Shown here piece by piece: positions 1-41,966 of a stretch of DNA of 41,966 nucleotides. The stretch spans positions 1 through 41,966 of IMG/VR virus record IMGVR_UViG_3300026221_000042. One strand, written 5' to 3'. A program made the translations under genes and the position numbers. How positions within the stretch are numbered: position 1 is the stretch's first letter; the number at the start of each line of letters is the position of its first letter. The notes beneath the pieces were generated by a model. It was not told where the DNA came from. It was given only the letters and a program-made list of their open reading frames with translations, and did no database searches. The DNA comes from a virus.

Positions 1-1266
1 TCAGAGTCTAACTTTCATCAGATCTGCAAATCGCGTTGTATAAGCGGGTGAAAGCATCTGGCGTTTCATCTCCCAGCTCTTTTGTATTCCCTGTCCAGCA
101 AACCATACCCGCCCTTTTCCGCGGTGGTTAATACCATCGAGGACGGCCATCAGCTGCTCACTGTTAGAGCGTGGCTTGTACTCATCGAACAACCCCAGTT
201 GTGCGATACCTTGGCTGTAGAAATCACCCAGCATCACACCACACTTTTGAAATCGGTGGCCGTTCTGCCAGATAGCATCGAGGCATGTTGTGGCCGCCGC
301 TACAATGTCACGGCTGTCCTGCGTGGGGATTTGAAGTTTTGTGCCTGCCGTCTTGCCGTAGTAAATCTCGTTCACAGCAAACGGACTCGTTTTGACGAAT
401 GCTGAAATATGTCTGCAGAACTGGCGCTCTTCACGCAACTTCTCAGCAGCTCGTACTGCATGGCTGCATATTGCTTCTCGCATCATGTCATATTCCGTCA
501 CGCGGTCACCAAACGAACGGGAGCAGACGATCTGCTGTTTTGTAGGGGCGAATTCTTCAAGCTCCAAGCAAGGCTCCCCGCGTAGCTCTCTCACAGTTCT
601 CTCTAAGACGATGTTGAAGTGTTTGCGGATCAGTGGCGTCGGGGTGTCCGCCAATTGCAGAGCAGTTTTGATCCCCATGTCATTCAGCTTTTTCGATATT
701 CGACGACCAACGCCCCACACGTCCCCCACCTCTACCAGAGCCATTAGCTTACGCTGCCTGGCAAGCAGTGATAAATCGATGACCCCTCCGGTCTTTGTCC
801 ATTTCTTCGCTGCATGATTGGCAAGCTTTGCGAGGGTTTTTGTTGGCCCGATCCCTACACCCACAGTCAGCCCCGTCCACTGCAAAACTTTTGCTCTTAC
901 TTCACGCCCGAATTCCTCAAGATTTTTGCAGTTACTGACTCCCTGGAGGTTCATGAAGGCCTCGTCGATTGAATACACTTCAACGGCAGGTGACATTTCT
1001 TCTAGGACTGTCATTACTCGGTTCGACATGTCGGCATAAAGCGCATAGTTGCTGCTAAAAGTGACAATCTTATGCTGTTCGAACAGCTCACGCATTTTGA
1101 AAAACGGAGCACCCATCGGAACGCCCAGTAATTTTGCTTCGGCATTCCTGGCTATTACACAGCCATCATTGTTGCTTAAAACTACTACTGGTCGCCCTTT
1201 CAAATCCGGCCTGAACACAGTCTCACAACTGGCATAGAAGCTGTTCACATCTGCCAAGGCAAACAT
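1..1266 (-). CDS. umuC: DNA polymerase V catalytic subunit UmuC
   Basis: Y-family translesion polymerase. It would join two UmuD' subunits and RecA to copy damaged DNA. From the ATG at 1266 it is 421 residues, about the length of E. coli UmuC. The palm carboxylates are visible as D6 (ALADVNSFYAS) and D101/E102 (YSIDEAF). A QLGLF segment near residue 357 matches the beta-clamp-binding motif, and the C-terminus resembles the UmuC-specific DUF4113 tail. The upstream in-frame GTG at 1269 is rejected because the ATG overlaps the umuD stop (TGATG), the usual coupling. The pair lies beyond the tail-fibre gene, at the position of a lysogenic cargo operon. The window begins exactly at the stop codon, so nothing downstream can be seen. 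Confidence 0.96.
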   Translation of the reverse strand: MFALADVNSFYASCETVFRPDLKGRPVVVLSNNDGCVIARNAEAKLLGVPMGAPFFKMRELFEQHKIVTFSSNYALYADMSNRVMTVLEEMSPAVEVYSIDEAFMNLQGVSNCKNLEEFGREVRAKVLQWTGLTVGVGIGPTKTLAKLANHAAKKWTKTGGVIDLSLLARQRKLMALVEVGDVWGVGRRISKKLNDMGIKTALQLADTPTPLIRKHFNIVLERTVRELRGEPCLELEEFAPTKQQIVCSRSFGDRVTEYDMMREAICSHAVRAAEKLREERQFCRHISAFVKTSPFAVNEIYYGKTAGTKLQIPTQDSRDIVAAATTCLDAIWQNGHRFQKCGVMLGDFYSQGIAQLGLFDEYKPRSNSEQLMAVLDGINHRGKGRVWFAGQGIQKSWEMKRQMLSPAYTTRFADLMKVRL

Positions 1267-1688
1267 CACTGAAACCCGTTAATACTGAATGTCACGACGC
1301 CAAAAACTTCTAAGTCCTCGCCGCCGTCATGCAAGATAATTGGAGGGAAATCAGGATTCATTGGTTCGAGTTGGAAAACCGGGTGCGTGCACAGGCGCTT
1401 GACGGTGTATTCACCTGCCAGTGCTGCGATAATGATATCTCCGTGTTTTGCCTGCAGGCTCCGGTCAACCACCAACATTGAACCTTCATAAATTCCCGCA
1501 TCGACCATAGACATGCCGGTTGCCATTACAAAATAAGTGGCTGCTGGGTGATTTACGCAAAGCTCATTAAGATCGATGCCTTTTTCAATGTAATCCTGCG
1601 CAGGCGAAGGGAAACCCGCCTGCACTTTGTCTTGGAAAAAGGGTATCGAAAGCTTTGAAGGTTCTGGAATTGGGTAAAAGAGATTCAT
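1266..1688 (-). CDS. umuD: DNA polymerase V accessory subunit UmuD
   Basis: S24-family self-cleaving protein that becomes the active UmuD' after RecA-stimulated cleavage. With the ATG at 1688 the protein has 140 residues, and the key positions fall exactly where E. coli UmuD has them: cleavage site A24-G25 (VQAGFPSP), nucleophile S60 (GMSMVD) and K97 (YTVKRL). That agreement decides the start; an upstream start at 1718 would run through the LexA box. The gene overlaps umuC by one base and is preceded by a LexA operator, so both genes should be SOS-induced, independent of the phage late promoter. Confidence 0.96.
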   Translation of the reverse strand: MNLFYPIPEPSKLSIPFFQDKVQAGFPSPAQDYIEKGIDLNELCVNHPAATYFVMATGMSMVDAGIYEGSMLVVDRSLQAKHGDIIIAALAGEYTVKRLCTHPVFQLEPMNPDFPPIILHDGGEDLEVFGVVTFSINGFQ

Positions 1689-1706
1689 AATGCACGCCTG
1701 AAATAA

Positions 1707-1722
1707 CTGGTTATACATACAG
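1707..1722 (-). promoter_or_regulatory. LexA (SOS) box upstream of umuDC
   Basis: The sequence CTGGTTATACATACAG has the LexA form CTG-N10-CAG with an AT-rich alternating core, 18 bases upstream of the umuD ATG. On the minus strand a TATACT hexamer overlaps its outer edge and could be the -10 box; the -35 is weak. This placement would let host LexA repress umuDC in the lysogen. Confidence 0.88.
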
Positions 1723-1800
1723 TATAATCATGCTTTTTGGGTGTTGGGAAGCCAGAGTTTATAAGTAGCCGTTATGGTGCTGATCGGGAAGGAAAGATAA

Positions 1801-3123
1801 TTATGACGCCTGTTCACTCTGCGTACCGTCCAGCATTGCCGCTTTAATCTCATTTATCTGAGCTCTGCAAGCATCAGGATCCTCAAGAGCCAGCTCTACA
1901 AGTTTGAATAACTGCTTGATGGCTTCCGTGTGATAGGCAGCAGCGACACCGGAGGTGTCCATATATTTGAAATCCTCTACCACACTCTTGTCACTAAACT
2001 CCCGTGGGCCATAGGTTTTTACAGCCTCCGGGCACCAAACCTCTACATCTTGAGCAATAAGCCCTACGGACCGCTCACCATCCTGAAGATCATACGAGCA
2101 TCCGAGCCAACTGCAGACGGCAGATAATGGGCTTTCAACTGCCTGTATTTTGGATTTATGCCTTTTGTCTGAACCATTCACCCATGGACCAGCCCCTGAA
2201 GCCGAACCATCGCGATTGAATGCCCATACTTTATATGCGCCAGTGGCCGCGCCATTGTAATAAATTGAGTAGCTTAGGGAGTCCCTGCCCGGTCCGCGCG
2301 TAATGCCAGCAATCCAGAAATCTCCATACCAATTATATCTATGGGCTCCAGCAAAGTCGGATGAGGCAGTGGAACCATCACCAGAAACTAAAGATATGTT
2401 GTTATTATTTCCTTCCGTACCAGCTACTCGCCCAGGCATTGTAAGACCCGAAGCCAAACTTATAAGAACACCACCATTGAAAGTAGCCAGAGAATTGCCT
2501 GCACAGGTTAGATTGCCATTCAATGTGCCGCCGGTGGATCGCTGTAATGCTCCATCGATTCTTGAATCATCACCTGCAGCGACAGTTCCAGCTTTTTTTC
2601 CTACATCGAGAACTGCAGCCCCCTTCAGGTCAAGAGATATTCTGGCGGCCGCTTTATCTGGGATATCGCTTAGGTTTTGAGATTTGTCTAACTTATCCAC
2701 CATGTCTGCGGTCAATTTAGCGAAAGAAGAACCCGAGACAAGTAACCCACCAGGCATCGTTAAACTAACCGTGCCGGGTGACGTGTAAAATGTCTGCCAA
2801 ACAGCCTGCATTGTCTGATTGTCGGCGAATGCCTTCGTGATTTGCTGCGCCAGCGTCATCGTGATCGCTGTGCGGTCACCGGAGAGCATCGGGATACCAA
2901 CGTACGCAGCCTCCGTCACTGCCACAGGGAAAGCGATAACTAGCGTGATCTGCGTATCGTTGTCGATACTCTTAATCTCAAAGGACCGCGGGCTGACAGT
3001 GTTATAACCAATCAGCAGCATGTCACCTGGCCGCAGGCCCGAGTTTGTCCATGCCGTTCCAGTCCCCATTACAACGGCGCTATTCGCTGTGGTTTTTACT
3101 GTGCCGGTGTTATACCAGGTCAT
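1801..3123 (-). CDS. Tail fibre protein with C-terminal S74 chaperone domain
   Basis: 440 residues. The N-terminal part (about 1-130) looks like the tail-attachment region of enterobacterial phage fibres. The middle (about 130-310) is Gly/Ser/Asn-rich and beta-like. The last 130 residues resemble the peptidase S74 intramolecular chaperone domain, with the GSDKRHK segment near residue 320 in the place of the Ser/Lys self-cleavage dyad, followed by GLIAQDVE. In this family the domain helps the fibre trimerise and is then released. A good ribosome site (AAGGAT) precedes the ATG at 3123. The gene ends the late operon, 10 bases after the preceding tail gene, and is likely to contact the host surface. 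The receptor is unknown. Confidence 0.85.
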   Translation of the reverse strand: MTWYNTGTVKTTANSAVVMGTGTAWTNSGLRPGDMLLIGYNTVSPRSFEIKSIDNDTQITLVIAFPVAVTEAAYVGIPMLSGDRTAITMTLAQQITKAFADNQTMQAVWQTFYTSPGTVSLTMPGGLLVSGSSFAKLTADMVDKLDKSQNLSDIPDKAAARISLDLKGAAVLDVGKKAGTVAAGDDSRIDGALQRSTGGTLNGNLTCAGNSLATFNGGVLISLASGLTMPGRVAGTEGNNNNISLVSGDGSTASSDFAGAHRYNWYGDFWIAGITRGPGRDSLSYSIYYNGAATGAYKVWAFNRDGSASGAGPWVNGSDKRHKSKIQAVESPLSAVCSWLGCSYDLQDGERSVGLIAQDVEVWCPEAVKTYGPREFSDKSVVEDFKYMDTSGVAAAYHTEAIKQLFKLVELALEDPDACRAQINEIKAAMLDGTQSEQAS

Positions 3124-3132
3124 ATCGAATCC

Positions 3133-4137
3133 TTAAAAATAGTCTGATGCCCAGATGAATGGGATTGGCTTGCTGTCATAACTGATAGTGTCGTAGTTCC
3201 GTCCACTGGTATCCCCGGTAGCGACGATATTCGTGCCACCTCCGACTATGGCATTGCCTGTTCGAATAATTCCAAGATGAAACCAAACACCTGTAGCTAA
3301 CCTTCCTCCAATTCGGAAAACGGGTATCATCGGCCCCTGTGCCTGGTCAGCATCGCTAAAATACGTTGCTGCATTACCGGAGTTCGGCGTGTTTATCTGC
3401 CCCCTATAAAGCATGGGAGTTTCTTCACTTGTGAAACTAACTCGTCCATCTGCGCCGTATATAGCAATGCCCCATGCTGGCATAACTGGGACCCGTATCG
3501 AGAACGCGCAAACTTTTAAATAAATGGATATTCCTGACTGACTACCGCCATTGTAATAACCTTTTAATGTCTTTGAGGCCGTATCATATACAATTGCTAC
3601 ATCAGGATTATTCCATGAGCAAAAAACAATGGCATTATCTGCAACAGGCAATGTTAAATTACCAGTAAATATCCCGTCCCATTTATAGCTTAAAAACATC
3701 CCATATCTACTATCCACAACATAGGGGAATTGTCCGCCGCCTATAACTTTAATTCCATAACCGTCAATTGAGGCTTCAGCATATATACAGAAAACATTTA
3801 CCTTCGATGGTCTCTCAGAGGGTGCTCCAGCAAAGCTATAATTGACCCCGGTATAATCGAGGTTTAAGTTTAATGACACACTCCGGGCTGCGTTGTCTAC
3901 TGATATTACCAGGCCGCGATAATCGAGAACGTTGCTGACTGACGGCCTTAGCGGGCAACTCACGTTATCAGGTATTGCTATCAGCGTACTACCGGCGGGA
4001 CATACAGATGCAAAGCTTTGGAAGGCATTATTGTTTTTCCCAAGTGTTATCGGCACATCCATTGTGCCTACATAGGTTAAAGGCCTGGCTCCGGCTAGGT
4101 TAAACATCTTGCTGCCATAGGTCGCTATTCCATACAT
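3133..4137 (-). CDS. Tail-tip-associated protein of unknown function
   Basis: 334 residues, no catalytic motif seen. It begins MYGIATYGSKMFNL and is rich in aromatic and beta-branched residues with few charges, like tail-tip and fibre accessory proteins that follow gene J in lambda-like phages (some belong to DUF6453, an uncertain match here). Its ATG overlaps the stop of J (TAATG), so it is translationally coupled to the tail tip gene, and the tail fibre follows after 9 bases. A structural or receptor-recognition role is inferred from position only. Confidence 0.75.
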   Translation of the reverse strand: MYGIATYGSKMFNLAGARPLTYVGTMDVPITLGKNNNAFQSFASVCPAGSTLIAIPDNVSCPLRPSVSNVLDYRGLVISVDNAARSVSLNLNLDYTGVNYSFAGAPSERPSKVNVFCIYAEASIDGYGIKVIGGGQFPYVVDSRYGMFLSYKWDGIFTGNLTLPVADNAIVFCSWNNPDVAIVYDTASKTLKGYYNGGSQSGISIYLKVCAFSIRVPVMPAWGIAIYGADGRVSFTSEETPMLYRGQINTPNSGNAATYFSDADQAQGPMIPVFRIGGRLATGVWFHLGIIRTGNAIVGGGTNIVATGDTSGRNYDTISYDSKPIPFIWASDYF

Positions 4138-7100
4138 TAAGATAACTTCCCGACTTTAACTTTTAAATTCCCGCTTCCATCAAAGACAGAAAGCCCCTCG
4201 CTATTAATTAACACTCGCCCTTGCCCTGCAACAGCACCATTAAATTCAAACCCAGACCCTTTATCCAAATTCCATCCCTGCGTACCTGCAACGTAATTAT
4301 TGGATCGAATAAAGTTTCCAATCATAGCGTTGGTTATTGTTCCCTCTTGAATAAATGCTGAATTCATAAACACCTGGCCGCCGACTATAGCGAAAGGTGA
4401 ATATTGCCCGCTGCCTGAGTTGCTCATTAATACGAACTGATCGGCTTTAAACGCGATACGGCTTGTCACTGCTTGACCAGCATTTGCAATAACGGCTATC
4501 GACATTCCCGCGTCGTAATAATTGCCGTTCATGTTCACGCCAGCTTTAAGGCTATAAATGGCGCTGCCTGAACCGTCCTGGTTAAAAACAGATGTCATCT
4601 TCTGTTCGATGGCCGCGACGTTCTGCTCGTAATTGGCCTGAACGGTTGTTGTCAGGTCAGCGAGAGCCTGCTGGGTTGTGGCCACTGTTGTTGTGACAAT
4701 GAGGACATCAGCCCTGACAGCCCCTAGTTGCGCATACTGGTGCTGAATACCAGAGTTGTTAGCAATAGCATTTTGAAGAATTGCTTCAATGCTTCCGCCG
4801 ATTTGCTCACTAAGCCGCTTACCGTCTTCGTCATTCAGGAACCCATCAGCAATGTCGCCGAGGTAATCGCCCGCCTGGTCGTTCGCCATGCCTCGGATCC
4901 AGTCGGTATAACCCGACTCGTTGCCGGTCTTATCCACCAGTTGAGCGCGATACCAAAATATCTGGCCCGCTTTCAGACCCTGTTGAACGTAGGTGCGCTG
5001 AGGATAAGGGACATCAGTAAGCAATAATGCATCGGCACCATCACCGCTGAGCGCGTACTGTATTTCGGTATTGCGGGTGTCTTCCGCGCCATCAGGAAAT
5101 CCCCAATCAAGCTGAATGCCCCAGTTAATCGGCGTCGTGCGGAACCCTACAGGTTTCGGCGGTGCGCCCTCCTTCCCGTTGAGCTGAGTCTCTACTGATG
5201 TTGCCCAGACAGAGGAAATGTCGCTGGCGTTTATAGCACGTACCCGGACCAGATAGCGGCCGGCATAAATGCCAGTGATATCGAAAGAGGATGCTGAAGT
5301 GCGTGGAACAGAGATCCAGTTGCTGTTGTCTTTGCGCCACTGGGCTTCGTACGCAATCGCATTGTCGGCTGCATTCCACTGAACGTGCATGGTCGTAACG
5401 GCAATACCCTGGCTAACGGAGGAGAAACTGCTGATAACAATGCCAGTCGGAGGCGCCTGTACGCCGGGTGGGATAACCGAGATCGGCCTGTCTTCGATTC
5501 GCGCACCGGTGTCAATGCGTTCGTATTTGTCCGGATCGTGAAAGATGGCTGAGATGGTGAACGTGTTATCACCGTTATCCGCCAGGCTGGTCACGCGGTA
5601 TTGCTGCACAAAGAGGTCATCAGCATCCACTGCCCAGACAGCCTGGGGGAGCGGCGTTTCACTGTATGCAGTGGTAACTGTCACTACTTTGCCAACAACA
5701 GCCTGAACTGTTCTGGCCTGAGATTTCCCGCTGGGCATATTCAGCAGCAATCGGTCATTTGTTTTTACGTCAGCAACACGGTCGAGGGTAATATTTCGCC
5801 CAGATACCGTACTCACACGGCCACCCATAGCGCGGCCGGCACGTTGCGGATCTGCAACAGCTATAATTCGACCAGGTGGTGATAAATGACCGTCCAGCCC
5901 CACACTAAAAGTGACCAGGCTATCTTTGGCATTTGTTAACAGCGCCCAGCGGCCACGGCGGTTTGCCTCGGACTGGCGCGTACAACCGATAGCAGTAATT
6001 TCTGTCTGGTTGAAATCGTACCGGCGAACAAGGTCAGGATCAGAAACCGCCTCAACTGCATCAGCATAATGATTTATTGGGTCTGACCAGCCGACCATCG
6101 CGGTGCTGTAGCGTGTGCGTTCACTGCTCGAGGAGTATGTGAATTTTCCATTGATGACACTGGCACGGGTATAGGTGAAATCGATATCACGCGGCATATC
6201 CGCCAGCGCCACCATCTGATTATCCCACCAGTAGGTCATGCCACGAAAGATACCGGCGAGGTCAGTCAGCACGGTCCAGGCTTCTTCCTGTGACTGGATA
6301 TAGACGTCACAGATGAAACGCGGTTCCATACCCGAGCCACCACGCCCATCAGGTACAAGCTGATCGCAATACTGAGCAATGCGGTACAGCTCATAGCGGT
6401 CAATCTGACTTGCATCGATGCGCTGGCCCAGACCGTACATCTGAGAAGTCACTATGTCGTAGAACACCCATGCCGGGTTATTGGTCCACGCCCATTTGAA
6501 ATTACCCAACCAGGTACCTGTATATGTCCGGCTGATGGGATCATAGTTATCCGGTACCCGAACAATAAGCATTTTCGGCTTACACGTTATCTGCGGGATA
6601 CGGTTCGGAAACTGTTTTGCATCAAACTCAACATAAAGCAGCGCAGTATTTGGATAACGTAACTTTGCATCGATTACTTCCGTCAGCATGCCGAGTTTCA
6701 TCGTGTCGGCTATACGTGCACTGTTGGCATTTGGTGTCTGCCTACGTACGCGAACCTGCCAGCCTGTTGTGGCCTTGGGTAGCGTGATGCGGTGGCTGCG
6801 CTCGTAGGTTGTTGTAGTCTTGCCATCTACAGCCGTCGAAATCACTTCATGATAAGCTCCACCATCCGTTGCCAGGTCAACGGCGTATTCAATCCGATAG
6901 CCCACCACGTCGCCGTTAGTCCTCTGCTCCTGAAGCGCCGGCCAGTTGAAGGTCAGTCGTAAAGCATCCAGCAGGGTATTCGTAACCGAACGCACCCAGT
7001 TAGATGCGCTGGTGATCTCGGAATCAATCGTGACGCCGTTCTCTACGCTCGGCATGCCCTGAATGTAAGTTTGTTGCTGGGTGCCGGGACGGAATTCCCA

Positions 7101-7307
7101 TTTAAGGTTTTCGTAATTTTGGGAACCGATCGGCGTACCATCGAGGTAAATACTTGAGCCATCGAGGCCACCAGCAAATTCACCGTTCCCAAGCGCAACG
7201 AGTATTTTTGCAACGGCTATAGACTGCAGATCATCAGGTGATTCTGTCGGCGTACTTCCGCCACTACTGCCACCTTTACGGCCTTTAATGAGAGTAGAAG
7301 TTGCCAT
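4137..7307 (-). CDS. J: Tail tip / host specificity protein J
   Basis: About 1056 residues, near lambda J (1132). Many segments match lambda J in order: an N-terminal block ending in a PNTAL motif near residue 220, the YDP/Y(T/S)G.W.G.FK stretch near 270, YGLGQRIDASQID near 300, CDQLVPDG near 325, and a run of fibronectin-type repeats between about 600 and 800. The C-terminal 250 residues (coiled-coil-like, then DUF1983-type) replace lambda's fibre-attachment end. J forms the tip that contacts the receptor. I chose the ATG at 7307; an in-frame GTG at 7331 lies inside a terminator hairpin and is less likely. Confidence 0.95.
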   Translation of the reverse strand: MATSTLIKGRKGGSSGGSTPTESPDDLQSIAVAKILVALGNGEFAGGLDGSSIYLDGTPIGSQNYENLKWEFRPGTQQQTYIQGMPSVENGVTIDSEITSASNWVRSVTNTLLDALRLTFNWPALQEQRTNGDVVGYRIEYAVDLATDGGAYHEVISTAVDGKTTTTYERSHRITLPKATTGWQVRVRRQTPNANSARIADTMKLGMLTEVIDAKLRYPNTALLYVEFDAKQFPNRIPQITCKPKMLIVRVPDNYDPISRTYTGTWLGNFKWAWTNNPAWVFYDIVTSQMYGLGQRIDASQIDRYELYRIAQYCDQLVPDGRGGSGMEPRFICDVYIQSQEEAWTVLTDLAGIFRGMTYWWDNQMVALADMPRDIDFTYTRASVINGKFTYSSSSERTRYSTAMVGWSDPINHYADAVEAVSDPDLVRRYDFNQTEITAIGCTRQSEANRRGRWALLTNAKDSLVTFSVGLDGHLSPPGRIIAVADPQRAGRAMGGRVSTVSGRNITLDRVADVKTNDRLLLNMPSGKSQARTVQAVVGKVVTVTTAYSETPLPQAVWAVDADDLFVQQYRVTSLADNGDNTFTISAIFHDPDKYERIDTGARIEDRPISVIPPGVQAPPTGIVISSFSSVSQGIAVTTMHVQWNAADNAIAYEAQWRKDNSNWISVPRTSASSFDITGIYAGRYLVRVRAINASDISSVWATSVETQLNGKEGAPPKPVGFRTTPINWGIQLDWGFPDGAEDTRNTEIQYALSGDGADALLLTDVPYPQRTYVQQGLKAGQIFWYRAQLVDKTGNESGYTDWIRGMANDQAGDYLGDIADGFLNDEDGKRLSEQIGGSIEAILQNAIANNSGIQHQYAQLGAVRADVLIVTTTVATTQQALADLTTTVQANYEQNVAAIEQKMTSVFNQDGSGSAIYSLKAGVNMNGNYYDAGMSIAVIANAGQAVTSRIAFKADQFVLMSNSGSGQYSPFAIVGGQVFMNSAFIQEGTITNAMIGNFIRSNNYVAGTQGWNLDKGSGFEFNGAVAGQGRVLINSEGLSVFDGSGNLKVKVGKLS

Positions 7308-7319
7308 ATTGCGCCCATT

Positions 7320-7341
7320 AAAAAAGGCCACCGAAGTGACC
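7320..7341 (-). terminator. Intrinsic terminator between I and J
   Basis: On the minus strand GGTCAC-TTCG-GTGGCC forms a 6-bp stem with a TTCG tetraloop, followed directly by six T. It lies just before the J start codon, inside the late operon, so full J expression would need read-through. Confidence 0.75.
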
Positions 7342-7392
7342 TTTAATGTGTAATATTTCGAGGCGATAAAACCTCAGTAATGGAGTGTTATT

Positions 7393-8022
7393 TTACTGCT
7401 GATCCTCGGTGTAGATACCGGCGGAAATAATCGCACCTCCTATCTCACGCTGACCGTATCCCACGCCGACCGGATTGCCCTGCGCGGTAGTGTTTACCGG
7501 GCCGCCGAAAGCGTATGAAGGTTTATTGTCTGGATCTTGCCGGGTTCGAAGGCCGGTTGCTTGCGGTGAAAGCATCTGAGAAACACCGCCCAACGCCAGT
7601 GATGCACCAACCAGTGTCGCAGTACCGTAACCACCAGCAGCACCAAAACCCGCTCCCATACCAATCGAGGTTCCAGCACTGAAATAGGCAGATACGGCAA
7701 TTATCGCGACACCGAGAATAGTTTGGAACATGCCAGCTCTTTTACTTCCTATGATCACCGGTACTATATGAATTTCCTTACCCGAATTAAGATTCTCTAA
7801 ATCATCCTTACAAACATTTCTCTTACCTTTAAATATCGCAAAGGTAATTCCGCGTTGCTTTGAGTTTATAAGGAACTGTTCAAATCCGGGGAGGGTTACA
7901 CACAATGCTTTCATAGCATCCTTAGTTCTAACTACTACTCGTTGATGCTCACGACCGAATAACCTTACTAATGAACCGCTGAGTTTAATGGTGGTAAGTT
8001 CTTCTGAAATCATCTGGGGCAT
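7393..8022 (-). CDS. I: Tail assembly protein I
   Basis: 209 residues from the ATG at 8022, chosen because GGAGA lies 5 bases upstream; the TTG at 8034 would overlap the upstream terminator. The N-terminal 95 residues fit the ubiquitin-like fold of lambda I family proteins. A hydrophobic, glycine-rich stretch follows (residues about 100-150, GMGAGFGAAGGYGTATL), then a short tail rich in Gly and Pro. The order K, I, J is that of lambda, where I helps build the tail tip. The lipoprotein gene between K and I is an insertion relative to lambda. Confidence 0.88.
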   Translation of the reverse strand: MPQMISEELTTIKLSGSLVRLFGREHQRVVVRTKDAMKALCVTLPGFEQFLINSKQRGITFAIFKGKRNVCKDDLENLNSGKEIHIVPVIIGSKRAGMFQTILGVAIIAVSAYFSAGTSIGMGAGFGAAGGYGTATLVGASLALGGVSQMLSPQATGLRTRQDPDNKPSYAFGGPVNTTAQGNPVGVGYGQREIGGAIISAGIYTEDQQ

Positions 8023-8032
8023 AAATTTCTCC

Positions 8033-8055
8033 AAAAAAAACCGCGCTGAGCGCGG
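8033..8055 (-). terminator. Intrinsic terminator after the tail-operon lipoprotein gene
   Basis: On the minus strand CCGCGC-TCA-GCGCGG is followed by eight T. It sits 6 bases after the lipoprotein stop, and the end of its T-run borders the ribosome site of gene I. Confidence 0.82.
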
Positions 8056-8061
8056 CCTTAG

Positions 8062-8427
8062 TTATAAGCATGTCTGTATGTCATTCACTGTATTATCCAG
8101 CCTACCCTGATTTCCTCCGACCCAAGTATGAGTCGTTGCTGAGTAGAACCGTATATCAGTAGTATGCTTGCTACTTTTTATGTCAATAAGTTCAAAATTA
8201 CCCTGGGAGGCTATGCTTATTCCATTTTCAATTGGTCGGAAATTAATTTGCGTAGAAAGTCCCGCGTAACTATGGGTTTCCATATTATTTGCTATACAGC
8301 GAGAAAGTGTATCTGCGCTTTTATTTGATACAAACGTAGCGTAGGGCTTAGCGTCACGCATTTCTGATGGTGTAACTGCACAGCCGGTTAGAAGAAGCGC
8401 TGCCAACAGGCAAGTTGCTTTTATCAT
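8062..8427 (-). CDS. Small lipoprotein inserted between tail genes K and I
   Basis: 121 residues with a short lipoprotein signal: MIK, a hydrophobic core, and the lipobox LTGC with Cys16. It should be lipidated and, with Ala17-Val18 after the Cys, sorted to the outer membrane. Two further Cys (about 44 and 120) could form a disulfide in the periplasm. A strong AGGAGG site precedes the ATG at 8427, and a terminator follows the stop, which marks it as a self-contained cargo gene. Small lipoproteins in tail operons of lambdoid phages (for example Cor of N15/phi80) block receptor function or superinfection. No similarity to Cor is evident here, so that role is only a possibility. Confidence 0.8.
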   Translation of the reverse strand: MIKATCLLAALLLTGCAVTPSEMRDAKPYATFVSNKSADTLSRCIANNMETHSYAGLSTQINFRPIENGISIASQGNFELIDIKSSKHTTDIRFYSATTHTWVGGNQGRLDNTVNDIQTCL

Positions 8428-8485
8428 TAAATCCTCCTGATTTCAGAAGTTGATATTAGCACCCCCACACGATCTGAAAAGAGAA

Positions 8486-9193
8486 TCAGAGCAAATCTTT
8501 ATACCTGACTATTTTTATGGTCCGGTCCATCCACTGGCCGCCATACGGAACGCGCTGGCTCAACATGCCGTACATATGGTGCAGCAGCATGCCATCATCA
8601 GTCAGTATCCCGGCGTGGTTCGCCACTGGTGCCGATACTTGCATGATCACCATATCCCCGGCGCGTAGCTGCCCTGAGAACTCCCGGAAACCGCACTCGT
8701 ACCAGTTATCTATGTACAGATTTTCTTCGCCAGATTCCCACCAATGCCGGTCTACACGGTAATCCTTCAACTCGATGCCGTGCGTCTGCCGGAAGTAGGA
8801 CATTATCAGCCCCCAGCAGTCGGTGTGTCCGAGTACGAACTGACGCCCTATCAGCGGCAAATCGCCCCGCGGCTGAATGGTCCGTAAATCCCCCTCTGGC
8901 CAGCTGGCTATGTGCCAAGGTAATTCGTGGTTATCGCATTGCGCCTGATCGAGCTCACTGGGTTGCGTCGTGGCGTCAGGGTGGCTGTGCACGATAGCGA
9001 TGATTGTTCCCCAATCTTCGGCCTCTACGTATCCTTCTGGGTCCAGATGAAACTGCTCGGTGGGATCACTGGCGAGATTCCGGCACGGAAAGTAGCGTTC
9101 GACCCGTGATTTCTGAGCCACTACTCCGCAGGCTTCGTTTGGGTAGTCTGCCTCCGCGTGGGCCATGATAGCTTTGAGTGTTTTCTCTCTCAT
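8486..9193 (-). CDS. K: Tail assembly protein K (JAMM peptidase plus NlpC/P60)
   Basis: 235 residues, the usual length for lambda K-type proteins. The N-terminal half carries the JAMM/MPN metal site: E20, then HSHP (H69, H71) followed by D82. The C-terminal half is an NlpC/P60 domain with the catalytic Cys126 in GHTDCWGL and a His in NHAGI near residue 192. In lambda, K is needed for tail tip assembly and may cut peptidoglycan during DNA entry. The gene starts 3 bases after the stop of L. Confidence 0.93.
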   Translation of the reverse strand: MREKTLKAIMAHAEADYPNEACGVVAQKSRVERYFPCRNLASDPTEQFHLDPEGYVEAEDWGTIIAIVHSHPDATTQPSELDQAQCDNHELPWHIASWPEGDLRTIQPRGDLPLIGRQFVLGHTDCWGLIMSYFRQTHGIELKDYRVDRHWWESGEENLYIDNWYECGFREFSGQLRAGDMVIMQVSAPVANHAGILTDDGMLLHHMYGMLSQRVPYGGQWMDRTIKIVRYKDLL

Positions 9194-9196
9194 AAT

Positions 9197-9949
9197 TTAG
9201 CCTTTAATCAGGGCAGAGCCAGGGAAGCCGCCGAACGGGATTGGCTCACCGTCGCCAAACCGCTTCTGGCAGTCAGTTCGCAACCCGCCGCATTCGTCTT
9301 TGCTGGGGTCGTCAACCGGATTTCCCTTCTTGTCGAAATAACGTGTGCCAGCGTAATCACACCCGCGACCAGTACGGTACCAACCTCGCATGCACCAGGT
9401 GCAGAGACTGTGAATCTGGCGCGTAGGGATCCGTATACCGCGCAGGTCCGCCGGACTTGCCAGCTCAAACTCTACGCCTTCGTCATCTTCGGAGGATTTG
9501 CGGTCGATATAGTAAACCTGCACTTTCTCTTCAGTCGGATCAGCCGCTGGGTTACCGCCGGAGAAATTACGTGCATCCAGAAATTCTTCAAACGTGTCAT
9601 GGACCGTCACCTTAAACTTCGCCATGTCGTCAAAGGTAAGGCAAAGCGCCGTCACAACGCCGCTGATGTTGGCCACTGTGAGTTTAGGCTGAGCCGCCTG
9701 CCCGTCACTGGACATCTCCAGACCTTCAACCTGAAAAGGCCACGGCCCGTATTCGATACCCTGCCACCAGATGGTTTTACCCGACAGTTTAGTTTCATCA
9801 TCCCCGGCGGCCAGAATTTCTTCTTCGGTATAAGGCAGTGTGTCGTTATGGAAACGTAAAATTTCAGCACCATACTCAGTACCGTCCACCTCAATCAGCC
9901 TGACCGTTCCCCCCGGTTCAGGCTGCTGGATTAATGCGTTGAACGACAT
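9197..9949 (-). CDS. L: Minor tail protein L (Fe-S cluster tail protein)
   Basis: 250 residues, colinear with lambda L (232). The C-terminal third contains the conserved cysteines (HSLCTWCMRGW, GRGCDY, DECGGLRTDC) that in lambda L bind an iron-sulfur cluster. The N-terminal part (FNALIQQPEPG) is typical of the family, which forms part of the distal tail hub with M, K and J. Position between M and K supports the call. Confidence 0.93.
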   Translation of the reverse strand: MSFNALIQQPEPGGTVRLIEVDGTEYGAEILRFHNDTLPYTEEEILAAGDDETKLSGKTIWWQGIEYGPWPFQVEGLEMSSDGQAAQPKLTVANISGVVTALCLTFDDMAKFKVTVHDTFEEFLDARNFSGGNPAADPTEEKVQVYYIDRKSSEDDEGVEFELASPADLRGIRIPTRQIHSLCTWCMRGWYRTGRGCDYAGTRYFDKKGNPVDDPSKDECGGLRTDCQKRFGDGEPIPFGGFPGSALIKG

Positions 9950-9957
9950 ATTTTCCC

Positions 9958-10296
9958 CTATGCCTGGTAGGCCTGCTCAAAAGTGGCCGACAGCGAGTAA
10001 TTATTGCCACCCGTTGCCGTTGGTTTATAGGACTTGCAGCGGTATAACCCCAGCGTGGAAAGTGGCGGTGTCCAGCGAAATGATTTACTGCCAGCATGAC
10101 GTTCAAGAAAGGTTTTAATCGCCGCGATATACGCCTCGGTTCCGACGAAACTAAGATCCCAGCTTTCCTTTTTGGGGTTGATCCCATCAGCGGCAACCTG
10201 TGAATAACCATCACCGTATTGCGCAGTGCGGACACGGAATGTGGTGTCCGCACTGGCATTCAGGCGAGGACTCCACGTGAAAGTTTCAATCGCCAT
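9958..10296 (-). CDS. M: Minor tail protein M
   Basis: 112 residues from the ATG at 10296 (lambda M has 109). The family pattern is present: ETFTWSP near the start, RVRTAQYGDGYSQ, then KSFRWTPP and a C-terminal aromatic stretch. The ATG overlaps the tape measure stop (TAATG) and GGAGG lies 11 bases upstream. M caps the distal tail end during assembly together with L. Confidence 0.93.
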   Translation of the reverse strand: MAIETFTWSPRLNASADTTFRVRTAQYGDGYSQVAADGINPKKESWDLSFVGTEAYIAAIKTFLERHAGSKSFRWTPPLSTLGLYRCKSYKPTATGGNNYSLSATFEQAYQA

Positions 10297-13200
10297 TATT
10301 TGCTGTTCCTCCAAAGTGCGCCGCCGGGCCTCAGATCCTTATTACGCATATCGACGTAGGTTTTCTGCGCCAACTTCATCAACTCTGTTCCCATTTGTTC
10401 AAAACCCGCAGTGGATTGTGAATTGTCGGTTCCCTGTTCCCCGCCGTAAATGTTGAGGGTTATCTGCGGGGCCGGATACGTGCCGGTAGCATTTGAACTG
10501 CTATCAGCGACAGAACGCACGCCGAGGGAACCGTCAGAGCCACGCGTTAGCGGCATTATTGCCTCGGGACCAGCCTCACCCATTAGGCCAGCCCCCTTAG
10601 CGAAAGCGAACATGGTGGGAGAGCTGACAACGTTGTTACTGAAACCACTGAGATCCGACGATGAATAAACGCCACCTTTAGCATTAGCAACATAACTGCT
10701 AAAACCGGTGCCCATACCCATAGCGCCGGTGCTGCCCGCCGAACCGGCGGCTGATGCTCCGCCGGCGGCCGCACCGCCAAAACTCATAAACGAGGACAGG
10801 ATTGTCCGCGTCAGTAAAGCCTGCGTGCCCATGTCGATAAGGTTTTGGATGATGGTTTGAGAGAGGCTGGCAAACAGGTTGCTCATGCCATCCTTGAAAT
10901 CTTTCGTGCCGTTTAGCAGACCGGTCAGGGTATTCGTCATCCTTTCCTTAACCGTATCCACCAGCCCGACCGTTAACTTATTGATCCTGCTCTGCCCGGT
11001 GTACAGCCCGAGTGCTGAGTTGTATTGTGCCTCAGCAGAGTCTTCCGAGGCCTTAACCATAAGACGCTCGTATTGTTCTTTATTAATACGTCCGTTGTCG
11101 TAATAGGCCTGATAAAGACTCTGTTGCTGGACCAGCTGATTTTGCAGCTGGATAACCGGGTCAACTTCACCCGCGATATTTTGCTTAGGTGCCGCAGCGG
11201 CGTCTGCCTGCGCTTTCAGGATATCCCGCGTGGAACTTTGACTGAGGTTTAGTCTGGCTGCCTGATATTCCTGCTCAGTAAGCAGGCGCGCATCGAGAAG
11301 GTCTTTCAGATCCCTGCTGGTTTCTTGCTCTTTTCGAATCGTCGTTTTACCCGGCGAATACTGTTCAGCAAGCTCAACGCGCTGTTTCTGATAATTCTGG
11401 GCATTCAGAAGAGTGAGTTTCTGCATATCGGCCTGACCGACGCCGGCTGCTTTTGCTGTCGTCAGCAGTTTTTGCTGAGCACCGGCCTCTTCCAGATTTA
11501 TCCGGGCAAGACTGCTGGCGTGCTCTTTCTCTATTTCCTGCCGTAACTGCTGATAGGCTTTTAACGCCTGCAGGCCTTTTTTGTCAGCCTTTGCGGCATC
11601 CTCGCCGCCCCAAGGACTCGTTGGGGCCTGCGGTGTTTTTCCCGCATCAGTGATCGCTTTGACATCACTGGCCAGATTGTTGGCAAACCCGGCTACATTC
11701 GTCTGAACAAGGAAACGCGCCTTGTTGACGTTCTCCAGTGAATCCTTCGCTTTATCGATGCCTTTTGTCACATCTTCAAGCTGTGCTTCTGCCCGAGCCT
11801 TCCCGGACTGAACGCCGCCAAGCTGACCGAATGGGTCAAAACTTTGCAGGCTGCCGATCCGGCTATCTGCATCCTGAATTTCTTTGATGATCTGGTTTTT
11901 CTGCGTGACCTGATTTTGGTACTGGTCCTGCAGGTCCAACTGTTTAACCGCCAGCTGTTTATCCGAAAGCTGCATGAGCGCTGCAGTAGTTTCTACCACT
12001 GCATCTTTCAAACTTAATGCAGACTGCCGAGCCTCTATGTTTTGCTGATGAAAATAGAAAATGGCAGATCCAGCCAACATCGCAGCGCCAAGTGGGCCGC
12101 CGACCAGAGATAAAGCGCCTTTAGCCAGTCCAACAGCTACGGAGGCCGCCCGGGCAGAAACAGACAGCTGGCGATTTGCCGCCGCCAGGCTGAGCTTGGC
12201 TCGTTCTGAGGTTCTGGTTAGTTCAGTTTCTTCCCGGATCAACCGGTTGAAGTCGTCCTTATATTTAACGTTAAGGCCATACTCCTTATTGGTTTTCTCC
12301 ATCTGCCGGTAGTAACCAAACTCGGCGTCATTCCGGGCCAGACCCGCCTTTGTTGCTTCAAGCGTTTTTTTAGCGCCGTCTGCCTGGGCGAGTGCTGATG
12401 CCCTGACTGCATTTTGATTTTCCAACCAAGCGCCGGTGCTGCTACGAATACCCGCAGTCAGCTTCGTAGAGAGAATAGGGATCAGTGTGTAGAGGGCTAC
12501 CGATGCAACAGCGTTAAAATTGTCGGATAACAGACCAACGGCTTCAGTAATACTTTGAACGCCGGAACGCAACGGCCCGTTACCGCTTTGCCCTACTTTG
12601 ATGATCAACCCTTCAAAGGCACTGGTCAGTCCCATCAGGTCACCGTTGAGGTTGTTCACCCTGATGGAAGCCTGTTCATGGGCCGTTTGGGTTCCCGTCA
12701 ATGATTTGGTCAGGTCCTCAAGATTGCGTCGATTATCGACCAGAATTGACGCGGCGCTGAGATTCTCTACGCCAAACAGCTTCACCGCCTGGGCAGTGGA
12801 CAGGTTTTTCTTTGACAGATTTTCAAGCGCGCCGCTCAACCCTACGACCGAAGGTTTCAGGGTTTTGTCTGTCCCTTTTTCGAGATTCAGGATCACGTTG
12901 CGCAGGGCTGTCCCGGCCTCGCTGCCCTTCACTTCTCGGGACGCCAACACCTGAATAGCGGCATTCAACTGTTCGAACCCAACCCCGGCTTGTGCAGCGG
13001 CCACGCCACCGGTTTTAATCGCGGCGGCCGTGTCGGTAATTTCTGACGCCCCGAATTTAGCGCCGGCGGCCAGTACGTTAATATAACGATCGGCCTGGTT
13101 GGCTCCGGCACCAAACTGATTAAGCGATAGTGCCAGCGTTTTGGTTGCATCTGGCAACGTGGTACCGGCGGCCTGCGCCAGAACCAGCGCGCTTTTTGTC

Positions 13201-13643
13201 GCCTGAGTCAGTCCATCTGCAGTTTGAAGAAGCTCGGGTTTGGCTGATGCCATCAGTTTCAGCGCTTCGACTGCCTGGCTGGCGCTGTATTCAGTAGTGC
13301 GCCCCATTTCCTGCGCCGCAGCGTCGAGCGACTTAAGCTGTTCGCCGGTAGAACCCGTAATAGCCGATAGGTCAGAAAGTGCCTGGCCATACTGTCGCGA
13401 CGTATTGATGATGGAGCCGAGCGACAAGCCAACACCGGCAAAAGCTGCCAGACGCCCAGCGAGACCGGTAATGGTTGATCCCACCTTGGCATACGCGGCA
13501 TCGGTCTTTTTCGCATCGTCCTGAGTGCTTCGGTTGAATTTACGCGATTGGTTTTCCGCGTCACCGTAAGCACCTATCAGCTGGGATTTAAAGTTTGCGG
13601 CGTTCAGGTGAAGCCCGACCGCCAGTGATGCCACGTCAGCCAT
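10296..13643 (-). CDS. H: Tail length tape measure protein H
   Basis: 1115 residues from the ATG at 13643; this ATG overlaps the stop of the upstream T frame. The sequence is long and mostly helical, with Gln/Ala/Lys-rich coiled-coil stretches (about 30-430 and 680-850), hydrophobic segments near residues 390 and 550, and a Gly/Ala-rich part near 1000, as in tape measure proteins. The region around residues 60-330 resembles the TP901-type tape measure core domain. Its length sets tail length. It follows the G/GT chaperone pair, as in lambda. Confidence 0.95.
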   Translation of the reverse strand: MADVASLAVGLHLNAANFKSQLIGAYGDAENQSRKFNRSTQDDAKKTDAAYAKVGSTITGLAGRLAAFAGVGLSLGSIINTSRQYGQALSDLSAITGSTGEQLKSLDAAAQEMGRTTEYSASQAVEALKLMASAKPELLQTADGLTQATKSALVLAQAAGTTLPDATKTLALSLNQFGAGANQADRYINVLAAGAKFGASEITDTAAAIKTGGVAAAQAGVGFEQLNAAIQVLASREVKGSEAGTALRNVILNLEKGTDKTLKPSVVGLSGALENLSKKNLSTAQAVKLFGVENLSAASILVDNRRNLEDLTKSLTGTQTAHEQASIRVNNLNGDLMGLTSAFEGLIIKVGQSGNGPLRSGVQSITEAVGLLSDNFNAVASVALYTLIPILSTKLTAGIRSSTGAWLENQNAVRASALAQADGAKKTLEATKAGLARNDAEFGYYRQMEKTNKEYGLNVKYKDDFNRLIREETELTRTSERAKLSLAAANRQLSVSARAASVAVGLAKGALSLVGGPLGAAMLAGSAIFYFHQQNIEARQSALSLKDAVVETTAALMQLSDKQLAVKQLDLQDQYQNQVTQKNQIIKEIQDADSRIGSLQSFDPFGQLGGVQSGKARAEAQLEDVTKGIDKAKDSLENVNKARFLVQTNVAGFANNLASDVKAITDAGKTPQAPTSPWGGEDAAKADKKGLQALKAYQQLRQEIEKEHASSLARINLEEAGAQQKLLTTAKAAGVGQADMQKLTLLNAQNYQKQRVELAEQYSPGKTTIRKEQETSRDLKDLLDARLLTEQEYQAARLNLSQSSTRDILKAQADAAAAPKQNIAGEVDPVIQLQNQLVQQQSLYQAYYDNGRINKEQYERLMVKASEDSAEAQYNSALGLYTGQSRINKLTVGLVDTVKERMTNTLTGLLNGTKDFKDGMSNLFASLSQTIIQNLIDMGTQALLTRTILSSFMSFGGAAAGGASAAGSAGSTGAMGMGTGFSSYVANAKGGVYSSSDLSGFSNNVVSSPTMFAFAKGAGLMGEAGPEAIMPLTRGSDGSLGVRSVADSSSNATGTYPAPQITLNIYGGEQGTDNSQSTAGFEQMGTELMKLAQKTYVDMRNKDLRPGGALWRNSK

Positions 13644-13891
13644 TACATTAACGCCCGCATTACGGCAGCACACTCATCCTGCACAGGAGAAGGAATCGGT
13701 AACTGCTCTGTTTCAGGAATGGAAGGTGGTGTTTCATCATCGGAGCCGAGAACGCCCTGTTTGATAAAATACGCCCGCCAGTGAAGAAGTATTTCGACAG
13801 GGAGGTCGGCAATTTTTCGTGGGTCAGACTCGCCCCAACGATCGGCAAGCTGGAAAATGAACATCAGCCAGGGCGAGTCAGTTAGTTTTTT
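13643..13891 (-). CDS. T extension of the G-T tail assembly chaperone (made by -1 frameshift)
   Basis: This frame is reached from the G gene by a -1 slip at 13885-13891 and continues LTDSPWLMFIFQLADRW to the stop at 13643-13645. The part after the slip is about 80 residues. It could also start at an internal ATG (13864), but that lacks a clear ribosome site. In lambda the GT fusion binds tape measure protein and tail tube subunits during tail assembly. The stop overlaps the H start (TAATG). Confidence 0.85.
   Translation of the reverse strand, partial: KKLTDSPWLMFIFQLADRWGESDPRKIADLPVEILLHWRAYFIKQGVLGSDDETPPSIPETEQLPIPSPVQDECAAVMRALM
13827..13891 (-). promoter_or_regulatory. Programmed -1 frameshift signal in G/GT
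   Basis: The heptamer A AAA AAC (13885-13891) is in the right frame (GCA AAA AAC TAA) at the end of G. Five bases downstream, GACTCGCCC (13871-13879) pairs perfectly with GGGCGAGTC (13827-13835), giving a 9-bp stem with a loop of about 35 bases. Slippery site, spacer and stem match the standard layout of bacterial -1 frameshift signals. Confidence 0.88.
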
Positions 13892-14256
13892 GCGGCTTCT
13901 TCCAGCTTACCCAGTGAGTGTTTTTTCACTGTCACGATAGCGTCAATCAGCGTGGCGTTATCGTGCGCTTCCAACAGTTCATTAGCTGTCGGCAGATCTT
14001 CTGGTTTGATTGGCGAACCATCGGGATTTACCAGACAGTTAAGGATGAGTTGCACGCTCATCAACGAAGAACCGCGAACATCCAATTCTTTTGCTGCGGC
14101 GTCGAGCTGTTCTTCGTGTTCAATTAACTGCGATGCTGTCAGCCGGCGAATGAAAACCTGCACACCGAAAAGGGTAGTTTCAATCGCGGTATTCGTAGGC
14201 TTTAAGAGCGCAGATTTCAGAGCTTTAAAATCGAATTTTGCAGTTTTTGCAGTCAT
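13882..14256 (-). CDS. G: Tail assembly chaperone G
   Basis: 124 residues ending EEAAKN at a TAA that directly follows the slippery heptamer. The sequence (FDFKALKSALLKP near the start, FIRRLTASQL, LNCLVNPDGSP) fits the tail assembly chaperone family found between tail tube and tape measure genes. Most ribosomes make G; a minority slip and make GT. The ribosome site before the ATG at 14256 is modest. Confidence 0.88.
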   Translation of the reverse strand: MTAKTAKFDFKALKSALLKPTNTAIETTLFGVQVFIRRLTASQLIEHEEQLDAAAKELDVRGSSLMSVQLILNCLVNPDGSPIKPEDLPTANELLEAHDNATLIDAIVTVKKHSLGKLEEAAKN

Positions 14257-14279
14257 GTTCTTTTACCTAAATTTGACGT

Positions 14280-14299
14280 AAAAACCGCCCGAAAGCGGC
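14280..14299 (-). terminator. Weak terminator-like hairpin after the tail tube gene
   Basis: On the minus strand CCGC-TTTCGG-GCGG is followed by TTTTT. The stem is only 4 bp and may be leaky. It lies between the tail tube gene and G. Confidence 0.5.
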
Positions 14300-14317
14300 T
14301 ATTGGAGAAGTAGCGTT

Positions 14318-14788
14318 TTACGCTTTAGCACCAGAAGGTGCAGGTACAACCCCCCAGACAAGATTATTCTGTTTACCCTGCACAGTTACCTGAATAACTT
14401 CACTCGCCGGCGCAGTGATCTCATTCATCTGCCAGCCGGACAGCGCCAGCAACATGGTTGCCGTTCGACCATTTGGCAATTCAACATAGAATTGCACGGT
14501 CTTGCGCTGCTCAGCAGCAGTAAGAAATGCAGCAAAATCGGTATTGGTTGGATCATCAATAAAGCCGAGTGATTTCTCCGGCCCTTCTGGCAGGTCAGAA
14601 ATGAACTGTTTCGATTGATCAATAAGCGTGGTGCAGTCGACAAAACTCCCCGTTTGCCCGGTAGCACCGAGTCCCTTGCAGTTGATGAGCGCCTTCATTG
14701 CCGCCGCAGCGGCCCCCACCTCGCCAAATTTCACAACGGTGCCAGCTGGCAGCATCGCGTATTCAGGCGATGATTTATTATCAGCCAT
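14318..14788 (-). CDS. Major tail tube protein
   Basis: 156 residues, length and position of the major tail protein in HK97-like siphophages (before the chaperone and tape measure genes). It has an N-terminal MLPAGTVVKFGEV stretch, the central SLGFIDDPTN and a C-terminal beta-rich part (WQMNEITAPASEVIQV), as in tail tube families. It would polymerise as hexameric rings around the tape measure. AGAG lies upstream of the ATG at 14788. Confidence 0.88.
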   Translation of the reverse strand: MADNKSSPEYAMLPAGTVVKFGEVGAAAAAMKALINCKGLGATGQTGSFVDCTTLIDQSKQFISDLPEGPEKSLGFIDDPTNTDFAAFLTAAEQRKTVQFYVELPNGRTATMLLALSGWQMNEITAPASEVIQVTVQGKQNNLVWGVVPAPSGAKA

Positions 14789-14822
14789 AGTTTTCTCTCT
14801 TCTGTGAATAGGCAGCGGAGCG

Positions 14823-15227
14823 CTACCGGTTGGATTGAATACGGTCTCGAATTTCCACGGAGAGGATCCGTAGAACTTTGTTGCGGTTATAGTCCAGTGC
14901 AGGGCGAATAAATGAGTCGGACACCTGCTTGACAGTTCCGTACTCTTGAGCCAGCGCTTTCATGAAGTGTTCTTTACTCGGGCCGACTCGCAGAATAACC
15001 ACGCCGGAACCTTTATTTTTGCGGGAAGTTGACCGGATTTTGATGGTGTCACGCATGTGTGGCCCCGCGCTGCTTTCATCAAAACCCGCATGTTGTTTCA
15101 TATCTTCCTGAACAACCTGGAGTGCAGCACGACCTGCATCACGAAGTATTTTGGTTCCCACCTTCTCGCCGAGTGCAATCAGCTGGCGCTCAAGCTCGGC
15201 CAACCCTTCGACTGTCATAGAGATCAT
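14823..15227 (-). CDS. HK97 gp10-like tail completion protein
   Basis: 134 residues from the ATG at 15227. This start overlaps the preceding stop (ATGA) and has GGAGG 7 bases upstream, so it is preferred over an upstream in-frame codon. The sequence fits the HK97-gp10 family: VEGLAELERQLIALGEKVG, central HMRDTIKIR, then HFMKALAQEYGT and FIRPALD. Members sit at the head-tail interface or tail terminator position. Confidence 0.85.
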   Translation of the reverse strand: MISMTVEGLAELERQLIALGEKVGTKILRDAGRAALQVVQEDMKQHAGFDESSAGPHMRDTIKIRSTSRKNKGSGVVILRVGPSKEHFMKALAQEYGTVKQVSDSFIRPALDYNRNKVLRILSVEIRDRIQSNR

Positions 15228-15613
15228 GAGGCGTCCTCCGGGCAGCAAATAATGAAATCGCGGGTTAGTCGGTACTGAATTCTGTTATTGGTCAGGGTTT
15301 GTTGATTTTGGCTGACGCCCCCTCGCGTTACCGCCTGCACTGGCCATCGCCCTATATACCCGTGAACTATTGACTCCCAGGCATCACGCACTTTTTTATC
15401 CAACGCCAAAAGGCGCGGGTAATCGTCAATAATGTGGTAACTGATTTGGAATCTCGCCTGAACCAGGGAGGTTGTAACCATGCCGACTTCAAGCCTTGGA
15501 TCACTAATCCGCTGGTAGGTTATTCCCTCTTGTTCAGGATCGGGCAAAAGTAACGGATAAGTATTTAGCCCCGAAAGCGCCTCGAGCGCGGATTTGATTT
15601 CATACTCGATCAT
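15224..15613 (-). CDS. DUF3168-like tail terminator/completion protein
   Basis: 129 residues. The pattern (GLNTYPLLLPDPEQEGITYQ near the start; HIIDDYPRLLALDKKVRDA in the middle) resembles DUF3168 tail completion proteins, and the order adaptor, closure, gp10, DUF3168, tail tube is common in HK97-like phages. The ATG at 15613 lies inside the end of the head closure gene (14-base overlap), and its stop overlaps the next start. Confidence 0.75.
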   Translation of the reverse strand: MIEYEIKSALEALSGLNTYPLLLPDPEQEGITYQRISDPRLEVGMVTTSLVQARFQISYHIIDDYPRLLALDKKVRDAWESIVHGYIGRWPVQAVTRGGVSQNQQTLTNNRIQYRLTRDFIICCPEDAS

Positions 15614-15926
15614 GGCGGGTATCTGCCTCAGCGGTGATCAGCACTCGGTCAGCTTTGGTTCTGTCAGCTGCGCGAACAGTAAAAACCTGTTTACTAAAAA
15701 TAATCTGCCAATCGATATCAACATCTGGGCGCTTGCGAATATCAAATAGCATCGTTTCAACTATCTGAGCCTGATCCAGTGTTCGGATTTTACGGTTAGA
15801 TATGGGTTCCGCAGATGCCCAAACCCTTGCAACATCCACCGCAGCGTTTTTCTTTGCACCGGACTCATCACGGACAGTCATCATTTTTCGCAACAAAACG
15901 AGATGGTTTCTTTTTCCGGCGTCCAT
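15600..15926 (-). CDS. Head closure (head-tail joining) protein
   Basis: 108 residues. The sequence (GKRNHLVLLRKMMTVRDESG, VARVWASAEPISNRK, then DIDWQIIFSKQVFTV) fits the phage head-tail joining family related to SPP1 gp16, small beta-barrels that seal the head after packaging. It starts 8 bases after the head-tail connector and overlaps the next gene. Confidence 0.87.
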   Translation of the reverse strand: MDAGKRNHLVLLRKMMTVRDESGAKKNAAVDVARVWASAEPISNRKIRTLDQAQIVETMLFDIRKRPDVDIDWQIIFSKQVFTVRAADRTKADRVLITAEADTRHDRV

Positions 15927-15934
15927 TGGGCCTC

Positions 15935-16252
15935 CTACAGGGGAATAAAACGATACGGACCGATAAGAAACTCAAAACTCATCGGTGCTTCGAATTGCTG
16001 AACGTCACTCGCTGAAGCACGATTGTCATACCAGTGACTCACCAGATGAAGCATGCCGAGTTTGATGTCGTCCGACAGCAGTACACCATCCGGATCTGTA
16101 TCAGGCACAGAATCAAGATATAGGGTGCGGTTCAAATAACGGGTTGTCCGCTTTTCTGCCGCACCGGCATAGACCTTTAGAAGGTCGTCTTCTTCCGTAA
16201 AATCTTCATCAATGCGGCACTGTTTTTTAATGTCTTTTAGCTCTAAAAGCAT
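15935..16252 (-). CDS. Head-tail connector protein (HK97 gp6-like)
   Basis: 105 residues from the ATG at 16252 (MLLELKDIKKQC), preceded by GAGGTGG; an upstream start at 16297 would run into a terminator T-run. HK97 gp6 is of similar length. The start LELKDIKKQCRIDEDFTEEDDLL and the later LSDDIKLGMLHLVSHWYDNR are typical of gp6-like adaptors that form a ring under the portal. Confidence 0.9.
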   Translation of the reverse strand: MLLELKDIKKQCRIDEDFTEEDDLLKVYAGAAEKRTTRYLNRTLYLDSVPDTDPDGVLLSDDIKLGMLHLVSHWYDNRASASDVQQFEAPMSFEFLIGPYRFIPL

Positions 16253-16297
16253 ACTGAGCCACCTCAATGGCGCGGCCCGTTTCCGGACTGCGCGCAT

Positions 16298-16317
16298 AAA
16301 AAAACCGCCGAAGCGGT
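16298..16317 (-). terminator. Intrinsic terminator after the major capsid gene
   Basis: On the minus strand ACCGC-TTCG-GCGGT is followed by a run of T. It lies 30 bases past the capsid stop, so it could limit expression of the downstream adaptor and tail genes relative to capsid. Confidence 0.8.
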
Positions 16318-16345
16318 GACCGTATTCAAGAATTAGACGAGGTTT

Positions 16346-17581
16346 TTAATTACCAGCATCAGCACCTTTACCGGTCAGCGCTTTGATCGCGGCGGTATCC
16401 TCCAGAACGCAGTCGAAGCGGTGGAAGGCGAGGAAGGCAGTCTGATCATACTCAGCATAGCGCTCAACAAGGCGTTTCAGCGTCATGTAAGCAACGCGAC
16501 GGATAATGAATCGGTTAAAGTCGCCGCAGAAGATAAACTTCTTGCCCGCACCAATATCATCAATTGCTTGATCGATAACATACGGCACATTCAGCACGGA
16601 CGCGGGAGCAACGCCAACGATATCTGGAAGCCAGAGCGGGCGCTTCTGACCGTCTTCCATCTCCGTCACCAACTTCAGCGTTGCATCGTTGAACGCCCAG
16701 CGAAATTGCGGACCGTTGCGGTATGCCGGGTCAATGGAATGCTTCAGCGCATTCATCTCCTTCCAGGTGAACGCGGTGGCAGACGCAGCAGCCGTCGTTC
16801 CAGTTACTGAAGCAGCCAGGCCTTTCGGCTGTTGCGGCGTACCGGCACCGGTGCCCTGCACCAGATATTTCGCTTCGCCACGGCCAATGCGCTGCGCGAT
16901 TCGGCCAGTCAGATAAGCTTCAATATCTACCCCGCTATCCTGCAATAATTCATTAGATACACGGATGATTTTAGAACTCAGTTTCTTAGCACCGAGGATC
17001 GCGGTACCAAATGTCACATCACCTTCACTGGCCGCCGCGTTCTCGGCTAGCAGCTCACCCTCTTCTGCCGTGCCGTCCGATGTTGACCAGGTAATATCCT
17101 GGCCGTTTGAGGTATTCAGGATCTGCGCAACGCTGGCAATGCCGCCGTAGGCTTTCATGGCATCGACTATTTTATTCAGCATCTGCGTTGGAACAGTAAA
17201 GCCGCCCTTTTCATCAGGTGATGTACCCTGAGCGCGTAATTCTCGTACCGCAGTACGCTCTTCGGTGCTTAGCTCACCAAATCCGTGGCGCAAAAACTTG
17301 TCAAAGGCTGCAGCGCGTTTTTCTTGTTGCTGGCCATCCTGAGACTGATTGTTCAGTTGCTGGCGCTGTTCCGGTTCCTGATCTTCTACAGAGGTTTGAT
17401 CCAGCGTACGCAACTCTTCTTCCCGACCGATTTTGTCGTCGAGTTGCTGCAGCTCGGTCTTAGCTTGGTTCCACTGGGTCCGCTGTTCATCAGTCCATGC
17501 GGTTTCACCGATTTTTTCATTAAGCGCACGCATATCGGTGGCGATGGTGTTTCGTTTTTGCTTCAGTTCATGCAATTTCAT
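16346..17581 (-). CDS. Major capsid protein (HK97 fold)
   Basis: 411 residues. Residues 1-105 form a charged, Gln-rich coiled-coil delta domain that acts as a built-in scaffold and would be removed by the neighbouring protease. The mature part starts near FDKFLRHG and has the HK97-family marks: GGFTVPTQ near 126, the central EEGELLAENAAASEGD loop, KLSSKIIRVSNELLQDS, and FAF-like C-terminal GDFNRFIIRR and FLAFHRFDC. A good GAGG site precedes the ATG. Confidence 0.97.
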   Translation of the reverse strand: MKLHELKQKRNTIATDMRALNEKIGETAWTDEQRTQWNQAKTELQQLDDKIGREEELRTLDQTSVEDQEPEQRQQLNNQSQDGQQQEKRAAAFDKFLRHGFGELSTEERTAVRELRAQGTSPDEKGGFTVPTQMLNKIVDAMKAYGGIASVAQILNTSNGQDITWSTSDGTAEEGELLAENAAASEGDVTFGTAILGAKKLSSKIIRVSNELLQDSGVDIEAYLTGRIAQRIGRGEAKYLVQGTGAGTPQQPKGLAASVTGTTAAASATAFTWKEMNALKHSIDPAYRNGPQFRWAFNDATLKLVTEMEDGQKRPLWLPDIVGVAPASVLNVPYVIDQAIDDIGAGKKFIFCGDFNRFIIRRVAYMTLKRLVERYAEYDQTAFLAFHRFDCVLEDTAAIKALTGKGADAGN

Positions 17582-17589
17582 GGTTTACC

Positions 17590-18189
17590 TCAGGCGTTAA
17601 TAAGAGTCAGCAGGCGCTCACGCGCCATTTTTTCGTTAATGGCTTTTTGCAGCGCACCGCTTTCGCGCGCCTCCTGCCAAGCTTGCATCGATCGGACGCC
17701 AGAATCAGCCTCCTGATAGGCGGGATACGTCACCGGGCTGACGTCGAATAATCGCGAGAATTTATTTATTTCGCGAATGACAACGCCTTCCTCATCCTCG
17801 AACCAATGCTCACCATCACGGGCAATGCGAAAGGCAAAGGAAGACTGGTTAATATCACCGCGCTGCATGGGAGCAATGACCAGGTCCCGGATGGTCTGGG
17901 TGTCTGGCGCAACAATGTTGTATTGAAGGCCACGTTCATCGACCGACAGGGTGAGCGTATTGGCCGTACTGCGACCGAGAATAAAATTCGGGTCATGATT
18001 AAACAGGCCCCGCACGTCATCATTGAGTACGTCATCAAACGCCCCCGGCTTGATCACTTCCCGGAACCCCCATAGCGGTTCAGAACGAGAATTAAAAACA
18101 GAGCCGTAACCGATAATGCGTGTAGGCCCGTCATCCCGCTGTTCAGCACGCACCTCCCCGCTGTAACAGCGCATTTCTCTGTCAGTCAT
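17590..18189 (-). CDS. HK97-family prohead protease
   Basis: 199 residues from the ATG at 18189 (MTDREMRCYSG), preceded by AAGGAAA; a longer reading frame upstream overlaps the portal and is not used. Family marks are present: GYGSVFNSRSEP, the catalytic His in GLFNHDPNFILGR, and Ser in INQSSFAF, followed by the SPVTYPAYQE motif. It digests the capsid delta domain and itself during maturation. It overlaps the portal gene by 8 bases. Confidence 0.95.
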   Translation of the reverse strand: MTDREMRCYSGEVRAEQRDDGPTRIIGYGSVFNSRSEPLWGFREVIKPGAFDDVLNDDVRGLFNHDPNFILGRSTANTLTLSVDERGLQYNIVAPDTQTIRDLVIAPMQRGDINQSSFAFRIARDGEHWFEDEEGVVIREINKFSRLFDVSPVTYPAYQEADSGVRSMQAWQEARESGALQKAINEKMARERLLTLINA

Positions 18190-19417
18190 CGTTATTTCCT
18201 TCAGTGTTTTTTTTGTCATCAGCAGAAAGGCTGACTGGTTTAGCGGCATTAACGCTGACCAGCATTTCATCCAGGCCGTCCACGGCGTTCATATCTTCGT
18301 TTTCACGTGCTTCGTTCCGCGACATCCAGCCGTCGGTAATTGCAAAATGGTAGAAGTTGGCACGCTCTTGCGGGGTACCGCGAAGCAGACCAGAGAGATT
18401 GAACCTGACGTAATAGCCAGCGGCCCGTTCAGCACGGGTAAATAGCCGGCGGTTCATTTCCTGTTCCCAGTTCACAATCCACGGCATTACCGTATGCCTG
18501 ACAAACTGGATAGATTGCTGGGTGATGTTGGAGAACGTGGCTTTCTCAAGGTCGTTGATCATGTGCGCCGGAATATTGAAAATACCGGCAATCTGCGAGC
18601 GATTGAGCTTTAACATGTCGATGATTTGAGCATCGACGGGTGAAACCGTCAGCGCCCGGTAATCCAGCTCCGCTGGGAGCAACATTGTCTTGTTTTCTTC
18701 GTTGCGCAGGGCGGCGGCAGCTTTCTGCCATAGGCCTTTAAGTCGTTCCCAGGCCTTAGCATCAAGTGGCGTGCCCTTCACTGAGACAATCCCTGCTGGC
18801 CTGGCATTACCGTTGAAAAAGTTGGTTGTATATTTCTGGCCACTCATGCCCATGCCAACCGTTTCCGCATGCTGCATGATCGGACTGAGCCCCATTTTCT
18901 GGTTATTCCCCAGCGCCCGAATGTGGATCATGTCGTCAGGATTAACAGCAAAGGCGCCCTCTTCGTTGTACACACCGTAGGTATAGCGGCCACCCGTATT
19001 AATCAGCGTCGTTTCCCACGGCATACAAGCTTCAAGGCCGATGATCTCTCCGCTGCGTCGGTGCCGCTGAATTTTTGTGTAGCCGTTCCCCCATCCCAGC
19101 ACGTGCCGCTCTTTCAGTTCCCGCCACTTATAGCTCGTCTGCCAGGGGTTAGGCTCATCGTGCACCAAGTAAAACGCTGGATGGTCCCGCGCCACCTCAA
19201 CGGTTTTTCCCGTTTTACGCATGACGTGCAGCGGCATTTGCGCCAGCGTTGACGACAATACGTAAATACAGGCATAAACAGCGCCCAATCGCATCGCTGT
19301 TTCCGGGCTGACATAAACATCAGGTTTAAAAAAACCGGCCTCTTCTAAAGAGTCACCGGTCAGGAGTGTTGCAGGGTTTTCCAGCGATTCGCTGCGAAAT
19401 AAGGCATCAAGTAGCAC
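18182..19417 (-). CDS. Portal protein (HK97 family)
   Basis: 411 residues, starting at a GTG with AAGGAG upstream. The family pattern is clear: AVYACIYVLSSTLAQMPL near 50, DEPNPWQTSYKWRE near 90, GNGYTKIQR near 110, and the FNIPAHMINDLEKATFSN segment near 285. The dodecameric ring threads DNA during packaging and ejection. Its start lies within the end of the small membrane protein gene, an 11-base overlap. Confidence 0.96.
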   Translation of the reverse strand: MLLDALFRSESLENPATLLTGDSLEEAGFFKPDVYVSPETAMRLGAVYACIYVLSSTLAQMPLHVMRKTGKTVEVARDHPAFYLVHDEPNPWQTSYKWRELKERHVLGWGNGYTKIQRHRRSGEIIGLEACMPWETTLINTGGRYTYGVYNEEGAFAVNPDDMIHIRALGNNQKMGLSPIMQHAETVGMGMSGQKYTTNFFNGNARPAGIVSVKGTPLDAKAWERLKGLWQKAAAALRNEENKTMLLPAELDYRALTVSPVDAQIIDMLKLNRSQIAGIFNIPAHMINDLEKATFSNITQQSIQFVRHTVMPWIVNWEQEMNRRLFTRAERAAGYYVRFNLSGLLRGTPQERANFYHFAITDGWMSRNEARENEDMNAVDGLDEMLVSVNAAKPVSLSADDKKNTEGNNDD

Positions 19418-19568
19418 GGTATTTTCTCCTTGCCGCCGTCAGCGCAAACAGCAACATTCCGCCACCAGCAGCCTGTAACGTCGTCGCCATACCAAACTGA
19501 AGGTAAAGCCCCGCCGTGAGAAGGCCGAAACCGGCTATCCCGATAAGGTCGATTATCAGTGATTTCAT
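19407..19568 (-). CDS. Small membrane protein between terminase and portal
   Basis: A 53-residue frame read by hand: [20 protein letters not shown], a short YLQF linker, then a second hydrophobic stretch ending in ARRKYR. Its ATG overlaps the terminase stop (ATGA) and its end overlaps the portal start, so it is tightly coupled on both sides. Short two-segment membrane proteins occur at this position in several HK97-like phages. Function is unknown. Confidence 0.8.
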
Positions 19569-21295
19569 AGAATGAGGAGTTCTTCGTCAGGATCTAAGTT
19601 AGAAAGGAAATCGGCAGGCTCATTGAGCATCGCACGACCGATAGCCATGATTAATGCAACTGCGCCGTCTATTTTGTTCTCCGCCGCCTCTTTGATAGGC
19701 CGGACCACATCGTCATTACCTGGTAAATACTTGCCCACGACGTTGCTGATACACCACGTCATGATCGGGTTACCATCATGGTGGAAGCGGCCTGACTCTA
19801 TTGCCGCTTCAAGCTCTTTCATGGGATCACTCATGTTCGTGTAGTTCTGAACTATTGTGATAGGGCTTAACCCCTCATCAGAAAGATGATGGGATAGGTT
19901 CGTCGCACCGTGCGGGTCTATGGGTGACTCATCAACCGGATTCAGGCGGTTGGCTTCTTTGGCCTCTTCCAGGATCTCGCGATAATCGATTTCAGCACCC
20001 GGAGTGACTTGCAGAACCTTCATATTTACCCACTTCTGGAAACGCTCAGCTGTTCGCCTGTCATCTATTTCCGTGCTGTAAACGGTGTCGTAGGGCACCC
20101 AAAACTTCGGTGCAACACAGTAATAATGCTGTTTTCCGTCAATAGTCCGGGTGAACAAACGCGGCATTGAGTTCATGTCGAGCTTTCTGGCAAGGTCAAA
20201 CGCTAAATAACAGGAATGCCCCTCAAACTGCTCGAGCGTCAGCGTGGTGTCTTCGCACGCGCGCCAGCTCACCATATTGAAGAATGCCGACCGCGCAGAA
20301 ACCCAGATATTCAGATGCTTGGTCTTGAAAATGTTGGCCTGTCGCGCATTATTCATCGCGCGCTGCTGCTGGCTAAGCAAGAAATCGCTATAGACTGAAA
20401 CGCCCATATTGGGGTTGGCTTTTTTCAGCGAGACCGGCGAAGTCCAATCGTCACCCTCATCTACGGTGTAAATGATGCCGAAAAGCTCATCGTTTAAAAC
20501 CGTACCGCTGAGCATCTCGATCACTTCCCGACGCTTGTCGTAGCATGGCCCTTCAATGTTGTAGCCTGCCGTGGTGATCGCCCACATCAGCGGTTGCCGG
20601 CGTGAACCCATACCGGTCAGCATTGTGGTATAGAGAGAATCTGACTCATGTTCGTGATACTCATCGACAATCGCACAACTCGGCGAGGAACCGTCGCCAG
20701 GGTTGCCAATGACCGGTTCAAAGCGCGCACCATCTTCCGGCCGGTTCATGTTTGACGCATTCACTTCAATGCCAAAAGCTTCACACAACAGCGGCGTTCT
20801 CTTACACATTAACCGTGCGGGGCGAAAGACCTCCCATGCCTGCTTTTCGGTCGTAGCACCGGAGTAAACTTCCGCACCAAACTCGTCATCGCAGGAAAAA
20901 CAAAACAGGGCCACGCCAGCGGATATTGCCGACTTGCCATTTTTGCGCGGGATCTCGGTGTAAACCTCCCGAAAACGTCGCAGCTTTGAACCTTTGTGAA
21001 CCCAGCCAAATGCACAGCTCACGATAAAAAGTTGCCAGGGCTCAAGCGTGATAGGCATGCGCTTAAACGCCCATTCCCCCTTTGTATGGGGCAACAGTTG
21101 AATAAACTTTGCAGCCTTCTCGGCGCGGTCTTTATCAAACCGGTATTTAAATTTCCGGCCTTTTTCTGCAGCTAAGTCGTCAATATGGCGCTGGCAGGCG
21201 TCAATCACATAACGGCATGCAACGATCCGCCCCTGCACCACATGACGGGCGTACTGATTCGCCGCATTAACATTCGGGTATGCTTTTCTGGTCAT
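19565..21295 (-). CDS. Terminase large subunit
   Basis: 576 residues, terminase_1 (YmfN-like) family. The N-terminal ATPase has a Walker A-type PRKNGKS near residue 118 and a Walker [12 protein letters not shown] near 205. The C-terminal nuclease half has acidic residues in [11 protein letters not shown] and the later PIDPHG segment. It cuts cos DNA and pumps it into the prohead. It overlaps the small subunit (ATGA). Confidence 0.96.
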
Positions 21296-21762
21296 AGGTT
21301 TGTGAACGGATTCTTAGAGGTTTTCTTGCCTGCACCAATCAGGCGGGACCGGCTGCTGGGGTCTAAACCCAACATGCCACCGAATGAGGCCATTTGTTTC
21401 ATGGCCTCATTGAGCGCCGTAAGCGCTGGATTTTTTACAGGGCCGCCAGTGGCACCCTCCATAACAACGCCGTGAGTTGCGACGTGTTCTTGGGATTGCC
21501 GCGCCGTGGAGTAAGCCACGCAGAACATTTCCAGATTGTGTAAATCAGTCGCACAAAGTACTTGCTGAGCACAAAGCTCTTTTGCCACCATCACCCACAT
21601 TGTCGAAGACAATTCGTCAAACCATTCCGGCGGCGATGCCCCCTTAATCGGTGTGAAGGATGGCTCCTCTTTATTCAGAGCACGTTTACCCGGATTGCCC
21701 GCCAACTCCTTTCGGGCCGTTGGTTTTGCTCGGCGTCCGGATCGGCCCGGCGCACCAGCCAT
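21292..21762 (-). CDS. Terminase small subunit (P27 family)
   Basis: 156 residues, P27/terminase_4 type: basic N-terminus ([20 protein letters not shown]), then [13 protein letters not shown], the helical middle, and a C-terminal [10 protein letters not shown]. It binds the cos region, which lies directly upstream, and recruits the large subunit. Confidence 0.92.
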
Positions 21763-21948
21763 AATCCCTCCAGTTTTAATTTCATTTTACGCGGGTATAA
21801 AAATGTCACGGGGCGGGCAGTACGGCAGGCAGGCGGCGACAGAGATTTGATCCCCCCTCACCCCTCAAATGAGATTCATTATCATTCAATTAGAAATGAT
21901 TTCAAATGCAACTATATTTGCTTTCACCTCACACGGTATTGATAACCA
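21763..21948. other. Predicted cos / terminase-binding region
   Basis: The gene-free 186 bases between the HNH gene and the small terminase gene. In HK97 the cos site lies at just this place, between the HNH gene gp74 and the terminase genes. The left part holds a GC-rich block (about 21808-21838, with GGGGCGGGC and repeated GGCAGG) that could contain the nick site. The right part is AT-rich with several short palindromes. The nick positions cannot be read from sequence alone. Confidence 0.5.
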
Positions 21949-21954
21949 TTATCG
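21870..21954. repeat. AT-rich palindromes resembling Fur boxes beside cos
   Basis: TGAGATTCATTATCA (21870-21884) and TGATAACCATTATCG (21940-21954) each match 12 of 14 positions of the 7-1-7 Fur box TGATAAT-N-ATTATCA. A third palindrome, GAAATGATTTC (21893-21903), lies between them. They could be terminase or IHF contact sites of cosB rather than Fur sites; the sequence does not decide. Confidence 0.4.
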
Positions 21955-22302
21955 CTTGAGCCTTTCGCGCGCCGTCTTTGCCTTGTGGCAGGGCCAGCAT
22001 AAAGACTGAAGGTTAGATGGGTCGTCAGTGCCGCCATGCGCTATGGGGACGATGTGGTCAACGCACTTTGCAGTGGACGCTATACCTCTCGGCAGACATC
22101 CCTGACACAGCCCTTTGTCTCGAGCAAAGATAAGTGGTCGCTGCTTCTCCCAGTTCGTGCCATACCCGCGCTGGTGGCGAGTCTGTCCAGGCTTGTAACT
22201 CTTCCAGCCCTCACCCTTATGCGCATCGCAGTAACCACTGGGATCAACCGTTGTTGCCCGACAGCCACGTGTCCGGCATGCTTTTGGGGTTCTTGGTGGC
22301 AT
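21949..22302 (-). CDS. HNH endonuclease (HK97 gp74-like)
   Basis: 117 residues. The HNH core is visible as CVDHIVPIAHGG, DDPSNLQSLCWPCHKAK, with Zn-binding Cys pairs (CQGC and CWPC). An N-terminal Cys cluster (CRTRGCRATTV...CDAH) precedes it. In HK97 and relatives this nuclease stimulates terminase cutting at cos and is essential; its place next to the cos region fits. Confidence 0.93.
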   Translation of the reverse strand: MPPRTPKACRTRGCRATTVDPSGYCDAHKGEGWKSYKPGQTRHQRGYGTNWEKQRPLIFARDKGLCQGCLPRGIASTAKCVDHIVPIAHGGTDDPSNLQSLCWPCHKAKTARERLKR

Positions 22303-22313
22303 ATTTCACCCAT

Positions 22314-22336
22314 AAAAAAACCGCCCGAAGGCGGTT
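22314..22336 (-). terminator. Intrinsic terminator upstream of the HNH gene
   Basis: On the minus strand CCGCC-TTCG-GGCGG is followed by seven T. It separates the lysis region from the HNH/packaging genes on the leftward late transcript. Confidence 0.82.
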
Positions 22337-22696
22337 GGTTTAACGAAAGACAGAGCAAGCCTGAACGTTTTTCACTGCAGAAAATATATCCCACAGTGTG
22401 TTGTCTGAGCCTCTTACCTTTTCGTGTATTAACCAATAGGCACACACCTACTGGCGTCACCATCATTCGTCTCAAACGAACAATACGTGTTATCGGTCCC
22501 GCAAGGACCGGCACTAATGACTTCCCACTATTCTCTCAAATTAATCACCCCTGCTCAGACTCCTAAGTTGTGTGCCTAGCGGATATTCGAGGGGACATCC
22601 AAAAATTGGGTCAAAATATTCTCCAATGTTTGTCATGGGTGACAATCCGATAGTAAGTGTGGAGATTGATTTTTCCTAACAATAATTTATCTGCTG
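22337..22696. other. Gene-free stretch with two small hairpins
   Basis: I see no convincing gene here. Open frames on both strands run through the HNH gene and lack ribosome sites. Two hairpins are present: TTCGT/ACGAA (22476-22490) and CGGTCC/GGACCG (22494-22510), without T-runs. Confidence 0.5.
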
Positions 22697-22837
22697 TTAC
22701 TTAGTTATCTTATTTTGCATTGTTCCACCACTTTGGTGATGTATCCCTGCAAATATTGGATTACTTGGTCGCAAGGTTTGCTGCCGCGATCCGCACCCGG
22801 CGAGAACCAGCAGTGACATCAGCACGTAACCGGTCAT
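22697..22837 (-). CDS. Residual Rz1-like lipoprotein in a deleted lysis copy
   Basis: A 46-residue frame read by hand from the ATG at 22837: MTGYVLMSLLVLAGCGSRQQ, then a new C-terminus created by the deletion (RPSNPIFAG onwards). The signal and lipobox LAGC match the intact Rz1 at 23684 almost exactly, but the proline-rich periplasmic part of Rz1 is missing. If translated it would still be an outer-membrane lipoprotein. It may equally be untranslated debris. Confidence 0.35.
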   Translation of the reverse strand: MTGYVLMSLLVLAGCGSRQQTLRPSNPIFAGIHHQSGGTMQNKITK

Positions 22838-22845
22838 TTGGGCCC
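22705..22845 (-). pseudogene. Truncated duplicate of Rz
   Basis: Two blocks match the intact Rz gene. 22771-22845 encodes NDRLRADVTAGSRRVRIAAA and aligns with 23820-23894. 22710-22770 encodes QVIQYLQGY and a Cys-Lys-Ile ending and aligns with the Rz 3' end at about 23635-23695. The roughly 120 bases between them in the intact gene are deleted and the frame changes at the joint, giving an early stop. The start codon and membrane anchor are also missing. Confidence 0.85.
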
Positions 22846-22931
22846 ATATGAACTTTTATTCTGAGGTCATCATCAAGAACAGTTCATTGCATATATTCCA
22901 CCGGTTTAGCGACAAAAAATCGCCTAGGAGT

Positions 22932-23399
22932 TCAGAAAAATAACTTTCCCTCTTCTTTGAAGCCTATTGGTTTAGCTTTTGGTACCCGCTGCAGTTCGTC
23001 TTTGTTTTGCCGGCGCACATATGTGTCGTAAAGACCATTATTGCGATAACCTTGTAGGTGTTTATCAGTCGTCCGTTCCAGCCATCCGCTGGCCATCGCA
23101 CCTACAAACTTAGGGTAGTGTCGTGATTTAGCGAGTGGCTTGCTCATTTGAAACCTCTCTTTTTTGTTACCTTCAAGGTTTGCCTGAGGATGATTTTCAT
23201 GACAATAGTCCCACCAAATGCTAATTCTTATCTCGCCAAAACCAACATCTTGCCAGTTAATTACTGATTTTTTTCCAGCAATCTCTGTAATCACGTAGCC
23301 TTTTTCGTCCTCTAATTTGCTATCGCTATTCAGAGTAAGTAAGTTTTGGTTAATGAGATAATTAGTTGCAATCACAAGTAAATTTCGTAATGCCGTCAT
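22932..23399 (-). CDS. Unknown 155-residue protein between the two Rz copies
   Basis: I do not recognise this protein. The ATG at 23399 has a strong GAGGAGGG site 5 bases upstream, which supports real translation. The sequence is soluble-looking and rich in Trp, Tyr and Lys: an N-terminal helix (MTALRNLLVIATNYLINQN), then an acidic-basic middle (KLEDEKGYVITEIAGKK), and a basic C-terminal half with KPLAKSRHYPKF and YRNNGLYDTYVRRQN. AT-rich flanks and its place between an Rz remnant and the intact Rz suggest cargo added to the lysis region. It is read leftwards with the late genes. Confidence 0.7.
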   Translation of the reverse strand: MTALRNLLVIATNYLINQNLLTLNSDSKLEDEKGYVITEIAGKKSVINWQDVGFGEIRISIWWDYCHENHPQANLEGNKKERFQMSKPLAKSRHYPKFVGAMASGWLERTTDKHLQGYRNNGLYDTYVRRQNKDELQRVPKAKPIGFKEEGKLFF

Positions 23400-23627
23400 A
23401 GTGCCCTCCTCATTAAGAAAAATAAGTATCAATCAAAACCTAATCCAAATTGGCTTTGATCTGATTTCTCGTCCGTTAAATGTGAAAGCTTACTAAGCTT
23501 GGAGGGTTGTTTTGAAATCCCAACCAATAGACCCTGATCAAAACATATAATTTTACTCATGTAAATCAATGGTTTGTTGACAATCACGTCACCTTTTTTC
23601 AAATGCTTGATTTACTTAATTTTCGTT
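23400..23627. other. AT-rich gap between Rz and the 155-residue gene
   Basis: No gene seen. The stretch is AT-rich and holds AAGCTTACTAAGCTT (23487-23501), a short direct repeat. A promoter for the 155-residue gene could lie here but no clear -35/-10 pair is visible. Confidence 0.4.
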
Positions 23628-24134
23628 TTAGTAAATTTTGCAATGCTTCTGGGCTTCAGCAGCATAGCCTTGAAGGTATTGGATCACCTGGCCGTCTTTG
23701 ACTGTTGAGTCTCGGAGATCGAGAACAGCGCGTCCACCAGCGCCAGAGAGTTCGACTTGTGCAGCATTGCCCACGCCGCTGGCGGGGGCAATGCTGTCCC
23801 CGACGAGCTGGCAGGTGGCAAGGTTTGCTGCCGCGATCCGCACCCGGCGAGAACCAGCAGCGACATCAGCGCGCAACTGGTCATTTTTTGCCTGTTCATC
23901 TGCTAATTCCTTCGTGTGCTTGGCATCAAGCGCAGATAGAGCCTGTTGGGCTGCTTCGGTGCGCTTCTGTGCTTCGGTCAGGTTAATCACTGCCTGGTCA
24001 CTTTGCTTTTTCAGCGTTGCGGTGTGGGCCTCATTGAGAATGGCCACGTCTTTATCCCAACGCATGCCTTCTATCCACCACGTCAGCCCAGAAGCCAACA
24101 GCGCAGCAATGATGATCAATGTCCTGCTGTTCAT
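23628..24134 (-). CDS. Rz: Rz i-spanin (inner membrane subunit)
   Basis: 168 residues with an N-terminal membrane anchor (about residues 4-20, RTLIIIAALLASGLTWWIEG) and a long periplasmic coiled coil rich in Ala, Gln and Lys (about 35-95). The C-terminus GQVIQYLQGYAAEAQKHC is family-like. With Rz1 it forms the spanin that fuses inner and outer membranes in the last step of lysis. It starts inside the end of the lysozyme gene and contains Rz1 in another frame. Confidence 0.93.
   Translation of the reverse strand: MNSRTLIIIAALLASGLTWWIEGMRWDKDVAILNEAHTATLKKQSDQAVINLTEAQKRTEAAQQALSALDAKHTKELADEQAKNDQLRADVAAGSRRVRIAAANLATCQLVGDSIAPASGVGNAAQVELSGAGGRAVLDLRDSTVKDGQVIQYLQGYAAEAQKHCKIY
23684..23899 (-). 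CDS. Rz1: Rz1 o-spanin lipoprotein nested in Rz
   Basis: 71 residues in the +1 frame inside Rz. It has a short lipoprotein signal with lipobox LAGC (Cys19 or so), and proline-rich TLPPASSSGTALPPP just after, the usual signature of Rz1. An alternative start at 23884 (MTSCALMSL) has a closer ribosome site (CAGG). It would be anchored in the outer membrane and bind Rz across the periplasm. Confidence 0.88.
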   Translation of the reverse strand: MNRQKMTSCALMSLLVLAGCGSRQQTLPPASSSGTALPPPAAWAMLHKSNSLALVDALFSISETQQSKTAR

Positions 24135-24556
24135 TTGAGGAATAACTCACGCTCTGCCGCTCGGCGCTTCACCAGACCAGGTAACGTTTTGCCGCCAGCC
24201 TGAACCCACCGACCGAACTCATTCGCCGCACCAGCGTAATCGCCAGCATTCAGTTTTTTAAGCAGTGTCGATTGGGTGAAATTGCCTGAGCCCAGGTTGA
24301 AAATGAATGAGGCGAGAGCGTCGAACTGGTTCTGGCTCAGCGGCACTTTGACGTTTGTAACAATAGATAGCTCTGCAACAGCCAAATCCTCTTTCAGAAA
24401 CCTGTCTGCCTGTTCCTGCGTGATCATGTCGCCTTTCTTCACGTTGTGCGTGTGGCCATAACCATCGGTCCAGATACCAACGCTGTCTTGATAAGCCGCA
24501 AGACGAAGGCCTTCAAAAGCTTTAATCAGGTTCATTCCATTATTGCTGGTTCGCAT
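24131..24556 (-). CDS. Endolysin, T4-type lysozyme (GH24)
   Basis: 141 residues. The catalytic triad spacing Glu-x8-Asp-x5-Thr is exact: E15 (AFEGL), D24 (AYQD) and T30 (GIWTDGYG). No signal or SAR anchor precedes it, so the enzyme should stay in the cytoplasm until the holin makes large holes. It cleaves the peptidoglycan glycan strand. It overlaps the holin gene by 17 bases and Rz by 4. Confidence 0.95.
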   Translation of the reverse strand: MRTSNNGMNLIKAFEGLRLAAYQDSVGIWTDGYGHTHNVKKGDMITQEQADRFLKEDLAVAELSIVTNVKVPLSQNQFDALASFIFNLGSGNFTQSTLLKKLNAGDYAGAANEFGRWVQAGGKTLPGLVKRRAAERELFLK

Positions 24557-24866
24557 TGTCTTCTCCCAAACGCTTTAGAAACCGCTTTTCGATTATGCGA
24601 ATAGCTTCGGCACCTGACCAACCCGCCAATCCAGCAAAGCCACCTGCAATTTCAGCAGCCCAACTGGAATAGCTGGCGAACAGAAGCACCAGAGCCCCAG
24701 CGAAAATTGATATAGCCATCTTCAATAAGAAGAATGACCAGCGAAACTGCTCACCATTCATAATCCGCCAGGCATAGTTGGCTATGGTTCCGAGCATGGT
24801 CATGATAAACACCAGCACGGTACCAAGGATGCTGAATGTCTCTGGTTCTTTGATCGGCATTTTCAT
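24540..24866 (-). CDS. Holin
   Basis: 108 residues with three likely membrane segments (about 12-33, 44-65 and 69-87) and a charged C-terminus (IIEKRFLKRLGEDNANQQ), the layout of class I holins. GGGGAGA lies 3 bases before the ATG at 24866. ATG codons at positions 1 and 3 could give two products, as in the holin/antiholin pair of lambda S, but this is only suggested by the sequence. It sets lysis timing. Confidence 0.9.
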   Translation of the reverse strand: MKMPIKEPETFSILGTVLVFIMTMLGTIANYAWRIMNGEQFRWSFFLLKMAISIFAGALVLLFASYSSWAAEIAGGFAGLAGWSGAEAIRIIEKRFLKRLGEDNANQQ

Positions 24867-24923
24867 GGTCTCCCCCTCCGGTATGCGGTTGGGTGCTTAG
24901 TAGAAAGAAATTTAGCGGCGCAG

Positions 24924-24972
24924 TCCGTTTGCGAAAAGATGAATGGTTAGCTGATTGACTGGCCGCCAAAAC
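24924..24972. repeat. Cassette boundary repeat, copy A
   Basis: 49 bases that recur at 25973-26021 with one mismatch (48/49), both followed by a similar hairpin terminator. The two copies bracket about 1 kb of cargo (25,019-25,900). Confidence 0.92.
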
Positions 24973-24973
24973 G

Positions 24974-24997
24974 AAAAAGGCCACCCGAAGGCAGCCT
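24974..24997 (-). terminator. Hairpin terminator beside repeat A
   Basis: On the minus strand GGCTGCC-TTCG-GGTGGCC is followed by TTTTT. The stem is 7 bp with two G-T pairs. It follows the 83-residue gene at 25019 on the leftward transcript. Confidence 0.72.
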
Positions 24998-25018
24998 TAT
25001 AATGGTTGTGATGGGCTA

Positions 25019-25270
25019 CTAATTGATCATACCCATCGCTTTTGCCCACTCCTCTACTTGGGAGCGAGAAATAAATTTTACTGCCTCAGGCTCATATGGA
25101 CTTGGCCCCTTCACGATTAACGCAATGCAGGGGAACTGCTCAGGCATCTGATGTAATAGTTCTCTTTCCAGCTCATCTGGTTCAAAGACAGATAAAGAAT
25201 CATCGGCAATACCAAAAAATTCTCTCTCCATCCAAGTTCTGTATTCATATTCATTACGTAGCAACGTCAT
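25019..25270 (-). CDS. Unknown 83-residue protein of cargo cassette 1
   Basis: From the ATG at 25270 (MTLLRNEYEYRTWMEREFFG), chosen because AAAGGAGGGG lies just upstream; the longer frame to 25375 lacks such a site. The protein is acidic, with a helical middle (FEPDELERELLHQMPEQFP) and SQVEEWAKAMGM at the end. No family recognised. It is read leftwards and ends before a hairpin terminator and repeat A. Confidence 0.7.
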   Translation of the reverse strand: MTLLRNEYEYRTWMEREFFGIADDSLSVFEPDELERELLHQMPEQFPCIALIVKGPSPYEPEAVKFISRSQVEEWAKAMGMIN

Positions 25271-25396
25271 AGCCCCTCCTTTTATCCAAAAGGATAGCAG
25301 GGAATCAGCTATTAGAGTCAGCGTCTGTCCGCTTATTCCTGTATCTGATATCGTTAAATCGCCAAAAGTAACCACAACAGATATGAGGAATTATTG

Positions 25397-25600
25397 ATGA
25401 GTAATGTCAACTTTAAATACCCTGGCTGCGGTCATGACTTGGTCGTACGCAGCAGCGTCGAAATCAAAGGTACAGATGATATTGAAGGGACTACTTGCAA
25501 TCACTGCAATAGGATTATTCACAAGGACGATCTTGTTAAGCATGCCAGTGACCATGCCGAAAAGCTCGTCAGAGATATGATCGGGAAACACTTCAAGTAA
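25397..25600 (+). CDS. Small zinc-ribbon-like protein, one Cys short
   Basis: 67 residues from the ATG at 25397, with GAGGA 7 bases upstream; a TTG just before it is not needed. It resembles small phage zinc ribbons with two CxxC knuckles. The second (TTCNHCN) is complete, but the first reads YPGC, with Tyr where Cys is expected; a single base change would explain this. A helix (KHASDHAEKLVRDMIGK) ends the protein. A 92-residue open frame covers the same bases on the other strand (25391-25669) and also has a passable ribosome site, so the choice is not certain. Confidence 0.6.
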   Translation: MSNVNFKYPGCGHDLVVRSSVEIKGTDDIEGTTCNHCNRIIHKDDLVKHASDHAEKLVRDMIGKHFK

Positions 25601-25860
25601 GCGCTCTAGCTTCTCTTCTATCAAGCTGGTATCTGCTGAGATGGATGCCAGCCTATTTTTTAATTCCATACAGCCTCAAGAAACATCAAACCCACACATT
25701 GGCAGGTTCGTTTAACATCCGACTTTTTTTTAAAAAAGAAGTGTATTTGCGCTGTGTCAACTTCTACCAGCATGGAATGAACTTAATTTCACTTAAAAAA
25801 TATTTTAATTTTTAAACTTTCCGAGCTAGCTTAGCTCGTGATGTTGGCCTACTGTTGGCA

Positions 25861-25899
25861 GCCTCACTTACTGCCTGGCTCGTAAGTGAGGCTTTTTTT
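25861..25899 (+). terminator. Strong intrinsic terminator ending cassette 1
   Basis: GCCTCACTTAC and GTAAGTGAGGC form an 11-bp perfect stem with a 10-base loop, followed by seven T on the + strand. The upstream TGTTGGCC...TTGGC context is repeated before the terminator at 26573. Confidence 0.92.
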
Positions 25900-25972
25900 A
25901 TACATCAGATGACTTTGTTGAATAATTCGGGTTTAGATAAAACTCCCCCCTATCAGTCATTTTTTCAGGCAA

Positions 25973-26021
25973 TCCGTTTGCGAAAAAATGAATGGTTAGC
26001 TGATTGACTGGCCGCCAAAAC
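25973..26021. repeat. Cassette boundary repeat, copy B
   Basis: Second copy of the 49-base repeat at 24924-24972, one mismatch. It introduces cargo cassette 2 with the secreted Cys-repeat protein. Confidence 0.92.
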
Positions 26022-26024
26022 AAG

Positions 26025-26048
26025 AAAAGGCCGCCAATTTGGCAGCCT
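26025..26048 (-). terminator. Hairpin terminator beside repeat B
   Basis: On the minus strand GGCTGCCA-AAT-TGGCGGCC is followed by TTTTC. It is the counterpart of the hairpin at 24974-24997. Confidence 0.75.
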
Positions 26049-26096
26049 TATATAAGTCATTTATATTGACGTTAATAATCAATATATGGATATCAA

Positions 26097-26414
26097 ATGA
26101 AGAAAATTATCTTTGTAGCACTAATGTTAGCCAGCTTCTCAAGCGCGGCTGCCTATGAAAATTGCAGAGTGGCTAACGGATCTGTAATGAGCTGTGCCGG
26201 CTGGGCTCAGTCAGGCTCTGAACCCGTGCTACAAGCTGATGGCTCTTATCACGAATGCACTATAAGTAATGGGCAAGTAACCAGCTGTAGAGGATGGTAT
26301 CAGGGATCAGCCGCCATTATGCGAGATGGTAGTTACCACAGTTGTTCAATATCAAACGGACAAGTAATGAGTTGCGGTCCCTGGTACCAGGGTGATGCAA
26401 TCATCGGACGTTGA
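26097..26414 (+). CDS. Secreted protein with three Cys-pair repeats
   Basis: 105 residues with a clear signal peptide (MKKIIFVALMLASFSSAAA, cleavage near residue 19). The mature part is three tandem units of about 30 residues, each with Cys, nine residues, Cys around NGxVxSC and a following GWxQG/WYQG: C23/C33, C54/C64 and C83/C93. Each pair could form one disulfide in the periplasm. DGSYH joins the units. It is read opposite to the late operon and has its own terminator, so it could be expressed in the lysogen. Family and function are unknown to me. GGA lies 6 bases before the ATG. Confidence 0.85.
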   Translation: MKKIIFVALMLASFSSAAAYENCRVANGSVMSCAGWAQSGSEPVLQADGSYHECTISNGQVTSCRGWYQGSAAIMRDGSYHSCSISNGQVMSCGPWYQGDAIIGR

Positions 26415-26462
26415 AACGAAGAAACCTTATCGCTGTTGCTGCCTTCCACGAATTGAGGGCAT

Positions 26463-26488
26463 AAAAAAAGGCCGCCCACAGGCAGCCC
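26463..26488 (-). terminator. Intrinsic terminator, leftward
   Basis: On the minus strand GGCTGCC-TGTG-GGCGGCC is followed by seven T. It protects the + strand cassette from leftward transcription coming from the methyltransferase gene. Confidence 0.82.
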
Positions 26489-26572
26489 TTAATTTAACTT
26501 AAAAAATGCTTAAATATTACCCACAAAAGATGTATGGTTTTATTTTCCCTGGTGTTGGCCGAAGATTGGCTG

Positions 26573-26609
26573 CCTCATCTTCTGTTCGATGCAGAGGTGA
26601 GGTTTTTTT
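26573..26609 (+). terminator. Intrinsic terminator ending cassette 2
   Basis: CCTCATCTTCTG pairs with CAGAGGTGAGG (one bulge, one G-T pair), then seven T. Sequence before it (TGTTGGCC..., and an AATTT-ACTTAAAAAAT block about 60-100 bases upstream) parallels that before the terminator at 25861. Confidence 0.82.
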
Positions 26610-26649
26610 GGCCACATATTAGCAAAAAAAAGATAGAACTCAATAGCTC

Positions 26650-27693
26650 TCAGTTTTTCGAGAATATTTCTTCCAACGTCTGATTATAACGTTCCTCTTC
26701 GAGTTCCACGCCCAGCGCGAAACGGCCCAGCTTGATTGCTTCTTTTATCGTGGAACCAGATCCCATGAAAAAATCAGCAACTACATCGCCCGGTCGGCTG
26801 CTGGCGTTGATGATGTCTCTCATCATCTCTGCAGGCTTTTCACACGGATGTTTGCTGGCATAATACGGGACAGACTTATAGGTCCATACGTCGGTAAACG
26901 GCACTGCTGACGAAACGGTGAATGGCCGGCGCAATCGCTTATGTTCATCAACCAGCTCCGCATACTGGCGAGATAGGGAATGATATTCCTCAATCAGTTG
27001 GTGGTGAGGATGGTCCAACTCTTGCCGGGTGTGTTTTTCCCGCGCTACCTGCTCAAATAACCCCTGAAGCGCTAAATAGTCTATCTCACTCGGTAATTGC
27101 CACTGGCTTTCACTGAACCAGTGCGAGGCCATCTGTTTACCGGTTGCCTGGTGAATCTCTTTCGACGTGATCCCCAACGCTTTACGGGCATTGCTGAAGT
27201 AGTCCACTAGCGGTTTGAGAGTGTTTTTGCGCTGTTCCTGGCACTTCACGGAATAACTTGATGCCTTTCCGTTATACGGCCCGCTGTAATGCTCAGCGAA
27301 GAGGATCCGTTCAGTGGCCGGGAAATATGCCCTCAAGTCTTCTTTGTGCTGCCGGTTCCAAGGCCCGGAAGGTTTGGCCCAGATGATATGATTGAGGATT
27401 CTAAAGCGCTCACGCATAAGCAGCTCTGTGTCAGCCGCTAATCGTGACCCACAAAAAACATACAGGCTGCCTGAGGGTTTGATTACCCGCCAAAATTCCG
27501 CAAACATCTCATCTAGCCAGGCAAGGTACGCTGATTCGTCTGGCCACTGATTGTCCCACTTACATGGCTTAACCCTGAAATACGGGGGATCCGTTGCTAT
27601 CAGGTCAATGCAGTCATCAGGCAAGGTTTTGATGTATTGGAGTGAGTCAGCACAAATTAAATTTATACTGTTTAAATTCACAGTGTTTTTCAT
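26650..27693 (-). CDS. DNA methyltransferase (beta class, N6A or N4C)
   Basis: 347 residues. The catalytic motif DPPY is at residues 35-38 and the AdoMet-binding motif near the C-terminus reads ADFFMGSGST (about 310), so motif IV precedes motif I as in beta-class enzymes. The roughly 130 residues between (about 150-285), with HxxLIEEYHSLSRQY coiled-coil character, would be the target-recognition part. No restriction partner lies beside it, so it is an orphan methylase, perhaps protecting phage DNA from host restriction. It lies between the tRNAs and the lysis/cargo region, on the late strand. The recognition sequence cannot be read from here. Confidence 0.9.
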   Translation of the reverse strand: MKNTVNLNSINLICADSLQYIKTLPDDCIDLIATDPPYFRVKPCKWDNQWPDESAYLAWLDEMFAEFWRVIKPSGSLYVFCGSRLAADTELLMRERFRILNHIIWAKPSGPWNRQHKEDLRAYFPATERILFAEHYSGPYNGKASSYSVKCQEQRKNTLKPLVDYFSNARKALGITSKEIHQATGKQMASHWFSESQWQLPSEIDYLALQGLFEQVAREKHTRQELDHPHHQLIEEYHSLSRQYAELVDEHKRLRRPFTVSSAVPFTDVWTYKSVPYYASKHPCEKPAEMMRDIINASSRPGDVVADFFMGSGSTIKEAIKLGRFALGVELEEERYNQTLEEIFSKN

Positions 27694-27836
27694 GGATCAG
27701 AGACGCCCTTTTTGATAGGCTCCATTTGCTGTGTGCACATCAGCAATGGGCCTCGGTTCGCTCGTGACCAACTAACGGGTGAATGGCGTGCACGATGTTA
27801 TCAGCATCATGTACGCCGCCCATTCCACAAACACTT

Positions 27837-27866
27837 AAGCCCTGGCAGATGCCGGGGCTTTTCTTT
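27837..27866 (+). terminator. Rightward intrinsic terminator
   Basis: AAGCCCTGGC-AGAT-GCCGGGGCTT (10 bp, one G-T pair) followed by TTCTTT. No + strand gene lies directly upstream, so its purpose may be to stop antisense transcription. Confidence 0.7.
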
Positions 27867-27870
27867 AAAT

Positions 27871-27894
27871 TAAAATAAGCCGCCATCTGGCAGC
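27871..27894 (-). terminator. Leftward intrinsic terminator after the tRNA genes (second)
   Basis: On the minus strand GCTGCC-AGAT-GGCGGC is followed by TTATTTTA. Confidence 0.68.
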
Positions 27895-27902
27895 CCTTAA
27901 AA

Positions 27903-27928
27903 CGAGAAAACCCGCACAAGGCGGGCTT
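27903..27928 (-). terminator. Leftward intrinsic terminator after the tRNA genes (first)
   Basis: On the minus strand GCCCGC-CTTGT-GCGGGT is followed by TTTCTCGTT. It is the first hairpin past the tRNA-Gly gene. Confidence 0.75.
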
Positions 27929-28061
27929 CGGTTTACATTCGGCTGAGCGCTGAAAGCTTGGGGATCGATAGTGCGTATCAAAATAAATTCCCAACGCCCA
28001 TGTGGATGTGCTTTCCAATCACTCCGGGTTATCCCATCTTTGCCAACTGAAAAGTATTGTT

Positions 28062-28136
<75 letters not shown>

Positions 28137-28138
28137 AT

Positions 28139-28215
28139 TGGCCCGCCACCGAGGCCTCGAACCTCGCTCCTACAACATAAAGGTTATTGGCTCTAACCAA
28201 CTGAGCTAGCGGCGG
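28139..28215 (-). tRNA. tRNA-like gene with abnormal anticodon arm
   Basis: 77 bases with an encoded CCA. Acceptor stem CCGCCGC/GTGGCGG, D arm GCTC-AGTTGGTTA-GAGC and T arm CGAGG-TTCGAGG-CCTCG are all good. The anticodon arm pairs only if base 26 is absent: CAATA-ACCTTTA-TGTTG. That loop has C, not T, at position 33, and the formal anticodon would be CTT (Lys). In the standard register the stem has three mismatches. The anticodon is therefore uncertain and the gene may be degenerate. Confidence 0.75.
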
Positions 28216-28918
28216 TATATAAAATCTTGCTGTGCTTGCATCATCTGGCGGTGCGCAGAGCGAAGAAGAGAAATGTTACGCTTCTAAATTGACTCTCACA
28301 ACCCTGATGTCTGAACTTTACATTACTATATTAATCTTGCACTTATAGAAAATACGCAAACCTAATTGCTACACTCTCACAGTGGCCGCGCTCATGTCCT
28401 TGAGTTGCTGTCGCATCATGCCGCTGATAACCGGTGCGCGTCTGGCTGTCGCACTGCTCTACCGGGGCTAATTCCCTTATTAACCCTCACACGGATAGCT
28501 AATCCTGCTCGCCATTACGCGACTCGGGGCAGCATCATTACTGCTGCATTGGCTGACGCCTGCGGTCTATCCGTTTACTGGTGCATTTTTCTAACCTCCA
28601 GAAACGACAAAACCCCGCCGGAGCGAGGTTCTGAGATTGTCTAAGCTTTGTGACTACGTGACCACTCTTAACACACTACAAGGTTTTTTGCGGACCGCGT
28701 GAGATTTTTTTGTTGAGCCTGTAACAATACCTAGTTAAAGTAATGCAACTCTTTGAAAGCACAAAATAATAAGCTTTATTCTTATAACTCTTTGTTTTAT
28801 TTATACTTAGCACCATGGAAATTAGGTGGGAAGATAATAGTATCGAAATGTTACTATTTCTTTATTTGAATTAATTTGATTGCTCGTCAGAAGACAAAGC
28901 ACTCTGTGTGGTACTTAC
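28216..28918. other. Long gap with possible late promoter and a doubtful ORF
   Basis: About 700 bases without a firm gene. The late promoter for the leftward genes is expected here, upstream of the tRNAs; TATAGT on the minus strand (28325-28330) is a possible -10 box, without a good -35. A + strand frame at 28366-28644 (92 codons) starts only with TTG and ends in a terminator hairpin; I doubt it. The right third (28730-28880) is very AT-rich and must contain the promoter of the + strand operon; TTGAAA (28753-28758) and TATTCT 18 bases on are one candidate pair. Confidence 0.45.
28607..28630 (-). terminator. Leftward terminator-like hairpin
   Basis: On the minus strand AACCTCGC-TCCG-GCGGGGTT (one mismatch) is followed by TTGTCGTTT. 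It could end leftward transcripts coming from Q, ahead of the tRNAs. Confidence 0.6.
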
Positions 28919-29332
28919 ATGACAAACACAGCACAAAAAGTTATGCCTCAATGGCCTGATTTCCCTGATGGCATTCCGCCGGATGGAGCACATGCGCCTG
29001 CTGGTGACTACTACCGCATAACTAACAAACAACAACCCAGCGCAAAATGTTGTGCAAGCGACTATCAGAAAAACCCCCATACACTGGATGAACGTACAGG
29101 TTTAGAGTATATTTGCTCTTACGGGATCTCAATTCAAAATACCCTTGAAGGCGCACGTGAAACCGTTGGAAGGTTTAGGAATGCAACGCGCAAGAGATTT
29201 ATTGCGAAAGGCTCTTTGAATGAAGAAATTGGGTTAGTCAAGCAAACCTTCCAAAAAGAGTACCACCACACCCTTTGGACGTACGACGGTGTGAAAACAC
29301 ATACGTATTTCCAATTTCTAGAAGTGGCATAA
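28919..29332 (+). CDS. Unknown first gene of AT-rich accessory operon
   Basis: 137 residues from the ATG at 28919 (MTNTAQKVMPQWPDFPDGIP); a TTG start at 28880 is possible. The ribosome site is weak (GTGG). The N-terminal 45 residues are Pro/Gly-rich and probably flexible. A CC pair follows (SAKCCASDY), then helical stretches (GISIQNTLEGARETVGRFRNATRKR) and an aromatic C-terminus (YHHTLWTYDG). No membrane segment and no recognised family. It is separated from the next gene by only 2 bases, so the two products are likely made together. Codon and base use are more AT-rich than in phage structural genes, a sign of separate origin. Confidence 0.82.
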   Translation: MTNTAQKVMPQWPDFPDGIPPDGAHAPAGDYYRITNKQQPSAKCCASDYQKNPHTLDERTGLEYICSYGISIQNTLEGARETVGRFRNATRKRFIAKGSLNEEIGLVKQTFQKEYHHTLWTYDGVKTHTYFQFLEVA

Positions 29333-29334
29333 TT

Positions 29335-30639
29335 ATGAAGAAAGTTTTTATAAAATCATCGATTCATGGAGATCTGTACTTCAGATCGATCTATGATTAT
29401 TTCGATGGCCCTAAGCTTTTTTCAGTCATCTCTAGCCGTGGGAAATTTTTGCTTGTCTACTGGATAGATGAAGATGATGATGATTACACTTGGGTTGCGA
29501 TTGATATAACAAAATCTAGACTGCTCGCGCTTGAAAGAAAAGCTCTTGATATTTATAGTGCACTTAATGAAAAAGAAGATAAAACTTACTTTAAAATCTT
29601 GACGCCTTTTGATAAAAGAAAGCCAGCAACTATAGAAACCATTGTTGGTGATATATCTTCTGAAATAATAATGCCAGACCGCGGTATACATATTAGCATG
29701 GTGGAAAATCATCTTGCTGAAGTGGAGTTCAATGAAATAATTGAAGCAGGCATTTTACATGCAGATTATTCATTGCACATAGACCGACCTAAGGCAAGTA
29801 GATCTCTTATTGATTTCACTAGTATAGCTCCGATATTTGATACTCTTAATGAATTGCTAAATGATTTCATATCTTCATTCAAAATTCATGACAAATTGCT
29901 TCCTGTAAGTGGAAAGCCTGGTTCATTTATAGTTGATTTTAACTCAAGCAAATTCAATCTTATAGAAGGTAACTTGAAAGAGTTAACCAATAGAATGAAA
30001 ATGAGAGTTGCAATTGGTTCATTTATTAAAGAGAAGAAGATTCCACTGCAAGCATTGGAAAAACTATTTACGCATATTTCAAATAAAAATCTTATTATTG
30101 ATTTGAGTAATAAGAATTCTGAAGATGAGTTCTTAAAAATCAGTAAGCTTGATGCTGATTTTTATTTGAAAGAAATTAACCGCTTGTCATCACTTGATTT
30201 GAGCAGTTGGCAAGTCCCACAAGCAGACACTTTAACCAGAGTATTTAGTCTTGTAGAAAACATATGGAAAAATGGTTTTCTTGATAGGGTTGCAACTGGG
30301 CTGAGTGATCGACATATTGCATACTATGAAGATGCAGCTAATATTTTAGGTTTTATTTCAGATTCTGGGACGGTTACATCCATTGGGCAACAGATGATCT
30401 TGGCTTCAGATGACGCTAAATTATCAATTACCGCCAAGTGCTTCGAAAATAGCCACTGTGGTTGGACATGGATAATGTGGAGCGAGGTTGAAAATATTAG
30501 CCAAGTCAATCCCGATACAGCAAAAAAATTCCTTGACGAATGCGCAGTAACGCTTAGTGAAACGACTAAGCAGAGGCGTTCTAGGACATTAAAAACTTGG
30601 TGTAATTACCTCCAAGAACATTATAAGAACTGGGGTTAA
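29335..30639 (+). CDS. Unknown 434-residue protein, second gene of accessory operon
   Basis: 434 residues from the ATG at 29335, 2 bases after the previous stop. The first 90 residues (LYFRSIYDYFDGPKLFSVIS, LLVYWIDEDDDDYTWVAID) resemble DUF6575-type N-terminal domains; this is from memory and uncertain. The middle (about 100-290) is mixed and charged, with a possible coiled part (LKELTNRMKMRVAIGSF). Residues about 320-430 look like a winged helix followed by a helical end: DRHIAYYEDAANILGFISD, GTVTSIGQQMI, then CGWTWIMWSEV. That pattern occurs in regulatory or nuclease-associated domains. No catalytic motif is visible. A perfect stem-loop follows. A role in blocking other phages is inference from place, strand and composition. 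Confidence 0.85.
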   Translation: MKKVFIKSSIHGDLYFRSIYDYFDGPKLFSVISSRGKFLLVYWIDEDDDDYTWVAIDITKSRLLALERKALDIYSALNEKEDKTYFKILTPFDKRKPATIETIVGDISSEIIMPDRGIHISMVENHLAEVEFNEIIEAGILHADYSLHIDRPKASRSLIDFTSIAPIFDTLNELLNDFISSFKIHDKLLPVSGKPGSFIVDFNSSKFNLIEGNLKELTNRMKMRVAIGSFIKEKKIPLQALEKLFTHISNKNLIIDLSNKNSEDEFLKISKLDADFYLKEINRLSSLDLSSWQVPQADTLTRVFSLVENIWKNGFLDRVATGLSDRHIAYYEDAANILGFISDSGTVTSIGQQMILASDDAKLSITAKCFENSHCGWTWIMWSEVENISQVNPDTAKKFLDECAVTLSETTKQRRSRTLKTWCNYLQEHYKNWG

Positions 30640-30651
30640 TTGCAATATAGG

Positions 30652-30681
30652 AAATATACTAGGGGAGACCCTAGTATATTT
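30652..30681. terminator. Perfect 13-bp inverted repeat between operon and Q
   Basis: AAATATACTAGGG and CCCTAGTATATTT flank a GAGA tetraloop. It lies 12 bases after the + strand operon and 8 bases after the Q stop on the minus strand, so it probably terminates both converging transcripts, though T-runs are short. Confidence 0.85.
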
Positions 30682-30688
30682 ATATAAT

Positions 30689-31039
30689 TCACACCCCAGC
30701 ATTAAGACTTGATAAACATCCTTCTACAAATCCCTCGGCTAATTGTATTGATATCCTGACATTTTTTTCATCTTTCCTTAATCGCTTTGCAATCGACCGC
30801 TTCGATTGATTATAAACATAGTGCTGAATCAACAAATTGCTCTCGTCGGGTCTACGCTGCTTTAATCGAGCAACGCACCCATCAACAATTAAACCAACAT
30901 CATCGCTGCATGACAGCGCCGTTGCACCTGAAGGTGGTAACAAACCTTTGAAGCCTGCGGCTATGGAAGAAAAATCAATACCACTATTATCTCGAGCCCA
31001 AACACCCCACCGGGATAGTACTTCCTGAATATCACGCAT
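30689..31039 (-). CDS. Q: Late antiterminator Q
   Basis: 116 residues from the ATG at 31039, with GGAGAG just upstream; a GTG at 31051 is less likely. The N-terminal RDIQEVLSRWGVWARDNSG matches the phage_antitermQ family (phage 82 type), and the C-terminal half contains a helix-turn-helix-like NQSKRSIAKRLRKDEKNVR. Q would modify RNA polymerase at the late promoter so that it reads through the many hairpins in the late operon. In lambda the late promoter lies directly after Q; here the + strand operon intervenes. Confidence 0.92.
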   Translation of the reverse strand: MRDIQEVLSRWGVWARDNSGIDFSSIAAGFKGLLPPSGATALSCSDDVGLIVDGCVARLKQRRPDESNLLIQHYVYNQSKRSIAKRLRKDEKNVRISIQLAEGFVEGCLSSLNAGV

Positions 31040-31053
31040 TATTCTCTCCACAC

Positions 31054-32076
31054 TTATTTAGCTTTGCCGGTAGTGATAACACCCATCGCCAGCGCGCTAT
31101 CTATTGTCTTCAACGCCAGTACTGCCTGGCTGCCATTCTCTTCTTCCCAAGCTGACGTATTCGCGTGTAATGCGTCGTGGCACCGCCTGCACAGCGGGAT
31201 CACGAACATGTCATGCGATTTTGTTGCCATACCGCCCAGTCCGTAGCCGGTGATGTGGTGCGGGTCGTCTGCCTGGTTCCCGCAGCCGCAGCATGGCTGG
31301 CGCTTAACCCACTGCGTATAATTTGGATTTACCCAGCGGCGGCGTTTCGGTCGAAGCATGAAAGATTCCGGCGTTTCCGGGTCGATGGCCAGCGCCAGCA
31401 CCGGTTTAACCTTTTCGGCTTTCTCCACCAGGACTTCAACGGGTACCGCCTCGGGTTGAATGTCAGCCTCCCGCCCTACCGGTTTTATAGGCTCCGCTGG
31501 TTTCCAGCGCAAGGCATGGCGCGCTGCTGAATCCGGCATGACGTCGATCACCCCGGCGGTAACAGCCCACCAGCACAACTCAAAGAAACTGAGCTGGTGG
31601 CCCTGCGGTAACTTCAGCCGGTGCTGCGCGGTGTGCACTACCCATGTTGCAATATTCTGATAAGCCAGACGGTCGAGCTCCGGCAATATCATTTGCCTCA
31701 ACTTGTGTTCGTGGTGCCAGCAAAGGCGAATGGCGCTGTTGTCGTAATCAAGCATCCCCAAATTGTTATCGTGATAGCCGTCCGGCGTGTTCTCCCACTG
31801 GCAGCAAGGCATAGTTTCCAACCAGCTTTTCATGCCCCATGCACCACCAGCAGCACCGATCACACGTTCATTAGTGAAAAATCCATGAAGCCGCTCGTCA
31901 TCCACAAGAGACTGACTGACGGCAGGGATCTCGCCGATCGGGAAATCTTTCAGTTCTTCCGGCACGGTCGAAATGAGCAGACGCTGGTGGCTGAACAATC
32001 CCATAAGCGCTCTACCAGGCTTTAATATCACGATGTTTGCATCGCGCTGTGGGTAAGGCGTCAATAATGCTCTCAC
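31054..32076 (-). CDS. DUF968 protein with HNH-like domain
   Basis: 340 residues from a GTG at 32076, chosen because GGAG lies 8 bases upstream and the codon overlaps the previous stop (GTGA). The first 180 residues fit DUF968 (RALLTPYPQRD, GWWHEHKL-like CWHHEHKL, FFELCWWAV). The C-terminal part has CCGCGNQADDPHHITGYGLGG and PLCRRCHDALH, a zinc HNH-like fold shared with P1 Ref, a RecA-dependent nuclease. It is found near Q in many lambdoid phages. A recombination or nuclease role is inferred. Confidence 0.88.
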   Translation of the reverse strand: MRALLTPYPQRDANIVILKPGRALMGLFSHQRLLISTVPEELKDFPIGEIPAVSQSLVDDERLHGFFTNERVIGAAGGAWGMKSWLETMPCCQWENTPDGYHDNNLGMLDYDNSAIRLCWHHEHKLRQMILPELDRLAYQNIATWVVHTAQHRLKLPQGHQLSFFELCWWAVTAGVIDVMPDSAARHALRWKPAEPIKPVGREADIQPEAVPVEVLVEKAEKVKPVLALAIDPETPESFMLRPKRRRWVNPNYTQWVKRQPCCGCGNQADDPHHITGYGLGGMATKSHDMFVIPLCRRCHDALHANTSAWEEENGSQAVLALKTIDSALAMGVITTGKAK

Positions 32077-32255
32077 GCAGCGTTCTCCTTTTTCTGACAC
32101 AACAGGGCATCGTTTAAATCGATGAGGCTTTTAAGGAGGCTATCAGCGAATTCCTTCGCTTCCGTGTAGTCACTGGGGGATAGTTCACCCAGTGGAGAAG
32201 CGGCTTGCAGGTAACCGCGGTAGGAGGAAAGCCAGAGGTTTTGAAGTTCGTTCAC
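32073..32255 (-). CDS. Small early protein of unknown function
   Basis: 60 residues (MNELQNLWLSSYRGYLQAA, then SPSDYTEAKEFADSLL), mostly helical. Its ATG lies in the overlap with the methylase stop, and its stop overlaps the DUF968 start, so it is translationally coupled on both sides. No family recognised. Confidence 0.75.
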   Translation of the reverse strand: MNELQNLWLSSYRGYLQAASPLGELSPSDYTEAKEFADSLLKSLIDLNDALLCQKKENAA

Positions 32256-32791
32256 GCTGCCACCTCCTGCAAATAGCCGGCGCCAGTGCTGATCAGGACA
32301 TCACGCGAAACTGTGGTGAACTGGCCGCGCGGTTTAATGAATGGCCGCCAGATGATCAGCATGCTGCCCTTGCTGTTGCCGTTCTTACCCGGCTTTCCGG
32401 TACCGGCATTGATGAAGGACAGGCGGCCATCAGTGATAAAGCGAATTTCGTCTGCGGTCGTCAGCGCCAGCGAGAACCAGCCAGTTGAGGTGTCGGCCGG
32501 AAGCAGCATCACAACCGGCTGATTTTGGATGCGACACTGCGCCGCTGCCTGCTCAACCCATGGGGTGATCGCACTGTATGGCGGGTTACACCAGATAGCA
32601 CCGTAGCTCTCCCACTCAGCGGTAAGAGCATCATCGGCTTCGGTGAGGTACCGGGCACAAAGCGCGTTCTGGTGGTCGGCAGCGGCATCCAGATAAAAAC
32701 CAAACTCCAGATCCAGGGCGGTGAAAACATCAACCGGCGTCTGCCAGCGGTCTTTGTGCTCGACTGGGGTGTTACTCGCGAATTCATTCAT
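32252..32791 (-). CDS. Phage N6-adenine methyltransferase (Dam type)
   Basis: 179 residues from the ATG at 32791, which overlaps the O stop (ATGA). It fits the phage N-6-adenine methylase family: DRWQTPVDVFTALD, FYLDAAAD, and the catalytic WCNPPYS near residue 73, then LLPADTSTGWF. Family members often methylate GATC-like sites. It stands where a replication partner P would be in lambda. Confidence 0.92.
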   Translation of the reverse strand: MNEFASNTPVEHKDRWQTPVDVFTALDLEFGFYLDAAADHQNALCARYLTEADDALTAEWESYGAIWCNPPYSAITPWVEQAAAQCRIQNQPVVMLLPADTSTGWFSLALTTADEIRFITDGRLSFINAGTGKPGKNGNSKGSMLIIWRPFIKPRGQFTTVSRDVLISTGAGYLQEVAA

Positions 32792-33768
32792 GCTGTTGTC
32801 CCCTGCTGCTGGCGCTGCGCGCAGTCTTTCCAAACCCGGTTCCACGTGGTGATGGCGAAGTCACTGCGCATGCCACGAACGTTGGCCTTGCTGGCTTCTG
32901 TACAAACCTGCTTTTCCAGTTCGCTCGGCGCTTTGGTTCCCGCAATACCGCTGATGAACCGACGGTAAGCCATGTCGCGCTCCGCGGTATCTACGGACAC
33001 ATCACCGCCGCGATCCCACTTCCCATTTTTGCGGGCTGGACGGCCAGCACGACTCCAAGCGTTAGCACCTTCCAGATAGCCAGGGAATTTCGAAGGCTGG
33101 AACAGCGTGGACGGACGAAGGTATTCAGCCATGTCCAGATCGCCGCCCCACTTGGCATGCATGTAATCAACGGTCAGTTGCTGCTCTTCAACCGTGAAAC
33201 CGTCGCGCAGTCTGCCGCGGATGTTGTCTAGCGAGGATTTGCTGACCTGATAGCGTGAGCCAGTGACCTGGTTCAGGTAGTTCAGAACCTGTTTAGCCTG
33301 ATCAGTAATTTCAACCTCGCCGTCGGTCTGCGCAGCAGGCTGACAAAGGGTTTTATTATCTGATGGATCTTGTTTTGAATTTACTAACGGATCCCCCCCA
33401 GATTCTGGCGGGTGAAAACCAGTATTTTTTGCAGAATTTGATGCGTCAGATTTTGATGTGTCAGAATCTGACGGGTGAGCAGCAGCACGAAGCTTCGCAA
33501 TATTCAGCTGATACATGTTCGATGTATTGCGGTTCCCCTTCCGGCGTTGGGTGCTGGTGATCCAGCCGTCAGCCTCAAGTTTACCCAGCGTACTGCGCAC
33601 AGTACTTTCGCCGGCACCCAGCTGGCGGGCAATGGTTGTTATTGATGGCCAGCAAAAACCTTCGTCGGAACTGAAGTCAGCAAGGCGTGCCATTATGGCC
33701 ACCGCCGATATTTTCAAACCGGCAGCAGCGCAACCATCCCAGACGTATGCGGATAACTTAACGCTCAT
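32788..33768 (-). CDS. Replication protein O-like (origin binding)
   Basis: 326 residues. Residues 1-95 form a winged helix-turn-helix (ISAVAIMARLADFSSDEG, GAGESTVRSTLGKLEADGWI). Residues about 155-245 match the Phg_2220_C / conserved phage C-terminal domain (QVLNYLNQVTGSRYQ, RGRLRDGFTVEEQQL, LRPSTLFQPSKFPGYL). The linker between (about 96-125, Ser/Asp-rich) is encoded by four iterons, so the gene carries its own origin as lambda O does. GAGG precedes the ATG. No helicase loader P is present next to it; host or another protein must load DnaB. Confidence 0.88.
   Translation of the reverse strand: MSVKLSAYVWDGCAAAGLKISAVAIMARLADFSSDEGFCWPSITTIARQLGAGESTVRSTLGKLEADGWITSTQRRKGNRNTSNMYQLNIAKLRAAAHPSDSDTSKSDASNSAKNTGFHPPESGGDPLVNSKQDPSDNKTLCQPAAQTDGEVEITDQAKQVLNYLNQVTGSRYQVSKSSLDNIRGRLRDGFTVEEQQLTVDYMHAKWGGDLDMAEYLRPSTLFQPSKFPGYLEGANAWSRAGRPARKNGKWDRGGDVSVDTAERDMAYRRFISGIAGTKAPSELEKQVCTEASKANVRGMRSDFAITTWNRVWKDCAQRQQQGTTA
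33399..33476. repeat. Replication origin iterons inside O
   Basis: Four 15-base repeats of the form CAGAWTYTGRYGNGT: CAGATTCTGGCGGGT at 33399, then CAGAATTTGATGCGT, CAGATTTTGATGTGT and CAGAATCTGACGGGT in direct tandem at 33432, 33447 and 33462. The first is set 33 bases before the tandem run. Iterons within the O coding sequence are the mark of a lambda-type ori. Confidence 0.85.
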
Positions 33769-34117
33769 AACAGCCTCGTGAACTTATCTTTGAATCGCTT
33801 AACGGGGTACGCGCATTCGTGTTCATACCTTTCGCGCATATAGATAACGCGGTCTCCGGATCTGTCATATCCCACGACGTGGACCACAATGCCCCGCCAA
33901 TCTTTGTAAAGCCTGTCCAGCGGTTCGATTTCTTCAGACATGCACTTACCTTCCGACTATGCTCGAGCAAATAACCTACCCACCACGCGGCGAACTGGTA
34001 GTTGCAGGCCGACCAGCAGCCACCTATCATCACTTCATACGACAAAGAGCCTGTGGTACCGCCAGTGGCTAAACAGCGTATTTGCGGAACGCCAGCCTTT
34101 ATGAGTAAACTGTTCAT
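33758..34117 (-). CDS. Doubtful early ORF running over DUF4222
   Basis: 119 codons from the ATG at 34117, with GGAG ten bases upstream inside the end of the CII-like gene. The first 60 residues (MNSLLIKAGVPQIRCLATGG, then SYEVMIGGCWSACNYQFAAWW) look like a real small protein. The rest overlaps DUF4222 completely in another frame and does not look coding. A lost or shifted stop near 33945 would explain this: a TAA sits there one frame away. Confidence 0.4.
   Translation of the reverse strand: MNSLLIKAGVPQIRCLATGGTTGSLSYEVMIGGCWSACNYQFAAWWVGYLLEHSRKVSACLKKSNRWTGFTKIGGALWSTSWDMTDPETALSICAKGMNTNARTPLSDSKISSRGCYER
33765..33941 (-). CDS. DUF4222 family small protein
   Basis: 58 residues read by hand from the ATG at 33941 with AAGG upstream: MSEEIEPLDRLYKDWRGIVV, then VVGYDRSGDRVIYMRERYEH and a basic end. 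The LDRLYKD...VxGYDRxxDRVIYxRExYEH pattern is that of DUF4222, common in lambdoid early regions. The stop overlaps the O start (ATGA). Function unknown. Confidence 0.85.
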   Translation of the reverse strand: MSEEIEPLDRLYKDWRGIVVHVVGYDRSGDRVIYMRERYEHECAYPVKRFKDKFTRLL

Positions 34118-34124
34118 GCGTTGA

Positions 34125-34646
34125 TTACTCCACACGTTTAGTTAATGCACCCGACGCCCGGACCTGCACAGTCTGGGCGTCAACCTTTCCGGCTTTTGAC
34201 TTCTTACCAAACAAAGCAATTACTGCCCGAACCTCTGCATCACGCGCTGCCAAATGGCGTTGATGAAACTTCATGATCTCTTCTGCCTCTGCCGTATCAA
34301 TCACACCATCTTCCAGCGACGCCTGAATAATCATGTCAACATGGCCACGATGCGCCGCTGTGCGCATGCTCTTACTGAACAGCTCTACCTGGTCGAGTTC
34401 TTCGAGTTGCGGGATATCAACAAACAGGCCACCGCGACGTTGGGCGAAATATTCAGCCATGTACGTTGTACCGCTCAGGTCCTCCATTGCTTCCAACTCA
34501 GAAACTTCAAAAAAACGACAGCCATTCTTTTCATACAGGTTGTTGTTGAATTGCGTTTCGGTCATTCCCAATCCACCAGCCATCGCTGAACGCCCGCCGG
34601 GGAATGCCTTACACATCGCTTTTACTACTGATTTCACGTCTACCAT
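34125..34646 (-). CDS. CII-like transcriptional regulator (YmfL type)
   Basis: 173 residues from the ATG at 34646 (MVDVKSVVKAMCKAFPGG). The sequence GGRSAMAGGLGMTETQFNNNLYE is the YmfL/CII-like helix-turn-helix, and CRFFEVSELEAMEDLSGTTY follows as usual in the family. The C-terminus is a helical part (HVDMIIQASLEDGVIDTAEAE) with a basic end. In this position, after cro, it should favour lysogeny by activating cI or int. Confidence 0.85.
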   Translation of the reverse strand: MVDVKSVVKAMCKAFPGGRSAMAGGLGMTETQFNNNLYEKNGCRFFEVSELEAMEDLSGTTYMAEYFAQRRGGLFVDIPQLEELDQVELFSKSMRTAAHRGHVDMIIQASLEDGVIDTAEAEEIMKFHQRHLAARDAEVRAVIALFGKKSKAGKVDAQTVQVRASGALTKRVE

Positions 34647-34665
34647 TTCTCTTATCCTTGGGTAG

Positions 34666-34881
34666 TTATGGGTGTACGCCAGAGGTGATAGTCTTTTCGT
34701 ATAGTGCGGGGTCATATTTCAATTTACCGTTGGTTCTATATGCAGCTTCAGCGGCTCGTCCTTTAGGGATCAATTGGCCTGGGCGCTTTCGCCACAAGTA
34801 GAACGCCTCTGGGGAAATCCCAAAAAACTCAGCAACCTTGCTCGGTTCGCCAAAGTAGTTTTCAAGGTCATTCGTCGTCAT
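34666..34881 (-). CDS. cro: Cro-like repressor
   Basis: 71 residues. The helix-turn-helix is SKVAEFFGISPEAFYLWRKR, followed by GQLIPKGRAAEAAYRTNGKL, the layout of small Cro/DicC-type repressors whose genes stand divergent from cI. The ATG at 34881 has GGGAGG upstream. It would bind the same CTAA-N6-TTAG operators as CI. Confidence 0.88.
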   Translation of the reverse strand: MTTNDLENYFGEPSKVAEFFGISPEAFYLWRKRPGQLIPKGRAAEAAYRTNGKLKYDPALYEKTITSGVHP

Positions 34882-34896
34882 AACACCTCCCGATTT

Positions 34897-34969
34897 CTAA
34901 GTTAATTTAGATAATATTATTTAATTTTATTTATATCAATAAAAACTAAAATAACTTAGGTTCATTTAG
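34897..34969. promoter_or_regulatory. Right operator region between cro and cI
   Basis: Two 14-base sites of the form CTAA-N6-TTAG are seen: CTAAGTTAATTTAG (34897-34910) next to cro, and CTAAAATAACTTAG (34946-34959) next to cI. An overlapping weaker half-match TTAGGTTCATTTAG (34956-34969) follows. The region is AT-rich and must hold both divergent promoters; exact -35/-10 boxes are hard to choose. Confidence 0.8.
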
Positions 34970-34979
34970 AGGATGAGAA

Positions 34980-35624
34980 ATGCTTACCCAAGGGCAGCGG
35001 ATAAAAAATCTGCGGAAAGATAGAAAATTGACGCAGGTCCAGGTTGCGAAAGCACTTGGTGTCAGTGATGTAACCATTGGCTATTGGGAGAGAGACCTAA
35101 ACGAGCCTGGTGGGAAATCGCTTAGCAATTTAGCAGCATTCTTTGGTGTGTCTGAATCCTTCATTCTTTACGGGAAAGAAGAAGAATCGAACATAATTCC
35201 CGCCTCATTTGGCACACGCCAGATTCCCATCATCAGCTATGTACAAGCGGGTATATGGACATCGGAGTCGGATGCACATGACCTTGAAGGGAATGTTGAC
35301 TATATCCTTACTGACATCGGATTATCACCACGCTCCTTTGCACTCAAAATTAAGGGTAAATCAATGGAGCCCGACTTTACTGAAGGTGATTTAATCATTG
35401 TCGATCCTGAAATTGGCCCACTTCCCGGCGATTATGTTGTTGCGAAAAACGGTGAGCATGAAGCCACTTTTAAAAAATATCGTGCACGGGGAGTTGATCC
35501 GCAAGGCCATGAAATTTTTGCACTTGTTCCGCTTAATGATGACTTTCCGACAAAATACTCAGATCAAGAAACAATTTCCATCATTGGAGTAATGGTCGAA
35601 CACCGAAAATTTAGACGCCGCTAA
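34980..35624 (+). CDS. cI: CI-like prophage repressor, self-cleaving
   Basis: 214 residues. The N-terminal helix-turn-helix is LTQVQVAKALGVSDVTIGYW (18-37). The C-terminal S24 domain has the cleavage site A90-G91 (YVQAGIW), nucleophile S128 (GKSMEP) and a Lys at 165/166 (TFKKY). RecA-stimulated self-cleavage would induce the prophage after DNA damage. AGAGG precedes the ATG. It is the maintenance repressor and, with Cro, defines immunity. Confidence 0.95.
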   Translation: MLTQGQRIKNLRKDRKLTQVQVAKALGVSDVTIGYWERDLNEPGGKSLSNLAAFFGVSESFILYGKEEESNIIPASFGTRQIPIISYVQAGIWTSESDAHDLEGNVDYILTDIGLSPRSFALKIKGKSMEPDFTEGDLIIVDPEIGPLPGDYVVAKNGEHEATFKKYRARGVDPQGHEIFALVPLNDDFPTKYSDQETISIIGVMVEHRKFRRR

Positions 35625-35663
35625 TTCGTTCCCTCTGATTTCCTCGAAAGTCCCTGTCCCCAA

Positions 35664-35719
35664 CTAAAAACTAAATATATTTAGTTTTTAGTGTTGATTT
35701 ATAGTCTAAGTTAATTTAG
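35664..35719. promoter_or_regulatory. Left operator region after cI
   Basis: A perfect 28-base palindrome (35664-35691) contains CTAAATATATTTAG (35671-35684), and 22 bases later CTAAGTTAATTTAG (35706-35719) repeats the site beside cro exactly. Both fit CTAA-N6-TTAG. They lie just upstream of the first left early gene, where OL is expected. The palindrome may also end cI transcription. Confidence 0.8.
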
Positions 35720-35735
35720 ATTTATTCCATCGTTT

Positions 35736-35757
35736 GCACACAACGGCAAGAACACTG
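35736..35757 (+). repeat. Solitary copy of the stem-loop left arm
   Basis: 22 bases identical to 36309-36330 (the left arm of a large stem-loop), ending 20 bases before the start codon of the gene at 35778. Its partner arm is not present nearby, so the leader of that gene could pair with the right arm at 36377-36395 instead. Confidence 0.8.
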
Positions 35758-35777
35758 TAGCTCAATGAGGTCTCAGA

Positions 35778-36209
35778 ATGGATAAGCAAGAACCGAAAAT
35801 TATTGCAGGCGATCTGAGCAATGAAGAGTTGCTCGGTTGGATGCGCGGAAAAATATCTGCGGTGCGTGAATTGAAGGTTCAGAACGAAGCCAAACGTGAA
35901 CTTCTTGAGCGTTTGAAATTCACTGAAGATCGGATTGCTGAGCTGTCACCTCTGGCCACGATTGAGGTTTTACAGCAGGAAGAATTGGCGCATGACGAAT
36001 TCAACGCGCCAACCGAAGGGATGATCACCATTGATAAAGCTCTATTTAAACAGCTTCTTCAACTGGTCCTCAATCTTCCTGATCTGGGTAGTCATCTTGC
36101 TACTGTCCACGTTGATTCGGGACCCACAGCGGCAGGTGAAGTGTTTATTAGTCTTGAGCCAAGCGATTTTCTTCTTCGTCTTAGCGCCGCACTCGGGGCA
36201 TGCAGGTAG
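35778..36209 (+). CDS. Left early protein of unknown function
   Basis: 143 residues with GAGG seven bases before the ATG. The first 70 residues are charged and helical (SNEELLGWMRGKISAVRELK, then KRELLERLKFTEDRIAEL), probably a coiled coil. It is the first gene after the left operators, the place of lambda N, but no arginine-rich N motif is present. The last 56 codons overlap the opposite-strand zinc-ribbon gene and look less like a protein, so the true C-terminus may be shorter in function or the reading may be a run-on. Confidence 0.65.
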   Translation: MDKQEPKIIAGDLSNEELLGWMRGKISAVRELKVQNEAKRELLERLKFTEDRIAELSPLATIEVLQQEELAHDEFNAPTEGMITIDKALFKQLLQLVLNLPDLGSHLATVHVDSGPTAAGEVFISLEPSDFLLRLSAALGACR

Positions 36210-36239
36210 TTCAATTTCGTGGTTATCGAGTTTAGACAT
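36042..36239 (-). CDS. Zinc-ribbon protein, convergent overlap
   Basis: 65 residues from the ATG at 36239, with AAGG upstream. Two metal knuckles are visible: CPECGAKTKKKIAWLK and FTCRCGSRIN. A helical, basic end (MTTQIRKIEDQLKKLFK) follows. Short zinc ribbons of this type (ELPACPECG...AWLKTNKHFTCRCG) occur in many lambdoid early regions. It overlaps the + strand gene tail-to-tail by 168 bases. Confidence 0.78.
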   Translation of the reverse strand: MSKLDNHEIELPACPECGAKTKKKIAWLKTNKHFTCRCGSRINVDSSKMTTQIRKIEDQLKKLFK

Positions 36240-36308
36240 TCGAAAGACCTTCTTGGTTGTGTGAAAACACCAAGATACCACCGCCGCCTGAGGTGGAGAA
36301 GTAACCAG

Positions 36309-36395
36309 GCACACAACGGCAAGAACACTGGGGTGAGGGCCACCCAACCGGTTTAACCACTGAAAGCACAGTTGGACCAGTGTTCTTCCCGTTGT
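36309..36395 (+). ncRNA. Long stem-loop element 1 (C4-antisense-like)
   Basis: The left arm ACAACGGCAAGAACACTGG (36313-36331) pairs with CCAGTGTTCTTCCCGTTGT (36377-36395): 18 of 19 positions, one C-C mismatch. The 45-base apical part contains further pairing (CCAAC/GTTGG). Phage-borne structured regulators such as the C4 antisense RNA of P1 and N15 have comparable size and place in early regions; I cannot prove identity. The strand transcribed is assumed from the left early direction. Confidence 0.5.
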
Positions 36396-36484
36396 TCTGT
36401 AATCGAAAGAAAAGCGACCAGTGGCCGCTTTGCTCTTTAACAATTTGGATATCCCTTAATCACCAAGGTGAAAGCGGAATTAGT

Positions 36485-36616
36485 TTACTTTTTTTCTTTC
36501 ACCGGCGGTGAGGCTGACTCTTTTGGCGCCGGGCGCTGAAAGACTGGAGCGTGGTCGAATAGTTTAACTTTCTCCCAGATAACGGGAGGTGTTTCCGGAT
36601 TAACTGACTTAACCAT
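36485..36616 (-). CDS. 43-residue proline-rich protein downstream of the 2TM gene
   Basis: Read by hand from the ATG at 36616: MVKSVNPETPPVIWEKVKLF, then a QRPAPKE motif and a lysine-rich end (PPVKEKK). It starts 3 bases after the stop of the 2TM gene, with AAGAG upstream. It is the same length as the small gene at 37097 and shares an RPxP, Lys-rich C-terminal character. Function unknown. Confidence 0.6.
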   Translation of the reverse strand: MVKSVNPETPPVIWEKVKLFDHAPVFQRPAPKESASPPVKEKK

Positions 36617-36619
36617 TTA

Positions 36620-37081
36620 TTACTCTTTTGGCAGGTCTCCGGCCAACCAGGCAAAAATCTTCTCACGAACGGTTAACTTTGGGGTTTGATCTTCTAATCC
36701 CAATACTATGCAAGCCCGTTTGTAAGCCGGTGCGCTAAATACCCCCCATGCAGAAGAATCCTGGCTTTGCAGGGACTTAAATCGCTGGTTTAGCTCAGCG
36801 TCATCTATTTCATCAGCTTCGCTTTTTAACAATAAATACTTGCGGGATTGGTCTTCAGATATGCCGGAATATCGCCCAAATTGATAAACAACCTGGCCCA
36901 CTGAAAGCCCAGCTATAAGCGCACCAAACCATGCATGGCTGTACAGATTTGTGAAAACACTAAAGCCCACCGCGATGATGATAAAAGTAATTGCACGATC
37001 AATTCGCCCAGTTAAAACGCTATACATTTTTTCCAGATGATAAGAATACGTTAAATCAAATACCAGTTCGTGGCGGGTCAT
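36620..37081 (-). CDS. Two-TM SLATT-like membrane protein
   Basis: 153 residues. After a 28-residue helix come two hydrophobic segments (about 29-48, AITFIIIAVGFSVFTNLY, and 50-68, AWFGALIAGLSVGQVVY), then a soluble helical part with YLLLKSEADEIDDAELNQRF and a C-terminal helix. This order resembles SLATT 2TM effector domains, which form pores in some defence systems; the match is by pattern only. It is flanked by two 43-residue genes on the same strand, opposite to its early-region neighbours. GAGG lies 6 bases before the ATG. Confidence 0.82.
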   Translation of the reverse strand: MTRHELVFDLTYSYHLEKMYSVLTGRIDRAITFIIIAVGFSVFTNLYSHAWFGALIAGLSVGQVVYQFGRYSGISEDQSRKYLLLKSEADEIDDAELNQRFKSLQSQDSSAWGVFSAPAYKRACIVLGLEDQTPKLTVREKIFAWLAGDLPKE

Positions 37082-37096
37082 GTATTACCTCAAAAT

Positions 37097-37228
37097 TTAC
37101 TGCTTCGGTTGTGGTTTGTCCTGCGGCGCCGGCGGACGCACATTTCTTGGGGCATGTGCTTGCTCATGGCCGTCTCTATTTCTTGGTATCTCTTTTGGTC
37201 TGTTTTCAATATTCAATTTCTTTTCCAT
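37097..37228 (-). CDS. 43-residue basic proline-rich protein upstream of the 2TM gene
   Basis: Read by hand from the ATG at 37228: MEKKLNIENRPKEIPRNRDG, then RNVRPPAPQDKPQPKQ. It is hydrophilic and likely unstructured. The ribosome site is weak. Its stop lies 15 bases before the start of the 2TM gene, whose GAGG falls in the gap. It may be a partner of the 2TM protein. Confidence 0.55.
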   Translation of the reverse strand: MEKKLNIENRPKEIPRNRDGHEQAHAPRNVRPPAPQDKPQPKQ

Positions 37229-37314
37229 TCAGTTGTTGGGGATATCCAGATTAACCTAATCCTTGTTGTTGGGGAATAACAGGATCCACCGAGCCTGATG
37301 TGGTTAAAAGACAG

Positions 37315-37455
37315 GCACACAACAGGTAAGAGCATTGCACCGGATATGTGGCATAGCAGCCATTGATGCAAGTTACCGGCAAGGTAATCAGGTCGGAAAA
37401 CCGCAATCATGCCAAGCGGCGCAAGGTGGTCAAAGGCAGTGCTCTTTCCGTTGTG
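37315..37455 (+). ncRNA. Long stem-loop element 2, related to element 1
   Basis: The left arm (37315-37338, CACAACAGGTAAGAGCATTGC) resembles the left arm of element 1, and its partner GCAGTGCTCTTTCCGTTGTG (37436-37455) resembles the right arm of element 1. Changes occur on both sides: AACACTG versus GAGCATTG, and CAGTGTT versus CAGTGCT, so pairing is kept while sequence drifts. The loop is longer (about 97 bases). It ends about 138 bases before rdgC. Confidence 0.5.
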
Positions 37456-37592
37456 GCTTCAGCATCAGGTGATGGGCGGGTTCCCTACCCGCTTGCGGTT
37501 TCGATTACCGCCGCCACACGCCTTATATATGAGCACCAGGGGATCATTTTTTGTCAGGAAAATGACTCATTCAAAATCGTGTGGAGTGCAAA

Positions 37593-38510
37593 ATGAAATT
37601 AGCGACAATCAAAAATGCCATCGTCTACAAAGCTGAATTACCAGCCGCCGAACTGCTGGCCGGTCACCTGAACGAATTCCTGTTCTCTGAAATTGGTGAG
37701 GTGGAAATGGCGCGCGTCGGCTTTATTCCGAACCCGATCACCGCCGAGTTGGTTACGCCGTTTGAAGGCGGCCTGTCTCTGTCCCTGCGTATCGATGAGA
37801 AAATCATTCCAGGCGCTGCGGTAAGAAAGGAAGTTCAGGAGCGCGTGGACACAATCGAGCTGCAAATGGGTTCAAAATTAAAGCGCGCTGAAAAACTCAA
37901 TATCAAAGATATGGTTTTACAGGACTTCTGCAAACAGGCATTCGTAAAAACCACCGTACTGAATGCGTTCTATAACATTGAGCACCATCTGCTGATCGTT
38001 GCGACGGGCAGCAAGCATTACGCCGGTGTTCTGGTTGGCTACCTGGTCAAAGCTGTTGGTTCCGTGAAGACTGAAACCATCCATATCAGCGATATCAAAC
38101 ATGGCCTCAGCACCAAATTGAAAGCATTTCTGGATGGCGATCAACAAGCTTTCGACGGTTTTCAAATTGGCGATTTCACCCAACTTTCACGCAAATTCGA
38201 GCAGAAAGAAGTCATTAAATACTCAGTTGACATCGACAACATCCGAGATGAGCTTCGCGAAAATCTGTTGAGTGGTTATATCGTCGATTCCATCAATCTG
38301 CGTTATGGCGACGTGAGTTTCCTGCTGACCGAAAACTTCCACTTCAAACGTGTGGATCTCCGCGAACTGGCAGAAAACGACGAAGACGACCTGCCGTACC
38401 GCTGGCGCCATGAGGCTGCCGTAACAACGATGTTGCTGACCAGCGTTATCAATACTCTGTGCGTTCTGCTGAGCTATAAGCCGCAGGAAAAAGAAATTAA
38501 CCCGCAGTAA
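37593..38510 (+). CDS. rdgC: Phage RdgC-like recombination protein
   Basis: 305 residues from the ATG at 37593 with GGAG upstream. It matches RdgC in order: an N-terminal IKNAIVYKAEL, MARVGFIPNP (RdgC has MGWVPP there), EEKIIPGAAVRKEV, a KLKRAEK...LKD-like middle, and the C-terminal VRDVDELREN part. Host RdgC binds double-stranded DNA as a ring and limits RecA. The phage copy lies in the left early region, where recombination genes are usual. Confidence 0.9.
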   Translation: MKLATIKNAIVYKAELPAAELLAGHLNEFLFSEIGEVEMARVGFIPNPITAELVTPFEGGLSLSLRIDEKIIPGAAVRKEVQERVDTIELQMGSKLKRAEKLNIKDMVLQDFCKQAFVKTTVLNAFYNIEHHLLIVATGSKHYAGVLVGYLVKAVGSVKTETIHISDIKHGLSTKLKAFLDGDQQAFDGFQIGDFTQLSRKFEQKEVIKYSVDIDNIRDELRENLLSGYIVDSINLRYGDVSFLLTENFHFKRVDLRELAENDEDDLPYRWRHEAAVTTMLLTSVINTLCVLLSYKPQEKEINPQ

Positions 38511-38624
38511 ATAAGACGCCCTGCGCACCGGGGCGATATTTGTTTCTGTCCACTGAAATTTAATTGCCATCACTGGCAAGGGATTCGCTCAACCTGAAAT
38601 CAGCAAAGAGGTTATTCGATACAT

Positions 38625-39140
38625 ATGAAAACCAATAATTATTCAGCGGCGATGTTCATGTCATGGGTACTGAGTCAGGGGATCATCACCTGCCCTTTTC
38701 CAAACGTTCACCCGACCAACGCCCGCGAATTCTGTAACTGCTACAGCATGCTGAAAGACTTCCCGCTGCTGGCGGACGAGCTTAATCGAATGTCCATGTA
38801 TTCCCGTGAATGGCGCTTAGTTGTTCAGAACTGGGAGGAGTGGAAGAAATTCGTGCTCAACGGACGATATGCAGAGTTATCAGAGCTCATGGCTGTGGCT
38901 TTAATCAGATTAAGTGCTCCGGCTGCACATCGCGCTGCTGACATTTATAAACGGACAACCGGCCCTAAGCGTCGAAATAATCGCGGCGGGCATGGCCAGT
39001 GCCAACTTTCAGAAGACGATAAGGCATTCATCAAGCAATCACTTGGCCGGTTATCGCTTAAGCGTATTGCCGCAGTATTGGACCGGCCTTACTCCACCAT
39101 AACGAGAAACGCGAAATTACTGCAGGGAGAGCATCCATGA
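38625..39140 (+). CDS. Early protein with C-terminal helix-turn-helix
   Basis: 171 residues. The N-terminal 110 residues are mixed with Trp/Tyr-rich helices (SMYSREWRLVVQNWEEWKKF). The end, EDDKAFIKQSLGRLSLKRIA plus AAVLDRPYSTITRNAK, has the form of a helix-turn-helix that tests for nucleic acid binding. No family name is recognised. The stop overlaps the next start (ATGA). Confidence 0.75.
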   Translation: MKTNNYSAAMFMSWVLSQGIITCPFPNVHPTNAREFCNCYSMLKDFPLLADELNRMSMYSREWRLVVQNWEEWKKFVLNGRYAELSELMAVALIRLSAPAAHRAADIYKRTTGPKRRNNRGGHGQCQLSEDDKAFIKQSLGRLSLKRIAAVLDRPYSTITRNAKLLQGEHP

Positions 39141-39263
39141 GAAATATCGAGCTTGTCGGCCACCTCAATACGATGTCCGGTCTCACATATAGATGCTCGA
39201 GCACTTTCTGTTGATGAAATAGATGAATGTATCGATGAAGAAATCTCTTGTTGGAATGACTAA
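39137..39263 (+). pseudogene. Frameshifted small early gene
   Basis: A strong GGGAGAG site precedes the ATG at 39137, which overlaps the previous stop. The frame reads MRNIELVGHLNTMSGL and then stops after 25 codons. The adjacent frame continues IDARALSVDEIDECIDEEIS and ends at 39263. Together they look like one gene of about 41 codons with one extra base near 39190. Confidence 0.6.
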
Positions 39264-39423
39264 GGCGCAGCGTTCTGCTTTAGTCGGTAGGGCTTACGTG
39301 AAAAGAATGGTGCACCTGTGGTTTGTGCCAGTTGAGTTTGCTTCCTCAATGCAACCAGCAGCAAAAATTCCCTGGTGGCGGGCTGGAAATTATTACGGCC
39401 GGGCCAGAAAACTGAATAATTAG
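39256..39423 (+). CDS. Small basic early protein
   Basis: 55 residues from the ATG at 39256 (MTKAQRSALVGRAYVKRMVH), or 66 from 39223. Basic and Trp-containing (IPWWRAGNYYGRARKL). No clear ribosome site for either start; coupling to the frameshifted gene before it may be the intended arrangement. Unknown function. Confidence 0.5.
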   Translation: MTKAQRSALVGRAYVKRMVHLWFVPVEFASSMQPAAKIPWWRAGNYYGRARKLNN

Positions 39424-39498
39424 TGATTCTGTGCGCAGCAGAAAATTAACCAAAGTGGAGTAATCGTATGGGCCAGAAACCAATAGGAGCTGTGTGAG

Positions 39499-39822
39499 AT
39501 GAATAACGTAAACGCCAGTAATGCAGCCACTGATGAAATTATGCTGACCAGTGATGTTTTAGCTCGTTATAAAATTTCACGCAGCACTCTTTACTTCTGG
39601 AGCACACCCGCAAGAATGCCAGCCAGTTTTAAGCGCCCCTTTCCGCCGCCAAAAATTGCTGGCAGTCCGAAGCGCTGGAGAAAAACCGACTTGCTGCAGT
39701 GGGAGGAAGAAGTTAACGCGGTGTCAGTGGCCGGCCAACAACCTTCTCAAGATGTTCAAGCCACACAGTCAGCCACTGGTGCTGATCTGCCAGATAGTCG
39801 TGAAGGTTATAGCGAGCCATAA
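39499..39822 (+). CDS. Excisionase / AlpA-like regulator
   Basis: 107 residues. The region LTSDVLARYKISRSTLYFWS is a MerR/AlpA-type helix-turn-helix, followed by FPPPKIAGSPKRWRKTDL, the wing seen in AlpA-type excisionases. The ATG has GGAG nine bases upstream. A nine-codon frame with its own GGAG (39468-39497) ends just before it and may be a leader. Its last 36 codons overlap the integrase gene tail-to-tail. Position beside int supports a directionality factor. Confidence 0.78.
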   Translation: MNNVNASNAATDEIMLTSDVLARYKISRSTLYFWSTPARMPASFKRPFPPPKIAGSPKRWRKTDLLQWEEEVNAVSVAGQQPSQDVQATQSATGADLPDSREGYSEP

Positions 39823-40903
39823 CGCCCCCCATCTGGTGGCCGAGTAGCTTCTCGATAACGTGGGGCGGTGCGCCGAGTTCTGAAAGGCGTGTCGCAACCG
39901 TTCTCCTCAAGTCATGAAGAGACCAATTCTTCATCCCCGTTTTACTGATCACTTGCGCCGAGTAGGCAGCTACACGCGGCTGTGAAGGCGGTTTGTCTTC
40001 ACGATTTTTAAAATGAGGGGGAGTCAGAACATGGTTTGTCATTGACCATTTCTGATGCTCTTCTAGCAAAAAAATAACACTGTCGGGAAGTGCCCGACGA
40101 ACCGTTCTACCAGTCTTATATTCACTGGCTGGAACCGTCCAAGTTTTCTCTTTGTAATCGAACCACTCCCATTTAGCAGTGCGTATTTCTGTACTCCGAC
40201 AGCCGGTCAATAACAGAAAACGTATTACAAGCTGCTGGGATGGGGGCATCCCATCTAAAGCATTCCAAAGGACCCGGATCTCATCATCTGAAAGCTTTCG
40301 GTCTTTCATCGCAGCAGTCAAACCAACGTCTGATCTTTTCAACGATTCAATCGGATTAAAATCTATAACATCGCGATTTGAGCAGAATCTGAATGCTCGC
40401 TGCATTAAACCGAGAACGTTTCCTGTCACTACACGCCTTCCCATCTGATCGAACAAACTGAGCCAGTGCAATTTTGTTGTCTGATTGACTATCATGTTTC
40501 CAAGAACAGGTTTGACATGGTTGTCAAAATTTTGGCGATTTACCTTTATTTTGACTATCCCTTCAGGTTTGCAGTAATACGTTTCCCAATAGGTAAAGGC
40601 TTCCTCCACTGTAAGAGCTTCCGTTTTTTGTTGTTTCTCCAACTTAACCTGGCGGCGGGGATCGTAACCCTCTGTGAGCCATGCGCGAAATTGCTGCCTA
40701 CGTTCCCTTGCTTGCGACAGTGTTATAGAAGGATAATCACCTATGCTTAACTGCACTGGTTTATCTTCCCAACGGTAGCGATAGAAAAATGTTATACCAC
40801 CGGAAACTGAAAGCCTGACGTTCAGTCCCTGTGCATCAGAGATTACCTCTACTTTGTCTCGGCGCTTTCCAAGTGACTTTCTGAGTTTGGTATCTGTAAG
40901 CAA
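39713..40903 (-). CDS. int: Tyrosine integrase (P4-type)
   Basis: 396 residues from a TTG at 40903 with AAAGGAG eight bases upstream; in-frame ATG codons at 40921 and 40963 give longer versions without a better site. The N-terminal DUF4102 arm (LTDTKLRKSLGKRRDKVEVI) and the catalytic residues are present: Arg in TGCRSTEIR, HDLRR, GH in LLGHQMGG and Tyr in ARYNLHDY. As in other P4-type integrases, the gene reads away from the attachment site, here at the sapC side. Confidence 0.94.
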   Translation of the reverse strand: MLTDTKLRKSLGKRRDKVEVISDAQGLNVRLSVSGGITFFYRYRWEDKPVQLSIGDYPSITLSQARERRQQFRAWLTEGYDPRRQVKLEKQQKTEALTVEEAFTYWETYYCKPEGIVKIKVNRQNFDNHVKPVLGNMIVNQTTKLHWLSLFDQMGRRVVTGNVLGLMQRAFRFCSNRDVIDFNPIESLKRSDVGLTAAMKDRKLSDDEIRVLWNALDGMPPSQQLVIRFLLLTGCRSTEIRTAKWEWFDYKEKTWTVPASEYKTGRTVRRALPDSVIFLLEEHQKWSMTNHVLTPPHFKNREDKPPSQPRVAAYSAQVISKTGMKNWSLHDLRRTVATRLSELGAPPHVIEKLLGHQMGGVMARYNLHDYLADQHQWLTVWLEHLEKVVGRPLTPR

Positions 40904-40975
40904 TGTGTACACTCCTTTCATATACACATGAGTGTACACAAAAATCACAAATTGAAGGTACACAAGCTAAATCAC
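40904..40975. promoter_or_regulatory. GTGTACAC repeats at the int start
   Basis: GTGTACAC is found at 40905-40912 (between ribosome site and start codon) and at 40932-40939, with related ATACACAT (40922-40929) and GGTACACA (40957-40964). These could be integrase arm sites or an operator for autoregulation. Confidence 0.5.
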
Positions 40976-41075
40976 AACAAATCATCTTGAAGCAAGCTAT
41001 GTACCTAAGGCAATGATATGATTATACAAATCAAATCAGAACAAACTAACAAACAAAGAATTCAAGTGAAAACAG
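40976..41075. other. AT-rich prophage right end
   Basis: No gene. This strongly A-rich stretch separates int from sapC and replaces the 3' part of sapB that should stand here. TTGAAG (40989-40994) could be part of a weak promoter for sapC, but no convincing -10 box follows at the right distance. Confidence 0.5.
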
Positions 41076-41092
41076 ATGCCCTACGATAACGT
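41073..41092. other. Predicted attR core at the sapB/sapC overlap
   Basis: The sapC start ATGCCCTACGATAAC also contains GCC CTA CGA TAA, which in the other frame reads Ala-Leu-Arg-stop, the known C-terminal end of SapB. Codons before it do not encode SapB. The crossover therefore probably lies in or next to this stretch. The matching attL is beyond the left edge of the window. Confidence 0.6.
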
Positions 41093-41966
41093 ATACCGCG
41101 AAAAACAGATGCCAAGCCCGTTCCGCCAGATGTGGGACATTTTCTATCGCGACACGTTGTCGATGATTGGCTTCTATGGCCTCCTCGGGCTACTGTTTTT
41201 ATGCATCTTTGGACACCTGCTGGCACCCTATGCGTTGGACCAACAGTTCCTCGGTTCCCAGTTGCTGCCACCTTCGTGGTCGCGCAATGGTAACGTGGCA
41301 TTTTTCCTCGGTACCGACGATCTCGGCAGGGATTTACTCAGCCGTATTCTCACCGGTGCGGCACCAACCATTGGCGGAGCCATTGTTATCACACTGGCGG
41401 CGGCATTATTCGGCGTGATTATTGGTGTACTGGCAGGAATAACCCGTGGCCTAAAGTCTGCCATTCTCAACCATATTCTCGATACGCTGCTTTCCATTCC
41501 CTCGCTGCTGCTGGCGATTATTGTCGTCGCCTTCCTTGGGCCAAAGCTGGAACACGCCATGCTTGCCGTCTGGCTGGCACTTTTACCGCGGATTGCACGC
41601 ACCATTTACAGCGCGGTGCATGATGAATTGGAAAAAGAGTATGTTATCGCCGTCCGTCTGGACGGAGCCTCGACCTGGCAGATCCTGCGCTATGCGGTAT
41701 TACCGAATATTGTGGCCGTCCTGGTGACTGAATTCACCCGCGCCCTGTCGATGGCTGTCTTGGACATCGCCGCGTTGGGCTTTCTCGATTTAGGTGCACA
41801 GTTGCCGTCACCGGAATGGGGTGCCATGCTTGGCGACTCGCTGGAGCTGGTTTATGTCGCGCCCTGGTCAGTGATGCTGCCTGGTGCGGCCATTCTGGTC
41901 AGCGTCTTACTGATTAACCTGCTGGGTGACGGAATGCGTCGGGCAATCAATGCGGGGGTGGAATAA
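41076..41966 (+). CDS. sapC: Peptide transport permease SapC
   Basis: 296 residues, the same length as E. coli SapC, and very similar from end to end ([71 protein letters not shown]). It is an inner-membrane permease of the SapABCDF importer (membrane segments near 25-45, 100-125, 145-165, 205-225 and 260-285; EAA loop in HDELEKEYV). The system is linked to antimicrobial peptide resistance and putrescine/peptide transport. The gene is intact, but the prophage separates it from sapAB, so it must be transcribed from a promoter in or near the prophage end. Confidence 0.97.

What the first reader, a model, noticed from the sequence alone, without database searches (positions are those of the whole stretch)
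28919..30639. AT-rich two-gene operon between Q and the late genes: candidate phage-exclusion system
Seen: two + strand genes separated by 2 bases, facing against Q and the late operon, with a clearly more AT-rich sequence than the structural genes and a perfect 13-bp stem-loop at the end. Known: the interval beside Q and the late promoter of lambdoid prophages often carries cargo such as toxins or exclusion genes. Inferred: the 434-residue protein may pair an N-terminal DUF6575-like domain with a winged-helix-like C-terminus, and the 137-residue protein may be its partner. Neither shows a catalytic motif, so the mechanism is open.
Basis: partly seen in the sequence, partly recalled or inferred. 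Interest (0 to 1): 0.82.

Follow-up and report, generated by a model that had tools for sequence, protein, structure and literature searches.

The report
Prophage anti-phage toxin–antitoxin pair variant
A virus dormant in a bacterium carries a two-gene cassette that appears to be a variant of a proven anti-virus toxin–antitoxin system, with an antitoxin shaped like an ADP-ribosylating enzyme and a toxin whose tail end looks like a DNA-reading domain.

Summary
Genes A (28919-29332, 137 aa) and B (29335-30639, 434 aa) lie on the + strand, 2 bp apart, at 37% G+C against 49% for the window. They run convergent to Q, with a perfect 13-bp hairpin between B and Q. The phage-exclusion reading is supported by homology. 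Relatives of A match the PADLOC model of PD-T4-10 A over its length, and B's N-terminus (DUF6575) matches PD-T4-10 B. PD-T4-10 is an experimentally proven toxin–antitoxin/abortive-infection system against T-even phages, in which B is toxic and A neutralises it. A sits directly upstream of B in 62 of 63 viral relatives; the exception is cut by a contig end. The window pair is not canonical: only the N-terminal ~100 residues of B are shared. Its C-terminus is a DUF7226/BrxA-like DNA-binding fold. Other relatives carry a third C-terminal type, and one clade has an operon methyltransferase–A–B. A models with high confidence as an ADP-ribosyltransferase (ART) fold, without a conserved glutamate. 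A related Rahnella prophage carries its cassette on the other side of the same late terminator, in the opposite orientation, so this is a recurrent cargo site. Nothing was tested at the bench; the mechanism is inferred.

The parts
28919..29332 (+). Gene A, 137 aa: PD-T4-10A-related predicted antitoxin, ART-like fold; invariant R33, S71, G105, H116, W120
29335..30639 (+). Gene B, 434 aa: DUF6575 protein, predicted toxin
29335..29646 (+). B residues 1-104: N-terminal beta-barrel, the only part shared with canonical PD-T4-10 B
29752..30204 (+). B residues about 140-290: middle alpha/beta domain (invariant S197, conserved PGSF); no known fold assigned
30220..30636 (+). B residues 296-434: winged-helix / BrxA-like DNA-binding fold, weak DUF7226 match
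30652..30681 (.). Perfect 13-bp stem, 4-base loop, between the convergent 3' ends of B and Q; probable bidirectional terminator
30689..31051 (-). Q antiterminator, right-hand border of the cassette
28608..28717 (-). Late leader with tR'-like terminator (28633-28608), left-hand border; homologous block directly follows Q in mEp237 (empty site) and is split by the cassette in Rahnella L005
26650..27693 (-). N6_N4 DNA methyltransferase in the late region; neighbour, membership in the system unproven

Best explanation
The pair is a prophage cargo cassette encoding a PD-T4-10-related toxin-antitoxin system that aborts infection by other phages. SHOWN by sequence or model: A and B form a conserved two-gene unit; A is of the PD-T4-10 A family and models as an ART-type fold; B shares its N-terminal barrel with the PD-T4-10 toxin but carries a different C-terminus of BrxA-like DNA-binding fold; the cassette sits in a recurrent insertion site between Q and the late leader, with its own probable terminator. 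INFERRED: A and B are co-translated from a promoter active in the lysogen; A binds B, probably through the constant N-terminal barrel, and holds it inactive; infection disturbs A or the complex; freed B engages DNA through its C-terminus and stops growth or phage replication, so the cell is lost but the phage does not spread.
For: Homology: B to PD-T4-10_B N-terminus (4e-7). Relatives of A to PD-T4-10_A over nearly its full length (1e-10 to 1e-4); the A of L066, 51% identical to the window A, gives 1e-4. Function of the family: PD-T4-10 B toxic, A neutralises it and cannot be deleted, abortive infection, strong T-even protection (PMC9519451). Conserved pairing in 62 of 63 viral loci, mostly with an ATGA-type overlap, and also in plasmids, E. 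coli and other genomes. Cargo behaviour: low G+C; empty site in mEp237 and independent insertions on either side of the late terminator. Defence surroundings: orphan N-terminal domains beside AAA_13/AAA_21-type genes. Folds.
Against: No function was tested for this variant. The window A alone hits no PADLOC, Pfam, PHROG or NCBIfam model. B lacks the C-terminal module of canonical PD-T4-10 B, and which part of the canonical toxin is toxic is unknown. The fold matches are middling (A Z up to 7.6, C-terminus of B Z 7.5). No promoter above chance was found.
Confidence: 0.68

Rival explanations
1. Roles reversed: A is an ART-type toxin and B, with its DNA-binding C-terminus, is the antitoxin and autoregulator, as in Xre-RES, ParST and MbcTA modules.
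For: A models as an ART-like fold and RES, ParT and MbcT are among its matches; B carries a DNA-binding fold; five residues of A are invariant in 33 diverse sequences.
Against: In PD-T4-10 the homologue of B is toxic and the homologue of A neutralises it; no conserved glutamate in A; B is far larger than known ART antitoxins (own knowledge).
Confidence: 0.15
2. A methylation-linked, restriction- or BREX-like system: B recognises unmethylated phage DNA through its BrxA-like domain, with a neighbouring DNA methyltransferase protecting self.
For: Operon N6_N4 methyltransferase-A-B in L009, L118, L119, L120, L125, L126; C-terminus matches BrxA over 138 residues and PaqCI over 133; an N6_N4 methyltransferase is 1.2 kb away in the window.
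Against: Most loci lack an adjacent methyltransferase; such genes are common in this part of lambdoid prophages and no baseline was measured; no nuclease family matched B.
Confidence: 0.12
3. A phage-internal regulatory pair that modulates Q or late transcription, given its antisense position beside Q.
For: Convergent with Q, 50 bp apart; the same layout in L011 and L066.
Against: Most relatives with a recognisable late region lie in the same sense as late genes, and some lie outside lambdoid phages; mEp237 has other sequence, not the cassette, at this junction.
Confidence: 0.05

Closest known systems
PD-T4-10 (Vassallo et al. 2022, PMC9519451)
   Same: Two-gene operon, small A before larger B; A family shared; B N-terminal DUF6575-like barrel shared; carriage on mobile elements.
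   Different: Canonical B (353-367 aa in PADLOC) ends in an IQYASPGFIEL-type module; window B (434 aa) has a middle domain plus a BrxA-like DNA-binding C-terminus. Genes are 2 bp apart, not overlapping.
PDC-M63 (PADLOC candidate)
   Same: L060 carries an A-like gene and a B with DUF6575 N-terminus plus a PDC-M63B C-terminus.
   Different: Window B has no PDC-M63B match; PDC-M63AB showed no defence activity in the one test found (PMC12409345).
BrxA of BREX and DNA-recognition domains of type IIS restriction enzymes
   Same: Fold of the B C-terminus (BrxA 7zge Z 7.5 over 138 residues; PaqCI Z 5.8 over 133).
   Different: No BREX core gene was seen beside the pair; similarity is by fold only.
ART-fold toxin-antitoxin proteins (RES, ParT, MbcT) and KptA/Tpt1
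   Same: Overall fold of A (Z 4.9-7.6).
   Different: In those modules the ART protein is the toxin or an RNA-processing enzyme; here, by homology to PD-T4-10, it is the neutralising partner. No conserved glutamate.

Membership tests
PD-T4-10 | Small gene A immediately upstream of larger gene B | tested here: met
   Window and 62 of 63 viral relatives
PD-T4-10 | A homologous to PD-T4-10_A | tested here: met
   Only through intermediates: the window A alone gives no hit; its relatives hit over about 24-147 of 148 positions, E 1e-10 to 1e-4
PD-T4-10 | B homologous to PD-T4-10_B over its whole length | tested here: not met
   Only residues 13-97 match; C-terminal modules show no homology by hhalign. 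Therefore filed as a relative or variant, not as PD-T4-10 proper
PD-T4-10 | B toxic, A neutralises, abortive infection of T-even phages | not testable with these tools
   Known for the E. coli system only
DUF6575 (PF20215) | Pfam match above gathering score | tested here: met
   98.8 bits against 26.6
DUF7226 (PF23871) | Pfam match above gathering score | tested here: inconclusive
   Window B 23.4 bits against 27; relatives L047 and L009 pass the cut-off
ART superfamily | ART fold | tested here: inconclusive
   pLDDT 93 model; the leading VIA-align rows are KptA/Tpt1, ART toxins, ParT, RES and MbcT, but Z is at most 7.6 and Foldseek E at least 0.18
ART superfamily | Motif residues on strands 1, 2 and 5, with catalytic Glu in the R-S-E and H-Y-E groups | tested here: inconclusive
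   R33 (strand 1), S71 (strand 2), H116 (strand 5) invariant in 33 sequences; no invariant Glu. Residue-level superposition was not available
BREX | BrxC, PglX and PglZ core genes | not tested
   No dedicated search was made; only a BrxA-like fold in B
ART toxin-antitoxin modules (RES/ParT/MbcT) | ART protein is the toxin | not testable with these tools
   Homology to PD-T4-10 points the other way

The most novel reading that the evidence does not exclude
A modular immune family in which an ART-fold partner A and the DUF6575 N-terminal barrel of B are constant while B's C-terminal effector or DNA-sensor is swapped (canonical PD-T4-10 module, PDC-M63B module, BrxA-like DNA reader), and in which A is a true NAD- or ADP-ribose-using enzyme, so that neutralisation of the toxin is enzymatic or ligand-gated, in one clade linked to DNA methylation.
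Probability: 0.15. Interest if true: 0.8.

Novelty: new variant of a known kind. Interest (0 to 1): 0.57.

Why it matters
PD-T4-10 is a proven defence system for which I found no published mechanism. This variant offers handles: an ART-like fold for the antitoxin, a minimal shared part of the toxin (the DUF6575 barrel) and interchangeable C-termini, so domain-deletion experiments could show what A binds and what kills. It also shows that the PADLOC PD-T4-10 models used here miss this window's A and match only part of B, and it points to the Q/late-leader junction as a recurrent defence-cargo site in lambdoid prophages.

Tried and rejected
Direct matches of A in Pfam, PHROGs, NCBIfam and PADLOC: none; scanning 33 A members against Pfam gave only isolated chance hits. 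Near-identical DNA in E. coli genomes: none. B in phage records: none. Sequence search of solved structures with A and B profiles gave only insignificant hits. Idea that the PGSF region of the window B is homologous to the SPGFIEL module of canonical PD-T4-10 B: hhalign aligns the motifs in register but without significance, so not claimed. Foldseek of whole B against PDB: no significant hit; the viral library gives one DUF6575 protein, E 5e-10. Promoter scan: not above chance. Rfam: only a tRNA. Literature on an ART-fold antitoxin in phage defence: no paper held all search terms. DUF6575 and PD-T4-10: only one paper held each.

Full report
Observation. A is 28919-29332 (137 aa) and B 29335-30639 (434 aa), 2 bp apart, on the + strand. 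The pair has 37.2% G+C (A 44%, B 35%) against 49.2% for the window, within the lowest 2% of equally long stretches. The Q gene (Phage_antitermQ) lies convergent at 30689-31051 (-). A perfect 13-bp hairpin at 30652-30681 lies between the two 3' ends. No such hairpin arose in 30 Markov-simulated windows, and it folds far better than shuffles on the + strand and clearly better on the - strand. It can serve as a terminator for both directions.

What the proteins are. B has DUF6575 (PF20215, 4e-28) and a weak DUF7226 match at its C-terminus. PADLOC gives PD-T4-10_B at 4e-7 but only for residues 13-97. A alone matches nothing. However, its relatives from Rahnella, E. coli and viral contigs match PD-T4-10_A almost end to end, E 1e-10 to 1e-4; the closest tested, L066 A, is 51% identical to the window A. 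PD-T4-10 was found by functional selection in E. coli: B is toxic, A fully neutralises it and cannot be deleted, deletion of B abolishes T4 resistance, and the system acts by abortive infection against T-even phages (PMC9519451).

Conserved pairing. Viral-contig scans found 63 loci with B. In 62, A is directly upstream on the same strand, mostly with a 4-bp overlap; L112 is cut by the contig end, and in L094 the A frame is split. The first set of plasmid, genome and viral loci agrees, as do E. coli prophages and four of six Enterobacterales genomes with DUF6575. The other two Enterobacterales genomes carry an orphan DUF6575 N-terminal domain (128 aa) upstream of one shared flanking gene, next to AAA-type genes including an AAA_13/AAA_21 protein. 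These look like remnants in a defence hotspot (inference).

Modularity. The PADLOC PD-T4-10_B model (353 positions) describes a DUF6575-like N-terminus plus a module with the motif IQYASPGFIEL; L138 shows this fusion (149.8 bits over 23-344). The N-terminus of the window B and of L138 are related (hhalign E 6e-5 over 106 columns), while the C-terminal parts are not detectably so. L060 has A followed by a B with a DUF6575 N-terminus and a PDC-M63B C-terminus. At least three C-terminal types thus follow the DUF6575 barrel, two of them with A seen directly upstream here.

Folds. AlphaFold2 of A with 33 sequences: pLDDT 93. VIA-align 2 ranks KptA/Tpt1 first (Z 7.6, rmsd 3.2, 93 residues), followed by bacterial ART toxins, ParT, RES and MbcT. 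The Z values are individually middling, but the repeated appearance of different ART families makes an ART-like fold likely. R33, S71 and H116 are invariant (with G105 and W120) and lie on strands 1, 2 and 5 in order; that these are the ART motif strands is inferred from strand order, not from superposition. There is no invariant glutamate. B: pLDDT 90, with an N-terminal barrel (1-104), a middle alpha/beta domain (about 140-290) and a C-terminal domain (296-434). That last domain matches DEAH-helicase winged helices over about 57 residues but BrxA (7zge) over 138 residues (Z 7.5, rmsd 3.5) and the type IIS enzyme PaqCI over 133 (Z 5.8). BrxA is a two-HTH DNA-binding protein, structurally like FokI/BpuJI recognition domains (PMC12839542). 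DNA binding by B is therefore likely but unproven.

Cassette position. In mEp237 the late leader follows Q directly. In the window the same leader, with a tR'-like terminator at 28633-28608 (-), is uninterrupted, and the cassette lies between Q and the leader, facing Q. L011 and L066, whose B proteins are 59% and 50% identical to the window B, have the same layout. In the Rahnella prophage L005 the leader itself is split at the terminator stem by an A-B cassette in the opposite orientation, leaving a terminator on each side. Cassettes therefore appear to have entered this site independently, which fits cargo DNA. The promoter of A was not identified.

Methyltransferase link. In L009, L118, L119, L120, L125 and L126 an N6_N4 DNA methyltransferase gene directly precedes A. 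With the BrxA-like C-terminus this raises a restriction- or BREX-like reading for that clade. In the window a methyltransferase lies 1.2 kb away on the other strand, but such genes are common there and no baseline was measured.

Mechanism and verdict. The most likely reading is a toxin-antitoxin abortive-infection cassette, a variant of PD-T4-10 with a DNA-binding toxin C-terminus and an ART-fold antitoxin (0.68 for the class of system). That A holds B through the shared barrel, and that B acts on DNA, are inferences (roughly 0.3 for both together). The strongest rival swaps the roles, because an ART toxin with a DNA-binding antitoxin is a common toxin-antitoxin design. Because full-length homology of B to PD-T4-10_B was tested and not met, the pair is filed as a relative or variant, not as a member.

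Noticed in passing
window 28560-28620 (-); L140; L005 7305-7420: The late leader holds a conserved block with GGAGG followed by a mini-ORF ATG CAC CAG TAA (ATG CAT AAC TAA in Rahnella); it also lies directly after Q in mEp237. It looks like a conserved minigene.
   Followed up: partly
window 28366-28573; mEp213 31254-31465 (L139): About 208 bp of the late-leader region is 84% identical to an intergenic region beside an N-like antiterminator gene in phage mEp213.
   Followed up: partly
window 28139-28215 (-): A tRNA-like gene beside tRNA-Gly for which ARAGORN gives only a two-base anticodon; Rfam at gathering threshold finds only the tRNA-Gly.
   Followed up: no
window 35663: A second perfect 13-bp hairpin (ACTAAAAACTAAA / TTTAGTTTTTAGT).
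   Followed up: no
L009, L118, L119, L120, L125, L126: Three-gene operon N6_N4 DNA methyltransferase-A-B, in L009, L118 and L125 beside an upstream integrase-like gene.
   Followed up: partly
L141 4181-4567; L142 4666-5052: Orphan DUF6575 N-terminal domains without A, beside different AAA-type genes but sharing one downstream flanking gene; possible defence hotspot.
   Followed up: partly
L052, L053, L127, L128, L129, L131, L135, L136, L137, L062, L063: Stand-alone 205-235 aa proteins with the IQYASPGFIEL-type motif, without A; PADLOC models match those scanned as PD-T4-10_B. L127 carries one next to a complete A-B pair.
   Followed up: partly
window 24858-24997 and 25970-26048: Both stretches match the same 143-bp segment of Rahnella L005 (9522-9664), so the window seems to hold a repeated segment.
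   Followed up: no
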